Translations under genes and position numbers: made by a program
In this document: piece after piece, positions 1-64,000 of the stretch
Position numbering within the stretch: position 1 is the stretch's first letter
How the letters are laid out: each line of letters begins with the position of its first letter
Notes under the pieces: model-generated
The model's input: the letters and a program-made list of their open reading frames with translations, nothing else
Databases searched by the model: none
What the model was told of the DNA's origin: nothing
Source of the DNA: Prorocentrum cordatum
Lineage: Eukaryota; Sar; Dinophyceae; Prorocentrales; Prorocentraceae
Reading direction: 5' to 3'
DNA: 64,000 nucleotides
Assembly: GCA_963575745.1 (NCBI GenBank)
Contig: CAUYUJ010016147.1
Span: 98,501-162,500 of the forward strand

Positions 1-49
1 GGCCCCCCCCCGTCGAGGGCAGAAATTCCCTCAGCCAGGGAGGAGAAAG

Positions 50-115
50 GGGAGGGGGAGGAGGAGGAGGAGGAGGAGGAGGAGGAGGAGGAGGAGGAGG
101 AGGAGGAGGAGGAGG
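50..115. repeat. (GGA)n microsatellite
   Basis: Near-perfect GGA trinucleotide tract, the first of many purine-rich tracts in this window. It lies just upstream of a probable exon, with about 58 bp between them, and shows no coding signal of its own. Confidence 0.9.
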
Positions 116-173
116 CAGAGAAGGAAACCTCTCGATCCCATTTTGCGTGACTTTTCCATCCGTTTCAGCACAG

Positions 174-452
174 GAGCCAGACGTGCCTGCTGATATATTG
201 GACGGTCCTGTGGCGCCGCCGCCTGCTGATATATTAGACGGTCCTGCGGCGCCAGCTGGGCCAGACGTGCCTGCTCCAGAGCATGTTGCAGGTGCAGGTC
301 CAGCGCCTGCTCCAGTTGATGTGCCAGCGACGGGCATCCGCTGTTACGACATGGCGCCATCGGGGAGGAGTATATGTGTCTTCTGCGGGAAGGCCATTGG
401 CAAGGGCGTGTGGAGGTTCGATTACAGGTTCCGGGCTTCCTCTTCGCTGCGG
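174..452 (+). CDS. Probable internal exon with a Cys-x2-Cys motif, function unknown
   Basis: An open frame of 93 codons runs between a pyrimidine-rich acceptor (TTTCAGCACAG, exon from 174) and a possible GC donor (CGG|GCGATA, after 452); both ends are phase 0. The peptide begins with Pro/Ala/Asp-rich sequence holding two copies of PADILDGP, a 36-bp tandem duplication. It ends with a compact segment reading IRCYDMAPSGRSICVFCGK and then KGVWRFDYRFRASSSL. The C-x2-C-G-K-x-I-x-K-G pattern resembles half of a small zinc-binding module, but the partner Cys/His residues are not in this exon. No neighbouring exon was found before 1 or up to 5 kb, so this may be an orphan or transposon-captured exon. 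The opposite strand is also open but is low complexity. The function is not recognised. Confidence 0.38.
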
Positions 453-585
453 GCGATATCAAGAGGGGCGGGAGCGTGCATTTGAAATGCACGTTCCCGT
501 CCCTTTCTCGATATTGCGCGAGCGCCGACGGCGGCGGCGACGACGACGACGGGGACGAGAGGGCCCAAAGCAGCTCCCAGGGGGC

Positions 586-715
586 TCGAAAGGGGGACCC
601 AAACGGCGCCAAGAGGCTCCAAGCGGGCCCACGACGTTTCCAAGAGGGCCCAAGACGGCTCCAAGGTGGCCCTCGAGGGCACAATGCGGCCCCAAGAGGG
701 CCAAGAGGGCACCAA
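586..715. repeat. Degenerate CCAAGAGGGCC-type repeat
   Basis: About 130 bp of imperfect 10-20 bp units of the form GGCCCCAAGANGGC. The same loose motif recurs at 3700-3780, 13380-13940, 26300-26390 and 37440-37640 on either strand. Long open frames through it are composition artefacts. Confidence 0.6.
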
Positions 716-800
716 CAAAAACACAACTACACGAACCACTACCACACCAGGACATACGTGTCAACGCAAGGCCGCAGACGTCGACGCCGACGCGCGCGCG

Positions 801-992
801 CCCCTTGGGTGACCCACCCCCCTTGGGTGACCCACCCCCCTTGGGTGACCCACCCCCCCTGGGTGACCCACCCTCCTCGGGTGACCCACCCCCCTTGGGT
901 GACCCACCCCCCTTGGCCGACCCACGCCCCCTAAAGGAGGCCGGGTGACCCACCCCCCTCGGGTGACCCACCCCCCTCGGGTGACCCATCCC
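801..992. repeat. 18-bp minisatellite
   Basis: About ten tandem copies of CCCCTTGGGTGACCCACC, with substitutions such as CTCGGG for CTTGGG and one disrupted unit near 915-945. Each unit contains the palindrome GGGTGACCC less one base. Every frame through it is open because 18 is a multiple of 3. Confidence 0.9.
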
Positions 993-1026
993 CCTGCGTG
1001 GGGGCGTCCGCGTGCGCCCGCTCGTA

Positions 1027-1350
1027 GGGAGTTCTGCGTTGTCCACAATAAGAAGATAGCCTTGCAATTCCAGAAACTGAATTAAACTTTCCTGTAGGCC
1101 TTTAAGGAGGCCGACGGGAAGCGTGTCGTCCAAGGGGGGCGCTCGCGCGTAGGGGGCCCCGTATTGCCCGCACTACGATGACCGCCTTGGAGGGCCCATC
1201 CCCGCGTGCATTCATGGAGGCGCCCGCGCGCAGGGAGTTCTGTGTTGTCCACAATAAGAAGATATCCTTGCAATTCCAAAAACTGAATTAAACTTTTCTG
1301 TGGGCCTTTAAGGAGGCCGACAGAAAGCGCGCCACCCAAGGGGGTGCGCA
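1027..1350. repeat. Direct duplication of about 118 bp, offset 206 bp
   Basis: The segment beginning GGGAGTTCTG and containing GTCCACAATAAGAAGATA occurs at 1027-1145 and again at 1233-1350 with a handful of substitutions. The stretch between the copies is G/C-rich and shows nothing recognisable. No coding signal was seen. Confidence 0.8.
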
Positions 1351-1553
1351 CCCAGACAAACCAACAAACTACAACAATAAGCAAGCCACGACACACAAAC
1401 ACACGACGACAAGCAAACCAGCCACGACAACAAAAACAAACAAACCACGACGACAAACAAACCACGAACAACAAACAAACCACGACAATAAGCCCGCCAC
1501 GATCACACAAACAAACAAACTACGACAACATTCAAACTACAACAACGCATTCA
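1343..1553. repeat. CA-rich arm of a long inverted repeat
   Basis: A region rich in ACAAACAAACCACGACA whose reverse complement matches 3190-3400 over roughly 200 bp, including the distinctive non-repetitive stretch GATCGTGGCGGGCTTATT. The two arms bracket the purine-rich satellite array. Confidence 0.75.
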
Positions 1554-1667
1554 CCGCGTAAAAAAACACGCGTGGCTTTTTTCTCGGCGACGACGAGAAG
1601 GACTCCGCCTCCTGGAGGAGGAGGAGGAGGAGGAGGCGGAGGAGGAGGAGGAGAGGGAGGAGGAGGT

Positions 1668-1924
1668 CGCACATGTTATTTCAAAGGGGGGCAGAAATAA
1701 CATCTCGGATCTTGTCATTTGGCCCCGTGGGTGGGGGGTGGGTGTTGGCGCCAATGCGCTGTCCAGGCGCGGCTAGGCGGGGCGGGGGAACATGTTATTT
1801 CAAAGGGGGGCAGAAATAACATCTCGGATCTTGTCATTTGGCCCCGTGGGTGGGGGGTGGGTATTGGCGCCAATGCGCTGTCCAGGTGCGGCTAGCGGGG
1901 CGGGGGGACAGAGGAACAAGGGGC

Positions 1925-1958
<34 letters not shown>

Positions 1959-2804
1959 GAGGAGGAGGAGGCGGAGGAGGAGGAGGAGAGGGAGGAGGAG
2001 GTCGCACATGTTATTTCAAAGGGGGGCAGAAATAACATCTCGGATCTTGTCATTTGGCCCCGTGGGTGGGGGGGGGCGTTGGCGCCAATGCGCTGTCCAG
2101 GTGCGGCTAGCGGGGCGGGAGGACAGAGGAACAAGGGGAGGAGGGGGGGAAGAGGAGGAGGAGGAGGAGGGGGAGGAGGAGGAGGAGGAGGAGGGGGGGA
2201 GGAGGAGGAGGAGGAGGAGGAGGAGGAGGAGAGGGCAAGAGGAGGTCGCACATGTCATTCAAAGGGGGCGGAAATAACATCTCGGATTTGTCATTTGGCC
2301 CCGTGGGTGGGGGCTGGGGTTGGCGCCAACGCGCTGTCCAGGCGCGGCTACCGGGGCGGGGGGCAGAGGAACAAGGGGAGGAGTGGGGGGGGGGGGGGGG
2401 GAGGAGGAGGAGGGGAGGAGGAGCGGAGGAGAGGAGGATAGGGAGGAGGAGGTCGCACATGTTATTCAAGGGGGGCAGAAATAACATATCGGATCTTGTC
2501 ATTTGGCCCCGTGGGTGGGGGTGTGGCGCTGGCGCCAACGCGCTGTCCAGGTGCGGCTAGCGGGGCGGGGGGACAGAGGAACAAGGGGGGAGGGGGGGGG
2601 GAGGAGGAGGGGGGAGGAGGAGGAGGAGGAGGAGGCGGAGGAGGAGGAGGAGAGGGAGGAGGAGGTCGCACATGTTATTTCAAAGGGGGGCAGAAATAAC
2701 ATCTCGGATCTTGTCATTTGGCCCCGTGGGTGGGGGGTGGGTATTGGCGCCAATGCGCTGTCCAGGTGCGGCTAGCGGGGCGGGGGGACAGAGGAACAAG
2801 GGGC

Positions 2805-2838
<34 letters not shown>

Positions 2839-2940
2839 GAGGAGGAGGAGGCGGAGGAGGAGGAGGAGAGGGAGGAGGAGGTCGCACATGTTATTTCAAA
2901 GGGGGGCAGAAATAACATCTCGGATCTTGTCATTTGGCCC
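1668..2940. repeat. Purine-rich satellite array, 7 units of about 210-245 bp
   Basis: Units start with CGCACATGTTATTTC at about 1668, 1789 (short unit), 2003, 2247, 2454, 2667 and 2883. Each has a conserved core of about 150 bp (hairpin ATGTTATTTC / GAAATAACAT, then ATCTTGTCATTTGGCCCCGT, then GCGCCAATGCGCTGTCCAGG) followed by a variable GGA tract. The segment at 1792-2035 recurs essentially unchanged at 2672-2915, an 880-bp higher-order step. Frames of 60-160 residues through the tracts are poly-Gly, poly-Arg or poly-Glu artefacts. Confidence 0.93.
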
Positions 2941-3002
2941 CGTCGTCGTCATCGCCCCTACGTCATTACAGGGGCCATGACGTAGGGGCGATGACGACGA
3001 CG
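2941..3002. repeat. Perfect 26-bp inverted repeat (hairpin)
   Basis: Arms 2941-2966 and 2977-3002 are exact reverse complements around a 10-nt spacer; the arm core is ATCGCCCCTACGTCAT. It sits exactly where the last satellite unit breaks off after GGCCCCGT. Confidence 0.92.
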
Positions 3003-3138
3003 GACATCCCGCGCCCCTTCCAGGAGGCTGCACGCGGGCTGCATCGGCCAGGCGCCGATGGCGACGAGGGCCCAGGACTTCCTTGGAGCCTCTCCTTCCG
3101 GCCTCCTGGACCAGGAGGCGGAGACCTTCTCGTCGTCG

Positions 3139-3530
3139 TCATGTCGTGGTTTGTTTGTTGGCGTGGTTTGGGTCTCATGGTTGAGTTGTTGTTGTGGTTT
3201 GAGTGTTGACGATGTTTGCTTGTTTGTGTGATCGTGGCGGGCTTATTATCGTGGTTGGTTGGTTTGTCGTGGTTTGTTTGTTGTCGTGGTTTGTTTGTTT
3301 TTGTTGTCGTGGCTTGTTTACTTGTCGTAGTGCGTTTGTGTGTCGTGGTTTGTTTGTTGTTGTGGTTTATTTGCTTGTCGTGGTTTGTTTGTGTGTCGTG
3401 TGTTGTGTTATCGTGATTTGTGTTTGGAGTGGTTTGTTTGTTGTCGTGGTTCGTTTGTTGTCGTGGTTTGTTTGTTGTCGTGTGTTGTCGTTGTTGGTTG
3501 GTGTGTTGTTGTGGTTTGCTTGTGATCAGT
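3139..3530. repeat. GT-rich arm of the long inverted repeat
   Basis: About 390 bp built on GTCGTGGTTTGTTTGTT. Positions 3190-3400 are the inverted counterpart of 1343-1553. A similar GT-rich texture, TTGTCCCGTGGTTG, recurs at 51190-51450. Confidence 0.75.
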
Positions 3531-3608
3531 CCATTTCCCATCCCCCATCGGCCGCCACTCCCTCCGTGCCAGTTTCTTTCTAAATCCTAGGGGCCCCGTC
3601 TAGAATCA

Positions 3609-3665
3609 ACATGTTTCAAATCGATTAGAATCATGTTTCGCGTGCGCCTGCAGAGGCCCCCCCCT
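3609..3665. repeat. Dispersed repeat, copy 1 of 3
   Basis: A segment with AAATCGATTAGAATCATG followed by CGCGTGCGCCTGCAGAGGCC also occurs at 7890-7943 and 8090-8143. The first part is a near-palindrome centred on ATCGAT. No function is visible. Confidence 0.6.
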
Positions 3666-3797
3666 TCCGCGCTCGTCTTGAGGGACCTCTCTTGGGACCT
3701 ATTGGACTCCAATAGGTTCCAAGAGAGCCCAAAAGGGGCCCCAAGAGAGCCCAAGGCAGTTCCAGGAGAGCACACGCGAGCCTGGGAAGGATGATGA

Positions 3798-3852
3798 GGG
3801 GGAGGAGGAGGAGGAGGAGGAGGAGGAGGAGGAGGAGGAGGAGGAGGAGGAT
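3798..3852. repeat. (GGA)n microsatellite
   Basis: Near-pure GGA tract. The 470 bp that follow hold no recognisable gene, but contain an inverted repeat of 24 bp with one mismatch (4129-4152 and 4203-4226, core CCTGCCCGCACCC). Confidence 0.85.
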
Positions 3853-4323
3853 TTAGAAAGAAACTGGCACGGAGGGAGCGGGGTGGGAGGGATCGACGGT
3901 CGACCCTCCATCCGGAGGACATCGCGACGGCGTCGGCCTTCAAGGCCGAGGCCATGGGCGAGCCCCACTTCGAGATGCTGGTGGGGGCGCTGGCAGATTT
4001 GGAAGAGGGCGTTTCGTGACAAAGTGTCATTGGTCGTCGTCGCCGTCGCCCGCACCGTCTGGACCTTCCTGGGTTGTGGGAGGGAGGTGTTCGCACTTCC
4101 CAGAGCAGTTCAGAGATCGGGGAGGCCCTGCCCGCACCCGTGTTCGCACCCACATCCCCACCAGCCATCATCGATACACTCGACGATGCGCCTGGGAGAG
4201 GGAGGTGCGAACATGGGTGCGGGCAGGGGGGCGGGCCCCCACTGGCTCCTCGCACTCGGGTTCGGCTTCCAACTTTTCCGTGGGCGGCGGCCCCTTCGTG
4301 GGCGCTGGGGGGCTTCGACTCTT

Positions 4324-4628
4324 GGAGACCCCTGTCGATGTTCAAGGGGGGGCTCTGGAGCAGGACCGTTGTTCAGGGGGGGGGGGGCTCTGGAACACGA
4401 TCTGATTCAAGGATTTCGAGTTTGCGACCCCTGTCGATGTTCAAGGGCCCTCTCTTGAACAAGATCGTGTTCCAGAGTCGGCCGACTCTGGAACGCGATT
4501 TTGTTGCAGAGAGGGCCCTGGAACATCGAGAGGGGTAGAAAAAAAACAGAACCATGGAACATGATATTGTTCAAGAGCGGGGCCCTTCAACAAGAAGCCC
4601 CCGCCCTTGAACATCGACAGGGGTCGCG
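4324..4628. repeat. Fold-back element
   Basis: The motif GACCCCTGTCGATGTTCAAG occurs at 4327 and 4426, with its reverse complement at 4605-4627. Inside lie further mirrored segments: TCTGGAACACGATC against GATCGTGTTCCAGA, and the palindrome GAGTCGGCCGACTC. This nested arrangement fits a fold-back transposon or MITE with a partial tandem copy at its left end. Confidence 0.7.
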
Positions 4629-4708
4629 AAAAAAACGTGCCCATGACGATGGCGCGTGCTGCCGCGCAGCTCTGTTTGCCCGCGCTGGCCGAGAGGACGG
4701 GACACCCT

Positions 4709-4754
4709 TTCATGGTCACAGAACCTTCTTTACCATGAAGATTCTGTGACCATG
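4709..4754. repeat. Short hairpin
   Basis: CATGGTCACAGAA and TTCTGTGACCATG are perfect 13-bp inverted arms, with CTTC/GAAG pairing further in. From 4760 to 5220 nothing is seen except two copies of ACTTAAGGGCACGAGG (about 4969 and 5050) in A/C-rich sequence. Confidence 0.75.
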
Positions 4755-5248
4755 AGAGTGTCCCTGGCAATCTACCGTGACCCGTGACCTTGGGAGTCGA
4801 CCACCGTGTCGAAGGGGCCATGTCGTGACCCATAGTGCCCCAGTCAATATCAGCATTACCCTTCTCTCTGCATTCTCTGCCATGTCCCCCCCCCAAAAAA
4901 AAAAACACAAAGCAGGCATGGATGTATAAGACAACGCACTCAATCAGAACACATACAGCTGTCAGACACTTAAGGGCACGAGGTAACATGGGCACATAAA
5001 TAAGACAACCACAGCTGGCATAAACATCAGGAGACGAGGAAACGCCCACTTAAGGGCACGAGGAAAACATTGACATACCAGACAACGCAAGGCATCATAA
5101 CAACCAGCAGGCAGAAATATGTAAGACAACATGTTGCCGCATGGGGTGCGTCACACAAGCACGCACGCGCAACGCTCAGGAAAACATGACTACAAAATCA
5201 AAACACATGTGCTGACATCAGACATCGTTGCCACAGCCGTTTTGGCAC

Positions 5249-6283
5249 ATGATCCATGCTGCACGGCTCGCGCGAGCTGTATTCGTATCCTTGACTTCTG
5301 CGGCGCTGGCCGCCATGGCCGATTCAATGACGCAGGAGGTGCCCGAAGTTCTGGGTGGCGATCTAGATGAAATCGCCATCACGCACCATGTTCGAAACCT
5401 ACCAGTGTGTTTGGAGCGGGACGTCACTTTCTCCTTGCCCGTATGCATCTCGCTCAGGCGGTGCCCGACCTCGGACGGAGACGCTGGCGAAGGGGCAAGT
5501 CTCCCTCCCAGCGCCATCATCGCGACAGCGGCGTCGGCAACCGCTGGCAAGAGCCTCACGGTGAAGGCGGTCGTCCGTCCAGCAGCAGGCGGCGCTGCAG
5601 ATGCAGATGCAGCCGGCGGCGCTGATGATGCAGATGCAGCAGGCGGTCCAGTCGAGGCCGTCGAGGGCGCAGCCGCAGCAGGCACCGATGATGGTCAGCC
5701 ACCAGCCCAGTCTGTCATAGACGTGCTGGGTCAGCCACCAGCCCAGTCTGTCATAGACGTGCTAGATAGTGATGGCCACCTGAAGGCGGCCTTCAGCTCG
5801 CAGCCTCTGTCTGCTAAGCTCAATGCGGCTATCTTGAAGCGCTTGCCCCCCTCTTTTCCGACATTGGGGCGCGCTTCATCTAGTGGTGAGCCGCCAGCCG
5901 CCAGCCAAGTGGCGAACCCGAAGCTTCGGCGAAGTCTCGCCAATCCTGTTTGCGATGCTCCCATCGGCGATGCTCCCATCGCCGATGCCGATGGGAGCGT
6001 CGCAAGGAGGATTGGCGAGACGATCGCGTCCTCCCTTCGATATCAGCGCCAGTTCCGGTCGCCCAGGCGTTCAGCCATCGGCTTCGGATTCGCTAGGGCA
6101 GACGACCCCACGATCCCTGCTCACGATCCTTTCAAGCAGTTCGAGCCTCGTGGCTCAACGTCCCCAGTGGCCAAGCGCTTGCCAAGGGCCCTGAAGCGCG
6201 GCCTCACTGACCAGCCAGCCTGTGCGTCGCCCAAGAGGCCGTCGGGGTGGCTTCGGCCGAAGTTGCCGAAGGGCTTTCTTTGA
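5249..6283 (+). CDS. Hypothetical Ala/Asp/Pro-rich protein or long exon
   Basis: An open frame of 344 codons from the ATG at 5249 to a TGA at 6281-6283. The N-terminus (MIHAARLARAVFVSLTSAAL) is a plausible but unproven signal peptide; a second candidate ATG is at 5315 in better context (GCCGCCATGG). The middle is low complexity, Ala/Asp/Gly-rich (5580-5700), and contains a tandem duplication, QPPAQSVIDVL twice at 5697-5768. A short segment, APIGDAPIADADG, is encoded by a DNA hairpin at 5955-5998. The C-terminal third is basic and Pro/Ser-rich. It may be the first exon of the gene that continues at 7312, but no phase-matched junction could be chosen. The function is not recognised. Confidence 0.45.
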   Translation: MIHAARLARAVFVSLTSAALAAMADSMTQEVPEVLGGDLDEIAITHHVRNLPVCLERDVTFSLPVCISLRRCPTSDGDAGEGASLPPSAIIATAASATAGKSLTVKAVVRPAAGGAADADAAGGADDADAAGGPVEAVEGAAAAGTDDGQPPAQSVIDVLGQPPAQSVIDVLDSDGHLKAAFSSQPLSAKLNAAILKRLPPSFPTLGRASSSGEPPAASQVANPKLRRSLANPVCDAPIGDAPIADADGSVARRIGETIASSLRYQRQFRSPRRSAIGFGFARADDPTIPAHDPFKQFEPRGSTSPVAKRLPRALKRGLTDQPACASPKRPSGWLRPKLPKGFL

Positions 6284-7311
6284 CGGGGCCAACTCGTAGC
6301 GATGGGTCGCCTTAGGCGATTGATGATGAGCGCGTTGTTCTGGTTGAACCATTTCGGCTTGACCATTGAGGTAATGGTCTAGGACATGGAGGACGGGAGG
6401 GCATTCATAGATAATGGGAGGGGTCATCGGAATACCTGCAGGAAAGGCCAGAGTTCCATTGCATTGCGCACGCCTGACGTAGCGTCGGGGTGCCCTCTTT
6501 GTCGCCTCGCATCTGGCCAAGCTGGGCGTCGGTAGCGAGGCCGACCTGCTAACAGAGAACAAAACATCAGCAGCACCATCACCATCACCACCATCATTAT
6601 GTGTAAAATCATATTTACAGCATCATCGCCATCATCGTAGATATGTGGATCGAGGCTCTTTCGCCTGGGCAGGCCTACTAGGATGTCTGGTTGTTGGTGG
6701 TGAGTAGGTCTAAGTTCGTCCGCTAAGATGTCTGAGAAAGTCTGTTAAGATCTAGGTCTGATGTCTTGAAGCATCTTGAGGCATCTTGAAACAACTTGGG
6801 GCATCTTGAGGCATATTAGTCCATGTTGAATTTTGAGCCATGTGGGACCTCATCATGTCATGTGCTCTCGGATTCCCTCTCGGAGTCGCCCTGGTCGAAA
6901 ACGTGCCGTCCGACGCCTCGGCGCTTGCAGCGACGTGCCCTCCAGGAGAGTTTGCATAAAACAGTCTCCCCGCAAGGCTGTCATGAGTCATACAAGCTTC
7001 CACGCTTCCGTCAAAGTGTTCACCCTGCAGTGCTTCCGTCAAAAGGTTCCCCCTTCAGTGCTTGCATGCAAGTTGCCCCCTGTCAGGGGTTGCACACAAA
7101 TCGCCCCTCCCAGGGCATGCGACGCCCAGGGGGAGGGGGTGGAGGGGGAGGAGGTGGCACGTGCACACACATATACACGCACACGACTGGGCAGCCCACA
7201 GTCTTGCCGTAGACTTCGTTGGCCCAAGTCGTGAAGTCTTCTTGGTTAGGTCTCTTGCTCGTTTCGAGCCTCGCGGGTTCATCGCGCCTGCTCCTGTGGC
7301 CACGCGCGTTG
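6284..7311. other. Non-coding interval with CAT tract and degenerate repeats
   Basis: About 1 kb between two coding segments. It holds a short CAC/CAT tract (6568-6600), a series of CATCTTGAGG units (6758-6830) and a G/A-rich patch (7110-7150). The reading frame at 7180-7517 in a second phase is long but has lower third-position GC than the exon beginning at 7312, so it was not chosen. Confidence 0.5.
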
Positions 7312-7610
7312 ATGGCGCCGAAGGCTGCTCATCTTCAGACACCGCCGAGGCCCGCGTGGCTGCGGAGGTCGTCGCCAGTGACGCGGCGCCGCTTCATGAG
7401 GTTGCTGAAACAGATCAAGATCTTGAAGATGATTGTGAAGTGCCAGAACACCCGTCTGCGCGCGAAGCAGGTGGCGCTCAAGGCCGTCGCGAAGGAGAGC
7501 CGGAGGGCGCTGGATGAGGAGGAGACGTTGAAGACCCACTTCAGCCAGTTGGTTGAGGACATGCGCGCGCAGATTGACACGGAGGGCTCCACGAGCAGCG
7601 AGGCCGCTGG
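7312..7610 (+). CDS. Exon 1 of a spliced hypothetical gene
   Basis: From ATG 7312 (MAPKAAHLQTPPRPAWLRRS) the frame runs to a GTGAGC donor after 7610 (codon phase 2). Third positions are almost all G or C. The peptide is basic, then turns into a helical, probably coiled-coil stretch: LRAKQVALKAVAKESRRALD, then EEETLKTHFSQLVEDMRAQI. Splicing 7610 to 8548 completes a Gly codon and keeps the frame open into the next exon, which is the main reason for joining them. Read without splicing, the frame ends at a TGA at 7612-7614. An in-frame extension upstream to 7219 exists but has no ATG in better context. The start is therefore the least certain part. Confidence 0.5.
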
Positions 7611-7752
7611 GTGAGCTCGCGGCCTCGACATCAGGACGGTGGCCTCAACCTCAGGACGGCGGCCGCTCGGCGCGGCAGATGGCTGCGCTTCTCCAGCAAA
7701 AGCATCATCATCATCACCATCACCACCATCATCATTCCCAGCACCATCGTCA

Positions 7753-7789
<37 letters not shown>

Positions 7790-8547
7790 GTCATAATCAT
7801 CATCATCAGCAGCATCAGAGCACTCCCCAAAGGGCTTGCATGAAGGTCCCCCCATCAGAGCACTCCCCTAAGGGCTTGCATAGGAGGCAACATGTCTTAA
7901 ATCGATTAAGAACATGTTGCGCGTGCGCCTGCAGAGGCCCCCCCGTTTTGGCTTCCATGAATCGTGTCACTCTTCAGGGCTTCCATAAAAAGTGACACTC
8001 TCCAGGCCTTCCCATCAGGGCACTCCCCAAAGGGCTTGCATGAAGGCCCCCCCCATCAGAGCACTCCCCTAAGGGCTTGCATAGGAGGCAACATCATTTA
8101 AAACGATTAAGAACATGTTGCGCGTGCGCCTGCAGAGGCCCCCCCGTTTTGGCGTCCACAAAAATGTCACTCTTCAGGGCTTGCCTAGAATAGCCCTCCC
8201 CCCTCAGGGCCTCAGGGCTTGCGTCGAAGTGACCCTCCCCGCTTAGGGCTTGCACAGACTTCTGAGCTTGCATAGAAGTGGTTTCCCTCTGGGCTTACAT
8301 AAAGGAGCCCATCCAATCAGTGCTTGCAGTCAGCGCCCTCTTCTCAGGGCTCGCAAAACAAAAAAACAGAGGGCCCTCAGAAGATTCCGCTCCCAAGGTC
8401 ACAATCGTGCTCTCGCTCGCTGGCACTGCAAGGGTTCCTCCAAAAGCCATTTTGGCTCCAGGCTTCCGTTCCAGAGCGAGCCTGCCGGCCTAGTGTCCCT
8501 TGCCCAGGGGCCTTGGGGGCCCACGTCTCGGCAGCGCCTGGTTTCAG
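7611..8547 (+). other. Intron 1 (GT-AG) with CAT microsatellite and duplication
   Basis: Begins GTGAGC and ends TGGTTTCAG. It contains a CAT/CAC tract (7703-7812) and two copies of a 203-bp segment (7855-8057 and 8058-8260) carrying the GCACTCCCCTAAGGGCTTGC motif and the dispersed repeat described at 3609. A DinoSL-like stretch lies at 8439-8461. The motif TGCCCAGGGGCCTTGGGG at 8501-8518 is shared with intron 2. Confidence 0.5.
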
Positions 8548-9224
8548 CGCCATGCCTGGCGCGGCGTCGAAGATGAAGAAGGATGCTCCCGCCGCGAGCC
8601 AGCAGCCCAGCAGCAGGGCGAAGGTCAATGCAAAAAAAGGCACCCCCTTTGACTCCAAGGGCAAGCCGACGAAGGGCTCCAAGAAGGATAAGGAGACGAG
8701 CCCCGCAGAGCCTGAGAACGCGTGGGCGCATGCGCCCCCGCACACCTGCCAGGCGTGCGTGCAGACCACCCACGATATCGACAGGGACAGCGACCCGTCG
8801 AACAAGTACTTCCTGCGCTGGCATAAGACTTGGATGAACGCCGCGGGCATCCTCCTCCCTGGGGGCAGTGAATGCTCGAGGTGCTTTGACACTCGCAGGC
8901 GCTACTTCGACGAGACGTTCACTTCCCTCATGCAGAAGCGCCAGGAGAACCAGGATTTAGACAACCACTACTACGATCTCAGGCGCGACAGGGCGAGCGG
9001 CGGGACCAAGTTCAAGGACCAGCAGAAGATGAAGGTCGACCAGTGGGTGAGCAAGAAGAAGGAGGAGTTCGACGAGGATTTCATCGAGGGGACTTGGATG
9101 GAGCTGTACGCGTTTGCCGACCAGAGGCGCATCCAGGGGTTCAAGAACGAGGACGATCTCGTGGAGGTGATTAAGTCCAAGTGGCCGCACTTCAGGGTGG
9201 CCTTCAACAAAGCTGGAATTCTAG
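8548..9224 (+). CDS. Exon 2: Cys4 zinc-binding-like module
   Basis: The frame is entered with phase 2 from exon 1; its first ATG, at 8552, could alternatively be the true start. Counting from that ATG, residues 1-55 are Lys/Ala/Ser-rich and probably disordered. C66-x2-C69 (HTCQACV) and C108-x2-C111 (SECSRCFDTRRRYF) form a likely Cys4 zinc site around an aromatic-rich segment (NKYFLRWHKTWMNAAGILLP). A charged helical region follows (KMKVDQWVSKKKEEFDEDF, then GTWMELYAFAD). The exon leaves at CTAG|GCCGCG in phase 1. Role unknown; a nucleic-acid or protein-binding role would fit but is inference. Confidence 0.62.
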
Positions 9225-9417
9225 GCCGCGGTTTGCCAAATGCTGCCCTCCTTTGTTTGTGGTTCTGGGGCCAGTTGCCCAGGGGCCTTGGGGCTCCACG
9301 TCCTGGGCCTACGTTCGAATAACCCAGGGGCCTAGGTCCGCTTGCCCAAGGGCCTTGGGGCTCCACGTCCTGGGGGCTAATGCGTAGGGGGCGGCATTGT
9401 GCAAGCCTTTAGCCTAG
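9225..9417 (+). other. Intron 2 (GC-AG, 193 bp)
   Basis: Bounded by CTAG|GC at 9224/9225 and CCTAG|GGG at 9417/9418, so CTAG is repeated at both edges. Removing it creates GGG-GTG-GAG-ATG and keeps the frame open. It contains two direct copies of TGCCCAGGGGCCTTGGGG or a one-base variant (9276-9293, 9343-9360), each followed by CTCCACGTCCTGGG. GC donors and edge repeats are common in dinoflagellate introns. Confidence 0.55.
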
Positions 9418-10889
9418 GGGTGGAGATGCCTGACTACGGGCCGAACCAGCACCGTTTTCGCCGAGGGGTCGCCGATGCTGTATCATTGCATAAGTCGGAG
9501 CGCCACGCGAGCAAGGCGATGAATGAGGAGGCGCTTGAGAACGCGAGGCTCAAGAAGTTCGGGGACAAGGCGCTAGTGGGATCATGTGTGGCTGGCCCAG
9601 GTGCGGGCCCAAGTGAACCGCACGCGTGCGCTGATGGCCAAGATTCTGACCTTGAGGAGCCCACCGAGGACGCCACTCCTGTCGACCGTTTTCGCCACGC
9701 TGCGGTTGACCTCTCTTCGGCCTCGAAGGGCGCGCCGCCCGTGACCTGGGGTGGCAGCCGCCTCCTGCGACGCGGCTCCATCGACCTGCCTGAGCGCGGC
9801 CGCGCTGCCAGCTCGGCGTGCGACCCGCCAGATGATCATCGAAAGAGGGGGCGGGGAAGCAACGCATCGTCAGGTCGACCCGATATGTCGCCAGAGCCAT
9901 CGCCTCCTCCGACAAAGGCTGCCAGGTCTGGCAAGCAGCGGAGGTCTGCTGCAGACGCCACGCTCGAGGCAGCCACTGACCTGATCGCCGTGGCAGACGA
10001 GAAGTGGACCTTCAAGCTGCACTGGGAGAGCAAACTCAGACAGAGAGACTTCTCCGCGTTCATGGCGAGATTGAACACCCACGGGAGGAAAGTCGGCAAC
10101 GTCGTCGGCAACATCGAGGCCGCCGACCTCAGCAGAAAGGTCTTCGATATTCAGGAAGTCATCGAGAAACGCCACGGCCTCTTCGAGCGGATCCGCAATG
10201 ACTTCGTCAACCTTGTGATCCACAGCTTGAGTTGTGACGACCAGGACGCCTTGATTGATGCCCCGTTGGAAGTTTTAGGGATGATCATCACGTCGGAGAT
10301 GAGCACTGCAATTCACAAGATGGGCGCACTCATGGACCAGAACTCCGACGTATTGCGAGCATTCGGAATTGTGGCCGATGCCGCTTTCAGGAAGGATTGC
10401 TTCTCCATCGGGCTTCTTGCCAAGGCTGGCGACTTGGCAGAGGAGTGCCAGAAAGGCCTCGTCCTCCATCTTGCCGAGAGGATGTGGAAGGTGACGGACG
10501 TGCACTGGGTGATCCAATGCGGGCAGCAGCTCTTGGAGACGCTCGGGGAGGGTGCCATAGTGGATGCCGACAAGATCGACATGAAAGGCGGGCCCATTCA
10601 AGGCGGCTCGTGGTACCCCCAGCCGAAGGTCGACCTGTGCTGCTTGATTCTGCTTGCGAGGTGCCTGCAATCTGAACACTCGGCGAAGAAGCTCTCCCGC
10701 TACGAGATCGCGATGTGCTGTTCGATGGTGTCGAACAAGTCCAAGTTGAGCCCGAGGTTGCGGGCGCATTTTCGGCAGATATGTGGCGCCGCAGTTCAGC
10801 TTGGCCGATCTGCTTGGGAGGCCATGGTGAAGATCCACGGCGAGAGGCAGGGGCAGGCCGAGAAGTGCAAGTCTCTCGACCTGAAGGAG
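9418..10889 (+). CDS. Exon 3: basic linker and helical domain, function unknown
   Basis: The frame continues from intron 2 with VEMPDYGPNQHRFRRGVADA. It then carries a long Ser/Pro/Arg/Lys-rich linker with nuclear-localisation-like clusters (DDHRKRGRGS, TKAARSGKQRRSAA), and then an ordered, mostly helical region from about 9960 (ATDLIAVADEKWTFKLHWES onward). That region contains several Cys residues and WYPQPKVDLCCLILLARC. The frame stays open to a TAG at 10983-10985. The end at 10889 is tentative: GAG|GCC is a phase-0 GC donor matching the phase-0 acceptor at 11521, and another candidate is GTG at 10827. Codon usage is strongly GC-ending. No family was recognised. It is probably part of one large polypeptide with exons 2 and 4. 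Confidence 0.65.
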
Positions 10890-11520
10890 GCCGGCGCGCT
10901 GACGGACAGGATGGCCGCCGCTACGAGCCCCGCCAGCTGCCACGAGGATCGCGGTGATGAAACATTCCCGACCTGGTCTTCGTAGCCGTTGTTTTCGTAT
11001 TCGTCGTCGTCGTCGTCGTGGTCATCGTCGTCGTCGTCGCCGTCGTCGTCGTCGGGGGGGGGTCCTGGGATTCCTCCGCAGATTGACTTACGCAGTTTGG
11101 TCCGAGGTTCTCTCGTCCAGACTTGATGCTCCATGTTTCGTGGTGTCTTACGTGTTCTCCTCGGTTAATCCGTTTAACCGTCCCCCCCCAGTCCAAGGCC
11201 ACCAGCGTTTGCGGCAGTGGCCCTGTCACTCTCGGGCGAAGTTTGTAAGATGTCACTATGTCTCCCTCGGTACTCCAAGGGTCACTGGGGCAATTTCTGG
11301 CGCCGATTTAGAATGCGAGATCTGGCCGCGGAACCTGGGTCATGAACTCAGACACGCTTCGACCCTGGTAGGTGTGGCAATGTCCCAGTGGCCTAATGCC
11401 AGTGCCACCGCCTACCAGGGTCGAAACGTCTCTGGCTCGATGTTCCAGCTTCCAAGTGTGTTTCAAGGCTAGCGATCCGCTGCACTGCCTGGGGTACTAC
11501 TTTGCGTTGGGCTCCCACAG
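10890..11520 (+). other. Probable intron 3, with CGT tract and inverted repeat
   Basis: The end is clear (TTGGGCTCCCACAG before 11521), the start less so. The interval contains a CGTCGT tract (11004-11056), a run of G, and an inverted repeat: 11358-11379 against 11403-11425, core CGACCCTGGTAGG, around 23 nt. Frames in it are interrupted. Confidence 0.45.
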
Positions 11521-13023
11521 GTTATTTGCGACGCCTTCAACGACAACTACAGCATGATCGATGCACTGGGCGCCATGAGTGGCGATGGCATCTCCGACGC
11601 GGGCGTGAGCCCGAACGCGGAGATAGACGGCGCGGTCAGGGACATGTTGGCACAGGTGCTCAGGTGCACCGACGTATACCTTCAGAGCTGCAACATCGTT
11701 GGGGCGTGCATGGCGAAAGTGAACGAGATCATTCACGGCGCTCGGGGCGTTTTGCCGACTGAACCAGATGACGACTCTGACGACCCTGGCGACGATGCAG
11801 CGTGGCTTTTGGGCGCCATCCAACTGGCGGGGTGTCTCATGGTCAAGCCTCCTGACGTGCTCACCTACTTGAGCGGCAAGCTCACCATCTTCTTGGACGT
11901 ATACAAGGCCATCGTGGCCACGACGGGCAGAGACGCAACCAGCTTCCAGGACTCGCTAGGGGCCATCGCCACATGCATTGAGAAGGAGCAGCTCATGAAA
12001 GATCGGACCAAGGCTGCGAGCACAACGACGCGGGGCCATGACAACGGAAAAATCTTAGCCACTCTCGCCGCTCAGTTCCGCGAGACGGTGAACACCAGTG
12101 AGATCACGATGTCTTTCATGACCAGTGTCGTCGGCAGGGACGTCAAGCGGGCCAGAGATGTCATGGCGCTCATCGACGATGGCAAGTTGCTGCCCCCTGG
12201 TGCCATGGAGTTGGCGAAGGGGGCTGCAACGATGCAGCTGGTGCAAGAGGCGCGCGAGAAGCTCGCGAACGGCAAGCCCGCAGGTGGTCTCCTGGAGCTG
12301 TCCAACATGCTTCACGACGCCCACGCCGCGCAGATCAAGCACCCCAAGCTGTTCACCCAGAGCGCGGACTTTGACGACATGCTCAAGACCGTTCGCGATG
12401 AGTGGGAGAAGCTGCACAATAACTTCATCATTAAGTCTAAGTCGTTCGAGGTGCTGAGCGATTTCATTAAGGAGAGCTCTCCCGTCAAGGAGGCGGTGCA
12501 GTTGTGGGATTGTTCCAAGGCCCCTTGGCTCGTTTCTGAGTCGATGGACATGTCTGGGATGATGAAGAAAATCGATCAGCTCGTCACGCACGTGCCATCC
12601 TGGAGGAACACGTTGGAGACCATGATACCCCTCTTGACCTTCACCTCGGCTCCACATGTGGACGCGGCCAAGCAGTTCTTGCAGGTGATTGTCGGGAGCC
12701 AGGCCGAGATGAAAGAGGCCGTCGAGCTGGCGGCCATCAACGTCGTCGCCAGTGCCGTCTTGAAGAGGAGCCTCGACGCAGGTGCCGTGCATAAGGAGGC
12801 CAAGGGGGCGAAGGATCCGGTCTCGCAGGCGGTCGGCTACGCCACAAAGTTCTTGGGTGTGCCCGTCGAGTCGTTGCCGACCGAGCTGCGCTCGAAGCTG
12901 AGCGCCCCCGAGGCCGAGGCGCCCAAGGATGCAGCTGGCGGCCCCGAAGCAGCTCCGACAACGGCGGCAGCGGCGAGCACTACCGCAGCAGGCGGCCTCA
13001 AGAAGAAGAAGAAGCCGTCCTGA
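11521..13023 (+). CDS. Exon 4 (terminal): helical domain with Lys-rich tail
   Basis: An open frame of 500 codons ending at TGA 13021-13023. The 33 bp before the first in-frame ATG (11554) are also coding-like (VICDAFNDNYS), which places the exon start right after the acceptor AG at 11519-11520. The protein is mainly alpha-helical with regular hydrophobic spacing: an acidic loop (EPDDDSDDPGDDAAW), helices such as LLELSNMLHDAHAAQIKHPK, and a segment SWRNTLETMIPLLTFTSAPH. It ends with an Ala/Pro/Thr-rich linker and a KKKKKPS tail. Third positions are heavily G/C. No catalytic motif or known domain was recognised. Downstream, the 3' flank is a CGA/CGT-rich stretch. Confidence 0.7.
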   Translation, partial: VICDAFNDNYSMIDALGAMSGDGISDAGVSPNAEIDGAVRDMLAQVLRCTDVYLQSCNIVGACMAKVNEIIHGARGVLPTEPDDDSDDPGDDAAWLLGAIQLAGCLMVKPPDVLTYLSGKLTIFLDVYKAIVATTGRDATSFQDSLGAIATCIEKEQLMKDRTKAASTTTRGHDNGKILATLAAQFRETVNTSEITMSFMTSVVGRDVKRARDVMALIDDGKLLPPGAMELAKGAATMQLVQEAREKLANGKPAGGLLELSNMLHDAHAAQIKHPKLFTQSADFDDMLKTVRDEWEKLHNNFIIKSKSFEVLSDFIKESSPVKEAVQLWDCSKAPWLVSESMDMSGMMKKIDQLVTHVPSWRNTLETMIPLLTFTSAPHVDAAKQFLQVIVGSQAEMKEAVELAAINVVASAVLKRSLDAGAVHKEAKGAKDPVSQAVGYATKFLGVPVESLPTELRSKLSAPEAEAPKDAAGGPEAAPTTAAAASTTAAGGLKKKKKPS

Positions 13024-13039
13024 ACTTGAGGCCGCCGCT

Positions 13040-13220
13040 GCCGCCGCGCCAGCTGCGCCGACGACGATGACCACGACGGCGACCACCATCACGACGACGA
13101 CTTCGGCGACAACGACGGCGAATACGCCTACGGAGCCCGAAATATTCTGACGTTCTCTGGGGCCCCGTAGTCGTCGTCGTTGTCTGGTCGTGGTCGTCGT
13201 CGTGGTCGTCGTCGTTGCAT
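13040..13220. repeat. CGA/CGT imperfect microsatellite
   Basis: ACGACGACGACC-type sequence (13060-13125) followed by its complement-like GTCGTCGTCGTGG (13168-13215). Together they can fold into a loose hairpin just after the end of the gene. Confidence 0.6.
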
Positions 13221-13265
13221 CTGCAAGCTCGAGTGGGGTGCGGCGTCCCAGACCAGCTGCGGGAT

Positions 13266-14350
13266 TGAGCGGGGACTCAATCCAGGATTGCTCCCAGCTG
13301 GATGGGGCATTGTGCTGAAAAACTCTTGACGCTTCGCGTGTCCCCACCAGCCCATCCAGACACGATGCCCATGAGAGCTGGAGGCCTCTTGGGGCGTCAG
13401 GGGGGCATATTGGGTGCCTCACGGATCCTCTTGACGCCTCTTGGGGGTCTCTTCGGAGCCCTTCGGAGACATCTTGGGCGCTTCTCGGGGCCTCCTTAGG
13501 CGCATTTCGGGGCCCTTTTTGGGCGCTCTTTGGAGCCTTGGGCCTTGGGGGCGCTATTGGAGCCGTCTTGGATTAGCGATCAAAGAAGGGGGGTATTCAA
13601 TTAGGGTCCCCCTATCGGGAGCCCCGAAAATCTCACCTTGGCGTGTTCTGGTGTCGGTATTGGAGCGCTCTTGGGCGCTCTTGAGGCCGTATTGGGGCTC
13701 CCTTGGGCCCCAATTGGACCGCCTTGGGCCATCTTGGAGCCATCTTGAGGCTTCGCGAGGGAATCGGAAGCGACACGGTGAGAACACAAACAACATCGGT
13801 TTGCTTAGGTTTGCAATGTATTTGGCCCCTTGGAGGCCTCCTTGTGGATCTCACTGGCCTCTTGGAGCCGTCTTGAGGCGGTTTTGATGCCTCTTGGAAC
13901 ATATTGGGGGCCATATTGAGGCATATTAGGCTATAGTGAGCCATCTTGGAATTCATGTTGGGCTCTCTGAGTCCCGCTTGGAGCCGCCTTGGGCGAAAAA
14001 GTTCCTTCCGACACTTCGCGACCGCCCCCGTGCGAGTCCAGGGGAGGGGGTCGTGGGGAGGGGTACGCCCCTCCCAGAATGGGGAGAAGGGGTTTGGAAG
14101 AGGAAACTCCCCAGACCACCTGCGCCCAGAGGGCTGGTGGGATTGTCGTGCCCTCCTCATTTCCGTATTTCCCATCTCCCTCCGTCTCAGTCCACCCCTC
14201 GTGCTCAACCTCCTTCTCCTCTCGCTCATTCCCCGCCCTCACACTTCCTTCATTATCCGCAGCTCCCTCCTGTTCGCCTCCTCCAACATCACCTTCTCCG
14301 CCGTCTTTTTCTCCTCCTCTTGCCTTGGATTTGCGGTGCCATAGGAATTA
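13266..14350. repeat. Degenerate TTGGGGCCNTCTTGGAGCC region
   Basis: 13380-13540 and 13660-13995 are built of imperfect 15-20 bp units (CTTGGGGCC, CTTGGAGCC, CTTGAGGC). The part at 13322-13362 (TTGACGCTTCGCGTGTCCCC, then CAGCCCATCCAGA) is shared with 38607-38645. From 14150 to 14330 the sequence is pyrimidine-rich. Open frames occur on both strands, none convincing. Confidence 0.55.
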
Positions 14351-14714
14351 CATGGGGGCCGTAATGGTATTGTTGTATGCTTGGCCCAAGATCGCGGGGG
14401 TGGATGCTGTTAGTACAGCAACATGTACACTTGCAGGAGCATGTGCCTACAAATATTTATGAGCGTATTGAATAGCATCAGAAATGCACCCAAGTAAACA
14501 CCCATCCATGCACCCCCCCTCCCCCCCCCAAAACCCATTTCAGAACATACAGAACTTGAATATACAACGGCAATGTGGCCCTCGGAAGCATTGCGATGGC
14601 CTCAAAAGGTGTTGACGCAGTGTGATTGCTGCCCAGTGCTCTGAATGTCAAAGTGATGAAATTCAAACAAGCGCGGGTAAACGGCGGGAGTAACTACGAC
14701 TCTCTTAAGGTAGT

Positions 14715-14762
<48 letters not shown>

Positions 14763-14934
14763 TGTCCTCTCACGTGTCCTGTCCAATCAAGGCCGACTGT
14801 GGGGCCTGTGGTGCACGCCGGCACTGGTGCCGCGGTGCGCGCGGGCGTGCACTGAGAAAGGCGTGCGCGGGCGCTGCGGTGTGCACTGGCGGCGTGGCGC
14901 ACGCAGCTGTCGTTGCAGCAGCAGCTGTTGTGTA

Positions 14935-15102
14935 CCCATTGTTCGTGTCTAATTATTCGGAAGGTCTTGGATGTTTGATTGGGGGCCAAGATCCTTTCAC
15001 GTCTGATTGTTCTATCCTGGGCCTCTTCCTGGCCATAGGGGGCCAGGGACAATTAGAAACGAGCACTCTTAGAAATGAGCGCGACTAGAGATTGACGACA
15101 TG
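14935..15102. mobile_element. MITE-E, copy 1
   Basis: Terminal inverted repeats of the form CACRTYGTTCATTTCTAAT, a conserved middle (TTGTTCTATCCTGGGCCTCT, then an inverted CTGGCC/GGCCAG pair), and TA on both outer sides. This copy is the most diverged (right end ATTGACGACATG). Length 168 bp against 167-172 bp in the five other copies. TA flanks suggest mobilisation by a Tc1/mariner-type transposase (inference). Confidence 0.75.
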
Positions 15103-15103
15103 T

Positions 15104-15650
15104 ATTGGGTGTACGCAAGCATTGTGGTGTACTCATAATTTGCCCTGTGGTGTACACAGGCGCCGTGATGTACATAGTCGCTGTGGTGCGCAGAGTCGCT
15201 CTGATGTACACGTGCACTGTGGGCTATGACGTACCCACGCAGCTCTTCCTGCTTCTTCCTCCTCCTCCCTCTTCATGTTCGTCCTCCTCGTCGTCGTCCT
15301 CCTTGCATACAGGACGCGGGCACTGGTGTACACAAGCATTGTGGTGCACACAGGCCTTGTGGTGTACACGTGCCTTGCCGCGCATGCGTTCCTCGGGCCA
15401 GAAAAACAAATCATCACAATCAGATCACATAATGAATCTGCTACGTTCGGGCCCCCCAGCGATTTCCCAGACTTTGGCTCCGTCGGGGCCGTAGAGGTGT
15501 ACGCAAGCTTATTGGTAAACGCGGGCACTGGTGCACACGGGGGGGGGTGCTGAAGCAGAGCTGTGGTGTCAATAATCACAGGCGTTGCGATGCAGACGGA
15601 CGGCTGCTGTGGTGTACACAGGCAGTGCGGTGCATATAGGCATTCGCATT
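15104..15650. repeat. GTGTACACAGGC minisatellite, block 1
   Basis: Roughly 20-21 bp degenerate units of the form GTGGTGTACACAGGCNTTG. Embedded at 15387-15493 is a segment of about 105 bp (GGGCCAGAAAAACAAATCAT onward) with a second copy at 15828-15930. No coding signal. Confidence 0.65.
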
Positions 15651-15739
15651 CAGACAAAACTTGTTGCCACCATGGCTCACAGCCAGAGTGGGGGCTAGGG
15701 GGAATTGACTAGTCGTCTGCGAGGCCAGTCGTTGCCGTG

Positions 15740-16190
15740 TCGTGGACACTCGCCATGACGTGCAGTTGCCATGACGTGCACTGACGTTATGGCGAGCACA
15801 GGCGTTGTGGGTCCAACATGTCAGAGCGTTCCGTGGGCCAGAAAAACAAATAACCACAATCAACTCACACATTGAATTTGATACGTTCGGGCCCCCAGCG
15901 AATTTCCGCAGTTTTGCTCCGTCGGTACCTTCAGGTGTACACAAGCCCTGTGGTGTACGAAGGCACTGTGTTGCACAGGGGGTGCTGAAACAGCAGCTAC
16001 GGTGCACACAGGCGCCGTGGTGTGCTCAAACAGAGTGATATACAAAGGCGCTGTGGTGCTCGCGGTTGTTGTGGTGTATACAGTCGCCATGGTGCAGACA
16101 CATGTCATCTCTCCAGTCATTCTGGTGCACAAAGGCATTGTGGTGTACAGGGCCCGTGTTGTGTGCGAAGGCACTGTGGGCATGGACGGC
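15740..16190. repeat. GTGTACACAGGC minisatellite, block 2
   Basis: Continuation of the block-1 units, interrupted by the second copy of the 105-bp segment at 15828-15930. Confidence 0.6.
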
Positions 16191-16197
16191 GACGCCC

Positions 16198-16206
16198 ACG
16201 ACGCCC

Positions 16207-16260
<54 letters not shown>

Positions 16261-16261
16261 T
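16198..16261. repeat. (GAC)n microsatellite
   Basis: Nearly uninterrupted GAC repeats, about 20 units. The right end reads GTAGGCGGCGCGCC. Confidence 0.9.
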
Positions 16262-16316
16262 AGGCGGCGCGCCTCAGGGGGGTGCGCGCCGTGGCCCCGT
16301 TTACCATTACCCAGGA

Positions 16317-16470
16317 GAGGAAAAAACACACAGACACAATGAATCGTCGATCCCCAGGAAAATATGGGAAAATATGGGAAGTGGTGGGGAAGACAAAAAC
16401 CCAGAAAATATAGGAAAATATGGGGGATCTCTTTATTTGTGTGTATTTATTTGTGTGTCCCAGTTTCCCT
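16317..16470. repeat. Dispersed repeat J, copy 1
   Basis: About 150 bp with AAAATATGGGAAAATATGGG, a GGGGAAGACAAAAACCCAGAA segment and TTTGTGTGTATTTATTTGTG at its right end. Other copies are at 18608-18800, 25048-25188 and 55418-55615. The left side carries ACACAGACACAATNAATCGT in the first three. The consistent order of parts suggests a short transposed unit, but no terminal repeats were found. Confidence 0.7.
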
Positions 16471-16719
16471 TCAATTACCCCCCTTCCCCGGGTAACACGT
16501 GTTATCCCCAGGAATAGGACAAGTCTCTCAGGCCGTGATGGGCTGGTCTGGGGAAGGCCTCGCGGACCGCCCACAGAGTCGAGACCGCATAAAGAGTCCC
16601 AGACCTCTTCGAGCATCCAGTATTTGTTGGCTATCGAGGTCCTCTTGGAGCTTCTCTTTGGGCCCTCTTGAGGCGCCTTGGGGGCCGCGTGGGCCGTGAG
16701 CAGGCCCTCTTACGGCCAC

Positions 16720-17066
16720 CCCGCACAGCCAGGATGGACAACCTTCCCATGGGTACCCATTGTTCATGTCTATTTCTTCGAAAGTTCTTTGATTTTGTTG
16801 GGGGCCCAGATCCTTTCATTTCTAATTGTTCTATCCTGGGCCTCTTCCTGGCCACTAGGGGGCCAGGGAAAATTAGTAGAACCGAGCACAATTAGAAATG
16901 AGCACGATTAGAAATGAACGACGAGTACCCTTGCATCCTTGCCCCTTCGGCCCATCTTTTCAACCGCGACTTTCGCTGGCCGACCTCGCTCGAAAAACGT
17001 TCACGTGGGCCTCCAAGGCCCTCGCATCCTTACCGCGCATCCTCATGATACGGGTTGACTGTACTT
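16720..17066. mobile_element. MITE-F copy interrupted by MITE-E
   Basis: Left part at 16720-16755 (AACCTTCCCATGGGTA) and right part at 16926-17066 (TACCCTTGCATCCTTGCC, ending ACGGGTTGACTGTAC). These align with the intact MITE-F at 52262-52438, where the two halves meet at CAAGGGTACCCTTGC. Confidence 0.65.
16756..16925. mobile_element. MITE-E, copy 2 (nested)
   Basis: 170 bp with the family inverted termini (CCCATTGTTCATGTCTA and its partner AGAAATGAACGACGAG), flanked by TA at 16754-16755 and 16926-16927. It interrupts a MITE-F copy at its GGGTACCC site. Confidence 0.8.
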
Positions 17067-17163
17067 AGGTGTTCTTGAGGCCGTGGCAGCGCGCTGGCGC
17101 TGTCCTCGAGCCGTCTCGGAAGGCATCTCGGGCAGCTGCGAGGCGACGGCGGGTGGCTTTGTG

Positions 17164-17487
17164 GAGGCTCCGAGGGTCCCGGATGGTGCGCTCCGGAGGT
17201 CGTCGGGAGATCCCCCCCCTCCCTCCCTCGAGCCGGATTTTGAGGCCCTGCGGAGGGGGACAGTCGGGCGGGGCCATAGGGCAAGGATGAATCCGGTCCA
17301 GAGCGTTCCCGAGCGCTCTCATCGGGTGTTGCTAGGAGTACCCCTGGCCCAAGGTACCCCCAGGGTTCTCGGGGTGGCCCAGACGGCCTTCAGGGCACCC
17401 CTCACGAGGGCCAGAGGGCCCCAGGGGCTCCAGAATGAAGCGAAAGCTGGGGCACCTTGGGCCAGGGGCACCTTTAGCAACACCCGA
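17164..17487. repeat. Left arm of a large inverted duplication
   Basis: About 320 bp matched in reverse orientation by 19217-19537. It comprises a unique part (CCGAGGGTCCCGGATGGTGC onward) and, at 17323-17487, a MITE-like unit (MITE-I) with termini CGGGTGTTGCTAGGAGTACC and GGCACCTTTAGCAACACCCG. Confidence 0.85.
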
Positions 17488-17629
17488 TCTCAGAGCATGC
17501 TGGCACTCTCGGGGAGGGCCGCGGCGCCTGAGGCATGTTCCGGAGCCGCCAGGGCACAGAGGTTCTCGATGCAAATCCCCACGCGAGTTGTTCTTCTCCC
17601 CGTTGGCTTCGTCTTGGACAGGGAGCAGA

Positions 17630-17790
17630 TTACCAGCCTGGAACATATCCCTATCCCTATGCTGGGCACCTCCTCATCACGACGCCAATCTTAGGGATTC
17701 CCTTCTTATTTTTTGAGGGCGAATCCCTAAGATTGTCATCGCCTTTTGGCGTGTCAATCTTAGGGATAGGGATACGGTCGAGGCTGGTAA
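17630..17790. mobile_element. MITE-C, copy 1, with 5-bp target duplication
   Basis: 161 bp with termini TTACCAGCCT and AGGCTGGTAA, internal inverted ATCCCTATCCCT / AGGGATAGGGAT and a second inverted pair around AATCTTAGGGATT. Flanked by GCAGA on both sides (17625-17629 and 17791-17795). The other copy at 50041-50198 is flanked by ATAGA on both sides. Confidence 0.88.
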
Positions 17791-18149
17791 GCAGAGGGAC
17801 GGCCAGCCATCTCGCGCGCCTCTCCATCCCCGGCAGGCAGGGTTCGGCTGGCTCTGCTGCTGCCTCTTCCTCCGTCCCATCCCTCGCCGTGCCCGCCCTC
17901 CTCGCCAGGCTTCTTTGGTCGACAGGCGCGCTCCACCATTCGCAAAGTAACTACGCGCGAATGGCCTGGATCCCCGCGGGGGATCTTCGACAAGTTGCAT
18001 CAAAGCGAAAGGTGTTTTTTTTCGGACGTTTGCGAGTAGGCGCTCTGCAAGTCGTGGAACGCGCTCGGCGAGCTCCTTTAGAGGGCCACATGCGAACCCC
18101 ACCCTGCCCCTCAGAAATCGTGGGGTGGGGGTAGCGTTTGCCTGTGGCC

Positions 18150-18264
18150 CCCGATTATTGCTTTCCCAGGGGGTGTGGTACAGGACGGGTGAGAATTACC
18201 TCTTCCTCCTCCTCCTCGCCACGCTTCTTGCTCTCTCAGGGGCGTGTGGTACCTGACGGGTGCG
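18150..18264. repeat. Short tandem duplication
   Basis: Two imperfect copies of a unit of about 80 bp containing TTGCTNTCNCAGGGGNGTGTGGTAC and GACGGGTG. The 460 bp before it (17690 to 18150, outside MITE-C) hold no recognisable gene. Confidence 0.5.
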
Positions 18265-18272
18265 AGCTACCT

Positions 18273-18451
18273 TCAAGTCGGGCCTGTCCCTCTATGGAGA
18301 CGTTTTTTTTTTTGTTAAATGGTAGCAATTGGATTATGGAGACGAAACACATCAAATTAAATAGTAAACCATGGTTTGTTGGAATAGTTGTCTTAAACTA
18401 TTTTTCATGTTTCGCCCAAAATCCCCCTGTAGGGGGACAGGCCCGACCTAA
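18273..18451. mobile_element. MITE-A, copy 1, hAT-like with 8-bp target duplication
   Basis: 179 bp. Termini TCAAGTCGGGCCTGTCCCTC and GGGGGACAGGCCCGACCTAA form inverted repeats. An identical 8-bp AGCTACCT flanks it at 18265-18272 and 18452-18459. An 8-bp duplication is typical of hAT-superfamily transposases. The interior is AT-rich and non-coding. Confidence 0.88.
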
Positions 18452-18607
18452 AGCTACCTCTTCCTCCTCCTCCGCCCCGTGCGAGCACGCCTGCGCTCCT
18501 GCTGGTGCGGCTGCGCCTTCGAGCGGAGGTGGCTTCTTCTGTTGGGGGGGACATCGGGTCTTGCTCCTGGGTCCGATTGGCAGGTAGTGAACTCACGCAT
18601 GTTTCAG

Positions 18608-18732
18608 GAGACTAAACACACAGACGCAATTAACCCTCGATTCCCCCGAAAATATGGGAAAATATGGGAAGTTGGGGGAAGACAGAAACCCAAAAGATAT
18701 GGGAAGATATGGGGAATCTTTCTATATGTGTG

Positions 18733-18795
<63 letters not shown>

Positions 18796-18800
18796 CCCAT
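18608..18800. repeat. Dispersed repeat J, copy 2, with (TA)n(TG)n
   Basis: Same order of parts as the copy at 16317, here expanded by a TA run (18736-18774) and a TG run (18775-18795). Confidence 0.75.
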
Positions 18801-18988
18801 GGCCCCTTCAATGCTGGTGAGACAAAAACAGGACGGGGGCGAGGTGGCCCCGAGGTTGTCCGGGGAACCAGTTCTGTGAGGGCCACGGTGCCGTGCGGCC
18901 GTGCTGTCGCTCGTTGTGTCTTTGTGCGTGTGCCTCGTGCGCGGCACGCGCGCAGCGCGGTGCGCGCGCACCCTGCCCAGCTCTCGAT

Positions 18989-19135
18989 TTACGTCGGGCC
19001 TGTCCCTCCACAGGAGGGGTATTCCAAAATAGTAACAAAATATAGTCTGGGGGCGATTTTTTCGAATAGTTGTGTGTTTGACGATCTCCCATTTGTCCAC
19101 CAACATCCACCCGTAGGGGGGCATGCCCGACCCAA
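18989..19135. mobile_element. MITE-A, copy 2
   Basis: 147 bp with termini TTACGTCGGGCCTGTCCCTC and the complementary GGCATGCCCGACCCAA. The flanks CTCTCGAT and CCCTAGAT agree at 6 of 8 bases, fitting an old 8-bp target duplication. Confidence 0.8.
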
Positions 19136-19216
19136 CCCTAGATCTGCGGTCGGGGGGCAGGGTCTGTCGCAGAGTGCGCCTCGGGCGCGATCGCCCGAGC
19201 GCAGCCCGTGGTGTGG

Positions 19217-19537
19217 TCGGGTGTTGCTAGAGGTGCCCCAGGCCCAAGGTGCCCCCAGCTTTTCACTTCCTTTTGGAGCCCCTGGGGCCCTCTGGCCCTC
19301 GTGAGGGGTGCCCTGGAGGCCGTCAGGGCCACCCCGAGAACCCTGGGGGTGCCTTGGGCCAGGGGTACTCCTAGCAACACCCGATGACAGCGCTCCGGAA
19401 CGCTCTGGACCGGATTCATCCTTGCCCTATAGCCCCGCCCGACTGCCCCCTCCGCAGGGCCTCAAAATCCGGCTCGAGGGAGGGAGGGGGGGGATCTCCC
19501 GACGACCTCCGGAGCGCACCATCCGGGACCCTCGGAG
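19217..19537. repeat. Right arm of the large inverted duplication
   Basis: Reverse-complement counterpart of 17164-17487. It includes a MITE-I copy at 19217-19384 and the unique segment CCTCAAAATCCGGCTCGAGG. Divergence between the arms is modest, and the spacer is about 1.7 kb. Confidence 0.85.
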
Positions 19538-19757
19538 TCTCCCCGACTTGGGGCCGCCGCTGAAAATTCGCACGCTTCTCGTTGGACCGATGGCGTGCGA
19601 CGTGGTGCCGCCGCTTCGCTCCGCACACGGGCGTCTCCGGCATCGGAGCAGCCCCCGGAAGGGCGACAGCGCGCATTGAGGGGGGCCTTCCTGGGGGGGA
19701 TCGCCTTACAGCCAAGTTGGGCCTGTCCCTCTACAGGAGGAATGTTCAAAGGTAGTC

Positions 19758-19779
19758 AAAAACATAGTCTGTGGACGAT
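19758..19779. repeat. LINE target-site duplication, left copy
   Basis: ACATAGTCTGTGGACGAT preceded by four A. Identical to 24665-24686. The certain part is 17-18 bp, because the leading A run cannot be separated from the poly(A) tail on the right. Confidence 0.92.
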
Positions 19780-19800
19780 CCGTAGCCATTTTGGCTCAAG
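19779..19800 (+). other. Dinoflagellate spliced leader (DinoSL) sequence
   Basis: T followed by CCGTAGCCATTTTGGCTCAA and G: all 22 positions of the conserved dinoflagellate leader, which is added in trans to mRNA 5' ends. The first T coincides with the last base of the target duplication. It lies exactly at the LINE 5' boundary, with no SL-gene donor (no GT after CAAG; TTCGAAACGC follows). It is therefore a reverse-transcribed mRNA end and not an SL RNA gene. Confidence 0.95.
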
Positions 19801-19927
19801 TTCGAAACGCGCGGCCTGGCGCTTCGAGCTTGGTCGCAGCTGAAGGCCTGGCTCGAGGGCTGCTGCCCTTCCAGGAACGCTCAGCTTGATTTCAGGCAAC
19901 AACATCCCCAGTCTCACGCACCCGCGG

Positions 19928-20887
19928 ATGGCGCATGAGGCAGCTCCCGAGTGGGCTCGTTCGATTCTGGCTTCGGTGACGGGCATCGACGCAAAGCTCT
20001 CGTCGTTCCAGGTCGAGATCACGGCGTCTGTCACGGAGATGCGCTCGGACTACGGCCAGCTAGCCGCGAGGATGAACATCTTGGAGGCGAGCATGGAGCA
20101 GTATCAGTCGAGTGAGGATGTCATGGCCGACATTTCCGCGGAGGCTGAACGTCAGGTAAGGATGCAGAAGCTCGAGTCCATGGTCCAGAAGCTAGAGAGC
20201 CAGATCAACGACACGCCAGCAGACGGTGGACCTCCGCCACGGCGTCGTCGTGCACTCAGCCCCGCATCTACACGCTCTACTGGCATTTCATCAGCAGATG
20301 GTGCGATGGGATCTTCGTCACAGGAGGGAGCCGCTCGTCTTGTACTGCTTGGATTTCCACGGCCGCGCATGCAGGCCACACTCCGACGAGCGGCGGAAGT
20401 GGTACGTCACCGCTGCATGCCCACTCACTCGCAGACATCGGTGGTGATCAAAGCGTTCGACCTCAATAGGAAGGCGATATTCGAGTTCAATTCAGCATCG
20501 GCAGCGTCGGATTTCCTTAGCAATTTCCAGAAGATCGAAGGCGAGCTTCAGTTTCCCGACCCCAAAGGCGGACATTTCGTGCTCAAAGTCCGCAGAGACC
20601 TCAAGGTCAAAGATCGTCGTCTTTTCCTCGCAATGGGCAAGCTCAGACAGAAGCTCGAGGCACTGCTCAATGGCAGGTTCACGGTTGGCTCGAACGGACT
20701 CGGCGGCGACGTCTACATTCTGCGAGGGGAGGAGGACCCTGTTCAGTGTGCACACGTGACGGTACTTGAGGGGGTGAATGATGTCCAGGTTGAATTCACT
20801 GACTCCACTTTGACGGAGTTTGGCATTCTGGCAGACAAAGCCAGCCTGATGGATGCGGCTCAGGTCGCAATGAGACGGCCCTTTTGA
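19928..20887 (+). CDS. LINE ORF1, nucleic-acid-binding chaperone-like protein
   Basis: 319 residues from ATG 19928 (MAHEAAPEWARSILASVTGI) to TGA 20885-20887. Residues 15 to about 100 are heptad-like and probably form a coiled coil (AARMNILEASMEQYQ, MQKLESMVQKLESQI). An Arg/Pro/Ser-rich linker follows (PPPRRRRALSPAST). The C-terminal 180 residues (ARLVLLGFPRPRMQATLRRA, VVIKAFDLNRKAIFEF) look like an RRM-like fold plus C-terminal domain, as in L1-type ORF1 proteins. By analogy it would coat the element RNA and assist target-primed reverse transcription. The frame can be extended upstream to 19886 without an ATG. The 5' untranslated region after the leader is about 127 nt. The stop is followed within 190 nt by ORF2. 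The RRM assignment is by appearance only. Confidence 0.85.
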   Translation: MAHEAAPEWARSILASVTGIDAKLSSFQVEITASVTEMRSDYGQLAARMNILEASMEQYQSSEDVMADISAEAERQVRMQKLESMVQKLESQINDTPADGGPPPRRRRALSPASTRSTGISSADGAMGSSSQEGAARLVLLGFPRPRMQATLRRAAEVVRHRCMPTHSQTSVVIKAFDLNRKAIFEFNSASAASDFLSNFQKIEGELQFPDPKGGHFVLKVRRDLKVKDRRLFLAMGKLRQKLEALLNGRFTVGSNGLGGDVYILRGEEDPVQCAHVTVLEGVNDVQVEFTDSTLTEFGILADKASLMDAAQVAMRRPF

Positions 20888-21071
20888 GCGTGCACGCAGC
20901 AGCACTGACAGAGCGGCCAGGCACTCGCTTCCTGTTGACTGTCTTTTTCCCGTTTCTCCCTCCCCCCCCCCCTCCTCCACCGACACTACGGATGATACGT
21001 CTGACAGCTCGGACACGGATGACATTACGGATATTACGGATCTCCCCTTCTCTCATCGGCGCCCCTTCTCG

Positions 21072-24000
21072 ATGGTCACGTGGAATGCCGCTGCTCTTTT
21101 TGCTTCTGCCAGGTATGGAAGGGGAGTTGGCGAGGGCTCGCTATCGTAAATTCTTGCAGTTGTGTGAACGGTATGACATTGTGTGTATTCAGGAATGTCA
21201 TGGGCATGAGGGGGATATCGCTTGCCTGAAGCAGCAGTTGCGTGGGTGCCACATTGGAGCTACGATGCGTGCGTCGGCTGCTGCAGGGGGCACAGTTACC
21301 GTAATTAGTGCTGCGCTCGCTTCTCAGTTCTCTTCTATTCGGCATCGTCCTTTGTGTGAGGGGCGAGTGCTCCTATCTCATTGTGTCGGTCCGCATGGTG
21401 CGCTCGTTATCATCAATGTTCACATGCCTAACACATGTCATGGTCACCAGCAGTATAGGAGAGTGCTCCGCGCGGTGTGTTGTGCGTTACCAGCGGCCAC
21501 GTCTTGTTTCAACCTCGTAGGTGGGGACTGGAATTTCGCGCTGGAGGAGGAGGGGAGGCAGTCTGATGACGGGCATTGGGAGTCTGGGGACAGATGGCAC
21601 ACCACTCTTTTCGGCACGAAGTGTGCACGTTGGGCCGAGCTCTACCAGCCCGATCCGACACGATACGGCTGGGGCAACGACGGCAGCTCCCACACGGCTC
21701 GTCTCGACCGAATTTACACTGATCTTCTTTGTGCCCTCCTCACCGACCTCACTCTGCAGGCAAAGGTGTGGAGCCGACCGAAGCGGCATGAGCCGTCGGA
21801 TCATCTTCCGGTCGCAGTCTCCTTACAGGCCTTCCACCCCAAGGAGTCCTCGTCGGTCCCAGTGTGGCTCAGCAAGACCCCCATCTACAAAGATATTGTC
21901 TCGGATGGCCTCCTACAGATCCCCGCTGAGTGGTGTCCTCTTCGGCGGCTTGAAGCTGCAAAATCGGTCATGCACGACGCTGTTAGGGCCGCCAAGCGCG
22001 CACTCGCACATAAACATGCTCGCACTCCTGAAGAACAACATTTCTGGGCTATGCGTGCTGTGCGTGGGTGGCGTACAGGGAACTTCGACTTGGTACGCAG
22101 TGCGATCTGCGCGCTCCCGCTTCTGTTGCAAATCTTTGATGTGGACCGTGAGGAGTGCACGGACTACGCTCGTCTTTGCGAATTTGCCAGGTCGTGCCAT
22201 TACTCTGTGTTGGAGGCCCAACTTAACCAGGCGGTTGCAACGACTACGGAGGGTGAGGAGGAGGAGGCTCGGAGGCTGCAGGCCATCTCACGTGCCCGGT
22301 TTAAGATGCAGAGTTGGCGCAAAATGCGACGCCGTGTGCACCTCTCGGGCGTTCTTGCTGATGACGGCTCCCCATGTGCGACGGTTGAGGAGTCTGGCAA
22401 CGCTCTTGCGCGGTACTGGGAGGGGGTATTTGCTGCAAAGGAGGAGGATATGTCGGGGTGGGAGGATTTCCTTGTGCACTGCCAATCTGTACAGCCGCTG
22501 AGTGAGGTGACACAGTGGAGGGTCGAGCGGGATGACTTTATCCGTGCCATCCGTGCAAAATCCAACACGGCCCCTGGTCCTGATGGTATCCCTTACAGCT
22601 GTTGGCAGAATGACCCTGCCGCCAATATCCTTTTTGATGTATATGAGTACCTTTACGACACGAACAGCACAGATTTCCTTATTGACATGCAGCACGTTCT
22701 CCTCACCTTCCTTCCCAAGGGTAATCAGGACTCCGACGTGGGCACAGCCGTTTGTCGTGATGCCTGCAAGACGCGGCCACTGGCGCTTGCTGACACATCG
22801 TGCAAGGTGCTGTCGGCAGCGATGGGCTTGCCGCTTGCATCGGTTGCGAAGTCGACAGTTCATGTGATGCAGTCGGGAGGTGTCGGTGGGAGGAGTATCT
22901 TATCTAACGTGGTGGAGGCGGAGGAATGGGGGCTATCTCAATGGCTTCCTGATAAGCCGCGCTCGGCACTCTTGCTCACCGACTTCGCGGCTGCGTTCCC
23001 TTCCCTTTTCGTCAGCTGGATCCTCACTGTCCTTAGTACTATGTCTGTGCCCACTCCCACCATCTGCTTCTTTGCCGCGCTATACACTGACAACACTGCG
23101 ACGGTCACTTTTTCTGGGCGGCGCCTGCGGCGCATCAAGATTGAACGAGGTGCACGGCAGGGGGACCCGACTAGCATGTGCCTTTTTGCGTTAGCGCTCG
23201 ACCCGATATTGCGCTGGCTTCTGCATAAAGGTAGCACGCACATCGACAGAGGGCTGGGGCATGCGGATGATCTGCTATTTGGGGTCTGCGATATCCATAC
23301 TGGGCTGGTGCCTATCCTCGTGCTCCTGGGGACCCTGGACAATGCTATCGGTCTCCGGCTTAACTACTCTAAGTGCCAACTGGTTATTACGGGTGGGCTG
23401 ACGTGTGATGAGGTCTCGGGTTGGCTGCAGGCTCTAGGGGCGCCCTTTGAGTACCTCCAAGTTGGGCGTCATGCCCGCTACCTGGGGGTGGAAATCTGTC
23501 CCGACGGGGGAGCTCATGTCTGGAGGGAGGCCATCGACAAATTCCAACAGCGCGTTCGTGCCCTTAGGAATCTTGGGCTCGGGCTTGCTATGACCATCGT
23601 CATGTTTACTTCCACTTGCTTGTCGGTGCTTGGGTATCTATTGCAATTCTATGCTCCGACTCCAGAGGTGTACCATGTGTATGATGCATCGCTTCAGTTG
23701 CTCGCCGCCGCACCGCGCTATTCTTTCTCTACCAAGATGCTCTGTGGTCTCAAGGAACTGGGGCTGACAACGGAGTTCCCTGCACTGAGACAGTACGCTC
23801 GTGCGGTGCAGTTGCGCGCGGCTATCACTTGCCCTGCATTTGCTCAGGTTAAGGCGCGGCTGGAAGCCGCCACCTCGACGGAACGGATACGGAACGGGAT
23901 GGAGGATGGGGTATGCATTGCTAGGACACTGACTGGGTGGTGGAGGGACTCTCTTGTGCGACAGATGTGCATTGTGTGCGACAGCTGCCAGCAGATCACT

Positions 24001-24654
24001 GATGCGGTCCCTCACGATTTCCCTAAGAAGAAGCTCCAGCGTCGTTTCCTGAAGGCCCTCATTGCTCGGGACCCCGTGGACCTCGCTGACTGTCCTGAAA
24101 CTGGGCTCCTCCGCAGGATCTCCTCCTGGCTCCCTGCCCCCTGCCCCATCGAGGTTGCCCGCATGATCAGTAAAATACGTTGCACGACGAAACGTACGAA
24201 GATGTATATTGGGTTGGCTCCGTTGCGAATCGCATGCCGTGGTGTCTGTACTACTTCGCGTTTCCACACGACTTCTCGGGGTTGCGTCTTTGGGTGTGTG
24301 TCTGTGGTCCCTGGGGCGGACCTCGATGATATGCAACACTACGTTGTATGCACACGTTTCCAGGAGATTGCAAGGATCTGGCTGGGTGCGATAGTGGATT
24401 GTGCCGACACTATTCCGATCTCCTCTCTCCTCCTCCTTACAGTGCACCCGTCGGTGGAAGCAGTGCTGTGCTGCGCGTCATTTTGCGAAGCCTTTTTACA
24501 CACTCACTTTCAGAAGAGGGTTGGCTGTGATGCCGACCCCGCGAGACTCTTCGAGGCGCGCATACGCCTCCACTGCAGGCGTCACCGCGCCTTGCAGGCA
24601 GCCTGGACAAAAGTCACCGCCGCGAGGCTCGCTGTGGGGCAATCAGCTGGCTAG
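21072..24654 (+). CDS. LINE ORF2: endonuclease-reverse transcriptase, with frameshift
   Basis: Main frame open from 20884 to TAG 24652-24654. Endonuclease (exonuclease-endonuclease-phosphatase fold): IQECHG at 21187, GGDWNF at 21522, RLDRIY at 21700, SDHLPV at 21796. Reverse transcriptase: NTAPGPDGIP at 22564, RPLALADTSCKV near 22780, LLTDFAAAFPS with the first catalytic Asp at 22981, RQGDP at 23155, HADD at 23260, YLGVEI near 23480. C-terminal knuckle C-x3-C-x13-H-x3-C at 24283-24351. The first conserved endonuclease block, MVTWNAAALFAS, starts at ATG 21072 but in another frame. It reaches a stop soon after, so a frameshift lies between about 21105 and 21140. I start the gene at that ATG. 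It would nick target DNA and copy the element RNA at the nick. No RNase H domain was seen. Confidence 0.92.
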
Positions 24655-24664
24655 CGGGGGAAAA

Positions 24665-24686
24665 AAAAACATAGTCTGTGGACGAT
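24665..24686. repeat. LINE target-site duplication, right copy
   Basis: Second copy of ACATAGTCTGTGGACGAT directly after the poly(A). After it the MITE-A sequence resumes (GTTTAGACTGTGTTTGAGC). Confidence 0.92.
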
Positions 24687-25047
24687 GTTTAGACTGTGTT
24701 TGAGCATTTGGCGTGTATTTTGGGGTATGTTCAACTTGTCCTCCAAAATCCCCCTCTGTAGGGGGACAGGCCCGACCTATAGCGTGCATCTCGGAAATCG
24801 ATGTTGCACGCTGCCTTTCCAATGCCAACCCCCATGAGAGAACCCTGGAGGCCTCGCGCGTTGAGATAGCATCGAATCATCCAGTCCACGCGCCCGCTCC
24901 GTAAGACCTGTGCCGACGTTCGCGCGGCGATGCTCCGCCGCAAGTCCGACGCGCACCCGGCGCAATCCTGACGCGGCTCCGACGTGCATTTGGGTCTCGG
25001 GTTGCCGCGCGAGGCCTCCAGGGTTCTCATCGCAAGAACCTCAGGAG

Positions 25048-25188
25048 AAAAAAAACACAGACACAATTAATCGTCGGCCCCCGAGAAAATATGGGAACAT
25101 ATGGGAATTGTGCGGGAAGACAAACACCCAGAAAATATAGGAAAATATAGGGAATCTTTTTAATTTGTGTGTATTTGTTTGTCCCAGG
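25048..25188. repeat. Dispersed repeat J, copy 3
   Basis: ACACAGACACAATTAATCGT, AAATATGGGAACATATGGG, then GGGAAGACAAACACCCAG and TTTGTGTGTATTTGTTTGTC. Same layout as the copies at 16317 and 18608. Confidence 0.75.
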
Positions 25189-25336
25189 GCCCCTTCAGAA
25201 CCGTGCCCTGGCCCGCGCCCTCCGCGCCATCTCTCGGCGGCGAGCCCCGGGGAGGCGTGCGAGGGGGCAGGCCTCCTCGGAGCCGACGCGGAGCCGACGA
25301 GCCTTGGGCCTCGAGCTACCGGGGCGCCCCGGCGCC

Positions 25337-25545
25337 CTCCCGCCGCACCCTCGTGGGTGCCTCGGCGCGGGCTCCTGCTTGCTTGCTGCCGCGCGAGGCT
25401 GCCAGGATGCTTCTCGCAGCTGCCGTGGGCGCCCCACCGCCCTCCCGCCGCACCCTCGTGGGTGCCTCGACGCGGGCTCCTGCTCGCTTGCTGCCGCGCG
25501 AGGCTGCCAGGATGCTGCTCGCAGCTGCCGTGCTCTGGAGACTTT
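25337..25545. repeat. 105-bp tandem duplication, GC-rich
   Basis: Two near-identical units offset by 105 bp (CGCCGCACCCTCGTGGGTGC at 25341 and 25446). A partial third relic at 26005-26045 carries GCGAGGCCTCCAGGATGCT. Frames of more than 130 residues on both strands come from high GC. Confidence 0.8.
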
Positions 25546-25761
25546 GTCTTCTGTTTGCCCCCCCCCCCGCTCCGGCGAGAACGGGCGTGACCAGAGCGGG
25601 CCGGCCACGTCGCGACTCGCGCCGTCGCCGCCTGGGAATGCTCAGGAAGGGCTCATGCCCAGATGGCCCCAGCGCCAGTCGTGGCGTGACCCTCGGGGGG
25701 GAGGGAGAAGAGGGTCGGGAGCCTCGAGACGGGGTCAGTGCAAACGGGGGTCAGCCAGGGC

Positions 25762-25905
25762 GCCCGATCTTGCAAGATCCTGCAAGGCCGGGGTCGCATT
25801 GACCCGGGTTTGGGTGCAGGATCTTGCAGGATCCTTCGGATTGGCCCGGGCCTGGGCGCAGGACCTTGCAGGATCTTGCAAGTCCTGACTGACCCAGGTC
25901 TGGAT
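25762..25905. repeat. Interspersed CAGGATCTTGCA repeats
   Basis: GATCTTGCA / TGCAAGATC motifs recur five to six times in both orientations within 140 bp, able to form several alternative hairpins. No gene found between 25190 and 26060. Confidence 0.6.
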
Positions 25906-26060
25906 CGCCCCGGGTCCGAGGATCCCCGAGAGGGGGGCGGGAGGGGGCGGCCACGGGCGTGGCCGCGAGCAGTATGCCGAAGGACGCAGCTCCTGGGTCT
26001 CGAGGCGCCGCGCGCGAGGCCTCCAGGATGCTCCCGGCAGCCGCCGTGCTCCGCTCTCTA

Positions 26061-26190
26061 CCCTGACCTTCCAGGAGGGCTGAAAAATAGCACCAGGACG
26101 TCAACGTCCTAATTCCTGTCGAGGTTTGAGACAATCCAGATAGATCTATAGGTCTGGAGTGCTATTTTCTAGCACTCTGGAAGGTCAGGG
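26061..26190. mobile_element. MITE-B, copy 1, TA-flanked
   Basis: Exactly 130 bp with termini CCCTGACCTTCCAG and CTGGAAGGTCAGGG, flanked by TA on both sides. Inverted relative to the copies at 39097 and 39368. The interior has AATAGCACC / TGCTATT and TAGATCTATAGG. Non-coding. Confidence 0.87.
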
Positions 26191-26393
26191 TAAGCTCCCC
26201 CCTCGGCGCCCTGCCGAGGGGGACCTTCTGGTTCCAGGGCGCCTCTGTTCGGGTCGGCCCCACAGGGGGGTCCAGCGACGAGCCTACCGGCAGGCTCCCA
26301 AGAACCAGTCGATGGGCCCCAAGAAGCCCCCAAGAAGCTCAAAAGGGGCCCCAAAGAAGCCCCAAGAGGCCCCCATAACGGCCCCTAAGAGTC

Positions 26394-26561
26394 GGGGGTG
26401 GACAGACCTCCTACCCTGACACGTCGATTGAGGAACTGGCCGTTTTCGGTTCGCGAGAGGGCGTCGCGGCTGTCATTTTGCGGGTCTAGGTCCGTCGGTT
26501 TCGGTCCCAGGCCGTTTTCACTAAGGGGAGGTTTGCTAAATGGAGGTTTGACCACCGCCGA
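26394..26561. mobile_element. MITE-H, copy 1
   Basis: Termini GGGGGTGGACAGACCTCC and GGAGGTTTGACCACCGCC are inverted. The internal sequence (CACGTCGATTGAGGAACTGG, GGTCCCAGGCCGTTTTCACT) is about 90 percent like 39884-40053. A third, older copy is at 42684-42853. Confidence 0.8.
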
Positions 26562-27395
26562 AAGGGGAGCCGAAGAGGCTTCAAGATTGCCTCCAGGAGG
26601 CTTCCGAGACGCTGCGTCAAACTCCCAGGGAGCGGCCGGTGATGCGCCGCCGGCGTTCTCGATTTGGTGCCATAGATTTGTGGGGTTGCAATACGCTTCG
26701 GGCGAATACCTTCCGGGGCGCAGATGTATAGCTGGATTTTCGCGTGCCATACACTACTTGCAACGCAATGCAGTGCAAGTCTCCGGCGCAGCACATGTGC
26801 AATACGCGTGCCTCGGATCTTTTGCACCACCCCCTCTCAGCGCTGGACCCCCTCAGACGGCTCCAAGGGCCCGAAGACTTCTCCGACGGAGGCCCGCAAG
26901 ACTTCTCAGGCGGCCGGGGGGGGGGGGGGGCTTCCGAGAGGCGCCGCCGCCGTCCGAGAGGGCCTCCCCCCCCCGCCAGTACACGTCGCCCCTGGGCCCG
27001 CCGCCAACTCTCGGCTCCCTGCCACAGCCTCGAGCGTCCGCAGGCGCGTGGCGCAGGCGGCCCCGATCCCCAGGGGGGGAGTGCGCCGCCCGCCGATTCT
27101 CTCCAGCTTGAGGGCGTCCGCTTCCGCGGACGCTCCCCGGGTGGCACCCGTCGTCGTCGCCGCCGGCGCATCTGTCTCACACGCTTGGCGAGGAAGGCAA
27201 CGGCTCTCTGGCGCAACCAGTTTCTCGCTCGCGCCGTGCTTCGCCGGCCTCATCCCGATGCCTTTAGTGGCCTGGCCTTCGCCGTGTGGTGGCATCCATC
27301 TTTTGGCGCAGGCTGTGGTGGCATGTTGTCCGCTCCCATCTCCTCCTTCCAAAAAGCGTCACCGTCAACTCGCGATGCCCTGACCCAGTCATGAT
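26562..27395. other. GC-rich interval without a supported gene
   Basis: All three plus frames and several minus frames are open for 200 or more codons, which reflects composition. A run of G (26918-26929) and imperfect GCC repeats are the only structure seen. Confidence 0.4.
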
Positions 27396-27650
27396 TTGTT
27401 CACAACGTCGACCCCCAGAGGACTCGACTCCGAACATTGTGAAGAATTTGCCGCCCTGATTTGTTCACGACGCAAGGGTTTCGCCGCCAACTTCCGGCGC
27501 CCCCGCAAGGAGACCTTCCGGCTCCAGGGCGTGAAGATCCTGCGGGGCTGGTTGCAGGAGCCTCGCGCGGGGCACGAGATCCAAGCAGAGAAGCGGGCGA
27601 GCACCGACTGCGACGGCGGCGAAGACGCACGACGACGGCGAGGACGATAA
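27396..27650 (+). CDS. Small basic ORF, doubtful
   Basis: 84 codons, MFTTSTPRGLDSEHCEEFAA onward, with a basic middle (RRKGFAANFRRPRKETFRLQ). The start codon is not an ATG (TTG at 27396). Composition is coding-like, but no splice context or known domain was seen. It runs into the CGA microsatellite, so chance openness cannot be excluded. Confidence 0.18.
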   Translation: MFTTSTPRGLDSEHCEEFAALICSRRKGFAANFRRPRKETFRLQGVKILRGWLQEPRAGHEIQAEKRASTDCDGGEDARRRRGR

Positions 27651-27685
27651 ACGACACGACAAAGGCGAACGAACGCAGCGGAGCG

Positions 27686-27830
<145 letters not shown>

Positions 27831-27947
27831 GTTGCAACGGCGACGGCGCCGAACGCCACGGCTGGCCGTTGCAACGGCGACGGCGCCGAACGCCACGGCG
27901 CCTCCCCCGTTTTTTGGCGGCGGCTCCCGTCCATCAGTCCATCCAGA

Positions 27948-28358
27948 GGCCTCCTCCTCCTCCTCTCCTCCTCCGCCCTCCCGACCTCCTCTCCTCTCCT
28001 CTCCTCTCCTCTTCCTCCTCCTCTCTCTCTCCTCTCCTCTCCTCTCCCTCTCTCCTCTCTCCTCTCCTTCTTCTCTCTTCTCTTCTCCTCTCTCTCCTCT
28101 CCTCCTCTCTCCTCTCCTCCCTTCTCCTCTCCTCTCCTCTCCTATCCTCTCCTCTCTCTCTCTCCTCCCTCTCCTCTCCTCTCTCTCCTCGTCCTCCTCC
28201 TCCTCCTCCTCCTCCTCGTCCTCGTCCTCCTCCTCCTCCTCCTCCTCCTCCTCCTCCTCCTCCTCCCCTCCTCTCCTGCTCCTCCTCGTCCTCCTCCTCC
28301 TCCTCCTCCTCCTCCTCCTCCTCTTCCTCCTCCTCCTCCTCCTCTCTCTCTCTCTCTA
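27948..28358. repeat. 400-bp pure pyrimidine tract
   Basis: CTC, CTCCT and CTCTCT mixtures with almost no purines apart from scattered single A or G. Translates as Ser/Leu/Pro on the plus strand and as Gly/Arg/Glu on the minus strand; not coding. Confidence 0.92.
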
Positions 28359-28365
28359 TTTGTCT

Positions 28366-28706
28366 TGGGATCGCTCGACGGCACTTTCTTCTCGGCGATT
28401 ATGAAGAAGATTCTGGATCCTGCCCAAAAAGCCGCACGAGACCGAGCAAAACACGGGAATGTCGTCCGCGACGGGGAGTCTCCCGGCCTTCACATGTCGA
28501 GGAAGAAAAAACAACATAAACATGGTATCGCTCGGACGTGTGCACTGTTTTCTCGGCGGGGATTCTGAAGGAGCATCCCGGATCCTCCTGCGAAAAAAAA
28601 GCCACGCACGAGACCGAGCAAGAACGCAGGGAGTGGACGTCCGAGCGACGGGGAGTTCTCTCCCGGCCATGCACATGTCGAGGAAGAAGAAAAACCATAA
28701 ACATTG
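28366..28706. mobile_element. MITE-D, tandem pair
   Basis: Full copy 28526-28650 (ATCGCTCGGACGTGTGCA to TGGACGTCCGAGCGACG), preceded by a worn copy from 28369. Each is followed by a 50-bp segment with TCCCGGCC and CACATGTCGAGGAAGAA, so element plus flank were duplicated together with a period of about 165-180 bp. The family has about 120-130 bp members elsewhere. Confidence 0.75.
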
Positions 28707-28708
28707 AC

Positions 28709-28862
28709 TTTCTGGCGCTCCGCGCGGATTTCTTGAATCCGCGCCTCGCCCCTCGCGCCCCCCCCCCCCTGCGGCGCCTCCGGCGCCGCCTCTGGCGCGC
28801 TCCGCGCGCCAGGGAGGGGGGTCAGCACCAATCCAAGAGATCCGCGCGGAGCGCCAGAAGTC
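28709..28862. mobile_element. MITE-G, copy 1
   Basis: Termini TTTCTGGCGCTCCGCGCGGA and TCCGCGCGGAGCGCCAGAAG, with an internal palindrome GGCGCGCTCCGCGCGCC. Relatives are at 30150-30294, 31009-31140 and 42491-42646. Confidence 0.78.
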
Positions 28863-29071
28863 TACGTTTACGACTTTTTCCCTTTCCTTCCAATGTCGCC
28901 ATGGGGGAAACGGCTCTGCAGGTGTGTCGCCGTTTCCGGGCTCTCGGGGCCTCCACGGGTCTTTGGGCTGTCGGAAAAGGGTTCAGGATGAAGAATCGTC
29001 CTGGGGGAAGGCCCCGGGGTCCAGGGCCTGTTTCCCGCAAAACTCGTTTTCCCCATGTTCAGAATAGGTTC

Positions 29072-29200
29072 CGAGCAGATAGGGTCGGAGGATCGCGCCG
29101 CATCATCGATGCAATGCCGATGCAACTCGAGGTGGAATCAGAATTTCTCCACGCCGACATCGCCGATGCATCGCGGGTGTCGCCGATGCATCGCCAGAGG
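29072..29200. repeat. CGATGCATCG element (MITE-N), partial copy
   Basis: GGGTCGGAGGATCGCGCCGC followed by CATCGATGCAATGCCGATGC repeats. It lacks the terminal inverted repeats seen at 59898-60145. Confidence 0.6.
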
Positions 29201-29483
29201 TTGGAGCCGCTGGAGGTCGGAGCCAGCTGGGAGTACGTGGTGGCCCTGCATTAGTTTTGGCCAGCAGGAAGGGGGAGGAGAGGTTCGAGGTTCTGGGTTC
29301 GCCAAGATGTTTTGCCTTTTCGGCCTTGGCGGGCCGTTTTTTTGGCCCCAGGACCGTGTAAAACGCATCTGTGGTGAGAACTTGCACCAGATGTGCCCCG
29401 GGAGGGGTCCGAGGACCGATTTTGAATGGATTCGCCTGAATCATCCCTCCTTGTCAGATTTTCTCGGGGCCCCTCCATAGGAA

Positions 29484-29638
29484 GGCACCAACTATACACC
29501 AACACCGATCCTGGCCAGGATCACCCTGGGCCCAGGATCGGTGTATACGCCCTCCTGCCTTGCGCAAGAAGGCATATACACCGATCCTGGGCCCAGGGTG
29601 ATCCTGGCCAGGATCGGTGTTGGTGTATAGTTGGTGCC
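29484..29638. repeat. Perfect 64-bp inverted repeat with 27-nt loop
   Basis: Arms 29484-29547 and 29575-29638 are exact complements over 64 bases, beginning GGCACCAACTATACACCAAC. Each arm contains smaller perfect palindromes (GATCCTGGCCAGGATC and CCTGGGCCCAGG). The loop itself carries CTTGCGCAAG. Non-coding. No other copy was seen in this window. Confidence 0.96.
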
Positions 29639-30149
29639 CTCCGACCTCCAGTTAAGACTCCTTGGCCGCCTCCAAGCTGGAGGGCATTCCTTCGGAGGAG
29701 GAGATGGCATGCCAAAGTTCGTCGTCAAAAGGGGAAGGTGTCGCATCCCTCTCGGACGAGCAGTGTTGAAGCCCGCCCAGGCTGGCCATGACAGGGCAGC
29801 CTTCTGCCCAGACCCCCCGGGATCCCTCCAGGACGGCTCAAGTCAGACCGCCTCCAAATCAGACCACCCCCCAAGCCAGACCTCCACTTATGATGCTCCA
29901 ACCTACTGTAGCATTTGATCACCAGAAAGAATCTCGAGCGCCAGAAGAAGGACCGAAACTCCAGGGTTTTCACGTGCCGGGCCCTGGGAGACACTCGCCC
30001 GACACTGTCTCGACACTCTTTTTGACACTTTTCGGGGTGCTCGAAATTATTCCTGGGATGCGGCCCTTAAGTGGGACGGGGGACAGCATAAACCACCACC
30101 CCAAATCAGACCACCAGGGGGAAGAACATCGAGAAAGAGCCAGAACTAA

Positions 30150-30294
30150 ACGCTTGGAGCTTCACGCGGATTCTTCGCATCGGCGTTGGGCCCCCTCCCT
30201 GAAGGGCGCGGAGCGCGGCCCCAGGCGCGACGCCCGAGGCGCCGTCAGAGGGGACCAGGGTCGAGCCAAGAAATCCGCGCGGAGCTCCGAAAGT
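30150..30294. mobile_element. MITE-G, copy 2
   Basis: CGCTTGGAGCTTCACGCGGA at the left, AATCCGCGCGGAGCTCCGAA at the right, with the internal AGGCGCGACGCCCGAGGCGC. It abuts MITE-E copy 3. Confidence 0.7.
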
Positions 30295-30297
30295 TTA

Positions 30298-30467
30298 CAC
30301 GCTGCTCACTTCTAATTCTTCGATTGGTCTTTGACTTTTGGGGGACTCAGCTCCTTTCATTTCTAATTGTTCTATCCTGGGCCTCCCTCTTCCTGGCCAC
30401 TAGGGGGCCAGGAACAATCAGAAACGAGCACGATTAGCAATGAGCACGATTAGAAATGAACGACGTG
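30298..30467. mobile_element. MITE-E, copy 3
   Basis: 170 bp, TA on both sides, right terminus TTAGAAATGAACGACGTG. The interior has TTCCTGGCCACTAGGGGGCC. Confidence 0.8.
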
Positions 30468-30697
30468 TATGGTTTTGCCTTTTTCTGCCCATTTAGACAG
30501 CGCGCCGATCCCGCAGCCCTGTCCCTCGCTTTCGCCTCCCGGGGCCTCCTGGGAGGCCCTCGTCGCCACGGCCAGGTTCGGCCGAAGTGCTGACCAGAGT
30601 GGACCCAGGGAGAGGTCAGGGGAGTAGCGGTGTCGGTTCCTTTTCGGGCGGGCGGTAAGGGGGCTGACCTCACCCGGGAGTGGAGAAGAGGGCCCTA

Positions 30698-30852
30698 AAG
30701 CAGGGCTCGAGCTAAACAGTGGTTTGGCAATTTCGTGGACTGTTTTCGTTTTGATTTCGTTTTGCAGCAAATGTGGAACGAAGACAGAACTAGGGATGAC
30801 GAAAACAAAACGAAAACGTGAAACACTGTTTAACTCGAGCCCTGCCTTAAAG
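30698..30852. mobile_element. MITE-K, copy 1
   Basis: Inverted termini AAGCAGGGCTCGAGCTAAAC and GTTTAACTCGAGCCCTGCCTT (one mismatch). The interior includes TTTCGTGGACTGTTTTCGTT. A second copy is at 53695-53830. Confidence 0.85.
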
Positions 30853-31008
30853 GGGGCCCTTCAGGGCCCCTTTTGGAGCCAACAGCGGCCCGACAGGGCC
30901 CGTTTCGGGATCTTCTTTCTCTCCACCTTCCAGTCAGGTCAGCCCCCAATGAACCACGACCTGCCAGATCCTTTTCGTTTTTTTGCATTCTTGCATGTGA
31001 GAACGAAG

Positions 31009-31140
31009 CGAGAGCATGAGCATCAACGGTCGGCGCTGGGGCCCCCTCGCGGCGCCTCCAGCGTCGCCCCTGGCGCGCTCCGCGCGCCAGGGAGGGGTTT
31101 CCAGCGCCGAATCAAGACATCCGCGCGGCCCTCTGAAAGA
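31009..31140. mobile_element. MITE-G, copy 3
   Basis: Shares CTCGCGGCGCCTCCAGCGTC, CCTGGCGCGCTCCGCGCGCC and the right end ATCCGCGCGG. The left end is worn. Confidence 0.6.
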
Positions 31141-32308
31141 GTATGTTTTCAGTAGGGGCCCGACCACAAGAAACCTTCCACAAGAAACCCAACCCTGAGA
31201 CCCCAGGACGTCCATTGGTTTTTGGTGAGGAGCGTCACGCCTTCCATAGCAAAACCATCGAAACCCAAGAAACCCAGGGCACCCTGGATGCAAGGAGGCT
31301 GTTTCTTGGCATGGGTCTCCACTGCATGTTGTTTTATCATTGTCTCAGAGGGGGGGAGCCGCCAGAGGGAAGTCTTCCCACCCCTGGTGGTGGTGCTGCT
31401 GCCTTCGGGGCCGCTGCTAGTGCTGTCGCTGCTCCCCATGCTCTTGGACATCGTGCCGTTTGTCGTCGGCTTCCTGCTCTGGCTCCACCTTTTCTGCCCT
31501 CCTTCTCATGCTCGTTCACATCCTCATCGCGCTCTTCAGCCACGGTCGAAGTCTTCATCCATCTCCTCCCTTCTCCTGTTCTCACAGTTTCTCCCCTTTC
31601 TCCTCACCCCTCCTTCTTCTCCGTACTTCACTGTACTCATCTTCCTCATCCGCTTCTTTCTTTTTATCCTAGTCATTTCTCGTCCACCCCCCCCCCATCC
31701 CCCTTCTCCTGCCCCTCCTGGTCCTCCCTTCCCTCCTCCGCCGTCTCCCCATCAGCTCGTCATAGTTTCCCTGATCCTCGTGCTTCTGCTCCACCCCCTC
31801 CCCCCCGCGTCTGCTTCAATTTCAGCCAATACCGCTGCCTCGTCGTCTTCGTCATCGTTGTGCTCCTCGCCCTCCCAGCGCCCCCACGCCAGGAGAGCAG
31901 CAGCGGCGTCGTGACGGACGCCTTCGAGGTCGGACGGTCGGTCGTCGGAGGCGGGAGAAGCGACGCCACCACCGCCAACGGGCCACTTCCGGCAAGAACT
32001 GCCACGACGCCTCCCAGAGCCGAAGACTGAAGATGCCTCCAGCGTCACGCCCTCTGACGAGGACGGGCCACGGCCTGGAGGGGCACTGCCTGGCACCTGC
32101 CCCGCGCGGCGTGGTGGTGGTGCCGTCTTTCCTTACGCAGCGGGCGCGTCGTCTTGAGAGTTCTTGGGGAGGGCGTTTTCCTTCAGGCCCAGGCAATTGT
32201 GCTGGCATGCCATCTCCCCCCTCCCCCTTGTAAGCGTGCTATGCCAATGCCCTGGAAAATGCACTTTCCAGGTTAACATGTTAACGACCATGCAAGTGCG
32301 CCAGAAAA
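31141..32308. other. Interval without a supported gene
   Basis: Mixed sequence, pyrimidine-rich at 31470-31830. A minus-strand frame at 31752-32096 reads GVRHDAAAALLAWGRWEGEE and an acidic run (EEHNDDEDDEAA). It has protein-like composition, but no start or splice context supports it. Confidence 0.4.
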
Positions 32309-32620
32309 TTGTATGTTTCAGGACCTTCGAAAAAGGCGTTCTCTTGGTTGAGGCCTTGTACACCTATTTCCTTATATGGCGGGGATACACAAGGATTATC
32401 TTTGCGACGGCCTTGCATAGGGATTTCTTTTTTCGTGGCGGCCTTACGATGTAATGTTCTCCTTTGGTTGCGGACTTGCAAATGCACTTCCTTTTGCGGC
32501 GGCAATGCGAAAGGTTGGTTTGTCGTGGCAGCCTTGCAAGGATTGTCTCTTTGCGGCGGCTTTACAACACGATTCTCTGTGTGGTGGCCTTGCGAAAGGA
32601 TCTCATCTTGTGCTGACAGG
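32309..32620. repeat. Degenerate GGCGGCCTTGCNAAGG repeats
   Basis: About ten imperfect units of 30-35 bp (TTGCGACGGCCTTGCATAGG, TGGCGGCCTTACGATG, GCGGCGGCAATGCGAAAGG). The following 650 bp to 33295 hold nothing recognisable. Confidence 0.6.
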
Positions 32621-33295
32621 AGGAAGCCAAGACAACACGCATTTAAATATTGAGAAGTCTGTAAGTTCTTGTAGAATTTAAGTTCATTTTCTGTGTTCGA
32701 TGATTGTGGTGCCGATGGCTGGCATAATGGTGGGCGAACACAGTTTTCAGCAGTCGCAGCTACAAAACGCTCCAAACGCAGTGGCAGCTCCAAAATGCTG
32801 TGGCAGCTCAAGGGTGAGGGATGAGGACGAGACGGAAGATGAGGAACGCGGCGAGAGGAAGTGCTTGGGGGGAAGGGAGAAGGGTCAGCTGAACTGGCGC
32901 GGGCATGCGAGCTGGATAGTCGTGCGGAAGGCGGGCTATGCCGCCATTCGAGGCATCTTGGGAGGTTGGGCTCTGTTCCTTCGGGAGGCGAGTTGCATCG
33001 CAGCGACCGCACTGGAGACGGATCCGAGCCTGGTGCGGTGCAGTGAGGAGACGGCCGTGGTATATGGGAATCGTGAACAACAGACGCTACGGCCGTTTTT
33101 GCCACGTGTTCGCCCGGGACCCTGATGTATCGATCAGGCACGAAGTTGTTGCCGAGAGGTCTGATCTGGTGTTTCTCATCCGTCCTGTGGTGCTGGTTCC
33201 TCGTTTTGAAGAAATAACGCCCCTCGTCCCTCCTCCGCCTCCTAGCTCTCCCCCTCCTCCCATCCGTGTCCTTGCCGTGCGCATGCCCATTTTTG

Positions 33296-33745
33296 CACAC
33301 GCACACACCTCACACGTTTCGCGGCCTCATATGAAACTCCACCGAATTCTCCAGTGGCAGGATTCACATGCGTCTCCCCGCCAATGCCTACACACCCCTC
33401 ACATGCTTCATGGCCACATAGGGTGCTCCACCGAAAGCGGTATCACAGCTGTATATAGTTGGGTCTTTCGCGGGGATGGTTTCTCATGCCGTCGGTTTTT
33501 TATATTATCAAATTGCAGGATCTTTCGGTTCCCCGCCCATGTCGTCACCCGCCGCATACTTTTCCTGGCCCCACAAGGAGCTCCACCGAAGGCCTCAGTG
33601 GCAGGCTTCGCATGCGGTTCCCCGCCACACCCCTCACACTTGACGTAGCCCCATAGGGAGCCCTATCGAAGGCCCCAGTGGCGGGTTTTCATACGGTTCC
33701 CCGCGTATTTCGGCACACCCCTCAATATCTCGTGGTCTCATACCA
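33296..33745. repeat. Minisatellite of about 85-95 bp, block 1
   Basis: Units contain CTCCACCGAAGGCCTCAGTG, GGCAGGCTTCGCATGCGGTT, CCCCGCC and a CACACCTCTCACAYNT segment ending GGCCCCATAGGGAGC. Interrupted at 33438-33530 by a segment with ACAGCTGTATATAGTTGGGT that also closes block 2. Confidence 0.75.
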
Positions 33746-34285
33746 CTCCCTGGATTAAAAAGTGGTGGTCGGCACTACGCGAGGGAATAACCCCTGGGTC
33801 TTCGCTAATCGATAAAAACCTCGAGCTTCGACCTTCGATCGATCCCAAGATGTCTCCCAGACAGGCCCGTGAACCGAACGGAGGAACGGCGCGGCAGATA
33901 CCAGACGAGACGCGTGGCTGTTATGAAAGCTTACACGAAATCGCAATTGTCTGGCGGCGTGAAAAGCGGCCAGAAAATGCCCTGTGAGGAATTGTCTGGC
34001 GATGTCGCCACTCTCAAGCGGCCTGAAGATTTGATCTAATTGTGACGATGCCATGGCATTTTGTCAGATGCCCTGGAAGACGACCTGTCAGGTTTGTTGA
34101 GGACGCCTCGGGCGGAATCGCACTTTCAGTCGCTGATCACGTCTGGCTTTTAAAACATTCAAAGGGGGTGAGAGATGCATCCGGGATTTCCCAATCAGCC
34201 CGAACTCCAACATTGCCCTGGGGCCCCGCGGCCCAACGGGAGGCCAACCTTGTCTTCCTCGATCCCCACGGTCTCCATGTTTTAG

Positions 34286-34790
34286 TCCAGCGGGTTGTAG
34301 TGAGGCTCCACCGAGGGCCTCAGTGGCAGGGTTCGCATGCGGTTTCAACCCCATTTCGGTACACCTCTCACACGTTGCGTGGCCCCAGAAGGAGCTCCAT
34401 CGAAGCCTCAGTGGCAGGGTTCGCATCGAATACCCCAGTGGCAGGGTTCGCATTAGGTCCCCCGCGCATTTCGAGACCCCCCGCACACGTTTCGCGGCCC
34501 CACAGGGAGCTCCGCCGAAGGCCCCAGTGGCAGCGTTTGCATGCGGCTCCCCGCCCATTTCGTCACACTCCTCCCACATCTCGTGGTCCCATAGGGAACT
34601 CCACCGAATGCCTCAGTGATAGAATTCGCATGCGGTTGCGGTTCCCCGCCAATGTTGGCACACACCTCACACGTTTCTACGCCCCTAGGTTGCTCCAACG
34701 AGAGCGGTACCACAACGCGGTATTCACAGCTGTATATAGTTGGGTCTTTCGCAAGGATGATTTCTCATGCCGTCGGATTTTTGGGGAGTC
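34286..34790. repeat. Minisatellite of about 85-95 bp, block 2
   Basis: Five to six units like block 1 (starts near 34308, 34394, 34508, 34601), ending with the same ACAGCTGTATATAGTTGGGT, TCTTTCGC and TTTCTCATGCCGTCGG tail (34730-34770). Between the blocks, 33746-34285 shows no gene. Confidence 0.75.
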
Positions 34791-35298
34791 CTGCACGTTG
34801 GAACTTTTTGGATGCCGTCCACACGCTGGTTTACTACAAAGCCAGGCCCTCGCCCACGCCTAGAATACATGCACACCACTAAAAAGAAGTCCAGGCCCGA
34901 GACATGTGCCACCCCTCACAGCCCTCTCGCGAGTCAAGGAACGACTTCAACTCGACGGGTTGAAAGATGCACTGTGGAGACGGGGAGGTTAGACATGAGT
35001 TGAGCGAGTTACCAGACGGCAGTGGTACACATGGACGTGTTTCACAAGCGGTTGCGTGTGGTGCTCTGCCAAGCCAGCAGGTCTGCGACATGGAGACGGG
35101 CGACGCATTGTCCGAGGACGTGGACACATTTTTGGGGCGGTATACATGTGTGGATATGTGCGGACGAACAAGTCCGCGCGGACCTCCCAACATGTATGTC
35201 TATTGTTGCCGTCATGGCTGATGCCTTGGGCTTCTGTCGCCTTCAGGTTGGCCGTCTCTCTCGCTGCCTTCTGCTCATGTGATCACTCTTGGCCTCCC
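34791..35298. other. Interval without recognised features
   Basis: Moderate-GC unique sequence. Short frames of up to about 100 codons on both strands, none with domain-like composition. Confidence 0.4.
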
Positions 35299-35428
35299 GA
35301 ATCGGGTCCGAGCAGATGCACTGGCGATGCCAGCGATGCATCAGCGTCGCCGGCGTGGAGAAAACCGGGCCCCACGTCGAGGCGCATCGCCGAGGCACCG
35401 GCGATGCGGCGCGATCTCCCGGCCCCGC
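35299..35428. repeat. CGATGCATCG element (MITE-N), inverted partial copy
   Basis: GGTCCGAGCAGATGCACTGG to CGGCGATGCGGCGCGATC, with GTGGAGAAAACCGGGCCCCA in the middle matching the reverse of the copies at 56085 and 59898. Confidence 0.6.
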
Positions 35429-35448
35429 CATGATCAAGCAGTGGCGAA

Positions 35449-35652
35449 GCGTCCCGGCACGCCTATAGCCCCACCAACCAATGTTCTAAGAACCTCTTGT
35501 AGTTCCCACGACATGGTCTTAGAACATTTCTGGATGGGACTGTCTTGTTTTAACACATAGGGTTTATGTTCTAAGAGCATTGTTTCTGTTCTTAGAACAT
35601 TTGTTGGGTTCTAAGAACATTTCGTGGTATGACTATAGGAATGCCGGGACGG
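35449..35652. mobile_element. MITE-L, single copy with TTCTAAGAAC repeats
   Basis: Inverted termini GTCCCGGCACGCCTATAG and CTATAGGAATGCCGGGAC (two mismatches), about 200 bp. The interior holds five copies of TTCTAAGAAC or its close variants. Confidence 0.75.
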
Positions 35653-35904
35653 TCGGCCCCTGCTCAACATACCTGGACCCCATTTGGGAGGCCTCCATCG
35701 CAACACTGCCGCACCCCGTTGTTCTCGCCTTCGGGTGGGCCGATTTCCCCGCCGCGCCCCCCGCGGAGGTGAGGCGGCCTGCGCCCGCGCTGGGCCCCCG
35801 CTCCTACTAGGTCTCCCGGGCGGGGCCAGGACGGAGACGACTCCTTCTGGAGCGTCCCAGAGCATGACAGAGCGTCCCGGGCTCTGGAACGGCCGCGGCG
35901 CCCG

Positions 35905-35950
35905 ATGGAGGAGGAGGAGGAGGAGGAGGAGGAGGAGGAGGAGGAGAAGG
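35905..35950. repeat. (GGA)n microsatellite
   Basis: About 15 GGA units. A run of more than 20 G follows at 36076-36098. Confidence 0.85.
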
Positions 35951-36195
35951 AGGACCCGCCAGACCTCCGAGGTCCACGACACTTCTCCGCACCGGTTGTT
36001 TGTCCTGGTGTTGGCTTTTCGTCTGAGCTTGCGCTGCGCTGGGCCCTGCTGGGGAAGGTCGGCCACGCGCAGAGGGGGGGGGGGGGGGGGGGGGGGAAGG
36101 CTGCTTAGCAACACCCCTGGATCTCAGGAGCGGCTGACCTCGTTTGTAGATGTAAGGCCCGTGCCTGCTGAGAAGCAGCCTTCTTCCAGGAGCAG

Positions 36196-36474
36196 CCTTC
36201 CCCCCTCCCCCTCCCCTCCCCCTCCTCCCCCTCCTCCTCCTCCTGCTCCTCCTCTCCTCCTCCTCCTCCTCCTCTCCCTCCTCCCTCCTCCTCCTCCTCT
36301 CCTCCTCTCCTCCTCCTCCCCTCCTCCTCCTCCCTCCTCCCTCCTCCTCCTCCTCCTCCTCCCTCCTCCCTCCTCCTCCTCCTCCTCCTCCTCCTCCTCT
36401 CCTCTCTCCTCCTCCTCCTCCTCCTCCTCCTCCTCCTCCTCCTCCTCCTCCTCCTCCTCCTCCTCCTCCCCCTC
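36196..36474. repeat. CTC/CTCCT pyrimidine tract
   Basis: About 280 bp almost free of purines in the plus strand. The longest pure CTC part is 36408-36470. Confidence 0.92.
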
Positions 36475-36689
36475 CTGCCTCCCCTGCAGTGCGCGCCGCC
36501 GAGGAGGGTCAACGCTTCCCCGGGGGGCCACGCGCGGAGCACGCCGCAAGGCGTCGCCCAGGGCCGTGGCCCGGGGTCGCAGCGGCCGAGCCCGGGCGGC
36601 CCGCTCTCGGGCGCGGGGTGTTTTTCGTTCGAGGGGCTTTCGAGGGTTACCCTCGGCTGGGTTTTTGCAGAGCTTGTGTGTATGAGTAT

Positions 36690-36866
36690 CTTTGCATGTG
36701 TACATATATATATATATACACACAGATACATGGCTGTATGTATATACATATATATATATGTGTAGATCAATATTTTTATATATAGATACTCATATATATA
36801 TATATATACATACAAATGCATACATACATACAATTATATATGTTTGTGTTTGTCTGTCTGTCTGCC

Positions 36867-36899
<33 letters not shown>

Positions 36900-37252
36900 G
36901 CCTGTGCAAATATATGTGTAACTGTGTGTTTATCTACCTATCTCTATATCCACCTATCCATCTATATGTCTACCGATATATATAGATCTATCGATCTACC
37001 TACCAATCAATCAATATATATGTCTATCTATTTATATAGATGTCTATCTATATATCTATCTATCTATATATCTATATTTCTATATATCTATATATATATA
37101 CATATATCTATATATCTATATATATAGCTAGCTAGCTAGCTAGCTAGATATCTATCTATATATCTATATATCTATATATATATCCATATATCGATCTAGC
37201 TGTCTATCTATCTATATATATATCTATCTATATATCTATATATCTATCTATA

Positions 37253-37287
<35 letters not shown>

Positions 37288-37298
37288 ATATATCCATA

Positions 37299-37369
<71 letters not shown>

Positions 37370-37370
37370 A

Positions 37371-37432
<62 letters not shown>
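36690..37432. repeat. Large tetranucleotide microsatellite field, mainly (TATC)n
   Basis: Successive blocks: TA/TACA mixtures (36700-36840), TGTC (36855-36902), then TATC with TATA interruptions, a GCTA block at 37128-37147, and long pure TATC runs (37255-37286, 37305-37368, 37371-37430). About 740 bp in all. Confidence 0.93.
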
Positions 37433-37700
37433 CGGCCTTCCGACGGCCCGAGGCGGCCAAGGAGCCCCCGAGGATCGCCCCAAGATTACCCAGGAGGCTT
37501 CCCGGAGGGTCCCAGAACGGCCCAAGACGCCGCCAGGACGGCCCCAAGAGGGCCCCACGACGGCCCAAGGGGCCTCCCACACGCCCGAGATGGCCTCCAA
37601 GACGGCCCTGGAGCACCCCACGAGGGCCCGCTGCTCTCTGCCGAAGTGGGGCGCCTGCGCCCGCGCTGCCCCCCCCCCCGCCCCGACTCGGTGCCCTCGG

Positions 37701-37821
37701 CATCGCTCGGACGTGTGCATTCTTCCTTCGGCGAGGACCATCGAGGAGCATCCCTGATCACTTGGCGAAACAACCACGCACGACACCGAAGCGTGCACAG
37801 AGAATGGACGTCCGAGCGATG
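37701..37821. mobile_element. MITE-D, copy 3
   Basis: CATCGCTCGGACGTGTGCAT to GACGTCCGAGCGATG, 121 bp, with TTCGGCGAGGACCATCGAGG inside. The terminal 13 bp are perfectly inverted. Confidence 0.88.
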
Positions 37822-37984
37822 GCGAGTGCCCGGCCACCAGGGGCGCAGCGCGAGCCTGAAGGTGGCGCTCACGCAGGCGGCCGCGGAGCCGACCATGAAG
37901 CAGGTGCTGTTCGAGCTCAGCGACCAGGCTCTGCTGGGCAGCGTCCAGGGGCCACGCTTGAGCTTCGAGGTTTCGAGGTGAGCG

Positions 37985-38134
37985 TTGAGTCGGGCCTGTC
38001 CCTCCACAGGAGGAATATCCAAAAGTAGTCCAAAGATAGTCTGGGGACGATTCTTTGCATATTTTCTTGGTCACTCTTGAACACGTTCATTTGTCCTCGA
38101 AAATCCCCCATGTAGGGGGACAGGCCCGACTTAA
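37985..38134. mobile_element. MITE-A, copy 4
   Basis: 150 bp with termini TTGAGTCGGGCCTGTCCCTC and GGGGGACAGGCCCGACTTAA. The flanks GGTGAGCG (37977-37984) and GGTTAGCG (38135-38142) agree at 7 of 8. The interior keeps the ATAGTCTGGGGACGAT segment used as LINE target in copy 3. Confidence 0.87.
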
Positions 38135-38142
38135 GGTTAGCG

Positions 38143-38346
38143 GTTCAAGGTTCGAGGTTTCAGGTTTTCGAGGCTCAAGTGTGTGTGTGGGGGGGGCGGA
38201 GCTTCGAGGCTGGAGGCGAAGCCTTCGAGGTTCGAGGTTTAGGGGGTGCAGAGCTCAGGGGGGGACGAAGTTTCGAGGTTCGAGGTTTCGAGGTTCGAAG
38301 TTTCATATGTTCGACGAAGTTAGGAGGTTCGAAGTTTCATAGGTTC
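38143..38346. repeat. GGTTCGAGGTTTC minisatellite
   Basis: About 10-12 degenerate units of GTTCGAGGTTT, some as GGTTCGAAGTTTCAT. No gene. Confidence 0.7.
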
Positions 38347-38699
38347 TCGGCGGCTTTCTGGCCGCGGGATGCTTTCCAGCAGCTGCGCCTCGCCGAGAGC
38401 GTTTCGCGGGTGCCCCGATCGTGCCGACGGGCCGTTGGGGAGTCGAGTCACGGCCCGAAAACCTATGGGCAACGTTAGGGGGGGGGGGGGGGCGGCGAGC
38501 ACCAGTGGTACAGTGGGACAAAGGAAGGGCGAAGGGAACCCTGGCAGGAACATGTACGGCCATGAGTGTTGAATACCAGTTTCGCATGGCCCCTGTGTAG
38601 AAGTGTTGACGCTTCCCGTATCCCCGTCAGCCCATCCAGAAACGACTCCTGTCGAGGCTTTGCGAGTGTGGAAGCGGAGGAGCATGAGCTCGGCGTCAC

Positions 38700-38925
38700 C
38701 TCACCATACTATACTATGCGTGCGTCGCCCCCCCCCCCCCCCCCCCCCAGGGGCGACGCGCGCCGAGGAATATTGTAGAATAAGCTCCGTGGAGGGCGCT
38801 TTCTCGCCAGCTCGCTCGGGGAACGATATCTTATAATATTGGTGTACCATATGTTCGGGTCTGACGCGCGCATTCAAGGAGGACGCACAGTACTAGTATG
38901 TCCTCGTGCGTCCCATGAGCGATTT
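38700..38925. repeat. Dispersed repeat M, copy 1
   Basis: TATACTATGCGTGCGTCGC, AGGGGCGACGCGCGCCGAG, then ATATGTTCGGGTCTGACGCG and GTATGTCCTCGTGCGTCCCA. Matches 54845-55052 in the same order. The left junction contains a run of C. Confidence 0.75.
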
Positions 38926-39096
38926 CAAGGGGGGGTGCCAGTCGAACCGAAGGCACGATCAGCCCGGGCAGCCTGGAGCACTGGTCAACTCTGGGAGCTC
39001 CAAGGCCCTCGCGCAGGCCTCTGGGAGTCATCTAGGGGCTCTCTCTGTGGGAGACTTCGGGGCCCTCTTCTTGGGGTTGTCCTGGGGCCCTTCTTG

Positions 39097-39226
39097 CCCT
39101 GACCTTTCAGAGTGCTAAAAAATAGCACTCCAGACCTATAGATCTATCTGGACTGCCTCAAACCTCGACAGGAATTGGGACGTCGACGTCCTGGTGCTAT
39201 TTTTTAGCTCTCCTGGAAGGTCAGGG
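39097..39226. mobile_element. MITE-B, copy 2
   Basis: 130 bp, same orientation as copy 3 and only 141 bp from it. The left terminus has TTTCAG in place of TTCCAG. Flanks TTG on both sides. Confidence 0.85.
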
Positions 39227-39367
39227 TTGGAGGGCCTCCCAGAAAGACGGGCGCTCTCCCCCCTGGAGCCCGACGAGCCAGCCCCAAGGGACGCCCGCAG
39301 GAGCTCGAGGCCTGCCGCACGCCGGGAGTGCGAGGAGGGAATAATCCTCGATGTGCACCGCAGCATA

Positions 39368-39497
39368 CCCTGACCTTCCAGAGTGCTAAAAATTAGCACT
39401 CCAGACCTATAGATCTATCTGGACTGTCTCAAACCTCGACAGGAATTAGGACGTTTACGTCCTGGTGCTATTCTTTAGCCCTCCTGGAAGGTCAGGG
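39368..39497. mobile_element. MITE-B, copy 3
   Basis: 130 bp, TA on both sides (39366-39367 and 39498-39499). Differs from copy 2 at about ten positions. Confidence 0.87.
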
Positions 39498-39653
39498 TAC
39501 CACAAGGGGTCCTCAGCCGTGGCCCATCTCGGGGAGGTCCTCGGGAGGATCCGGGACCTCCCCCGAGCCACCTCCGGGCTCTCTCTCTTGGGTCAGCTTG
39601 GAGCCTCGCTGGAGGCCCTCGTGTCCGGCGTGGGGCCACCCTGGAGCCTTCGG

Positions 39654-39776
39654 AATCGCTCGGGCGTGTTCTCTTGCCTCGGCGAGGGCCACCGAGGAGC
39701 ATCCTGCCTCATCTTGCAAGGGAAGCAGCGCGCGCGAAGCCGAGCACGGGCACGGGGAGTGGACGTCCGAGCGACG
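39654..39776. mobile_element. MITE-D, copy 4
   Basis: AATCGCTCGGGCGTGTTCTC to GGACGTCCGAGCGACG; diverged. Confidence 0.75.
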
Positions 39777-39883
39777 GCCACCTGGCCGACCTGCGGGGCC
39801 ACTCTGGAGCCGCCTGGGGCAATCTTGGGCGCCGGACTGGTCGCGCCCCCCCCCTCCCCGTCGAAGCTCCCTGCGGGGATCGG

Positions 39884-40053
39884 GGGTGGACAGACCTCCT
39901 ACCCTGACACGTCGATTAAGGAATTGGCCGTTGTCGTTTCGCGAGAGGGCGTCGCGGCCGTCATTTCTGCGGGTCCAGGTCCGTCGATTTCGGTCCCAGG
40001 CCGTTTTCACTAAGGGGAGGTCTACGAAAGGGAGGTTTGTCCACCGCCGAGGG
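39884..40053. mobile_element. MITE-H, copy 2
   Basis: GGGTGGACAGACCTCCTACC to GGGAGGTTTGTCCACCGCCG. High identity to 26394-26561. Confidence 0.8.
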
Positions 40054-40186
40054 GAGGGCTTTCCCACCTGTTGGCCCGCCAGCCCCTCCGAGATCGGGGA
40101 CCTGTGCGCCCGCGCAGGACGCGGCAGGCCTGGCGGGTGGTGATGGGGGGTGGCCTCATGTGGGGTGAAGAGCAGGGCCCTACAGT

Positions 40187-40343
40187 CAAGCAGCATACTA
40201 AGGATGCGCGACAAGGATGCAAGGGCCTTGGACGCCCAGTTCGAGGCTCTTCGAGCGGGGCGCGGCCGACGAGAGCGGCGAAGGATGGAGGACGCAAGGG
40301 TACCCTTGGGCAGGTTGCCCATCCCTACCATGCGGGTTGACTG
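40187..40343. mobile_element. MITE-F, copy 2
   Basis: Left ACAGTCAAGCAGCATACTAA, right CCTACCATGCGGGTTGACTG, about 157 bp, with AAGGGTACCCTTGGGC inside. In opposite orientation to the copy at 52262. Confidence 0.72.
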
Positions 40344-40574
40344 CAAAGGGGCCCTTTAGGGCCCCTTTCTCAGGGCCCTTTAGGGTCGGCCCAGAGTAGT
40401 AGGTCCACCCTGCCAAATCGGGGGTACCCTTGTGTCCCGTGCCTCGCGACCCGTGCTTCCTGCACTCCCGTGGGAATGTGGCCCTCGGCAGGGTCCTGTG
40501 CCCTCTCGCGCGCGTGTCCTGCCCAATCGAGTCCGACTGTAGGGTCCCTTCTCGGGGCCCTTTAGTCACCACCC

Positions 40575-40724
40575 ACCAAACCACCCCAACCCAAACCGAA
40601 GGTCTCGATCTGCCCTCCATTTCCAGTTTGGGGGGGGGTCGGGGAACATCGAGAACACACACATGGAACCCGTACCCCCCCCAACCCGAAATTCGGGTCT
40701 GCGGGTTGGGTTGGGGTGGTCTGG
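40575..40724. mobile_element. Single inverted-repeat element
   Basis: ACCACCCCAACCCAAACCGA at the left and GGGTTGGGTTGGGGTGGTC at the right, with AACCCGAAATTCGGGTCTGC giving an internal hairpin. Looks like another MITE. No flanking duplication was identified. Confidence 0.6.
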
Positions 40725-40902
40725 CAGGTAGTCATTTAGGGCCCCCTCCTTGGGGCCCCTGTGGGGCCCCCGGGGCCGCCCGCCCCGAGCGCGCAGGGCC
40801 GGCCGCCGCCTCGAGCCGCTGGCTGGCCACCCCTCACGGGGACGCCGCCGCTGCGCCCGGGGCCGGCGAGGCGCTGCCGCGGCCCGGGGGCCGTCGCCGG
40901 GC

Positions 40903-41372
40903 GTTGCTGGAAGTGCCCCTGGCCCAGGGCTCGGCATCGCTCGGACGTGTGCATTTTTCCTTCGGCGAGGACCATCGAGGAGCATCCTTGATCATCTGGC
41001 GAAAAAAGCACGCGCGAAACCGAAAAAAAACACGGAATGGACGCCCGAGCGATGGCCAGAGGGTGCGTCTCGGACTTTCTTGGAAGGGGCGCCGCAAGGC
41101 CGAGGCGCACTGGATACGGATAAAGATTGAGCCTTTTGGGGGCAGATTATCATCCATGCCTCATGTTTCTTGGGAAGAGTGTCCGAAACTCCAAGACGCA
41201 CTGGATGTGGATAAAGACATTGCCCGCAAGAAGTGCCCCTGGCCCAGGGTGCCCCCAGCCTCCCGCTCCATCCTGGAGCCCCTATGGGGCCCTCCTGGGC
41301 CTCGTGGGGAGTGCCCTGGAGGCCGCCTGGGCCACCCCGAGAACCCTGCGGGTACCTTGGGCCAGGGGTAAT
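40903..41372. mobile_element. MITE-I fragments around a nested MITE-D
   Basis: GCGTTGCTGGAAGTGCCCCTGGCC at 40900-40925 is a MITE-I left end, followed at once by MITE-D copy 5 (40935-41054, CATCGCTCGGACG to GACGCCCGAGCGATG). A further MITE-I-like unit lies at 41236-41372 (AAGTGCCCCTGGCCCAGGGT to TACCTTGGGCCAGGGGTA). Two copies of a CGCACTGGATNNGGATAAAG segment (41106, 41198) indicate an additional local duplication. Confidence 0.6.
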
Positions 41373-41644
41373 GGAGGGTGGCGATTAAGAAGTGACCGGG
41401 GGTCGTGTTCACGCGGCGGCGCCCGGGATGACGATTGGACAAAGCGGCCGCGGGCTGGAAAACTATGTTTTTTTTGTTTTATCGTTCTCCCCCAGTCAGA
41501 AAATTATGCAGAAATATTGCAGGACACAATTTTGTTTAATCGTTCTCTCCCATTCTTTATTAATCGTCATCCCGCATTACTTCTAGCAGCACCAGGTGTC
41601 GGGCCGCGGCCCCCGGCCCGCGGGCGCAGAGGGGCCCTCGCCAT

Positions 41645-41880
41645 ATCCGTGAGTCCGGCGGGCCGGGAGGAGGACGACGGGGCCTTGCGGAGCGTGCCTG
41701 GAGCGGTCTCGGAGCGTGCCGGGGCGCTCCGAGATCTGGACGCCCGAAACGGGCCCTGCCCTCGCCAGATCCACGAGTCCTCCGGCGGGCCAGGAGGAGG
41801 ACGACGGGGCCTTGCGGAGCGTGCCGGGAGCGGTCTCGGAGCGCTCCGGGGCGCTCCGAGATTTGGTAGTCCCCAAACGT
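41645..41880. repeat. 127-bp tandem duplication
   Basis: GGCGGGCCNGGAGGAGGACG, CTTGCGGAGCGTGCC, GGTCTCGGAGCG and GGGGCGCTCCGAGAT occur twice, offset 127 bp. The 200 bp after it contain mirrored GGTTTGGGGG / CCCCCAAACC-type motifs. Confidence 0.82.
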
Positions 41881-42096
41881 GGTGGATGACAACACCTGGC
41901 GGTGAGTCTCGGGCGATTTGGTGTCACCACCCGGTTGGGGGACTCGTGCGGTTTTCCGAGGATGTCCCGGACATTGGCGGGTGCAGGAGTCACCAAACCC
42001 GGTGGTGACCCCGCGTCCCCAAACCCAGCGGTGACCTTTTTTGGGATTCCAGGTCGCCGCCTGGTATCTCACCACCCGGTTTGGGGGTTCCCAAGA

Positions 42097-42313
42097 GATC
42101 TGGACGCCCGAAATGGGTACGGAAAGAAGGGGTACAAGGCCCAACAGCAGTTCCTGTTCATTTTGGGCAGGGTTCGCTGTCCGCGCCGCCGCGGCCTGTG
42201 TCCCTTCGAGGCAGAAGGCCGCCTGCCCAACAGCGGCCGCTGTTGGTTTGGGGCAACATTTGCTGTTGGGCATTGTACCCATGTTTTCCGTACCCATTTC
42301 GGGCATCCAAATG
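42097..42313. mobile_element. MITE with about 50-bp inverted termini
   Basis: Left GACGCCCGAAATGGGTACGG and GGCCCAACAGCAG, matched by the reverse of GCTGTTGGGCATTGTACCC and CCGTACCCATTTCGGGCATC at the right, with a few mismatches. The centre is GC-rich with a CAACAGCGGCCGCTGTTG palindrome. Confidence 0.78.
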
Positions 42314-42490
42314 AGAAGGCCGCGGCGCCCGAGCCATCCTCCAGAGCCGCGGGATCCTCAGAGATGCTCGGTGTATCCTCGCCCAAACTTCTCCTCGTCC
42401 TGCGGCCTGCTGCGAATGCAGGCAGCTCGGTGGGCGGTGGGGGGGTAATTAGGGCATCGAAGGGTACGCAGAAGACGGCGCAAACATAGC

Positions 42491-42646
42491 TGAGCCGTCG
42501 GAGCTCCGCGCGCATTGTCCTCGGGTCGGCGCCAGGGCTTCCCTGGCGGCGCCTCCAGCGTCCTCCCCTGGCGCGCGCTCCGCGCGCCAGGAGGGGGGGA
42601 GGGGGCTCCAGCGCGGATCCCAGGGAGCCCGCTCGGAGCTCCAGCG
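42491..42646. mobile_element. MITE-G, copy 4
   Basis: GAGCCGTCGGAGCTCCGCGC to CCCGCTCGGAGCTCCAGCG, with CCTGGCGCGCGCTCCGCGCG inside. Confidence 0.65.
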
Positions 42647-42683
42647 TGTGTGCACGCCGGTCGTGGGCAGCATGCATGTCGGT

Positions 42684-42853
42684 CGGGGGTGGACAGGGCC
42701 CCCGCCGTGGCACGTCGACGAGTTCGTGGTCCGTGTTCGGTGCCCGAAAAGGCGCCCCGGCGTTCCTTTTCCAGGCTCGCGCCCAGCCAGGTTTGGGCCC
42801 GAGGTCGTTTTCACGGAGCCACGTTTTGCTGAAGGGGATGCTGTCCACCCCCG
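42684..42853. mobile_element. MITE-H, copy 3 (diverged)
   Basis: CGGGGGTGGACAGGGCCCCC to GGGATGCTGTCCACCCCCGA. The shared interior is limited to CACGTCGACGAGTT and GGTCGTTTTCACGGAG. Confidence 0.6.
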
Positions 42854-44062
42854 AGCATTTCTGGATGACCAGACTCCAGTAGACTTTAGGCGCCCTCCTA
42901 CTTCCAGGATCGGGTGGTCTCTGTCTGCCCTTCCTCTGCAGGGGGCGGGCGCAGGCCCAATCTACTCCCAACGCTTTCCTACTTCGTGCGTCTACCCACT
43001 TCTTCCGAACGACGGGCATGCAGTTGTTTTCCCTCTAGGGTTCGGAACTCTTCGATCACGCGGCGAAATCCGAACCTTCGCCCCGCCTCTCATCGAGTCA
43101 GGAGGATTGATGGTCGGTGGGGGTCAGGGTTCGGATGTCGCCACCTACCTTGGGAGCACCCTCCCTTCCCCCGCTCTCCCTCTCGTCACTTCCATTATGT
43201 TCGCCAGCTCAGGGCGCGCCGCTGCGTTGGCCCCGCTGTCGTCCTGGCGCCCCTGGGTCATCGCACGCCAGGTCTGCTGTGGGCAATCAGGGCGTCGGCA
43301 CACGTCGCAGATTCGGAGTCGCAAGTGATGGCTCCGAGGCTGGTGTAGTGCGGCAGATTCTTGCCGCGTCGATGCGGCGGCGACCCCGCCGCGGGCTTCC
43401 AAGGCTGAACGCCGCCAGTGGCCCAGAATCGACTAATGTGGTATGATCTGCGCTATCGGAAAGCCGCCAGTCTTCCAAGGTTGAACGATCCGCACGGTGT
43501 CACAAATCACGGCCAAAGTCGTCACGATACAAACCATCAGGATCATACCCATACCAGCACCTCGTAGAAGGTTAGGATCCTGTGCGCGCACGATGGAGGG
43601 CTCGGGAGTCAGAACGAATATCCATAATTCGCTCACGCTATGACGACACACTATGACAACTAGCAGAGAGTGTGGCATTTCCGGCGTTCACGTTCTATCG
43701 GCATCATGGATTGGATTGCATGCGTGAGGGGCCGTTGCATATGAAGTTGTCCTGGTGGCTGTGCATGGCGAGCAGTTCAGGTGTCCAGTGGATGAACCGA
43801 ATGCACACTTCCTCAACAGTCTTGTTATGTTTTCCAGTCTGTGCTTGCTGCTGCCGCGCTGGCTTTTGGCAATGCATCTATACATGTGTTGTAGTTCTGC
43901 GCAGATACGTCTTTGCCTGAGGAATGGTAAACATGTAGATGGTGATGATGCTGGCTTTACACCATACTACAAGATAGCCTGGAGAGCTTGGGGCACTTAG
44001 CAACGATCAGATGAGCACTAGGCAGTCGCGTGCACACGAACAGTTAAAGTGCGTGCCTGCGC
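42854..44062. other. Interval without recognised features
   Basis: Unique-looking sequence of lower GC than most of the window. Frames are short and interrupted. No repeats above background were seen. Confidence 0.4.
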
Positions 44063-44416
44063 ATGTGGAAATGCTTTACCAAGTTCACCCTTGCCCCTCG
44101 TTGCCCCACCCTCGAAGCCTTCGTGGATTCACCCCAGCTGACTCTTCCAGGCGGCCCTGCCACCAACCTGCCCCATCTCAGGGGGTGTGCGTGCCCCTGT
44201 CCGTGCATCCCCCCTACGCGCATAGCTGCATACCTTCTTCCAGATGGACAAGAAGACACTGTGACGCCAGGGACAGTCACGATTCGGCATGTGGGGTCTC
44301 CGAGCGGGCAGAGATGTCTCTGGCAGCTGCGCCTCGCCGACTACCAGCAGCACGGCCTTTCTGCAGAGTTGCTCGTTGACAGCCTTTCTTGTCAGTCGTT
44401 TGACCGTCACTTGTGA
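44063..44416 (+). CDS. Possible small gene or terminal exon, doubtful
   Basis: 117 codons from ATG 44063 to a TGA. The second half (TVTPGTVTIRHVGSPSGQRC, LWQLRLADYQQHGLSAELLV) has balanced, globular-like composition, unlike neighbouring frames. Possible acceptors (CTCTTCCAG at 44150, CTTCTTCCAG at 44243) lie inside it, so only part may be coding. No domain is recognised and no downstream exon was found. Confidence 0.2.
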   Translation: MWKCFTKFTLAPRCPTLEAFVDSPQLTLPGGPATNLPHLRGCACPCPCIPPTRIAAYLLPDGQEDTVTPGTVTIRHVGSPSGQRCLWQLRLADYQQHGLSAELLVDSLSCQSFDRHL

Positions 44417-44669
44417 CGGCCTACTACTCCCCAGCCCTGCTCCATGGGCACGCCACCAGTCGAGCCTGGGGTCGCGGAGGCCTCGATGTTGTCGTGTCAG
44501 TGACCAGGGGAGTTCGTCGGCCAATCAATCGAACGCAAAGAGGGGGAGCCCAGGTGCCCAACCTGGCGGCGTTCCTCTTCATGCCCACGGGCGAGCCGCC
44601 CCAACGCAGCTAGCTGCGTTTTCACATATGGTCGGGTGCGCATGGTGTGTGCAATCATATGTATTATGT

Positions 44670-44700
44670 GTGTCTGCGCACACACGCACACACACTTATA
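44670..44700. repeat. TGTG/CACA short tract
   Basis: GTGTGTCTGCGCACACACGC followed by ACACACAC, forming a small hairpin. The 360 bp after it hold no supported gene. Confidence 0.5.
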
Positions 44701-45057
44701 TGACTGGCCAGAGACCGATAAAGAGGTTGTGGCGGTTGTAGCGGAACTCGCGACGGGACAGCCATCGGGACAACCGTCTCCATCCAGCGAACCGCCTCTA
44801 TCGGTCTTGGATCTGCTGGCCTCACGTTCTACCTATCTTATTGCCCCTCTGCCGATCTTACTATACAGCAATCGATCGGGCTCAGTGTATACCTCTATAC
44901 TGATGTCTAAGGTTAAAGATTGGCCTCGCTATATAGCTATCGATATCACTGTCTACCCCTCGATTTCATTCTCGATATGTTTGCCTATGCACCTGGATCT
45001 CGGCCTCACAATCTACGTAACGATCCCGATATCAATACATATACCTGCCATCGGGGC

Positions 45058-45222
45058 ACACAGCGTGACAACCATCCGAACAACCATCGGGACAGCCATC
45101 GGGATTGCCATCGGGACAACCATCGGGACAACCATCTGGGCAGCCATCGGGAGAACCATCGGGAGAACCATCGGGACAGCCATCGGGACAACCGTCGGGA
45201 GAACCGCCGGGACAACAAGAGG
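45058..45222. repeat. 12-bp minisatellite
   Basis: About 13 copies of CATCGGGACAAC with variants (CATCGGGACAGC, CATCGGGAGAAC, GTCGGGAGAAC). All three frames stay open (for example GQPSGQPSGEP), but no flanking coding signal supports a protein. Confidence 0.88.
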
Positions 45223-45283
45223 AACGATGGATTCGGCTTGTGTCGGAGGTTCGTTTTTTGCGATGTGCGGGGCGGAAGGGGGG

Positions 45284-45425
45284 AAGGGGAGGAGGAGGAG
45301 GAGGAGGAGGAGGAGGAGGAGGAGGAGGAAGAGGAGGAGGAGGAGGAGGAGGAGGAGAAGGACGACGACGACGATGACGTCGATAACGACGGGGAGGAGG
45401 AAGATGAGGAGGAGGAGGACAAGGC
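45284..45425. repeat. GGA then GAC microsatellites
   Basis: GGA tract 45287-45358, GACGACGACGACGATGACG 45361-45390, then GGAGGAGGAAGATGAGGAGG. From 45440 to 46085 there is no supported gene. Confidence 0.85.
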
Positions 45426-46092
45426 GGCAGAGGAATAGGAGGATGATGGAGCGGAGGAGGAAGATGGTGATGTTGAAGATGAGAATTGACGATGATGTTG
45501 ACCACGGTGAGGATAGGAGGCGAATTGACGGTGGTGTTGAAGATGTTGGTGAGTTTTCGAAGGGTCGTTCAACGATTGCTCAAGAGTTGTCCCAACAGGG
45601 CCCCAAGAGGGCCTCGATCGATAGGGCCCCAAGAGGAGTACACATCAGGTCACGTCAGCGATATGGTAGGAAGCGTCAACTGGCACCGACAGGCATCGAG
45701 AGGCGAGATTTGAACGTCCCAAAGCGAGTTCGAAAAAGGTCACGGAGGCACACCCAACAACGCAAACACACAATCCTTAGGGAGGTTGTGGGGGAGAGTC
45801 CTCCTGGGAGTGTGTCTTTGTTTGCTTTCTGGTGCCCTTATTTGTTGGGTTGCGGGCTTAAAACCAAATGCCACACTGCTTTGTTATGGCTCTGTGTTAA
45901 AACTAAACGCCGAATGTATTGTCCGTCTCCGAGCGGAAGAGACAAATTACACAGAGGGAAGCAAAGCTACCAACACATCAATAGTTGTTTTTTTTTGGTT
46001 GGCAGGATCCCTCCGTGTATTGATTTACGGGCGCAGCCCGTAATTTGATTCTCGCGAGGTAGACACTGACAGACTGAACTGAACCACCAGGC

Positions 46093-47398
46093 CGTTAGAT
46101 GGCAGTTTTATTTCCGCGGGTGAGGATATTTCGGGTGGCAGTTTTAAGCCAGCTGGTGAGCATATTTCGGTGGCAGTTTTAAGCCAGCGGGTGAGGATAT
46201 TTCGGTGGCAGTTTTAAGCGCCAGCGGGTGAGGATGTTTCGGTGGCAGTTTTAAGCCAGCGGGTGAGGATATCTCGGGTGAGGATATTTCGGTGGCAGTT
46301 TTACGCCAGCGGGTGAGGATATTTCGGGTGGCAGGTTTAAGCCAGCGGGTGAGGATATCTCGCGTGGCAGTTTTAAGCCAGCGGGTGAAGATATTTCGGA
46401 TGAGGATATTTCGGGTGGCTGTTTTAAGCCAGCGGGTGAGGATATTTCGGGTGGGGTTTAAGCCAGCGGGTGAGGATATCTCGGGTGGCAGTTTTAAGCC
46501 AGCGGGTGAGGATATCTCGGGTGGCAGTTTTAAGCCAGCGGGTGAGAATATTTTGGCAGGTCCGCGGGTGAGGATATTTCGGGTGGCAGTTTTAAGCCAG
46601 CTGGTGAGCATATTTCGGTGGCAGTTTTAAGCCAGCGGGTGAGGATATTTCGGTGGCAGTTTTAAGCGCCAGCGGGTGAGGATGTTTCGGTGGCAGTTTT
46701 AAGCCAGCGGGTGAGGATATCTCGGGTGAGGATATTTCGGTGGCAGTTTTACGCCAGCGGGTGAGGATATTTCGGGTGGCAGGTTTAAGCCAGCGGGTGA
46801 GAATATCTCGCGTGGCAGTTTTAAGCCAGCGGGTGAAGATATTTCGGATGAGGATATTTCGGGTGGCTGTTTTAATCCAGCGGGTGAGGATATTTCGGGT
46901 GGCAGGTTTAAGCCAGCGGGTGAGGATATCTCGGGTGGCAGTTTTAAGCCAGCGGGTGAGGATATCTCGGGTGGCAGTTTTAAGCCAGCGGGTGAGAGTA
47001 TTTGGGTGGCAGTTTTAAGCCAGCGGGTGGGGATATTTCGGGTGGCAGTTTTAAGCCAGCTGGTGAGCATATTTCGGTGGCAGTTTTAAGCCAGCGGGTG
47101 AGGATATTTCGGTGGCAGTTTTAAGCGCCAGCGGGTGAGGATGTTTCGGTGGCAGTTTTAAGCCAGCGGGTGAGGATATCTCGGGTGAGGATATTTCGGT
47201 GGCAGTTTTACGCCAGCGGGTGAGGATATTTCGGGTGGCAGGTTTAAGCCAGCGGGTGAGGATATCTCGCGTGGCAGTTTTAAGCCAGCGGGTGAAGATA
47301 TTTCGGATGAGGATATTTCGGGTGGCAGTTTTAAGCCAGCGGGTGAGGATATTTCGGGTGGCAGGTTTAAGCAAGCGGGTGAGGATATCTCGGGCGGA
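46093..47398. repeat. Higher-order minisatellite, 36-39 bp units in about 450-bp blocks
   Basis: Basic unit GGTGGCAGTTTTAAGCCAGC followed by GGGTGAGGATATTTCG. Variant units mark block boundaries: AGCTGGTGAGCATATTTCGG at 46151, 46599 and 47058, followed each time by a unit with AAGCGCCAGCGGGTGAGGATG and one with TTTTACGCCAGCGGG. The same order of variants in each of three blocks shows block-wise amplification. It translates as repeated VAVLSQRVRIFR but is bounded by non-coding sequence. Confidence 0.93.
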
Positions 47399-47459
47399 CG
47401 AGGCAAGAGGCGGCGGGAGGAGGATTTCATTGAAAATGGACGACGGGGGGGGGGAGATC

Positions 47460-47590
47460 AGCTCGAGGGCGGAGGACGCGGACGGGATGAGGAGGCGGCA
47501 GAAGGGAGGAGGAGGTGGAAGTGGAGGAGTCGAGGAGGAGGAGGAGGAGGTGGAAGAGGAGGAGGAGGAGGAAGAGGAGGGAGGAACCGA
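47460..47590. repeat. GGA/GAG purine-rich tract
   Basis: Imperfect GGAGGA with GTGGAAGTGGAGG interruptions, immediately after the higher-order array. Confidence 0.8.
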
Positions 47591-47929
47591 GAAGAGCTCT
47601 GTGCTCGGCGCGGGCATCCAGCCGCCACGCGATGCATCATCTGTATGGTCGGCCCAGCCGACGGCTACGCCTCCAGCGAGGTGCTGCGCCCGTATATATG
47701 CTCGCCCCTTGGCGTGGGGCTGGCGGGGGGCCAAGGGGCGAGCTGTCCGGTGATTACTTATTTGTTGCGTTCATTTGGTATTCTGCCTCCGAACTTGAAG
47801 CCCTCACAAATTAAACAGATGTTTGTTGTTAGGCTCCGAGCTGGAACACCAGAACGCATGGTGTTGTTTGTCTCCGAGCAGAAGAACCAAACCATGAGGC
47901 AAACAAAACAATGACACATTATAATCCCC

Positions 47930-48125
47930 GGGGGTGGCGTTGGGGGAAGAGCCCTCCAGGGTATGTTTGTGTTGTGCTTTTGTTGGTTCGGGGGACATGT
48001 GTTTTTTTTGTGCTCCAGGGTATGTTTTTTGTGTGCGTTCGTTTTTGTCGTTCTTTTTGTGGTTGTTGTATGTTTTTGTGTTTTTGGGAAGAACCCTCCA
48101 GGGTATGTTTTTTTTTGTGCTGGAA
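47930..48125. repeat. CCTCCAGGGTATGTTTTTTG repeats
   Basis: The phrase TCCAGGGTATGTTT occurs four times (about 47957, 48015, 48095 and a worn one) with T/G-rich spacers. No gene seen from 47600 to 48740. Confidence 0.6.
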
Positions 48126-48739
48126 ACATGGTTTTGAGGATTCTGGGCTGAAGCACAGCTTTCTTGTTGATAATTCACCAAACGCGCCATGTTTTTTGGT
48201 TGGTTCCGAGCAGAACGGCTAGGCAAACGTAAGGACAACACGGGGAGCAATCCAAACAGTCTTTGGGTTGGGTTATGCGGAAAAGTCCGCCCACCATTTG
48301 TGCATTGTGTCATTGTGTCTTCCTTTATGCCTGGGAGCTCTCACGCGGGGGGGAGCGGCCGCGGCGATGCGGTTTCGCAAGCACCGTTGTGGGCGGGTGG
48401 GCGGGAAGATTGCGTGAGCAATGGGGTTGGCAGTTTCGAGCTCGGCAGGGCGAACGCACTGCACAGGTTGCACATCATTGGGTTGCACAGCCTAGCTTGC
48501 ATATACATAGGTTGCTCCACACAGTGTTCACCACAGAGCTTCTCCTTTATAAGAGAAAATTATGAGCTACCCCCCCCAGGTTACCGGATCATTTTTATGT
48601 GTGCAATTTACACACGATTCTGCCCGATCGTCCATCTTGAACATGAGCTCGTACTATCCCAGCCAGGCCGGAAGCGATCCCATGCCATCCGCTGCAGAAA
48701 GCTATTATGTGCGCGCATCTGTTCATCACAAATCATAAG

Positions 48740-49340
48740 TTTCTGACAGTTTTTGCAATTGATGAGGCAAAGTCCACACGCGCGTGTCGTCGCGTGCGCA
48801 TGCCGATCATTCAAAAACCTGCAGTTTGGTAAGGAACTCGAAAGCGAGCGTCCAAAGTACATACGAAACACACATATGCCCGCAACGAGGATCTTCAAAC
48901 AAAGCTTGAGCTCGCGCTCTTGCGAATCCTTGTGGAAATCATCGGCTTTCAACCTTTCATTCAATGCTACCAAACGGGCTTCGCGCGCGCATGTCGATAT
49001 CGTTCGAACGCCCTAGCGCGCGAGCTGCGGCAATAATCCTTTGCAACATCTGGGACGAAGTGCGCGCGCGCGTGGTCGCGCGCGTATGCCGAAATCTTTC
49101 AAAAACCATGGGTTTCGCAAGGATTTCAAAACCGAGCGTCCCGAAACCGTATAACAAACATATGGTTCCGCAGTATCAGTTGTCAAAAAAGCTTGCGCTC
49201 GCGCTCGGGTTAAACCTTAAAGACAACCACAGGTTGTCAACATGTCCATGCAAGTCTGCCAAACGGGCCTCTCAAGCCGCATGCCGAACTCAATCGAATG
49301 CCTTTGCGCGCGTGCTGGGGGGGGACGATCCATGTCAAAT
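48740..49340. repeat. Degenerate repeat of about 150-200 bp with CG-dinucleotide runs
   Basis: Recurring order: GCGCGCGTNGTCGCG, CGCATGCCGATATCNTTC, AAAAACCNTGNGTTTCGNAAGGA, ACCGAGCGTCC. Three to four copies can be traced (48778, 48985, 49065, 49260). A CACCGTCACTG/CGTCGTTGTCGACG-rich stretch follows to 49560. Confidence 0.5.
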
Positions 49341-49887
49341 AATGCCATGCGGCCACTCTCGCGCGTCGGCCGCGCGCGCATTTCGAACTCCGTCCACCAC
49401 CTTCATCACCGACGCGAGGACGCCTTCATCGTCGCCAGCGTGATCATCATCGGCACCGTCACTGGCCGTGCTGTCGTCGTTGTCGACGTCGTCACCAGCA
49501 TCGCTACTATCATCGTCGTGTCTACCGTTGCCGACGTTGCCGTGGTAGGACGCACGCCCAAGTCGCCGACTCGCACTGAAGTGCACGCTGTAATGTGCCC
49601 AGCGGTCAGCGCCACCACGGCCGCGTCGGTCACGCCAAACTAGTTCGCCGCTGCGCGCGTGTGCGTGCGCGGATTGGAGCGGCCGCAAACATGCACCAGC
49701 CAATGCCAAGCACTCATCGCAATCTCCGCCGCATGGCGTTGCTAACCAAGTTTCGGGTGGGTGGCTGGGATGTTTACAAGAGCATGGCATGTGTCAGCTC
49801 GTTTGTAACAAACAATTGCACAGTATAGATTCACCACTTCTTGTTGCACAACTTACTACGTACCGTGCTGCACAAGGGTTTGCGATT

Positions 49888-49914
49888 TATTGTTGTTGTT
49901 GTTGTTGGTGTTGG

Positions 49915-49956
<42 letters not shown>

Positions 49957-49957
49957 G
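49888..49957. repeat. (TTG)n microsatellite
   Basis: About 20 TTG units with two GTTGGTG interruptions. Confidence 0.9.
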
Positions 49958-50040
49958 GGGTCGGCTAAAGGGCGCCGCTCTTGCGCTGATCATTGCAGGG
50001 GACGGGCTGGGACATGTGCGATACTGAAACACGTAATAGA

Positions 50041-50198
50041 TTACCAGCCTGTAACATATCCCTATCCCTATGCTGGGCACCTCCTCATCACGATGCCAAT
50101 CTTAGGGATTCCCTTATTTTTTGAGGGCGAATCCCTAAGATTGTCATCGCCTTTTGGCGTGTCAATCTTAGGGATAGGGATACGTTCGAGGCTGGTAA
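50041..50198. mobile_element. MITE-C, copy 2, with 5-bp target duplication
   Basis: 158 bp, about 95 percent identical to 17630-17790. Termini TTACCAGCCT and AGGCTGGTAA. ATAGA precedes (50036-50040) and follows (50199-50203). Confidence 0.9.
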
Positions 50199-50420
50199 AT
50201 AGAGGGGAACCACGGGAGAGAGGACAAGGGGGCTTGTGCATGGGTGCGCTGAGCCGTCCAGATCGGCCACCGGGGCACGCCATACTTGCGAGAGCCGCTC
50301 GCTGCACGGCACATTCTGACCCGCAGGCGTTGGGCGGCACGAGTGTTTGTGCTGATTGAGTTGCAGTGCGGGCCTCGATTATCACTTGGTGTTCTTCTGC
50401 CAGGCGCGGCAATCACTTGG

Positions 50421-50540
50421 CATCTCTCGGACGTGTGCATTTTTCCTTCGGCGAGGGCCATCGAGGAGCATCCTTGACCATATGGCGAAAAAACACGCAC
50501 GAAACCGAAAAAAACACAGGGAATGGACGTCCGAGCGATG
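50421..50540. mobile_element. MITE-D, copy 6
   Basis: CATCTCTCGGACGTGTGCAT to TGGACGTCCGAGCGATG, 120 bp. The interior is almost identical to the copy at 40935. Confidence 0.87.
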
Positions 50541-51185
50541 GCAGTATCAGGCTGGCAGCCGGTCGCCGGGGCGCGCACCGCGCCAGGGTCGGCCGAGTGC
50601 GCCGCGCAGGTTCGCGCGGTACCGCCGCGCTGCTTGCACCATCGCCAGTTTTGTTCATCCGCTTGACGCAATCCCTGGGGATTCGTTGTGACGTTCTGCC
50701 GCCGCATGCACAGGCAGTGGTTGCGTGGTGCACGCGGTGTTAAGAATAATCGGCCGCGAGATGTTTTTTTTTCGCAAGCCTGTCTCATTCAAGCTGGTTG
50801 CCCGCTGTTGCCCCCCCTTTCCCCCACCTTGGCAACCGCATCATGCAGTAGCATGCATGGCGGTGTGTCCGTAAGCAAGCCCGTACGCCCACACACGGGC
50901 GCACGCAAACACGCAGTACCCGAAAGCGCACGTGACATCATGTGAGTTGATGGCTAGTGTGGCCACGGGCGTACGTGTAGCGCCGTGTGGTGACGTTCTT
51001 GTGCGAATGTTTGATGTGATTCTGCCATATCGGACGGAGTCAGGGGGTGAGACGAAGTGGCCCCAACTTGGGCATCTGTTTTAATGTCGGTTCGTGTCAT
51101 GCGTGTGGTCGAGACGGGCATGCGCGAGGACGATGAAGTGCTGGCCAAGGCTAGGGCCACGTCGGACAACCTAGTTTTGCCGAAG
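50541..51185. other. Interval without recognised features
   Basis: Unique sequence with short frames only. A short homopolymer T run at 50765 and a C-run at 50812-50825. Confidence 0.4.
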
Positions 51186-51189
51186 GTCT

Positions 51190-51850
51190 CGCGGGGGGGC
51201 GCGAGGTTTTTCCGTCGTTGTCTTGTGTCCCGTGACTTGCCTTGTGGGTTGTCTTTTGGTTGTCCCGTGGTTGTCTTGTGGGATGTCCCGCGGCTTGTCT
51301 TGTTGTTCTCCCATCGGTTGTGCAGCGGGTTGTTCTGTGTTTGCCTTTTGGGTTGTCCCGTGGTTGGTTCCCGTGGGTTGTGCTGTGGTTGTCCCGTGGT
51401 TATTGTGTGGTTGTCTTGCTTTTGTCGCGTGGGATGTCCCGTGAATGGCCCCGTCGGAAATGACAGCATCCAATTGCAATTCCAATTGCAGGCGATACAT
51501 GTTGTCTGCACATCGACATGCACATCGAGGTGCTAAAAGGAGGCACATATGTGTGCAAGACGACATGCACATCGACATGTAAGTCGAGCTGCAATTGCAT
51601 ATGCGAACCGAAAATCAATCGACATGCATATCATAGGGCAATCGGCATGCAGATGCGACATGCAGTTCAAAGCGCATATGCAAATGCAGCTTGAAGCACA
51701 CGTCGAATGCCGCGTTTTATTGCAAGTCGGCGTGCATATTGATTGTGCGCTCAAAAACAACATCGAAACGGCAGTCCACCTTCACATCGACATGCGGCAT
51801 GCAAGGCGCCATGCCCATCGGACCACACACCAAACTTGCACGCGGGAGTG
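51190..51850. repeat. GT-rich block then CATCGACATGCA-type repeats
   Basis: 51190-51450 is built of TTGTCCCGTGGTTGTCNTG units. 51470-51850 is built of degenerate hexamer pairs GACATGCACATCGACATG, CAATTGCA and CATATGC, many self-complementary. Confidence 0.6.
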
Positions 51851-52008
51851 CACATCGTAAGGCGACTCTTCCCCCCCGTCCGACCTCCTTGCCGACCCGA
51901 GGGTTGGCCTACGACCTACGAGGTGGATGTGTCCACGCCTGTCCTGCTCGGCCACGGAGCGAACGCGTGAGGGTGATGCGGAGGAGATTGAGGCTGGTCT
52001 GCGAGGTA

Positions 52009-52175
52009 CACATTGTTCATTTCTAGTTTTTCGAAGGATCTTTGATTGTGTTGGGGGCCAAGTTCCTTTCGTTTCGAATTGTGCTATCCTGGACCTCTTC
52101 CTGGCCACTAGAGGGCCAGGAACAATTAGAAACGAGCACAGTTAGAAATGAGCACGATTAGAAACGAACGACGCG
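52009..52175. mobile_element. MITE-E, copy 4
   Basis: 167 bp, TA on both sides. CACATTGTTCATTTCTAG at the left, TTAGAAACGAACGACGCG at the right. Confidence 0.83.
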
Positions 52176-52261
52176 TAGTTTCGTCCACGCCTGCCCTGTT
52201 CAGCCACGGAGCGAACGCATGAGGGGGGCGAGGCGACTGAGGCTTTGGAGCAGTGATGATA

Positions 52262-52438
52262 CACAGTCAGCCCGCATAGTAAGGACGGGCAGCCCTCCCA
52301 AGGGTACCCTTGCACCCTTGCCTCCTCGGCCCATCCTTGGCCACTTTCGTTGGCCGCGCCCCGTCCGGGAAGCTGCGAAATGGGCGTCAGAGGCCCCTGC
52401 AATCCTCACCGCGCAGCCTTCCCATGCGGGTTGGCTTC
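52262..52438. mobile_element. MITE-F, copy 3 (intact reference)
   Basis: ACAGTCAGCCCGCATAGTAAG at the left, TTCCCATGCGGGTTGGCTTC at the right, with CAAGGGTACCCTTGCACC in the left half. This uninterrupted copy shows what the split copy at 16720-17066 looked like. Confidence 0.75.
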
Positions 52439-53694
52439 ACGTGCTCTGCGGTAACTGCTGCACCTCGGAGCCCAGGCGACCTGTCGCCCCCGCCGCTCGC
52501 GGCGGCCCAGGACGCGCTGGGGCGCGGCCCCTTCGTGGCGGGGACTGGGGGCCGCCCGGGGGGCGGAGGCGGGCGCAGACTCGTGCCGGGACGGCCCCTC
52601 TGTGCTTGTGGGAGACGGTCGATGGAGAGGAGGCATGTTGCCAAACTTTCTCCAGATGTCCAAGACATGTTAAAACCTCTGTTACAACATGCAAGCCACA
52701 TGTTTGAAACGTGTGGGTGCAGTTTTAGAGCTTGGAAGCACATTGGCAACTCAGTTATAGGGCTGGTAGAGTGTCCACTGTCATGGCATCCACAACTCTA
52801 TGCTTCTCGCTCGATCGGGCCCTCCACATTCCGCCTCGAAATCGAACGCGAGTTTTTCCCACGATTTGGCGGCGCCCCAGGACCCAAGCATTGCAGCGTT
52901 CCGCCGAAAGTGCCGATGGCAAACACAACAGTCTGGGGCCCCGTTGGCCGCGTTTCGCGCGTCGGTGAACATTCCATGCGAACTTGCGTTCGATTTCGAG
53001 AAGGGCTGCAAGGGGCGCGGCGGCTCATGCGGAGGAGGTGGAGGATGATGATGAGGAGGAGGAGGAGCAGTGTAAACCCAAGGCGGAGCAACGATGTTGC
53101 AATAAACCCTCCCCTCGAGCTTCCTCTTCGTAGGTCTCTGCATGGACCCGTTTTCACTGCGGGAAGGGCGCCGTCTGAAGACAGCTGTCTGGAAGTCATC
53201 AACCGTGCCAACACACCATCCTTGGGGCTGCAACGCCGCGAATCAACGTTTCTGTTGCGTCCTGGCGATCCCGATACGTGCCAGAAACCACTCCTGGGAA
53301 TTAAACACAGCGAATAAACGTGACTGTTATGCCCTGACAATCTTAAATCGTGCCAACATGCAATATCTCGGACGTCAACCAAAATAATCCATGACACTGC
53401 TCGAAACTTTTAAGACGAATGCGCGCAGCGGGTGGGTGAGATCCATATCTTGAAAAGGAAGCTGCCCGCATTTATGAAACTCCTGCAAAGTGCTAAGACG
53501 AATGCGCGCGGCGCTGCGGCAAGAGTCACATCTTGAACACGGCCCGCCCTCCATCCGTGAAGCTGTTGTCAGTTTTGAGCTTCAAGACCATGGATTGTGA
53601 GGAAATCTCAGGCGACATGCCCGGCCCGCCCTACCGATGCGCCTTGGGGGCGACAGGGAGGAGTTATTCTCTTGCACGGGGCGTCTAGAGCTCC
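52439..53694. other. Interval without a supported gene
   Basis: A plus-strand frame is open from 52310 to 53317, but its composition changes abruptly and the minus strand is open too. An inverted pair (CTCGAAATCGAACGCGAG near 52837 and ACTTGCGTTCGATTTCGAG near 52982) may be MITE ends. Confidence 0.4.
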
Positions 53695-53832
53695 GCCGGC
53701 TCGAGCTAAATTGTGTTTTGGCGATTTCGTGGACGGTTTTCGTTTTGATCTCGTTTCGCAGCGAAGGCAGCATAACGAAGCAACGAGAGCCATGCGAACA
53801 CGGAAAACACTGTTTAGCTCCAGACCTTCCTG
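53695..53832. mobile_element. MITE-K, copy 2
   Basis: GGCTCGAGCTAAATTGTG at the left, AACACTGTTTAGCTCCAGAC at the right. Shares GATTTCGTGGACGGTTTTCG with 30698-30852. Confidence 0.78.
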
Positions 53833-53929
53833 TTGAGCTCCGACCATTTGATCCTGGCGCTTACGGCACAGGCAGCGCGCCCCCCAGGTCCCTTCCCCTC
53901 TCCCCCCAGCCAGCGCGCCTCCTGCGGGA

Positions 53930-54115
53930 CTGGAAAATGACCACAGCCATTGCTTCTTGTTTGCGCCGCCTCCCAGCCGGCCGAAAAAGAAGCAGTGGTT
54001 GTGGTCATTTCCCTGGTGCCAAGCTCAACGAAAATGACCACAACCACTGCTTTGTTTCTGCGGGCTGGAAGGCGGCAACAAAACAAAAGCAGTGGCTGTG
54101 GTCGTTTTCACGCCC
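53930..54115. repeat. Multi-arm fold-back sequence
   Basis: Four mirrored copies of AAAATGACCACAGCCATTGC / GCAGTGGTTGTGGTCATTT arranged alternately (53935, 53990, 54034, 54090), able to form two adjacent hairpins or one long one. It interrupts the GC-rich satellite. Confidence 0.82.
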
Positions 54116-54124
54116 CGTACCTCC

Positions 54125-54640
54125 TCCGCCGCGACCATGTTACCTCGGCGCACACGGCACGGCACCGTCGACGCGTCCCTTCCCCCAGCCAGCCCAGCTT
54201 CCCTCTTGCCCCACGGCCGGCGCGCCCCCCTCTCCCCGACAATTTGATCACTTCGGCACGCGCGCACGGCATCAGCACCGCCCAACCCCCCACCAGCCAG
54301 CCCAGCTCCCGTCTCCCCGCAGCCAGCGCGCCCACTCCGCCCCGACGACAATTTCATTTCGGCACGCACGTGTGGCACCAGCACCGCCACCGCGCCCCCC
54401 CCCCCCCAGCCAGCCCAGCTCCCCTCTTGTCCCAGCCAGTGCGCCCCCTCCGCACCGACCATTTTATTTCGGCACGCACGCCACGGCACCGGCACCGCGC
54501 CCCCCCCCCAAGCCAGCCCAGCTCTCCGTCGCTAGCCACCCAGCTGGCATTTCCCCTTCGCCCCGACTATTTTATTTCGGCACGCACGCCACGGCACCGG
54601 CACCGCCCTCCCCCCCAGCCAGCCCAGCCTGGAGGCTCCA
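54125..54640. repeat. GC-rich satellite, 105-112 bp units
   Basis: CCAGCCAGCCCAGCT recurs at about 54186, 54294, 54406, 54511 and 54617; between them TTTCGGCACGCACGCCACGG and CACCGGCACCGCGCCCCC. An older unit precedes the fold-back at 53840-53930. Confidence 0.88.
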
Positions 54641-54844
54641 GAAGCCCCTGTGAAGCGAAGCAGTGGCAAGGAGCAACTCATTGACTGCCGTGGGTTCTTG
54701 AAGGACTTTTGGCTTGTTGGGCGGAGCCTGGAGGGTGCTCCGACAGCACTTTCGGAGGGAGGAGGTGCGACACCGACGCCACCAGGGGGGCCACCTCAAG
54801 CGAGGAGGTCCACGATGCCTCCAGCGAGCTGGAGGCTGCGTCAC

Positions 54845-55052
54845 CCCAACATACTTGTACTATATGTGCGTCGCTCCCCCAGGGGCGACGCGCGCACCGA
54901 GAAGTCTTATAGTATATGCGTCGTGGCCGACGCTTTCTGGCCACGCCGCTCGGGAAACGATGTACTACAAGATGGCTATACTATATGTTCGGGTCCCACG
55001 CGCGCCTCCAAGGAGGACATATAGTATTAGTATGTCCCTGTGCGTCCCATGT
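54845..55052. repeat. Dispersed repeat M, copy 2
   Basis: Same order of segments as 38700-38925: TATATGTGCGTCGCTCCCCC, GGGGCGACGCGCGCACCGAG, TATATGTTCGGGTCCCACGC and GTATGTCCCTGTGCGTCCCA. Confidence 0.75.
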
Positions 55053-55160
55053 GGCTGTCGCGAGCGAGCAGGGGAGCCCGCCCCACCAGGGGGTCCCCCC
55101 TCTTGCTCCTCGCCCCTCCTCGCCCTGCCGGTGCCCTGGCGTCGCCCCCCCCTCGCTTGG

Positions 55161-55289
55161 CATCGCTCGGACGTGTGCACCTCCTCCCTCGGCGAGGACC
55201 ATCGAGGAGCATCCTTGATCATTCGGCGAGAGAAAAAAAACCACGCACGACGCCAACAGAAAGCACAGGGCGTGGACGCCCGAGCGCTG
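55161..55289. mobile_element. MITE-D, copy 7
   Basis: CATCGCTCGGACGTGTGCAC to GGACGCCCGAGCGCTGG. Confidence 0.82.
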
Positions 55290-55417
55290 GCGAGCTCGTC
55301 GTCCTGCACCACCGCGGGGCCGCCGCGTGGCCCCTCTTGGGCGAGCGGAGCTCCGCCGCCGCCCGCCCGCTCGGCCCTCGGCCCCGCGGGAGCGCCGCCG
55401 CCCCTGCGCAGGGAGGG

Positions 55418-55615
55418 GCAAAAGCACACAGGCACTCAGTCACAGCTGATCGTCGATTTCCAGGAGAATAGGGGCAACCATGGGAAGTGGGGGGGGAGAC
55501 GAACACCAAGAAGATATTGGAAGATGTGGGAAATCCTGTGATTTGTGTGTGATTTGTGTGTGTGTGTGGTTTTCTGTGTCTGTCTGTCTGTGTGTGTGTT
55601 TTGTGTTTCGCGGCC
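55418..55615. repeat. Dispersed repeat J, copy 4
   Basis: AGCTGATCGTCGATTTCCAG, GGGGGAGACGAACACCAAGA and a TGTGTG-rich end; the most diverged copy. Confidence 0.6.
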
Positions 55616-55720
55616 CGTTCACCTGCCCTCGGCGGCCCCCTGCGCGCGGGAGAAGGGGGGGGGGGGCGCGCGGCCCCGGGGGCGGGCCCGGGAGGAGGGC
55701 GGCGGGGTCCTCTTGTCGTC

Positions 55721-55892
55721 CACAGTGTTCGTTTTTAGTTATTCGGGAGTTCTCTTTGATAATGTATTGGGGGGCCACGAGCCTTCCACTTCTGATTGTT
55801 CTATCCTGGGCCTCTTCCTGGCCAGTGGGGGGCCAGGAACAAGTAGAAGCGAGCACAGTTAGAAATGAGCACGATTAGAAATGGACGACGTG
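55721..55892. mobile_element. MITE-E, copy 5
   Basis: 172 bp. Right flank TA; left flank TC, one change from TA. Interior TTCTATCCTGGGCCTCTTCC conserved. Confidence 0.8.
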
Positions 55893-56084
55893 TAGGCCGC
55901 CTACAGTGGGGGCCCATGCCAAGAGACGCCCTGCTCGCCTCCAGGGTGGCCTAAGGGTTTCGGGGGCTTCGATGGTGTTGCAGTGGGAGGCGTGTCGTGC
56001 CCACAGCAGAAACCAGCGGACGTCCTGGCGTCTCAGGGTTGCGTTTCTTGTGGAAGGTCTCTTGTGGACTGGCCTCCACCGTAG

Positions 56085-56250
56085 ATGGGGTCGGAATAGA
56101 TGGGGTCGGAGGATCGCGCCGCATCGCCGATGCATCGGCGATGCGGCTCGATGTGGAGCCCGGCTTGCTTCACGTCGACGACGCCGATGCATCGACGACG
56201 TTGCCGATGCATCACCGATGCATCCACGATGCACCGCCGATACATGATGC
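56085..56250. repeat. CGATGCATCG element (MITE-N), partial copy
   Basis: GATGGGGTCGGAATAGATGG, ATCGCGCCGCATCGCCGATG, then alternating CGATGCATCG units. Confidence 0.65.
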
Positions 56251-56617
56251 ATCTGGATCTGTTTTGGACGGTCCCTCATCCCGAAAACGACCCACACTTT
56301 TATTTCTGCTCGCTGGAACCAGTGCTGGGCCACCTCAGACCCCCAGCTGGCTCCAAGTGGTCCAGTCAAAGCGCACAGGAAGGATGAGCAAATGTTCAAG
56401 GTTACCTTTACATCAGGGAGGTGGTCAGGCAGGTGGTGGTGGTGTATATTTTTCAGGCGATCGCAAACATGGATCGAACGGGCGTGGATTCGCGACGGGT
56501 CCCGTTTCCATGGGAAACCGCGGATTTCCGCCGCCGAACGAGGCGGCACCGGCCGCATTTTGGGGAGGGCACCTCCCCTGATCCATGGATTTGGCGACCG
56601 CGCGCCAAATCCATGTA

Positions 56618-56784
56618 CACATTGTTCGTTCCTAATGATTCGAAAGTGCTTTGACTCTTTGGGGGGCCAAGAGCCTGTCATTTCTAATTGTTCTATGCTG
56701 GGCCCCTTCCTGGCCACTAGGGGGCCAGGCACAATTAGAAGCGAGCACAATCAGAAACGAGCACGACTAGTAATGAACGACGTG
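56618..56784. mobile_element. MITE-E, copy 6
   Basis: 167 bp with CACATTGTTCGTTCCTAAT and TAATGAACGACGTG, TA on both sides. The outer flanks CCAAATCCATG and CCAATCCATG resemble each other. Confidence 0.83.
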
Positions 56785-56884
56785 TATCGCCAATCCATGT
56801 TTGCGCGCCCCCGACTTCCTGGGCCCCGCACCTCCTCACCTCTCGGGCCGGACGAAAGAGGGGGAGTTGGGAAAGGGGGGGTTA

Positions 56885-57030
56885 CGAAATTTGCTGCACG
56901 CAGCTGATTTCGGCCCCACCAAGGGGCCCATTCCTCGATACATAGTCGCCCCCGGCGCCGGGAGGCGCCGGGAAAATCAGCTACGTGAGCTGATTCTCAA
57001 CCCCCCCCTTTGCGATCCCCCCCTTTCGCC
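56885..57030. repeat. Imperfect inverted repeats, unassigned
   Basis: CGCAGCTGATTTCGG against AAAATCAGCTACG, and CCCCGGCGCCGGGAGGCGCC in the loop. Possibly an old MITE. Confidence 0.45.
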
Positions 57031-57235
57031 CGACCAGAACCTCCCACCCTCGCTCGACGCCGACGACAAGCCCGCCCTCCGAGCGCCCCGGGTGCTCCCG
57101 GAGGGGGGGGGCAGGTGCGCGAGGCCAGGGACCTCGGGCGCGCGCTGCTGTTCCGCGGGGAGCCGCGCCGCCCCGCCCCCCCCCCCCCCTGGGGGCCGCA
57201 GGGGGGGGGGGCGGAGGGGGAACGGGCCAAGGGAT

Positions 57236-57440
57236 GGGAGAGGAGGAGGAGGAGGAGGAGGAGGAGGAGGAGGAGGAGGAGGAGGAGGAGGAGGAGGAGG
57301 AGGAGGAGGAGGAGGGAGGAGGAGGAGGAGGAGGAGGAGGAGGAGGAGGAGGAGGAGAGGAGGAGCGAGGAGCGAGGAGCGAGGAGCGAGGAGGAGCGAG
57401 GAGCGAGGAGCGAGGAGCGAGGAGGAGGCCGAGGAGGACG
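57236..57440. repeat. (GGA)n and GAGCGAGGA repeats
   Basis: A GGA tract of about 120 bp passes into GCGAGGAGCGAGGAGGA units. Flanking GC-rich sequence to 57780 (including GGCGCGGCGCGCGGCGCGGC) has long open frames on both strands that are not credible genes. Confidence 0.9.
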
Positions 57441-57904
57441 AGGAGGAGGGATGAGGAGGAGGACGAGACGGCGCCAGCTCGGCGAGGCGCGCAGGAGCAG
57501 CGCGCGCGGCGAGGCGGGAGAGGCAGAGGGAGAGGAGGAGGGTGTTGACGCGGGCCCGGCGCGCGCGGGCGCGGCGCGGCGCGCGGCGCGGCGCGCAGCG
57601 CGCCCGCGCGCCCGCGCTCGTGGTTCGCCGACCCGGGGCCCCTCTCGGACACGAGGGCGCCGGGGCACCGCGGAGGGGGAGGTGGAGGAGGAGGGGCAGG
57701 AGGAGGGGGGGGAGGAGGGGGAGGAGGGGCACGAGGAGGAGAGGGAGGAGGAGGGGGAGGAGGAGAGGCCGGGGGATTGTGGAGCCCCTCGTCGTTTTCA
57801 TTCGGTTTTCATCGAGTGAAGCGGTCTTTCACCCATAAAGTTTGATTGTTTTTGTTAACATGGTTCTTTTCGCTGTGATCCCCTCATACTCATCTTTTCT
57901 CGTT

Positions 57905-57988
57905 ATCTCGTTCTCTAGTTTTCTCTCTCTCTCTCTCTTTCTCTCTGTCTCTCTCTCTCTCTCTGTCTCTCTCTCTCTCTCTCTTTGT
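57905..57988. repeat. (CT)n microsatellite
   Basis: CTCTCT with TGTCT interruptions. Confidence 0.9.
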
Positions 57989-57999
57989 CTATCTCCTGC

Positions 58000-59100
58000 A
58001 CCAGGCCAATGCATGCCGATGCGGTACAAATCCATTCCCAACCAACACCAATGCCAATGCAATGCCAATGGGGGAATCCTTTCTTTCGGCTGATTTCAAT
58101 AAGAATGTTTTTTTGTGGATTGTGTCATTACGACTCTTTTTTCTGAGGATTTCAATGGCAATGCTTATGTGTAGGGTTTCGATCGGGGTCCTCATGTGGA
58201 GGGTTCCACTAGGAATCCTTCATGTGGGCGAATTCAATCGGAATCGTTTTTGTGGAGGGTTTCAGTAGGAGTCCGTCTGCGGAGGGAGCCATTAGGACTC
58301 GCCAGCGCAATGCCAAAGCTTTGCCATCGCAATGCCAAACCAATGCCAAGGCGATCCCAATTCAACGCCAATGCAATGCCCATGGGGGGTATCCTTTGTG
58401 GTAGATTCCAAAAGGAATCCTACCTGTGGAGGATTTCGATTGGAATCCTTCCGTAGGGGATTTCAGTATGAATCTTTTATGTGGGGGCTTTCAAAAGGAT
58501 GCCTTCTTGCGGAAGGTACGCAATCCTTCTGTGGTGGGAGCCATTCGGCCTCGCCAGCGCAATGCCGAAGCAGTGCCAACGCAATGCCAAACCAATGCCA
58601 ATGCAATGCCAATGGGGGGGATTGTTTGTGGTAGATTTCAACAGCAAGCCTTCTAAGAACCCTTAGTCGGGGGATTTCATTAGGAAACCTTCTATAGAGG
58701 GCTCCGCATGGAACCCTTCTGTTGAGGATTTCAATTTGGATCCTTCTTGTGGGGGGGATTCAATACGCATCTTTTTTTGCGGGGGTGTTCAATAGGAATC
58801 CTTCTGTGAAGTGTTTGAGTGGGACTCGCCAGCGCAATGTCAACGCAATGCCAACGCACTGCTAACGCACTGCCATCGCAATGCTAACGCACTGCCAATG
58901 CGATGCCAAGCCGTTGCCAAACCAATGCCAATGCAATGCCGATGGCGGGATTCCTGTCTTCCAACAGATCTCACTAGGAATCCTTATGTGGATGATTTGG
59001 TTACGAATCCTTCTTCGGAGGATTTCGATTGAAATCCTCCCGTGGAGGGTTTCGATTGGAATCTGTATGTGGGGTGTTTCACTTTGAATCCTTCTTGCGC
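58000..59100. repeat. GATTTCNATNGGAATCCTTC minisatellite with AATGCCAATGC blocks
   Basis: About 25-30 degenerate units of 30-34 bp (GGATTTCGATTGGAATCCTT, CNTGTGGAGG). They alternate with blocks of CCAATGCCAATGCAATGCC at 58000-58065, 58300-58385, 58553-58615 and 58828-58945, a loose higher-order period of about 255-275 bp. No gene. Confidence 0.85.
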
Positions 59101-59152
59101 GGCGGACAGACAGAGTCAGCCATCGCGGCTGGGGGGGAATCTCTGGGAACCT

Positions 59153-59220
59153 CCTCCTCCTCCATCCTCCTCCTCCTCCTCCTCCTCCTCCTCCTCCTCC
59201 TCCTCCTCCTCTTCCTCCTC
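59153..59220. repeat. (CTC)n microsatellite
   Basis: About 20 CTC units with one CATCCTC interruption. 59221-59895 is GC-rich without a supported gene. Confidence 0.9.
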
Positions 59221-59897
59221 TAATGGGAGCGCGCGCCCCCAGGGACAGCCGTCTCCTCGTTAGAGTTCCCGCCGCTGCTCCTCTGTGCTTCTCTTGCGTT
59301 TCTTTGTTGCGTCTCCCCCCTCCTCCTCGCATGCATGGTTCGACCCGCGAATGGACCTCTGACCTTGTTGACGGATGGGTGTGCGTGCGCAACAATCTGG
59401 AGTTCCCCCTCCCCCCCCGCAAGGAAGCTCCCCCCCCCCAGGCCCCGGCCTCGCACGGGGGAGATGCTCGGGCGCGGTGGCTCCCCGACAAAAGCCGCCC
59501 GGTGCACCCAGGGAGCGCGCGCGGGAGGCGTCGGGCCCTGGCCGAGAGGGGTCGCAGGAGGAGCGGGCACCTGCGCCGCTACCTTCGCCACGCGTTCCCT
59601 GTTTTGGGGCCTCCTGGGCGGGCCTCGTCGGCGCCGCTGGCTTCGCCCCGAAGTCTCTGTAAGAAAGTGCCCCGGGAATGGTGCGCGGGGTGCAGCGGCG
59701 TCGGCGTGCTTATTGCTTTCCACGGCGTTGGGGAAGGGTCGGGTCGTGGAGGAGAGGGGTCAGCACTAAGGAGTGGAGAGCATCGAAGACATTTGTCCTG
59801 GGGGAAGGGCCTGGGCCCAGGGCCCACTTCTACCAGTTTTCCCTGTGCCATCGGAGAGGGGTGAGACGGTCGTGGTTATTGGGTTGGCGTGTCTCCA

Positions 59898-60145
59898 GGC
59901 CTCCTAGATGGGGTCGGAGTAGATGAGGTCAAAAAATCGCGCCTCATCGCCGATGCATTGGCGATGCATCGGCGATGCGGCTCGATGTGGGGCCCAATTT
60001 TCTCCACGCCGACGTCGCTGATGCATCGCCGGCGCCGCCAGCGCATCGCCGATGCATCGCCGATGCATCGGCGACGCATCGCCGATGTATCGGCGATGCG
60101 GCGCGATCATTCGACCCTATCTACTCCGACCCCATCTAGGAGGCC
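59898..60145. mobile_element. MITE-N, complete copy
   Basis: Perfect 27-bp inverted termini (59898-59924 and 60119-60145) starting GGCCTCCTAGATGGGGTCGG. The interior of about 195 bp is dominated by CGATGCATCG and CGATGCATTGG palindromic units. Partial relatives are at 29072, 35299 and 56085. Confidence 0.88.
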
Positions 60146-60950
60146 TCCAGTGTCGCGACGCCGTTTGTGGCCCACCGCGCTTCGGCGCGACGCGCTACCA
60201 TCGCGGCCCCCGAGCAGCAACGTCCCGAGCTTCTGCCGCATGGCCCGCCACGCGGAGCGGAGCGACACGCACGCGATCCGCCCGCAGGGCACGGCGCGTC
60301 GCCGGGGCCGCCGCCGCGACGCGCCAAGCAAGAGCTTCTGACCGCAGGATTTGTTTCTACCAGGATCTGTCATGCCACGGGAGAAGGGCGGTGGGCGGCA
60401 GTGCCACGGGGAGGAGACACCGAGGCTCGTTCTCTGGTGATTCGAATGTTTCTGCTTTGCTCCCCCAGAGGACCTCTTTGGGAACTTCCAAGAGGCAGCG
60501 TCCCCTCCAGAGCCTCCGGGGTCCTCCGTGTGACCGCTGGGCGCCTCCGAAGATTTATTGAGGGGAGGGGGAGAGGGGGCAAGAATGGACAGGAAAGGAA
60601 AAGAAGGACGGCAGGAGGAGGAGGAGGAGGAGGAGGAGTCCAATCAAACGTAAACATGTATTGAGGCGCGTGGAGTGGCGACGGGTCCCGCTTCCGCGCA
60701 GAATCGGCACGTGCCGTCGCCGAGCCAGGCGGCACGCGGATCCACGGAGCCAGACTGCTTGGTCCTGTTGCTTTCTCCGACCCGTGGGTGTGGAGCCCAC
60801 GCGGCAGGATCCACGCATCCCCCAATCCACGCCAGCGTGCGTCCGAGGAACGTGACGATCGGGGGCGGCGCACGGGCGGCGCCGGCCTCGGCACGGTGAA
60901 GTCTCGGGATCGGCGCGGGGAGCGCCAGGCTGCGGACCGGTCCTGCTCTA
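60146..60950. other. GC-rich interval without a supported gene
   Basis: A short GGA tract at 60612-60640. Open frames on several phases reflect GC content. Confidence 0.4.
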
Positions 60951-60951
60951 C

Positions 60952-61132
60952 AGTCAACGCGCCTAGTAAGGACGCGCGCCTTCCTCTAGGGTACCCTTGA
61001 GTCCTTGCCTCTGGGGCCCGTCCTTCGCCGTTTTCGCTGGCCGCCCCCCGCCCCAAAAGTCCAACTTCGGCCTCCAAGGGTATTGCGTCCGTACCTCGCG
61101 TCCTTACTATACGTTTTGACTGTAGTTCGTCG
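60952..61132. mobile_element. MITE-F, copy 4
   Basis: ACAGTCAACGCGCCTAGTAAG at the left, TCCTTACTATACGTTTTGAC then TGTAG at the right; AGGGTACCCTTGAGTCC inside. Confidence 0.7.
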
Positions 61133-61309
61133 TCCGTGCTCGCCGGTCGCGGCAAAGCTGGAACAGCTCGGGGCTCCCGCCGCGGGGCCATCCTGTCGCA
61201 GCATCTCTTTGCGCACGGCAGTTCGGTCGCAGAGTCCAGAATGTGTTTCGGATTGCGGTTTAAGCTCAATGCCTTCCGACCTTCGGCCCGACACCGTCTC
61301 GCCGCCGCC

Positions 61310-61470
61310 GCCTCCTCGTCCCCCTCTTCCTCGCCCTGCTCCCCTAATCGTCCTGTTCCCTTCCTCCTGGTCCTGTTTCTGCTGCTGCTGCTCCTCCCCC
61401 CTTTTCCTCCCCTGCCTCCTCCTCCTCCTCCTCTTCCTCCCGTCTCCCTCCTCGTCCTTCCCCCCCCTCC
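61310..61470. repeat. Pyrimidine-rich CTCCTC region
   Basis: Imperfect CTCCTC/CTGCTGCTG sequence. Confidence 0.75.
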
Positions 61471-61654
61471 TCGTGCGAGAGGGGGTGCACGAAGGGAAGA
61501 GAGAAGATGAGGAGCACGAGGAGGGAGGAGGGAGAAGGATGGAGCAGAAGGGATTGGGCTCAGAGGGAGGATAATGAGGATGAGGAAATGGGGGAGTCAA
61601 GGGGGATGGCGATGGGGAGCAGGACCAAGAGCAGGACCAGAAGGAGGATGTACA

Positions 61655-61775
61655 TGATGAGGTGGACGAGGAGGAGGGGGAAGAGGAGGAGGAGGAGGAG
61701 GAGGAGGAGGAGGAGGAGGATTAGGAGGAGGAGGCGGAGGAGGAGGAAAAGAAGGAGGAGAAGGAGGTGCAGGAG
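61655..61775. repeat. (GGA)n microsatellite
   Basis: About 100 bp of GGA with GCGGAGG and AAGAAGG breaks. Confidence 0.9.
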
Positions 61776-61929
61776 GAGAACAATAATGGCGACGGCGTCG
61801 ATGCCGTCGTGTCCCCTGGCCGCAGGATCTCACCGAGAGCGCCCGGGGCAACGCCTCGGGTGCACTGGCGGACTGCCAGCAGCTGCTGGACGACGCGTCG
61901 CCCGAGTCCGCGGGCCAGTGGGAGCCCTT

Positions 61930-62235
61930 CCGTCAATGTCCGCGTCGTCGTCCTCATCCTCGTCGTCCTCCTCGCCGTCATCGTCGCCCTCATCCTCGCC
62001 TTCGGCCCTCCCTCTTCTCTCTTCCCTTGCCCTCGCCTCCGCCCTCCTCCTTCTCCCTCCCTCCCTGCTGCTGCTCCTCCTCCCCCTCCCCCCTACTCAC
62101 CCTTCTTCCTCCGCCCTCCTCCCTACTTCCCGCTCCCCCTCCCCCGCCTCCTCCCTGTGCCCCATCCCGCCCATCCCTACCTCGTCATTTCCCCCCGCGT
62201 TCCCCTCCCTCCCAACCCGCCTCCTCCCGCTGCCC
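61930..62235. repeat. CGTC then CTCC pyrimidine-rich region
   Basis: GTCGTCCTCATCCTCGTCGT passes into CTCCCT/CTCCCC sequence. Confidence 0.75.
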
Positions 62236-62394
62236 CATCCCCTCTTCGCCTCCACTCCTCCTACCTTTTCTTCGTTTCGTGGTCCGTCTTTCCTCCCCTC
62301 TCTTCTTTTCGCGGTCCGCCCGTCCTAGGGACCATTGCGCTATACCCCCAGGAGGAGCAGACATGAGCAGAATTAAAATTAATATTAAGATCAA

Positions 62395-62934
62395 TATGAT
62401 GAGGATGCTGCTGCTGATGATGGTGATTGTGATGATGACGATGCTGATCATGCTGATGATACTGATGTGGTGCTGCTGATGATGATGGTGCTGATGATGG
62501 TGAGGATGTTGATCTTGATCATGATGATGCTGGTGATGCTGATGCTGGTGCTGGTGCTGGTGCTGGTGCTAATGATGACGCTGCTGATGACGTTGATGAT
62601 AACGACGATGCCGATGACGATGATGATGATGATGATGATGTTGATGATGATGAGGTGATGGTGATGCTGATGCGGATGATAATGCTAAAGCTGTTGTTGA
62701 TGATGTTGCTGATGATGCTGTTAATGATGCTGATGATGATGATGCTGATGATGCTGATGATGATGCTGCTGATGATGATGATGCTGTTGCTGCTGATGAT
62801 GGTGATGAGGAGGGTGCTGATGCTGGTTACGATGATGATGATGATGCTGCTGATGATGATGATGATGACGATGCTGATGATGATGATTATGATGATGCTG
62901 ATGCTGACGATGATGATGGTGATGATGATGATGC

Positions 62935-63014
<80 letters not shown>

Positions 63015-63019
63015 CTGCT

Positions 63020-63077
<58 letters not shown>

Positions 63078-63098
63078 CTCATGCTGCAGATGATGACG
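62395..63098. repeat. 700-bp GAT/GCTGAT trinucleotide microsatellite
   Basis: Almost every triplet is GAT with GCT, GGT or GAC variants. The purest part is 62928-63012, followed by a CTG block (63013-63031) and a second GAT block to 63077. Reads as Met-rich (ATG), Asp or Ser/Ile polymers depending on frame; not a gene. Confidence 0.95.
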
Positions 63099-63099
63099 C

Positions 63100-63660
63100 T
63101 GATGATGAGGAGGAGACGGAGGAGGGAGATGAGGAGATGGAGGAGGAGGACGAGGAGAATAATGAGGAGAACGGAAAGAAGGAGGAGGAAGAGGAAGAGG
63201 AGGAGAAGGAGAACGATGTGGAGGACAAGGAGGAAACGGAGGTGGCGGAGGAGGCGGGGTAGGAGGAGGAGATGGAGGAGGAGGAGGACGGGTAGGAGGA
63301 GGAAGAGGAGGAGGAGGAGGAGCAAGAGCAAAAAGACAGGGAAAAGGAGGAGGAGGAGGAGTTCCCCCAGGAGTGCCTGCTGGCGAGGGGCACCAGCGAC
63401 CTGGTGATCCTGGCGCTGCCGGCGGGGAGCTGGGCAAGGAGAGGGACAGGAGTAGGATGAGGAGGAGGGCTGAGGAGGAGGAGGAAGGAGGGGGAGGAGG
63501 GGGAGGAGGAGGAGGAGGAGGAGGAGGAGGAGGATGAGGAGGAGGAGGAGGAGGAGGACCGTAGTCTAACCACGATGCGTCGAGGAGGAGGAGGAGGAGG
63601 AGGAGGAGGAAGAGAAAGGAGGAGGAGGAGGAGGAGGAGGAGGAGGAAGAGGGGGAGGGT
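63100..63660. repeat. GGA/GAG microsatellite field
   Basis: Purine-rich GGA with GAAGAGG and GACG breaks, interrupted by about 90 bp of ordinary sequence (63370-63440). Confidence 0.93.
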
Positions 63661-63792
63661 GCGATGAAGCCACGTCCTTAGTATACGTCCTTACAGGTAT
63701 TCGTCTCCACTGCGGGAAAGGGGCTCCCCGACTGGAGTGACGGGCGCTCAGTGCGCCTGCCTCTCGAGTGGGGCTCGGGTTTGTGAGGTCGA

Positions 63793-63930
63793 GGAGGAGG
63801 GGAGGAAGGAGGGGGAGGAGGAGGAGGAGGAGAAGGAGGAGGAGGAGGAGGAGGATGGTGATGCCGATGACGAGGAGGAGGAGGAGGAGGAGGAGGAATC
63901 AAATGATGATGTTAATACTGGTGATGATGC

Positions 63931-63962
<32 letters not shown>

Positions 63963-64000
63963 GTGGTTGTGATGATGATGGTCATGGTAATGATGATGAT
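63793..64000. repeat. GGA then GAT microsatellites to the window end
   Basis: GGA tract 63793-63897 followed by GATGATGAT from 63903, running off the window. Confidence 0.92.

Follow-up and report, generated by a model that had tools for sequence, protein, structure and literature searches.

A LINE retrotransposon of Prorocentrum cordatum with the dinoflagellate spliced leader at its genomic 5' end

Introduction

Dinoflagellate mRNAs generally carry a 22-nt spliced leader (DinoSL), which is added to them by trans-splicing. Here, we ask how a complete copy of this leader came to stand at the very start of a LINE in the genome of Prorocentrum cordatum, and whether it belonged to the RNA that was mobilized. 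The element lies in a 64,000-nt stretch of contig CAUYUJ010016147.1 (positions 98,501 to 162,500, forward strand), referred to as the window; other loci are given by L numbers. The question has a general side, as the RNA of a LINE has to keep a 5' promoter or processing signal through every round of insertion, and a product of host RNA processing may fill this place.

The Leader at the Boundary of the Window Element

The 22-nt DinoSL consensus matches window positions 19779–19800 (plus strand) exactly; at up to three mismatches this is the only match in the whole window, and 0/100 shuffled sequences contained any. The element is bounded by 22-bp target-site duplications on the plus strand (AAAAACATAGTCTGTGGACGAT), whose left (19758–19779) and right (24665–24686) copies are identical at 22/22 positions. 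The last T of the left duplication, T19779, is also leader position 1, and leader positions 2–22 (19780–19800, 21 nt) are unambiguous. At the other end, the element closes with CGGGGG and A4 (24655–24664, plus strand), leaving a 3'UTR of 6 nt. The initial annotation had placed all 22 leader positions directly against one duplication and a poly(A) tract against the other: the leader match and the duplication were confirmed exactly, with position 1 shared, and an A-tail does adjoin the second duplication, although its length is only A4, or A9 if the A5 of the target is counted. Thus, the window LINE combines a target duplication with an A-rich 3' end, and its 5' leader lies within the target duplications, as in a DinoSL-tagged retrocopy. 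It was also considered as a spliced leader (SL) RNA gene, in which a GT donor follows the leader exon; the window leader is followed by TT, and this candidate was rejected.

Two paralogous copies of the target repeat (18993–19132 and 37988–38133, plus strand) cross the insertion point with neither LINE nor leader, which shows that the leader arrived together with the LINE. An apparent bottom-strand nick in a T-tract, TTTTT/G, can be read from the sequence at the insertion, and would be as expected for reverse transcription primed by an A-tail. The target itself is a MITE-like palindrome, a repeat with GTTGGGCCTGTCCCTC-like ends (19716–19779 and 24665–24776, in addition to the two empty copies).

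Two further features of the window are recorded here. A degenerate leader at 8441–8461 (4/21 mismatches, with 0.03 such matches expected in the window) is followed 90 nt beyond by an ATG at 8552 that opens a long frame, and is probably a retrogene relict. A fragment of eukaryotic LSU rRNA occupies 14576–14761 (model positions 2135–2330, 208 bits).

Structure of the Element

On the plus strand, the leader is followed by a 127-nt 5'UTR (19801–19927) with no ATG ahead of ORF1, by ORF1 itself (19928–20887, 319 codons, open in the window copy), and by the main ORF2 frame (20992–24654, counted from the first ATG after ORF1 in a frame open from 20803), which covers an endonuclease, a reverse transcriptase (RT), and a C-terminal Cys/His motif. 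Pfam matches to Exo_endo_phos (E 1.4e-7) and RVT_1 (E 2.1e-13), both above the curated cut-offs, identify an APE-like endonuclease and an RT, whose catalytic residues D727, D822, and D823 are invariant in alignment A1, with HADD in place of the YADD motif. The endonuclease N-terminus (MVTWNAAALFASA, 21072–21149, plus strand) starts with MVTWNA in a frame that differs from the remainder of ORF2, so that the frame is disrupted at least once in this copy, unless the assembly contains an indel. ORF1 had no match in Pfam, and a protein search returned two relatives of it, namely a transcriptome-derived protein (92%) and a homologue at 29%. A search of a viral contig collection for relatives of ORF1 and ORF2 confirmed none. 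For both ORF1 and a host gene, the nearest protein relatives (P0023, P0027) belong to a transcriptome assigned to Pyramimonas sp., a finding that points to a dinoflagellate in that culture.

By its predicted proteins, the element is a two-ORF LINE with an APE-type endonuclease and a reverse transcriptase. L1-type LINEs have two ORFs, an APE endonuclease, and poly(A), and the window LINE resembles them in domain order, A-rich tail, target duplication, and apparent T-tract nick; it differs in its 5' leader, its short tail, and its RT, the nearest relatives of which are unnamed proteins from sequence databases. The RT matched R2 and L1 alike in the PDB, and the RT tree contained no named L1 references.

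Full-Length Copies Found With a Leader-Free Query

The family, as recovered with window positions 19801–20300 (leader excluded) as a genome query, comprises 40 matches, of which 30 were examined as loci. Full-length 5' ends were found in 13 copies (L034–L046, window included), which cover 498–500 of the 500 query bases; identity is 83–98% in the 12 copies other than the window; L038 and L039 are identical and represent one duplicated locus, so that the 13 copies stand for 12 distinct loci. Immediately ahead of the first query base, every one of the 13 carries the leader or its relict, the outer leader being exact in 12 and having one mismatch in L042. The 800 nt upstream of the loci show no mutual similarity except multi-register repeats and the duplicated pair. 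The initial annotation had predicted that full-length copies would start at the leader, that some would bear tandem relict leaders, and that shared non-leader sequence upstream would speak against its reading; the first prediction was borne out in 13/13 copies (two being the one duplicated locus), the second in 3/13, and no such upstream sequence emerged beyond the repeats and the duplicated pair. The explanation that the leader is an internal or chance match within a LINE extending further upstream, which we regard as having practically no probability, is refuted for this family: the duplication abuts the leader, the flanks of the copies differ, and a match by chance is not to be expected.

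The sequence at the expected 3' end was homologous to the window 3' end in all of the other copies (12/12), and the tails were A-rich. Target duplications were assessed at 12 loci (window included, L039 left out) by comparing the leader side with the tail side against decoys, and the locus's own duplication outscored every decoy in ten; the exceptions, L036 and L041, lie in GAT-type repeats. At these 12 loci, the base adjoining the leader falls inside the best duplication in five and outside it in five, and in two (L035 and L042) two bases fall outside. In L037, L040, L043, L044, and L046, of which L043 lies in a CAT repeat, the T before CCGTAG is outside the best duplication, and the copied RNA thus probably reached leader position 1 (U). 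As judged from the boundaries of the genomic copies, these data show many insertions of leader-bearing RNA of the window LINE family, each type of boundary being represented by target duplications and by A-rich tails.

ORF1 of these copies differs from the window copy at 193/3822, 70/3825, and 961/3825 first, second, and third codon positions, respectively (5.0, 1.8, and 25.1%), and the concentration at third positions indicates lineages under coding constraint; ORF1 ends at a normal stop in 6/13 copies.

Among the 17 other loci examined, 13 share only 56–120 nt of the 5'UTR start. A leader is present in 12 of these (nine exact, and L051–L053 with 2–3 mismatches) and absent from L055, in which the match begins 7 nt from the leader junction. 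The remaining four align only within ORF1, with an exact leader at −172 in L047, a one-mismatch leader at −165 in L054, and none in L049 and L056. Over all 30 loci, no leader with up to four mismatches was found within 1.5 kb upstream in three (L049, L055, and L056). The loci at which the first 56–120 nt of the LINE 5'UTR stand behind a leader, after which the match stops, are L048, L050–L053, L057–L063, L006, and L007. L007 has this 5' module with no LINE ORF found downstream, and downstream of L006 there is only a weak match to the RT profile (6e-9, L033).

Relict Leaders and the Probable Renewal of the 5' End

Three of the 13 full-length copies (L040, L041, and L042) have the structure leader, CCATTTTGGCTCAAG, 5'UTR, that is, a complete leader followed by a relict truncated after leader position 7; the other ten, the window copy among them, carry a single leader. 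The same relict form is described for dinoflagellate genes, in which it is attributed to trans-splicing into the old leader at its position-7 AG, according to the available part of that report (PMC3229502). On a tree built from 2 kb of the 13 copies, with 8/9 inner branches highly supported and a midpoint root, the relict state changes at least two times, a minimum imposed by branches whose support is 95/80 or higher. Under the midpoint root, on which the order of gain and loss depends, the relict copies form a ladder within which a single-leader clade (L044–L046) is nested. Clustering of relicts on the tree is not significant (76/500 shuffles as low), and only the count of changes is used here. 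The easiest reading is a gain followed by a reset, or repeated gains; either history needs leader-bearing parents and new leaders. It is thus strongly implied by the copies that parents with genomic leaders gave rise to daughters with new leaders.

These observations bear on two explanations in which the leader of each copy was not newly trans-spliced. According to the first, which we consider improbable, the leader was captured once and is now ordinary DNA of an element that has an internal promoter. The constant junction in 13 copies and a predicted hairpin that includes leader bases (see below) are compatible with such inheritance. It is opposed by the changes of relict state on the tree, by the association of leaders with LINEs of very different RTs (median identity 21%, 91 pairs), and by the distribution of substitutions: only 1/273 positions differ in the outer leader (21 positions in 13 copies), versus 16/720 in the adjoining 60 nt of the 5'UTR (19801–19860, plus strand; 12 other copies against the window) and 145/801 in the following 67 nt (the same comparison). 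The second explanation, still less credible and in our estimate very improbable, is that the reverse transcriptase jumped from the 5' end of the LINE RNA to SL RNA during insertion. Template switching onto small RNAs is known from mammalian L1, which counts in its favor. Here, however, the joined piece runs to the exact end of the leader exon, with no intron such as that behind the leader of L003 (GT after CAAG), the junction is the same in 13/13 copies, and the relicts are truncated at AG.

We consider it very probable, from the genomic evidence assembled here, that the mobile RNA of this LINE is a trans-spliced mRNA, and that its insertion carries the leader along as the genomic 5' end. This was the central claim of the initial annotation, that a trans-spliced LINE mRNA was reverse-transcribed to its end and inserted, and it is upheld by the leader abutting the duplication, the empty sites, and the 13/13 copies; the cycle of renewed leaders that was suggested along with it gains sequence support from the two or more relict-state changes on a well-supported copy tree.

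The cycle could proceed as follows. LINE RNA would receive the 22-nt DinoSL by trans-splicing and would be reverse-transcribed from its A-tail at the nicked target up to the RNA 5' end; the cDNA would then be inserted, and the leader would become the genomic 5' end. In the next round, AG dinucleotides of the inserted leader could act as trans-splice acceptors. Use of the terminal AG would replace the old leader exactly, presumably the usual outcome (10/13 copies with a single leader), and use of the internal AG at leader position 7 would leave a 15-nt relict (3/13), while later use of the terminal AG of the relict would reset the element to one leader. Both this choice of acceptor AG and the occurrence of new trans-splicing, rather than copying of a DNA leader, at each 5' end are what we infer from the copies. 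The RNA would have its source in read-through from upstream genes or in a promoter within the leader; a TTT(G) motif of DinoSL is a proposed promoter element, according to the portion of the source consulted (PMC6050394). Any benefit of the leader to the LINE could lie, for example, in its cap or in RNA structure; the initial annotation had suggested that the leader could help to cap the bicistronic LINE RNA.

The Conserved 5' Module and a Predicted Hairpin

Leader bases 12–22, together with the start of the 5'UTR, are predicted to pair with 19823–19844, forming a candidate RNA hairpin (19790–19844, plus strand). Across 15 different sequences, a set that leaves out L047, L049, and L054–L056, 351/374 cells pair, versus 0.32–0.50 when the pairing is slid; this count covers 25 pairs, 20 in the leader hairpin and five in a second hairpin further on, and was made in the same alignment from which the structure was derived. 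Two pairs of the leader hairpin change on both sides (U-A/A-U/G-U and G-C/C-G). These paired changes do not prove a role, since the leader side cannot vary by nature. Folding energies of the leader hairpin were not exceptional: the window sequence had a z-score of −1.42, with 19/200 shuffles as good, and five elements compared with mononucleotide-shuffled 5'UTRs had z-scores from −0.36 to −1.66. A hairpin built partly from leader bases is thus suggestive at the level of structure prediction.

What the leader does for the LINE, if anything, can be read in two ways. On the one hand, and tentatively, at somewhat below even probability, the leader may be a working 5' module, that is, a splice acceptor and perhaps a promoter that would regenerate capped, leader-bearing RNA wherever the element lands; a hairpin built in part from the leader would have evolved, several lineages and, by extrapolation, thousands of copies would share the arrangement, and the LINE machinery would be a source of dinoflagellate mRNA recycling. 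On the other hand, it is a real possibility, if not quite an even one, that the leader is a passive tag: since dinoflagellate mRNAs generally carry it, any reverse-transcribed mRNA would bring a leader anew, and neither the added nor the genomic leader would be of use to the LINE. The latter reading is at odds with a role of the leader, but accepts that leader-bearing RNA was inserted. From what is available of the literature, retrogenes that bear this tag and the same truncated relicts are well known (PMC12014239, PMC3229502, PMC6050394), and no sense RT was detected at 7/20 of the genomic leaders sampled below, both of which agree with a leader carried along without function. Against it stand the identical junction in 13/13 copies, the relicts, which indicate that the genomic leader served as acceptor in some rounds, and the conservation of the adjoining 60 nt, which are predicted to pair with the leader, although a benefit is not proven thereby.

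Leaders Genome-Wide and Other LINE Lineages

The 4.13-Gb assembly (21,875 contigs) contains 14,218 exact 21-nt leaders (7,201 + 7,017), and the reversed control pattern occurs 0 times. From 100 listed leaders, numbers 1–8 (with 1.5 kb downstream) and 9–28 (with 7 kb) were analysed, a sample in contig order and not at random. Among the 20 leaders with 7 kb, tblastn at 1e-6 identified a LINE RT downstream of eight, and an iterated RT profile, built partly from these same loci, detected a sense RT at 13, starting at +1.9 to +4.2 kb. Antisense RTs were found within 7 kb downstream at 0/20, and L024 has one antisense RT signal just upstream of its leader. Of the five loci added by the profile, L013, L021, and L022 match Pfam RVT_1 below the curated cut-off (L022 also has RNase H above its cut-off), and L016 and L027 have no Pfam match, their RT signal coming solely from the iterated profile. 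Both RT and endonuclease pass the Pfam cut-off in L014 and L031. Stop-to-stop frames of 1444 to >2300 codons begin inside the leader, or at most 5 nt behind it, in L014, L022, and L031. The RTs of the 13 sampled loci and the window have a median identity of only 21% (91 pairs, some of them short pieces), which indicates that leaders are present in several LINE lineages. Published work takes genomic leaders as a sign of retrogenes; with an RT signal behind 13/20 sampled exact leaders, retrogene counts could come out too high if RTs are not excluded.

Exact tandem relicts occur in 4/28 sampled loci (L007, L012, L017, and L019), L025 has one with a mismatch, and in L021 a second, degenerate leader (four mismatches) lies directly behind the first. 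Only 2/28 sampled leaders are followed by GT, as in an SL gene, and the base before CCGTAG is T in 26/28. The 60 nt upstream of the 28 leaders (L004–L031) are dominated by TCC in 13 cases, GGA in seven, TAT in one, CAT in one, and none of these in six; many genomic leaders thus lie within TCC or GGA microsatellites. At L012, L014, L017, L020, and L030, the upstream repeat type recurs at the presumed 3' end, with no clear poly(A). The (U)CC start of the leader may help its joining to TCC targets. In L026, about 3845–3900 from its leader, a degenerate leader (two mismatches) stands behind a TCC tract at the LINE 3' end, which would fit the arrival of a second element in that microsatellite.

Relation to Known Spliced-Leader Retroelements

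Dinoflagellate retrogenes with DinoSL relicts are established as recycled processed cDNAs, as stated in the accessible portions of several reports (PMC12014239, PMC6050394, PMC3229502; Slamovits and Keeling, 2008, as cited there). They share with the window LINE a genomic leader that heads a reverse-transcribed, trans-spliced mRNA, and relicts cut after position 7 at AG; the window LINE family differs in its fixed junction and its relict-state changes. Moreover, the mRNA mobilized here is, unlike that of retrogenes, the LINE's own, so that the cycle would repeat in its own lineage. The retroelement that mediates dinoflagellate mRNA recycling is called unknown in the sections available, with Ty1/copia favored (PMC6050394, PMC3942190), and a further paper, in what is available of it, reports LINEs and DinoSL relicts next to each other without joining them (PMC8045281). 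In this genome, leader-headed LINEs with duplications and A-rich tails show that leader-bearing RNA is inserted in the LINE manner, which bears on the question of which retroelement recycles trans-spliced mRNAs.

In flatworms, as far as the available text of two reports goes, six SL exons of S. mansoni are merged to transposable elements (PMC5832876), and 597 loci with partial leaders are tied to mobile elements, mainly LTR and LINE (PMC12582326). The proposed origin is the same, that is, reinsertion of trans-spliced retrotransposon transcripts (PMC5832876, PMC12582326); the flatworm cases, with partial leaders or possible assembly chimeras, are offered there as suggestions, whereas the window LINE family is multi-copy and has complete leaders, target duplications, and relicts that were gained or reset, and its host genome contains 14,218 exact leaders. 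The L1Tc/ingi elements of trypanosomatids are likewise LINEs in a spliced-leader host; these are described, in the part of the source consulted, as having the internal promoter Pr77, unspliced transcripts, and a 5' HDV-like ribozyme (PMC4748587). The window LINE differs by its leader and by having no match to any Rfam family, the HDV-like ribozyme included: a search of 19700–20150 gave 0 matches up to E 5. Thus, leader-tagged retrogenes and flatworm retrotransposons have already been published, and no description of leader-headed LINEs in dinoflagellates was found in the literature searched, which lay outside the subscription papers.

Leaders in Viral and Bacterial Contigs

An exact leader scan returned one contig (L001) from the viral contig collection and two (L002 and L003) from the genome contig collection. 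On L001, a giant-virus-like contig (IMG/VR) with AT-rich sequence, a 254-aa gene of higher G+C content at 2767–1790 (minus strand) has an exact DinoSL ahead of it and GGGAAAAAATAAA behind, with a second exact leader 147 nt upstream; by its sequence, it resembles a trans-spliced mRNA of a dinoflagellate that has entered the genome of a virus. L002 belongs to a bacterial bin, and its leader lies close to the contig edge. On L003, the leader (4354–4334, minus strand) is followed by GT after CAAG and lies beside rDNA; it looks like a true SL gene, and the binning of the contig as Dehalococcoidia like eukaryote contamination.
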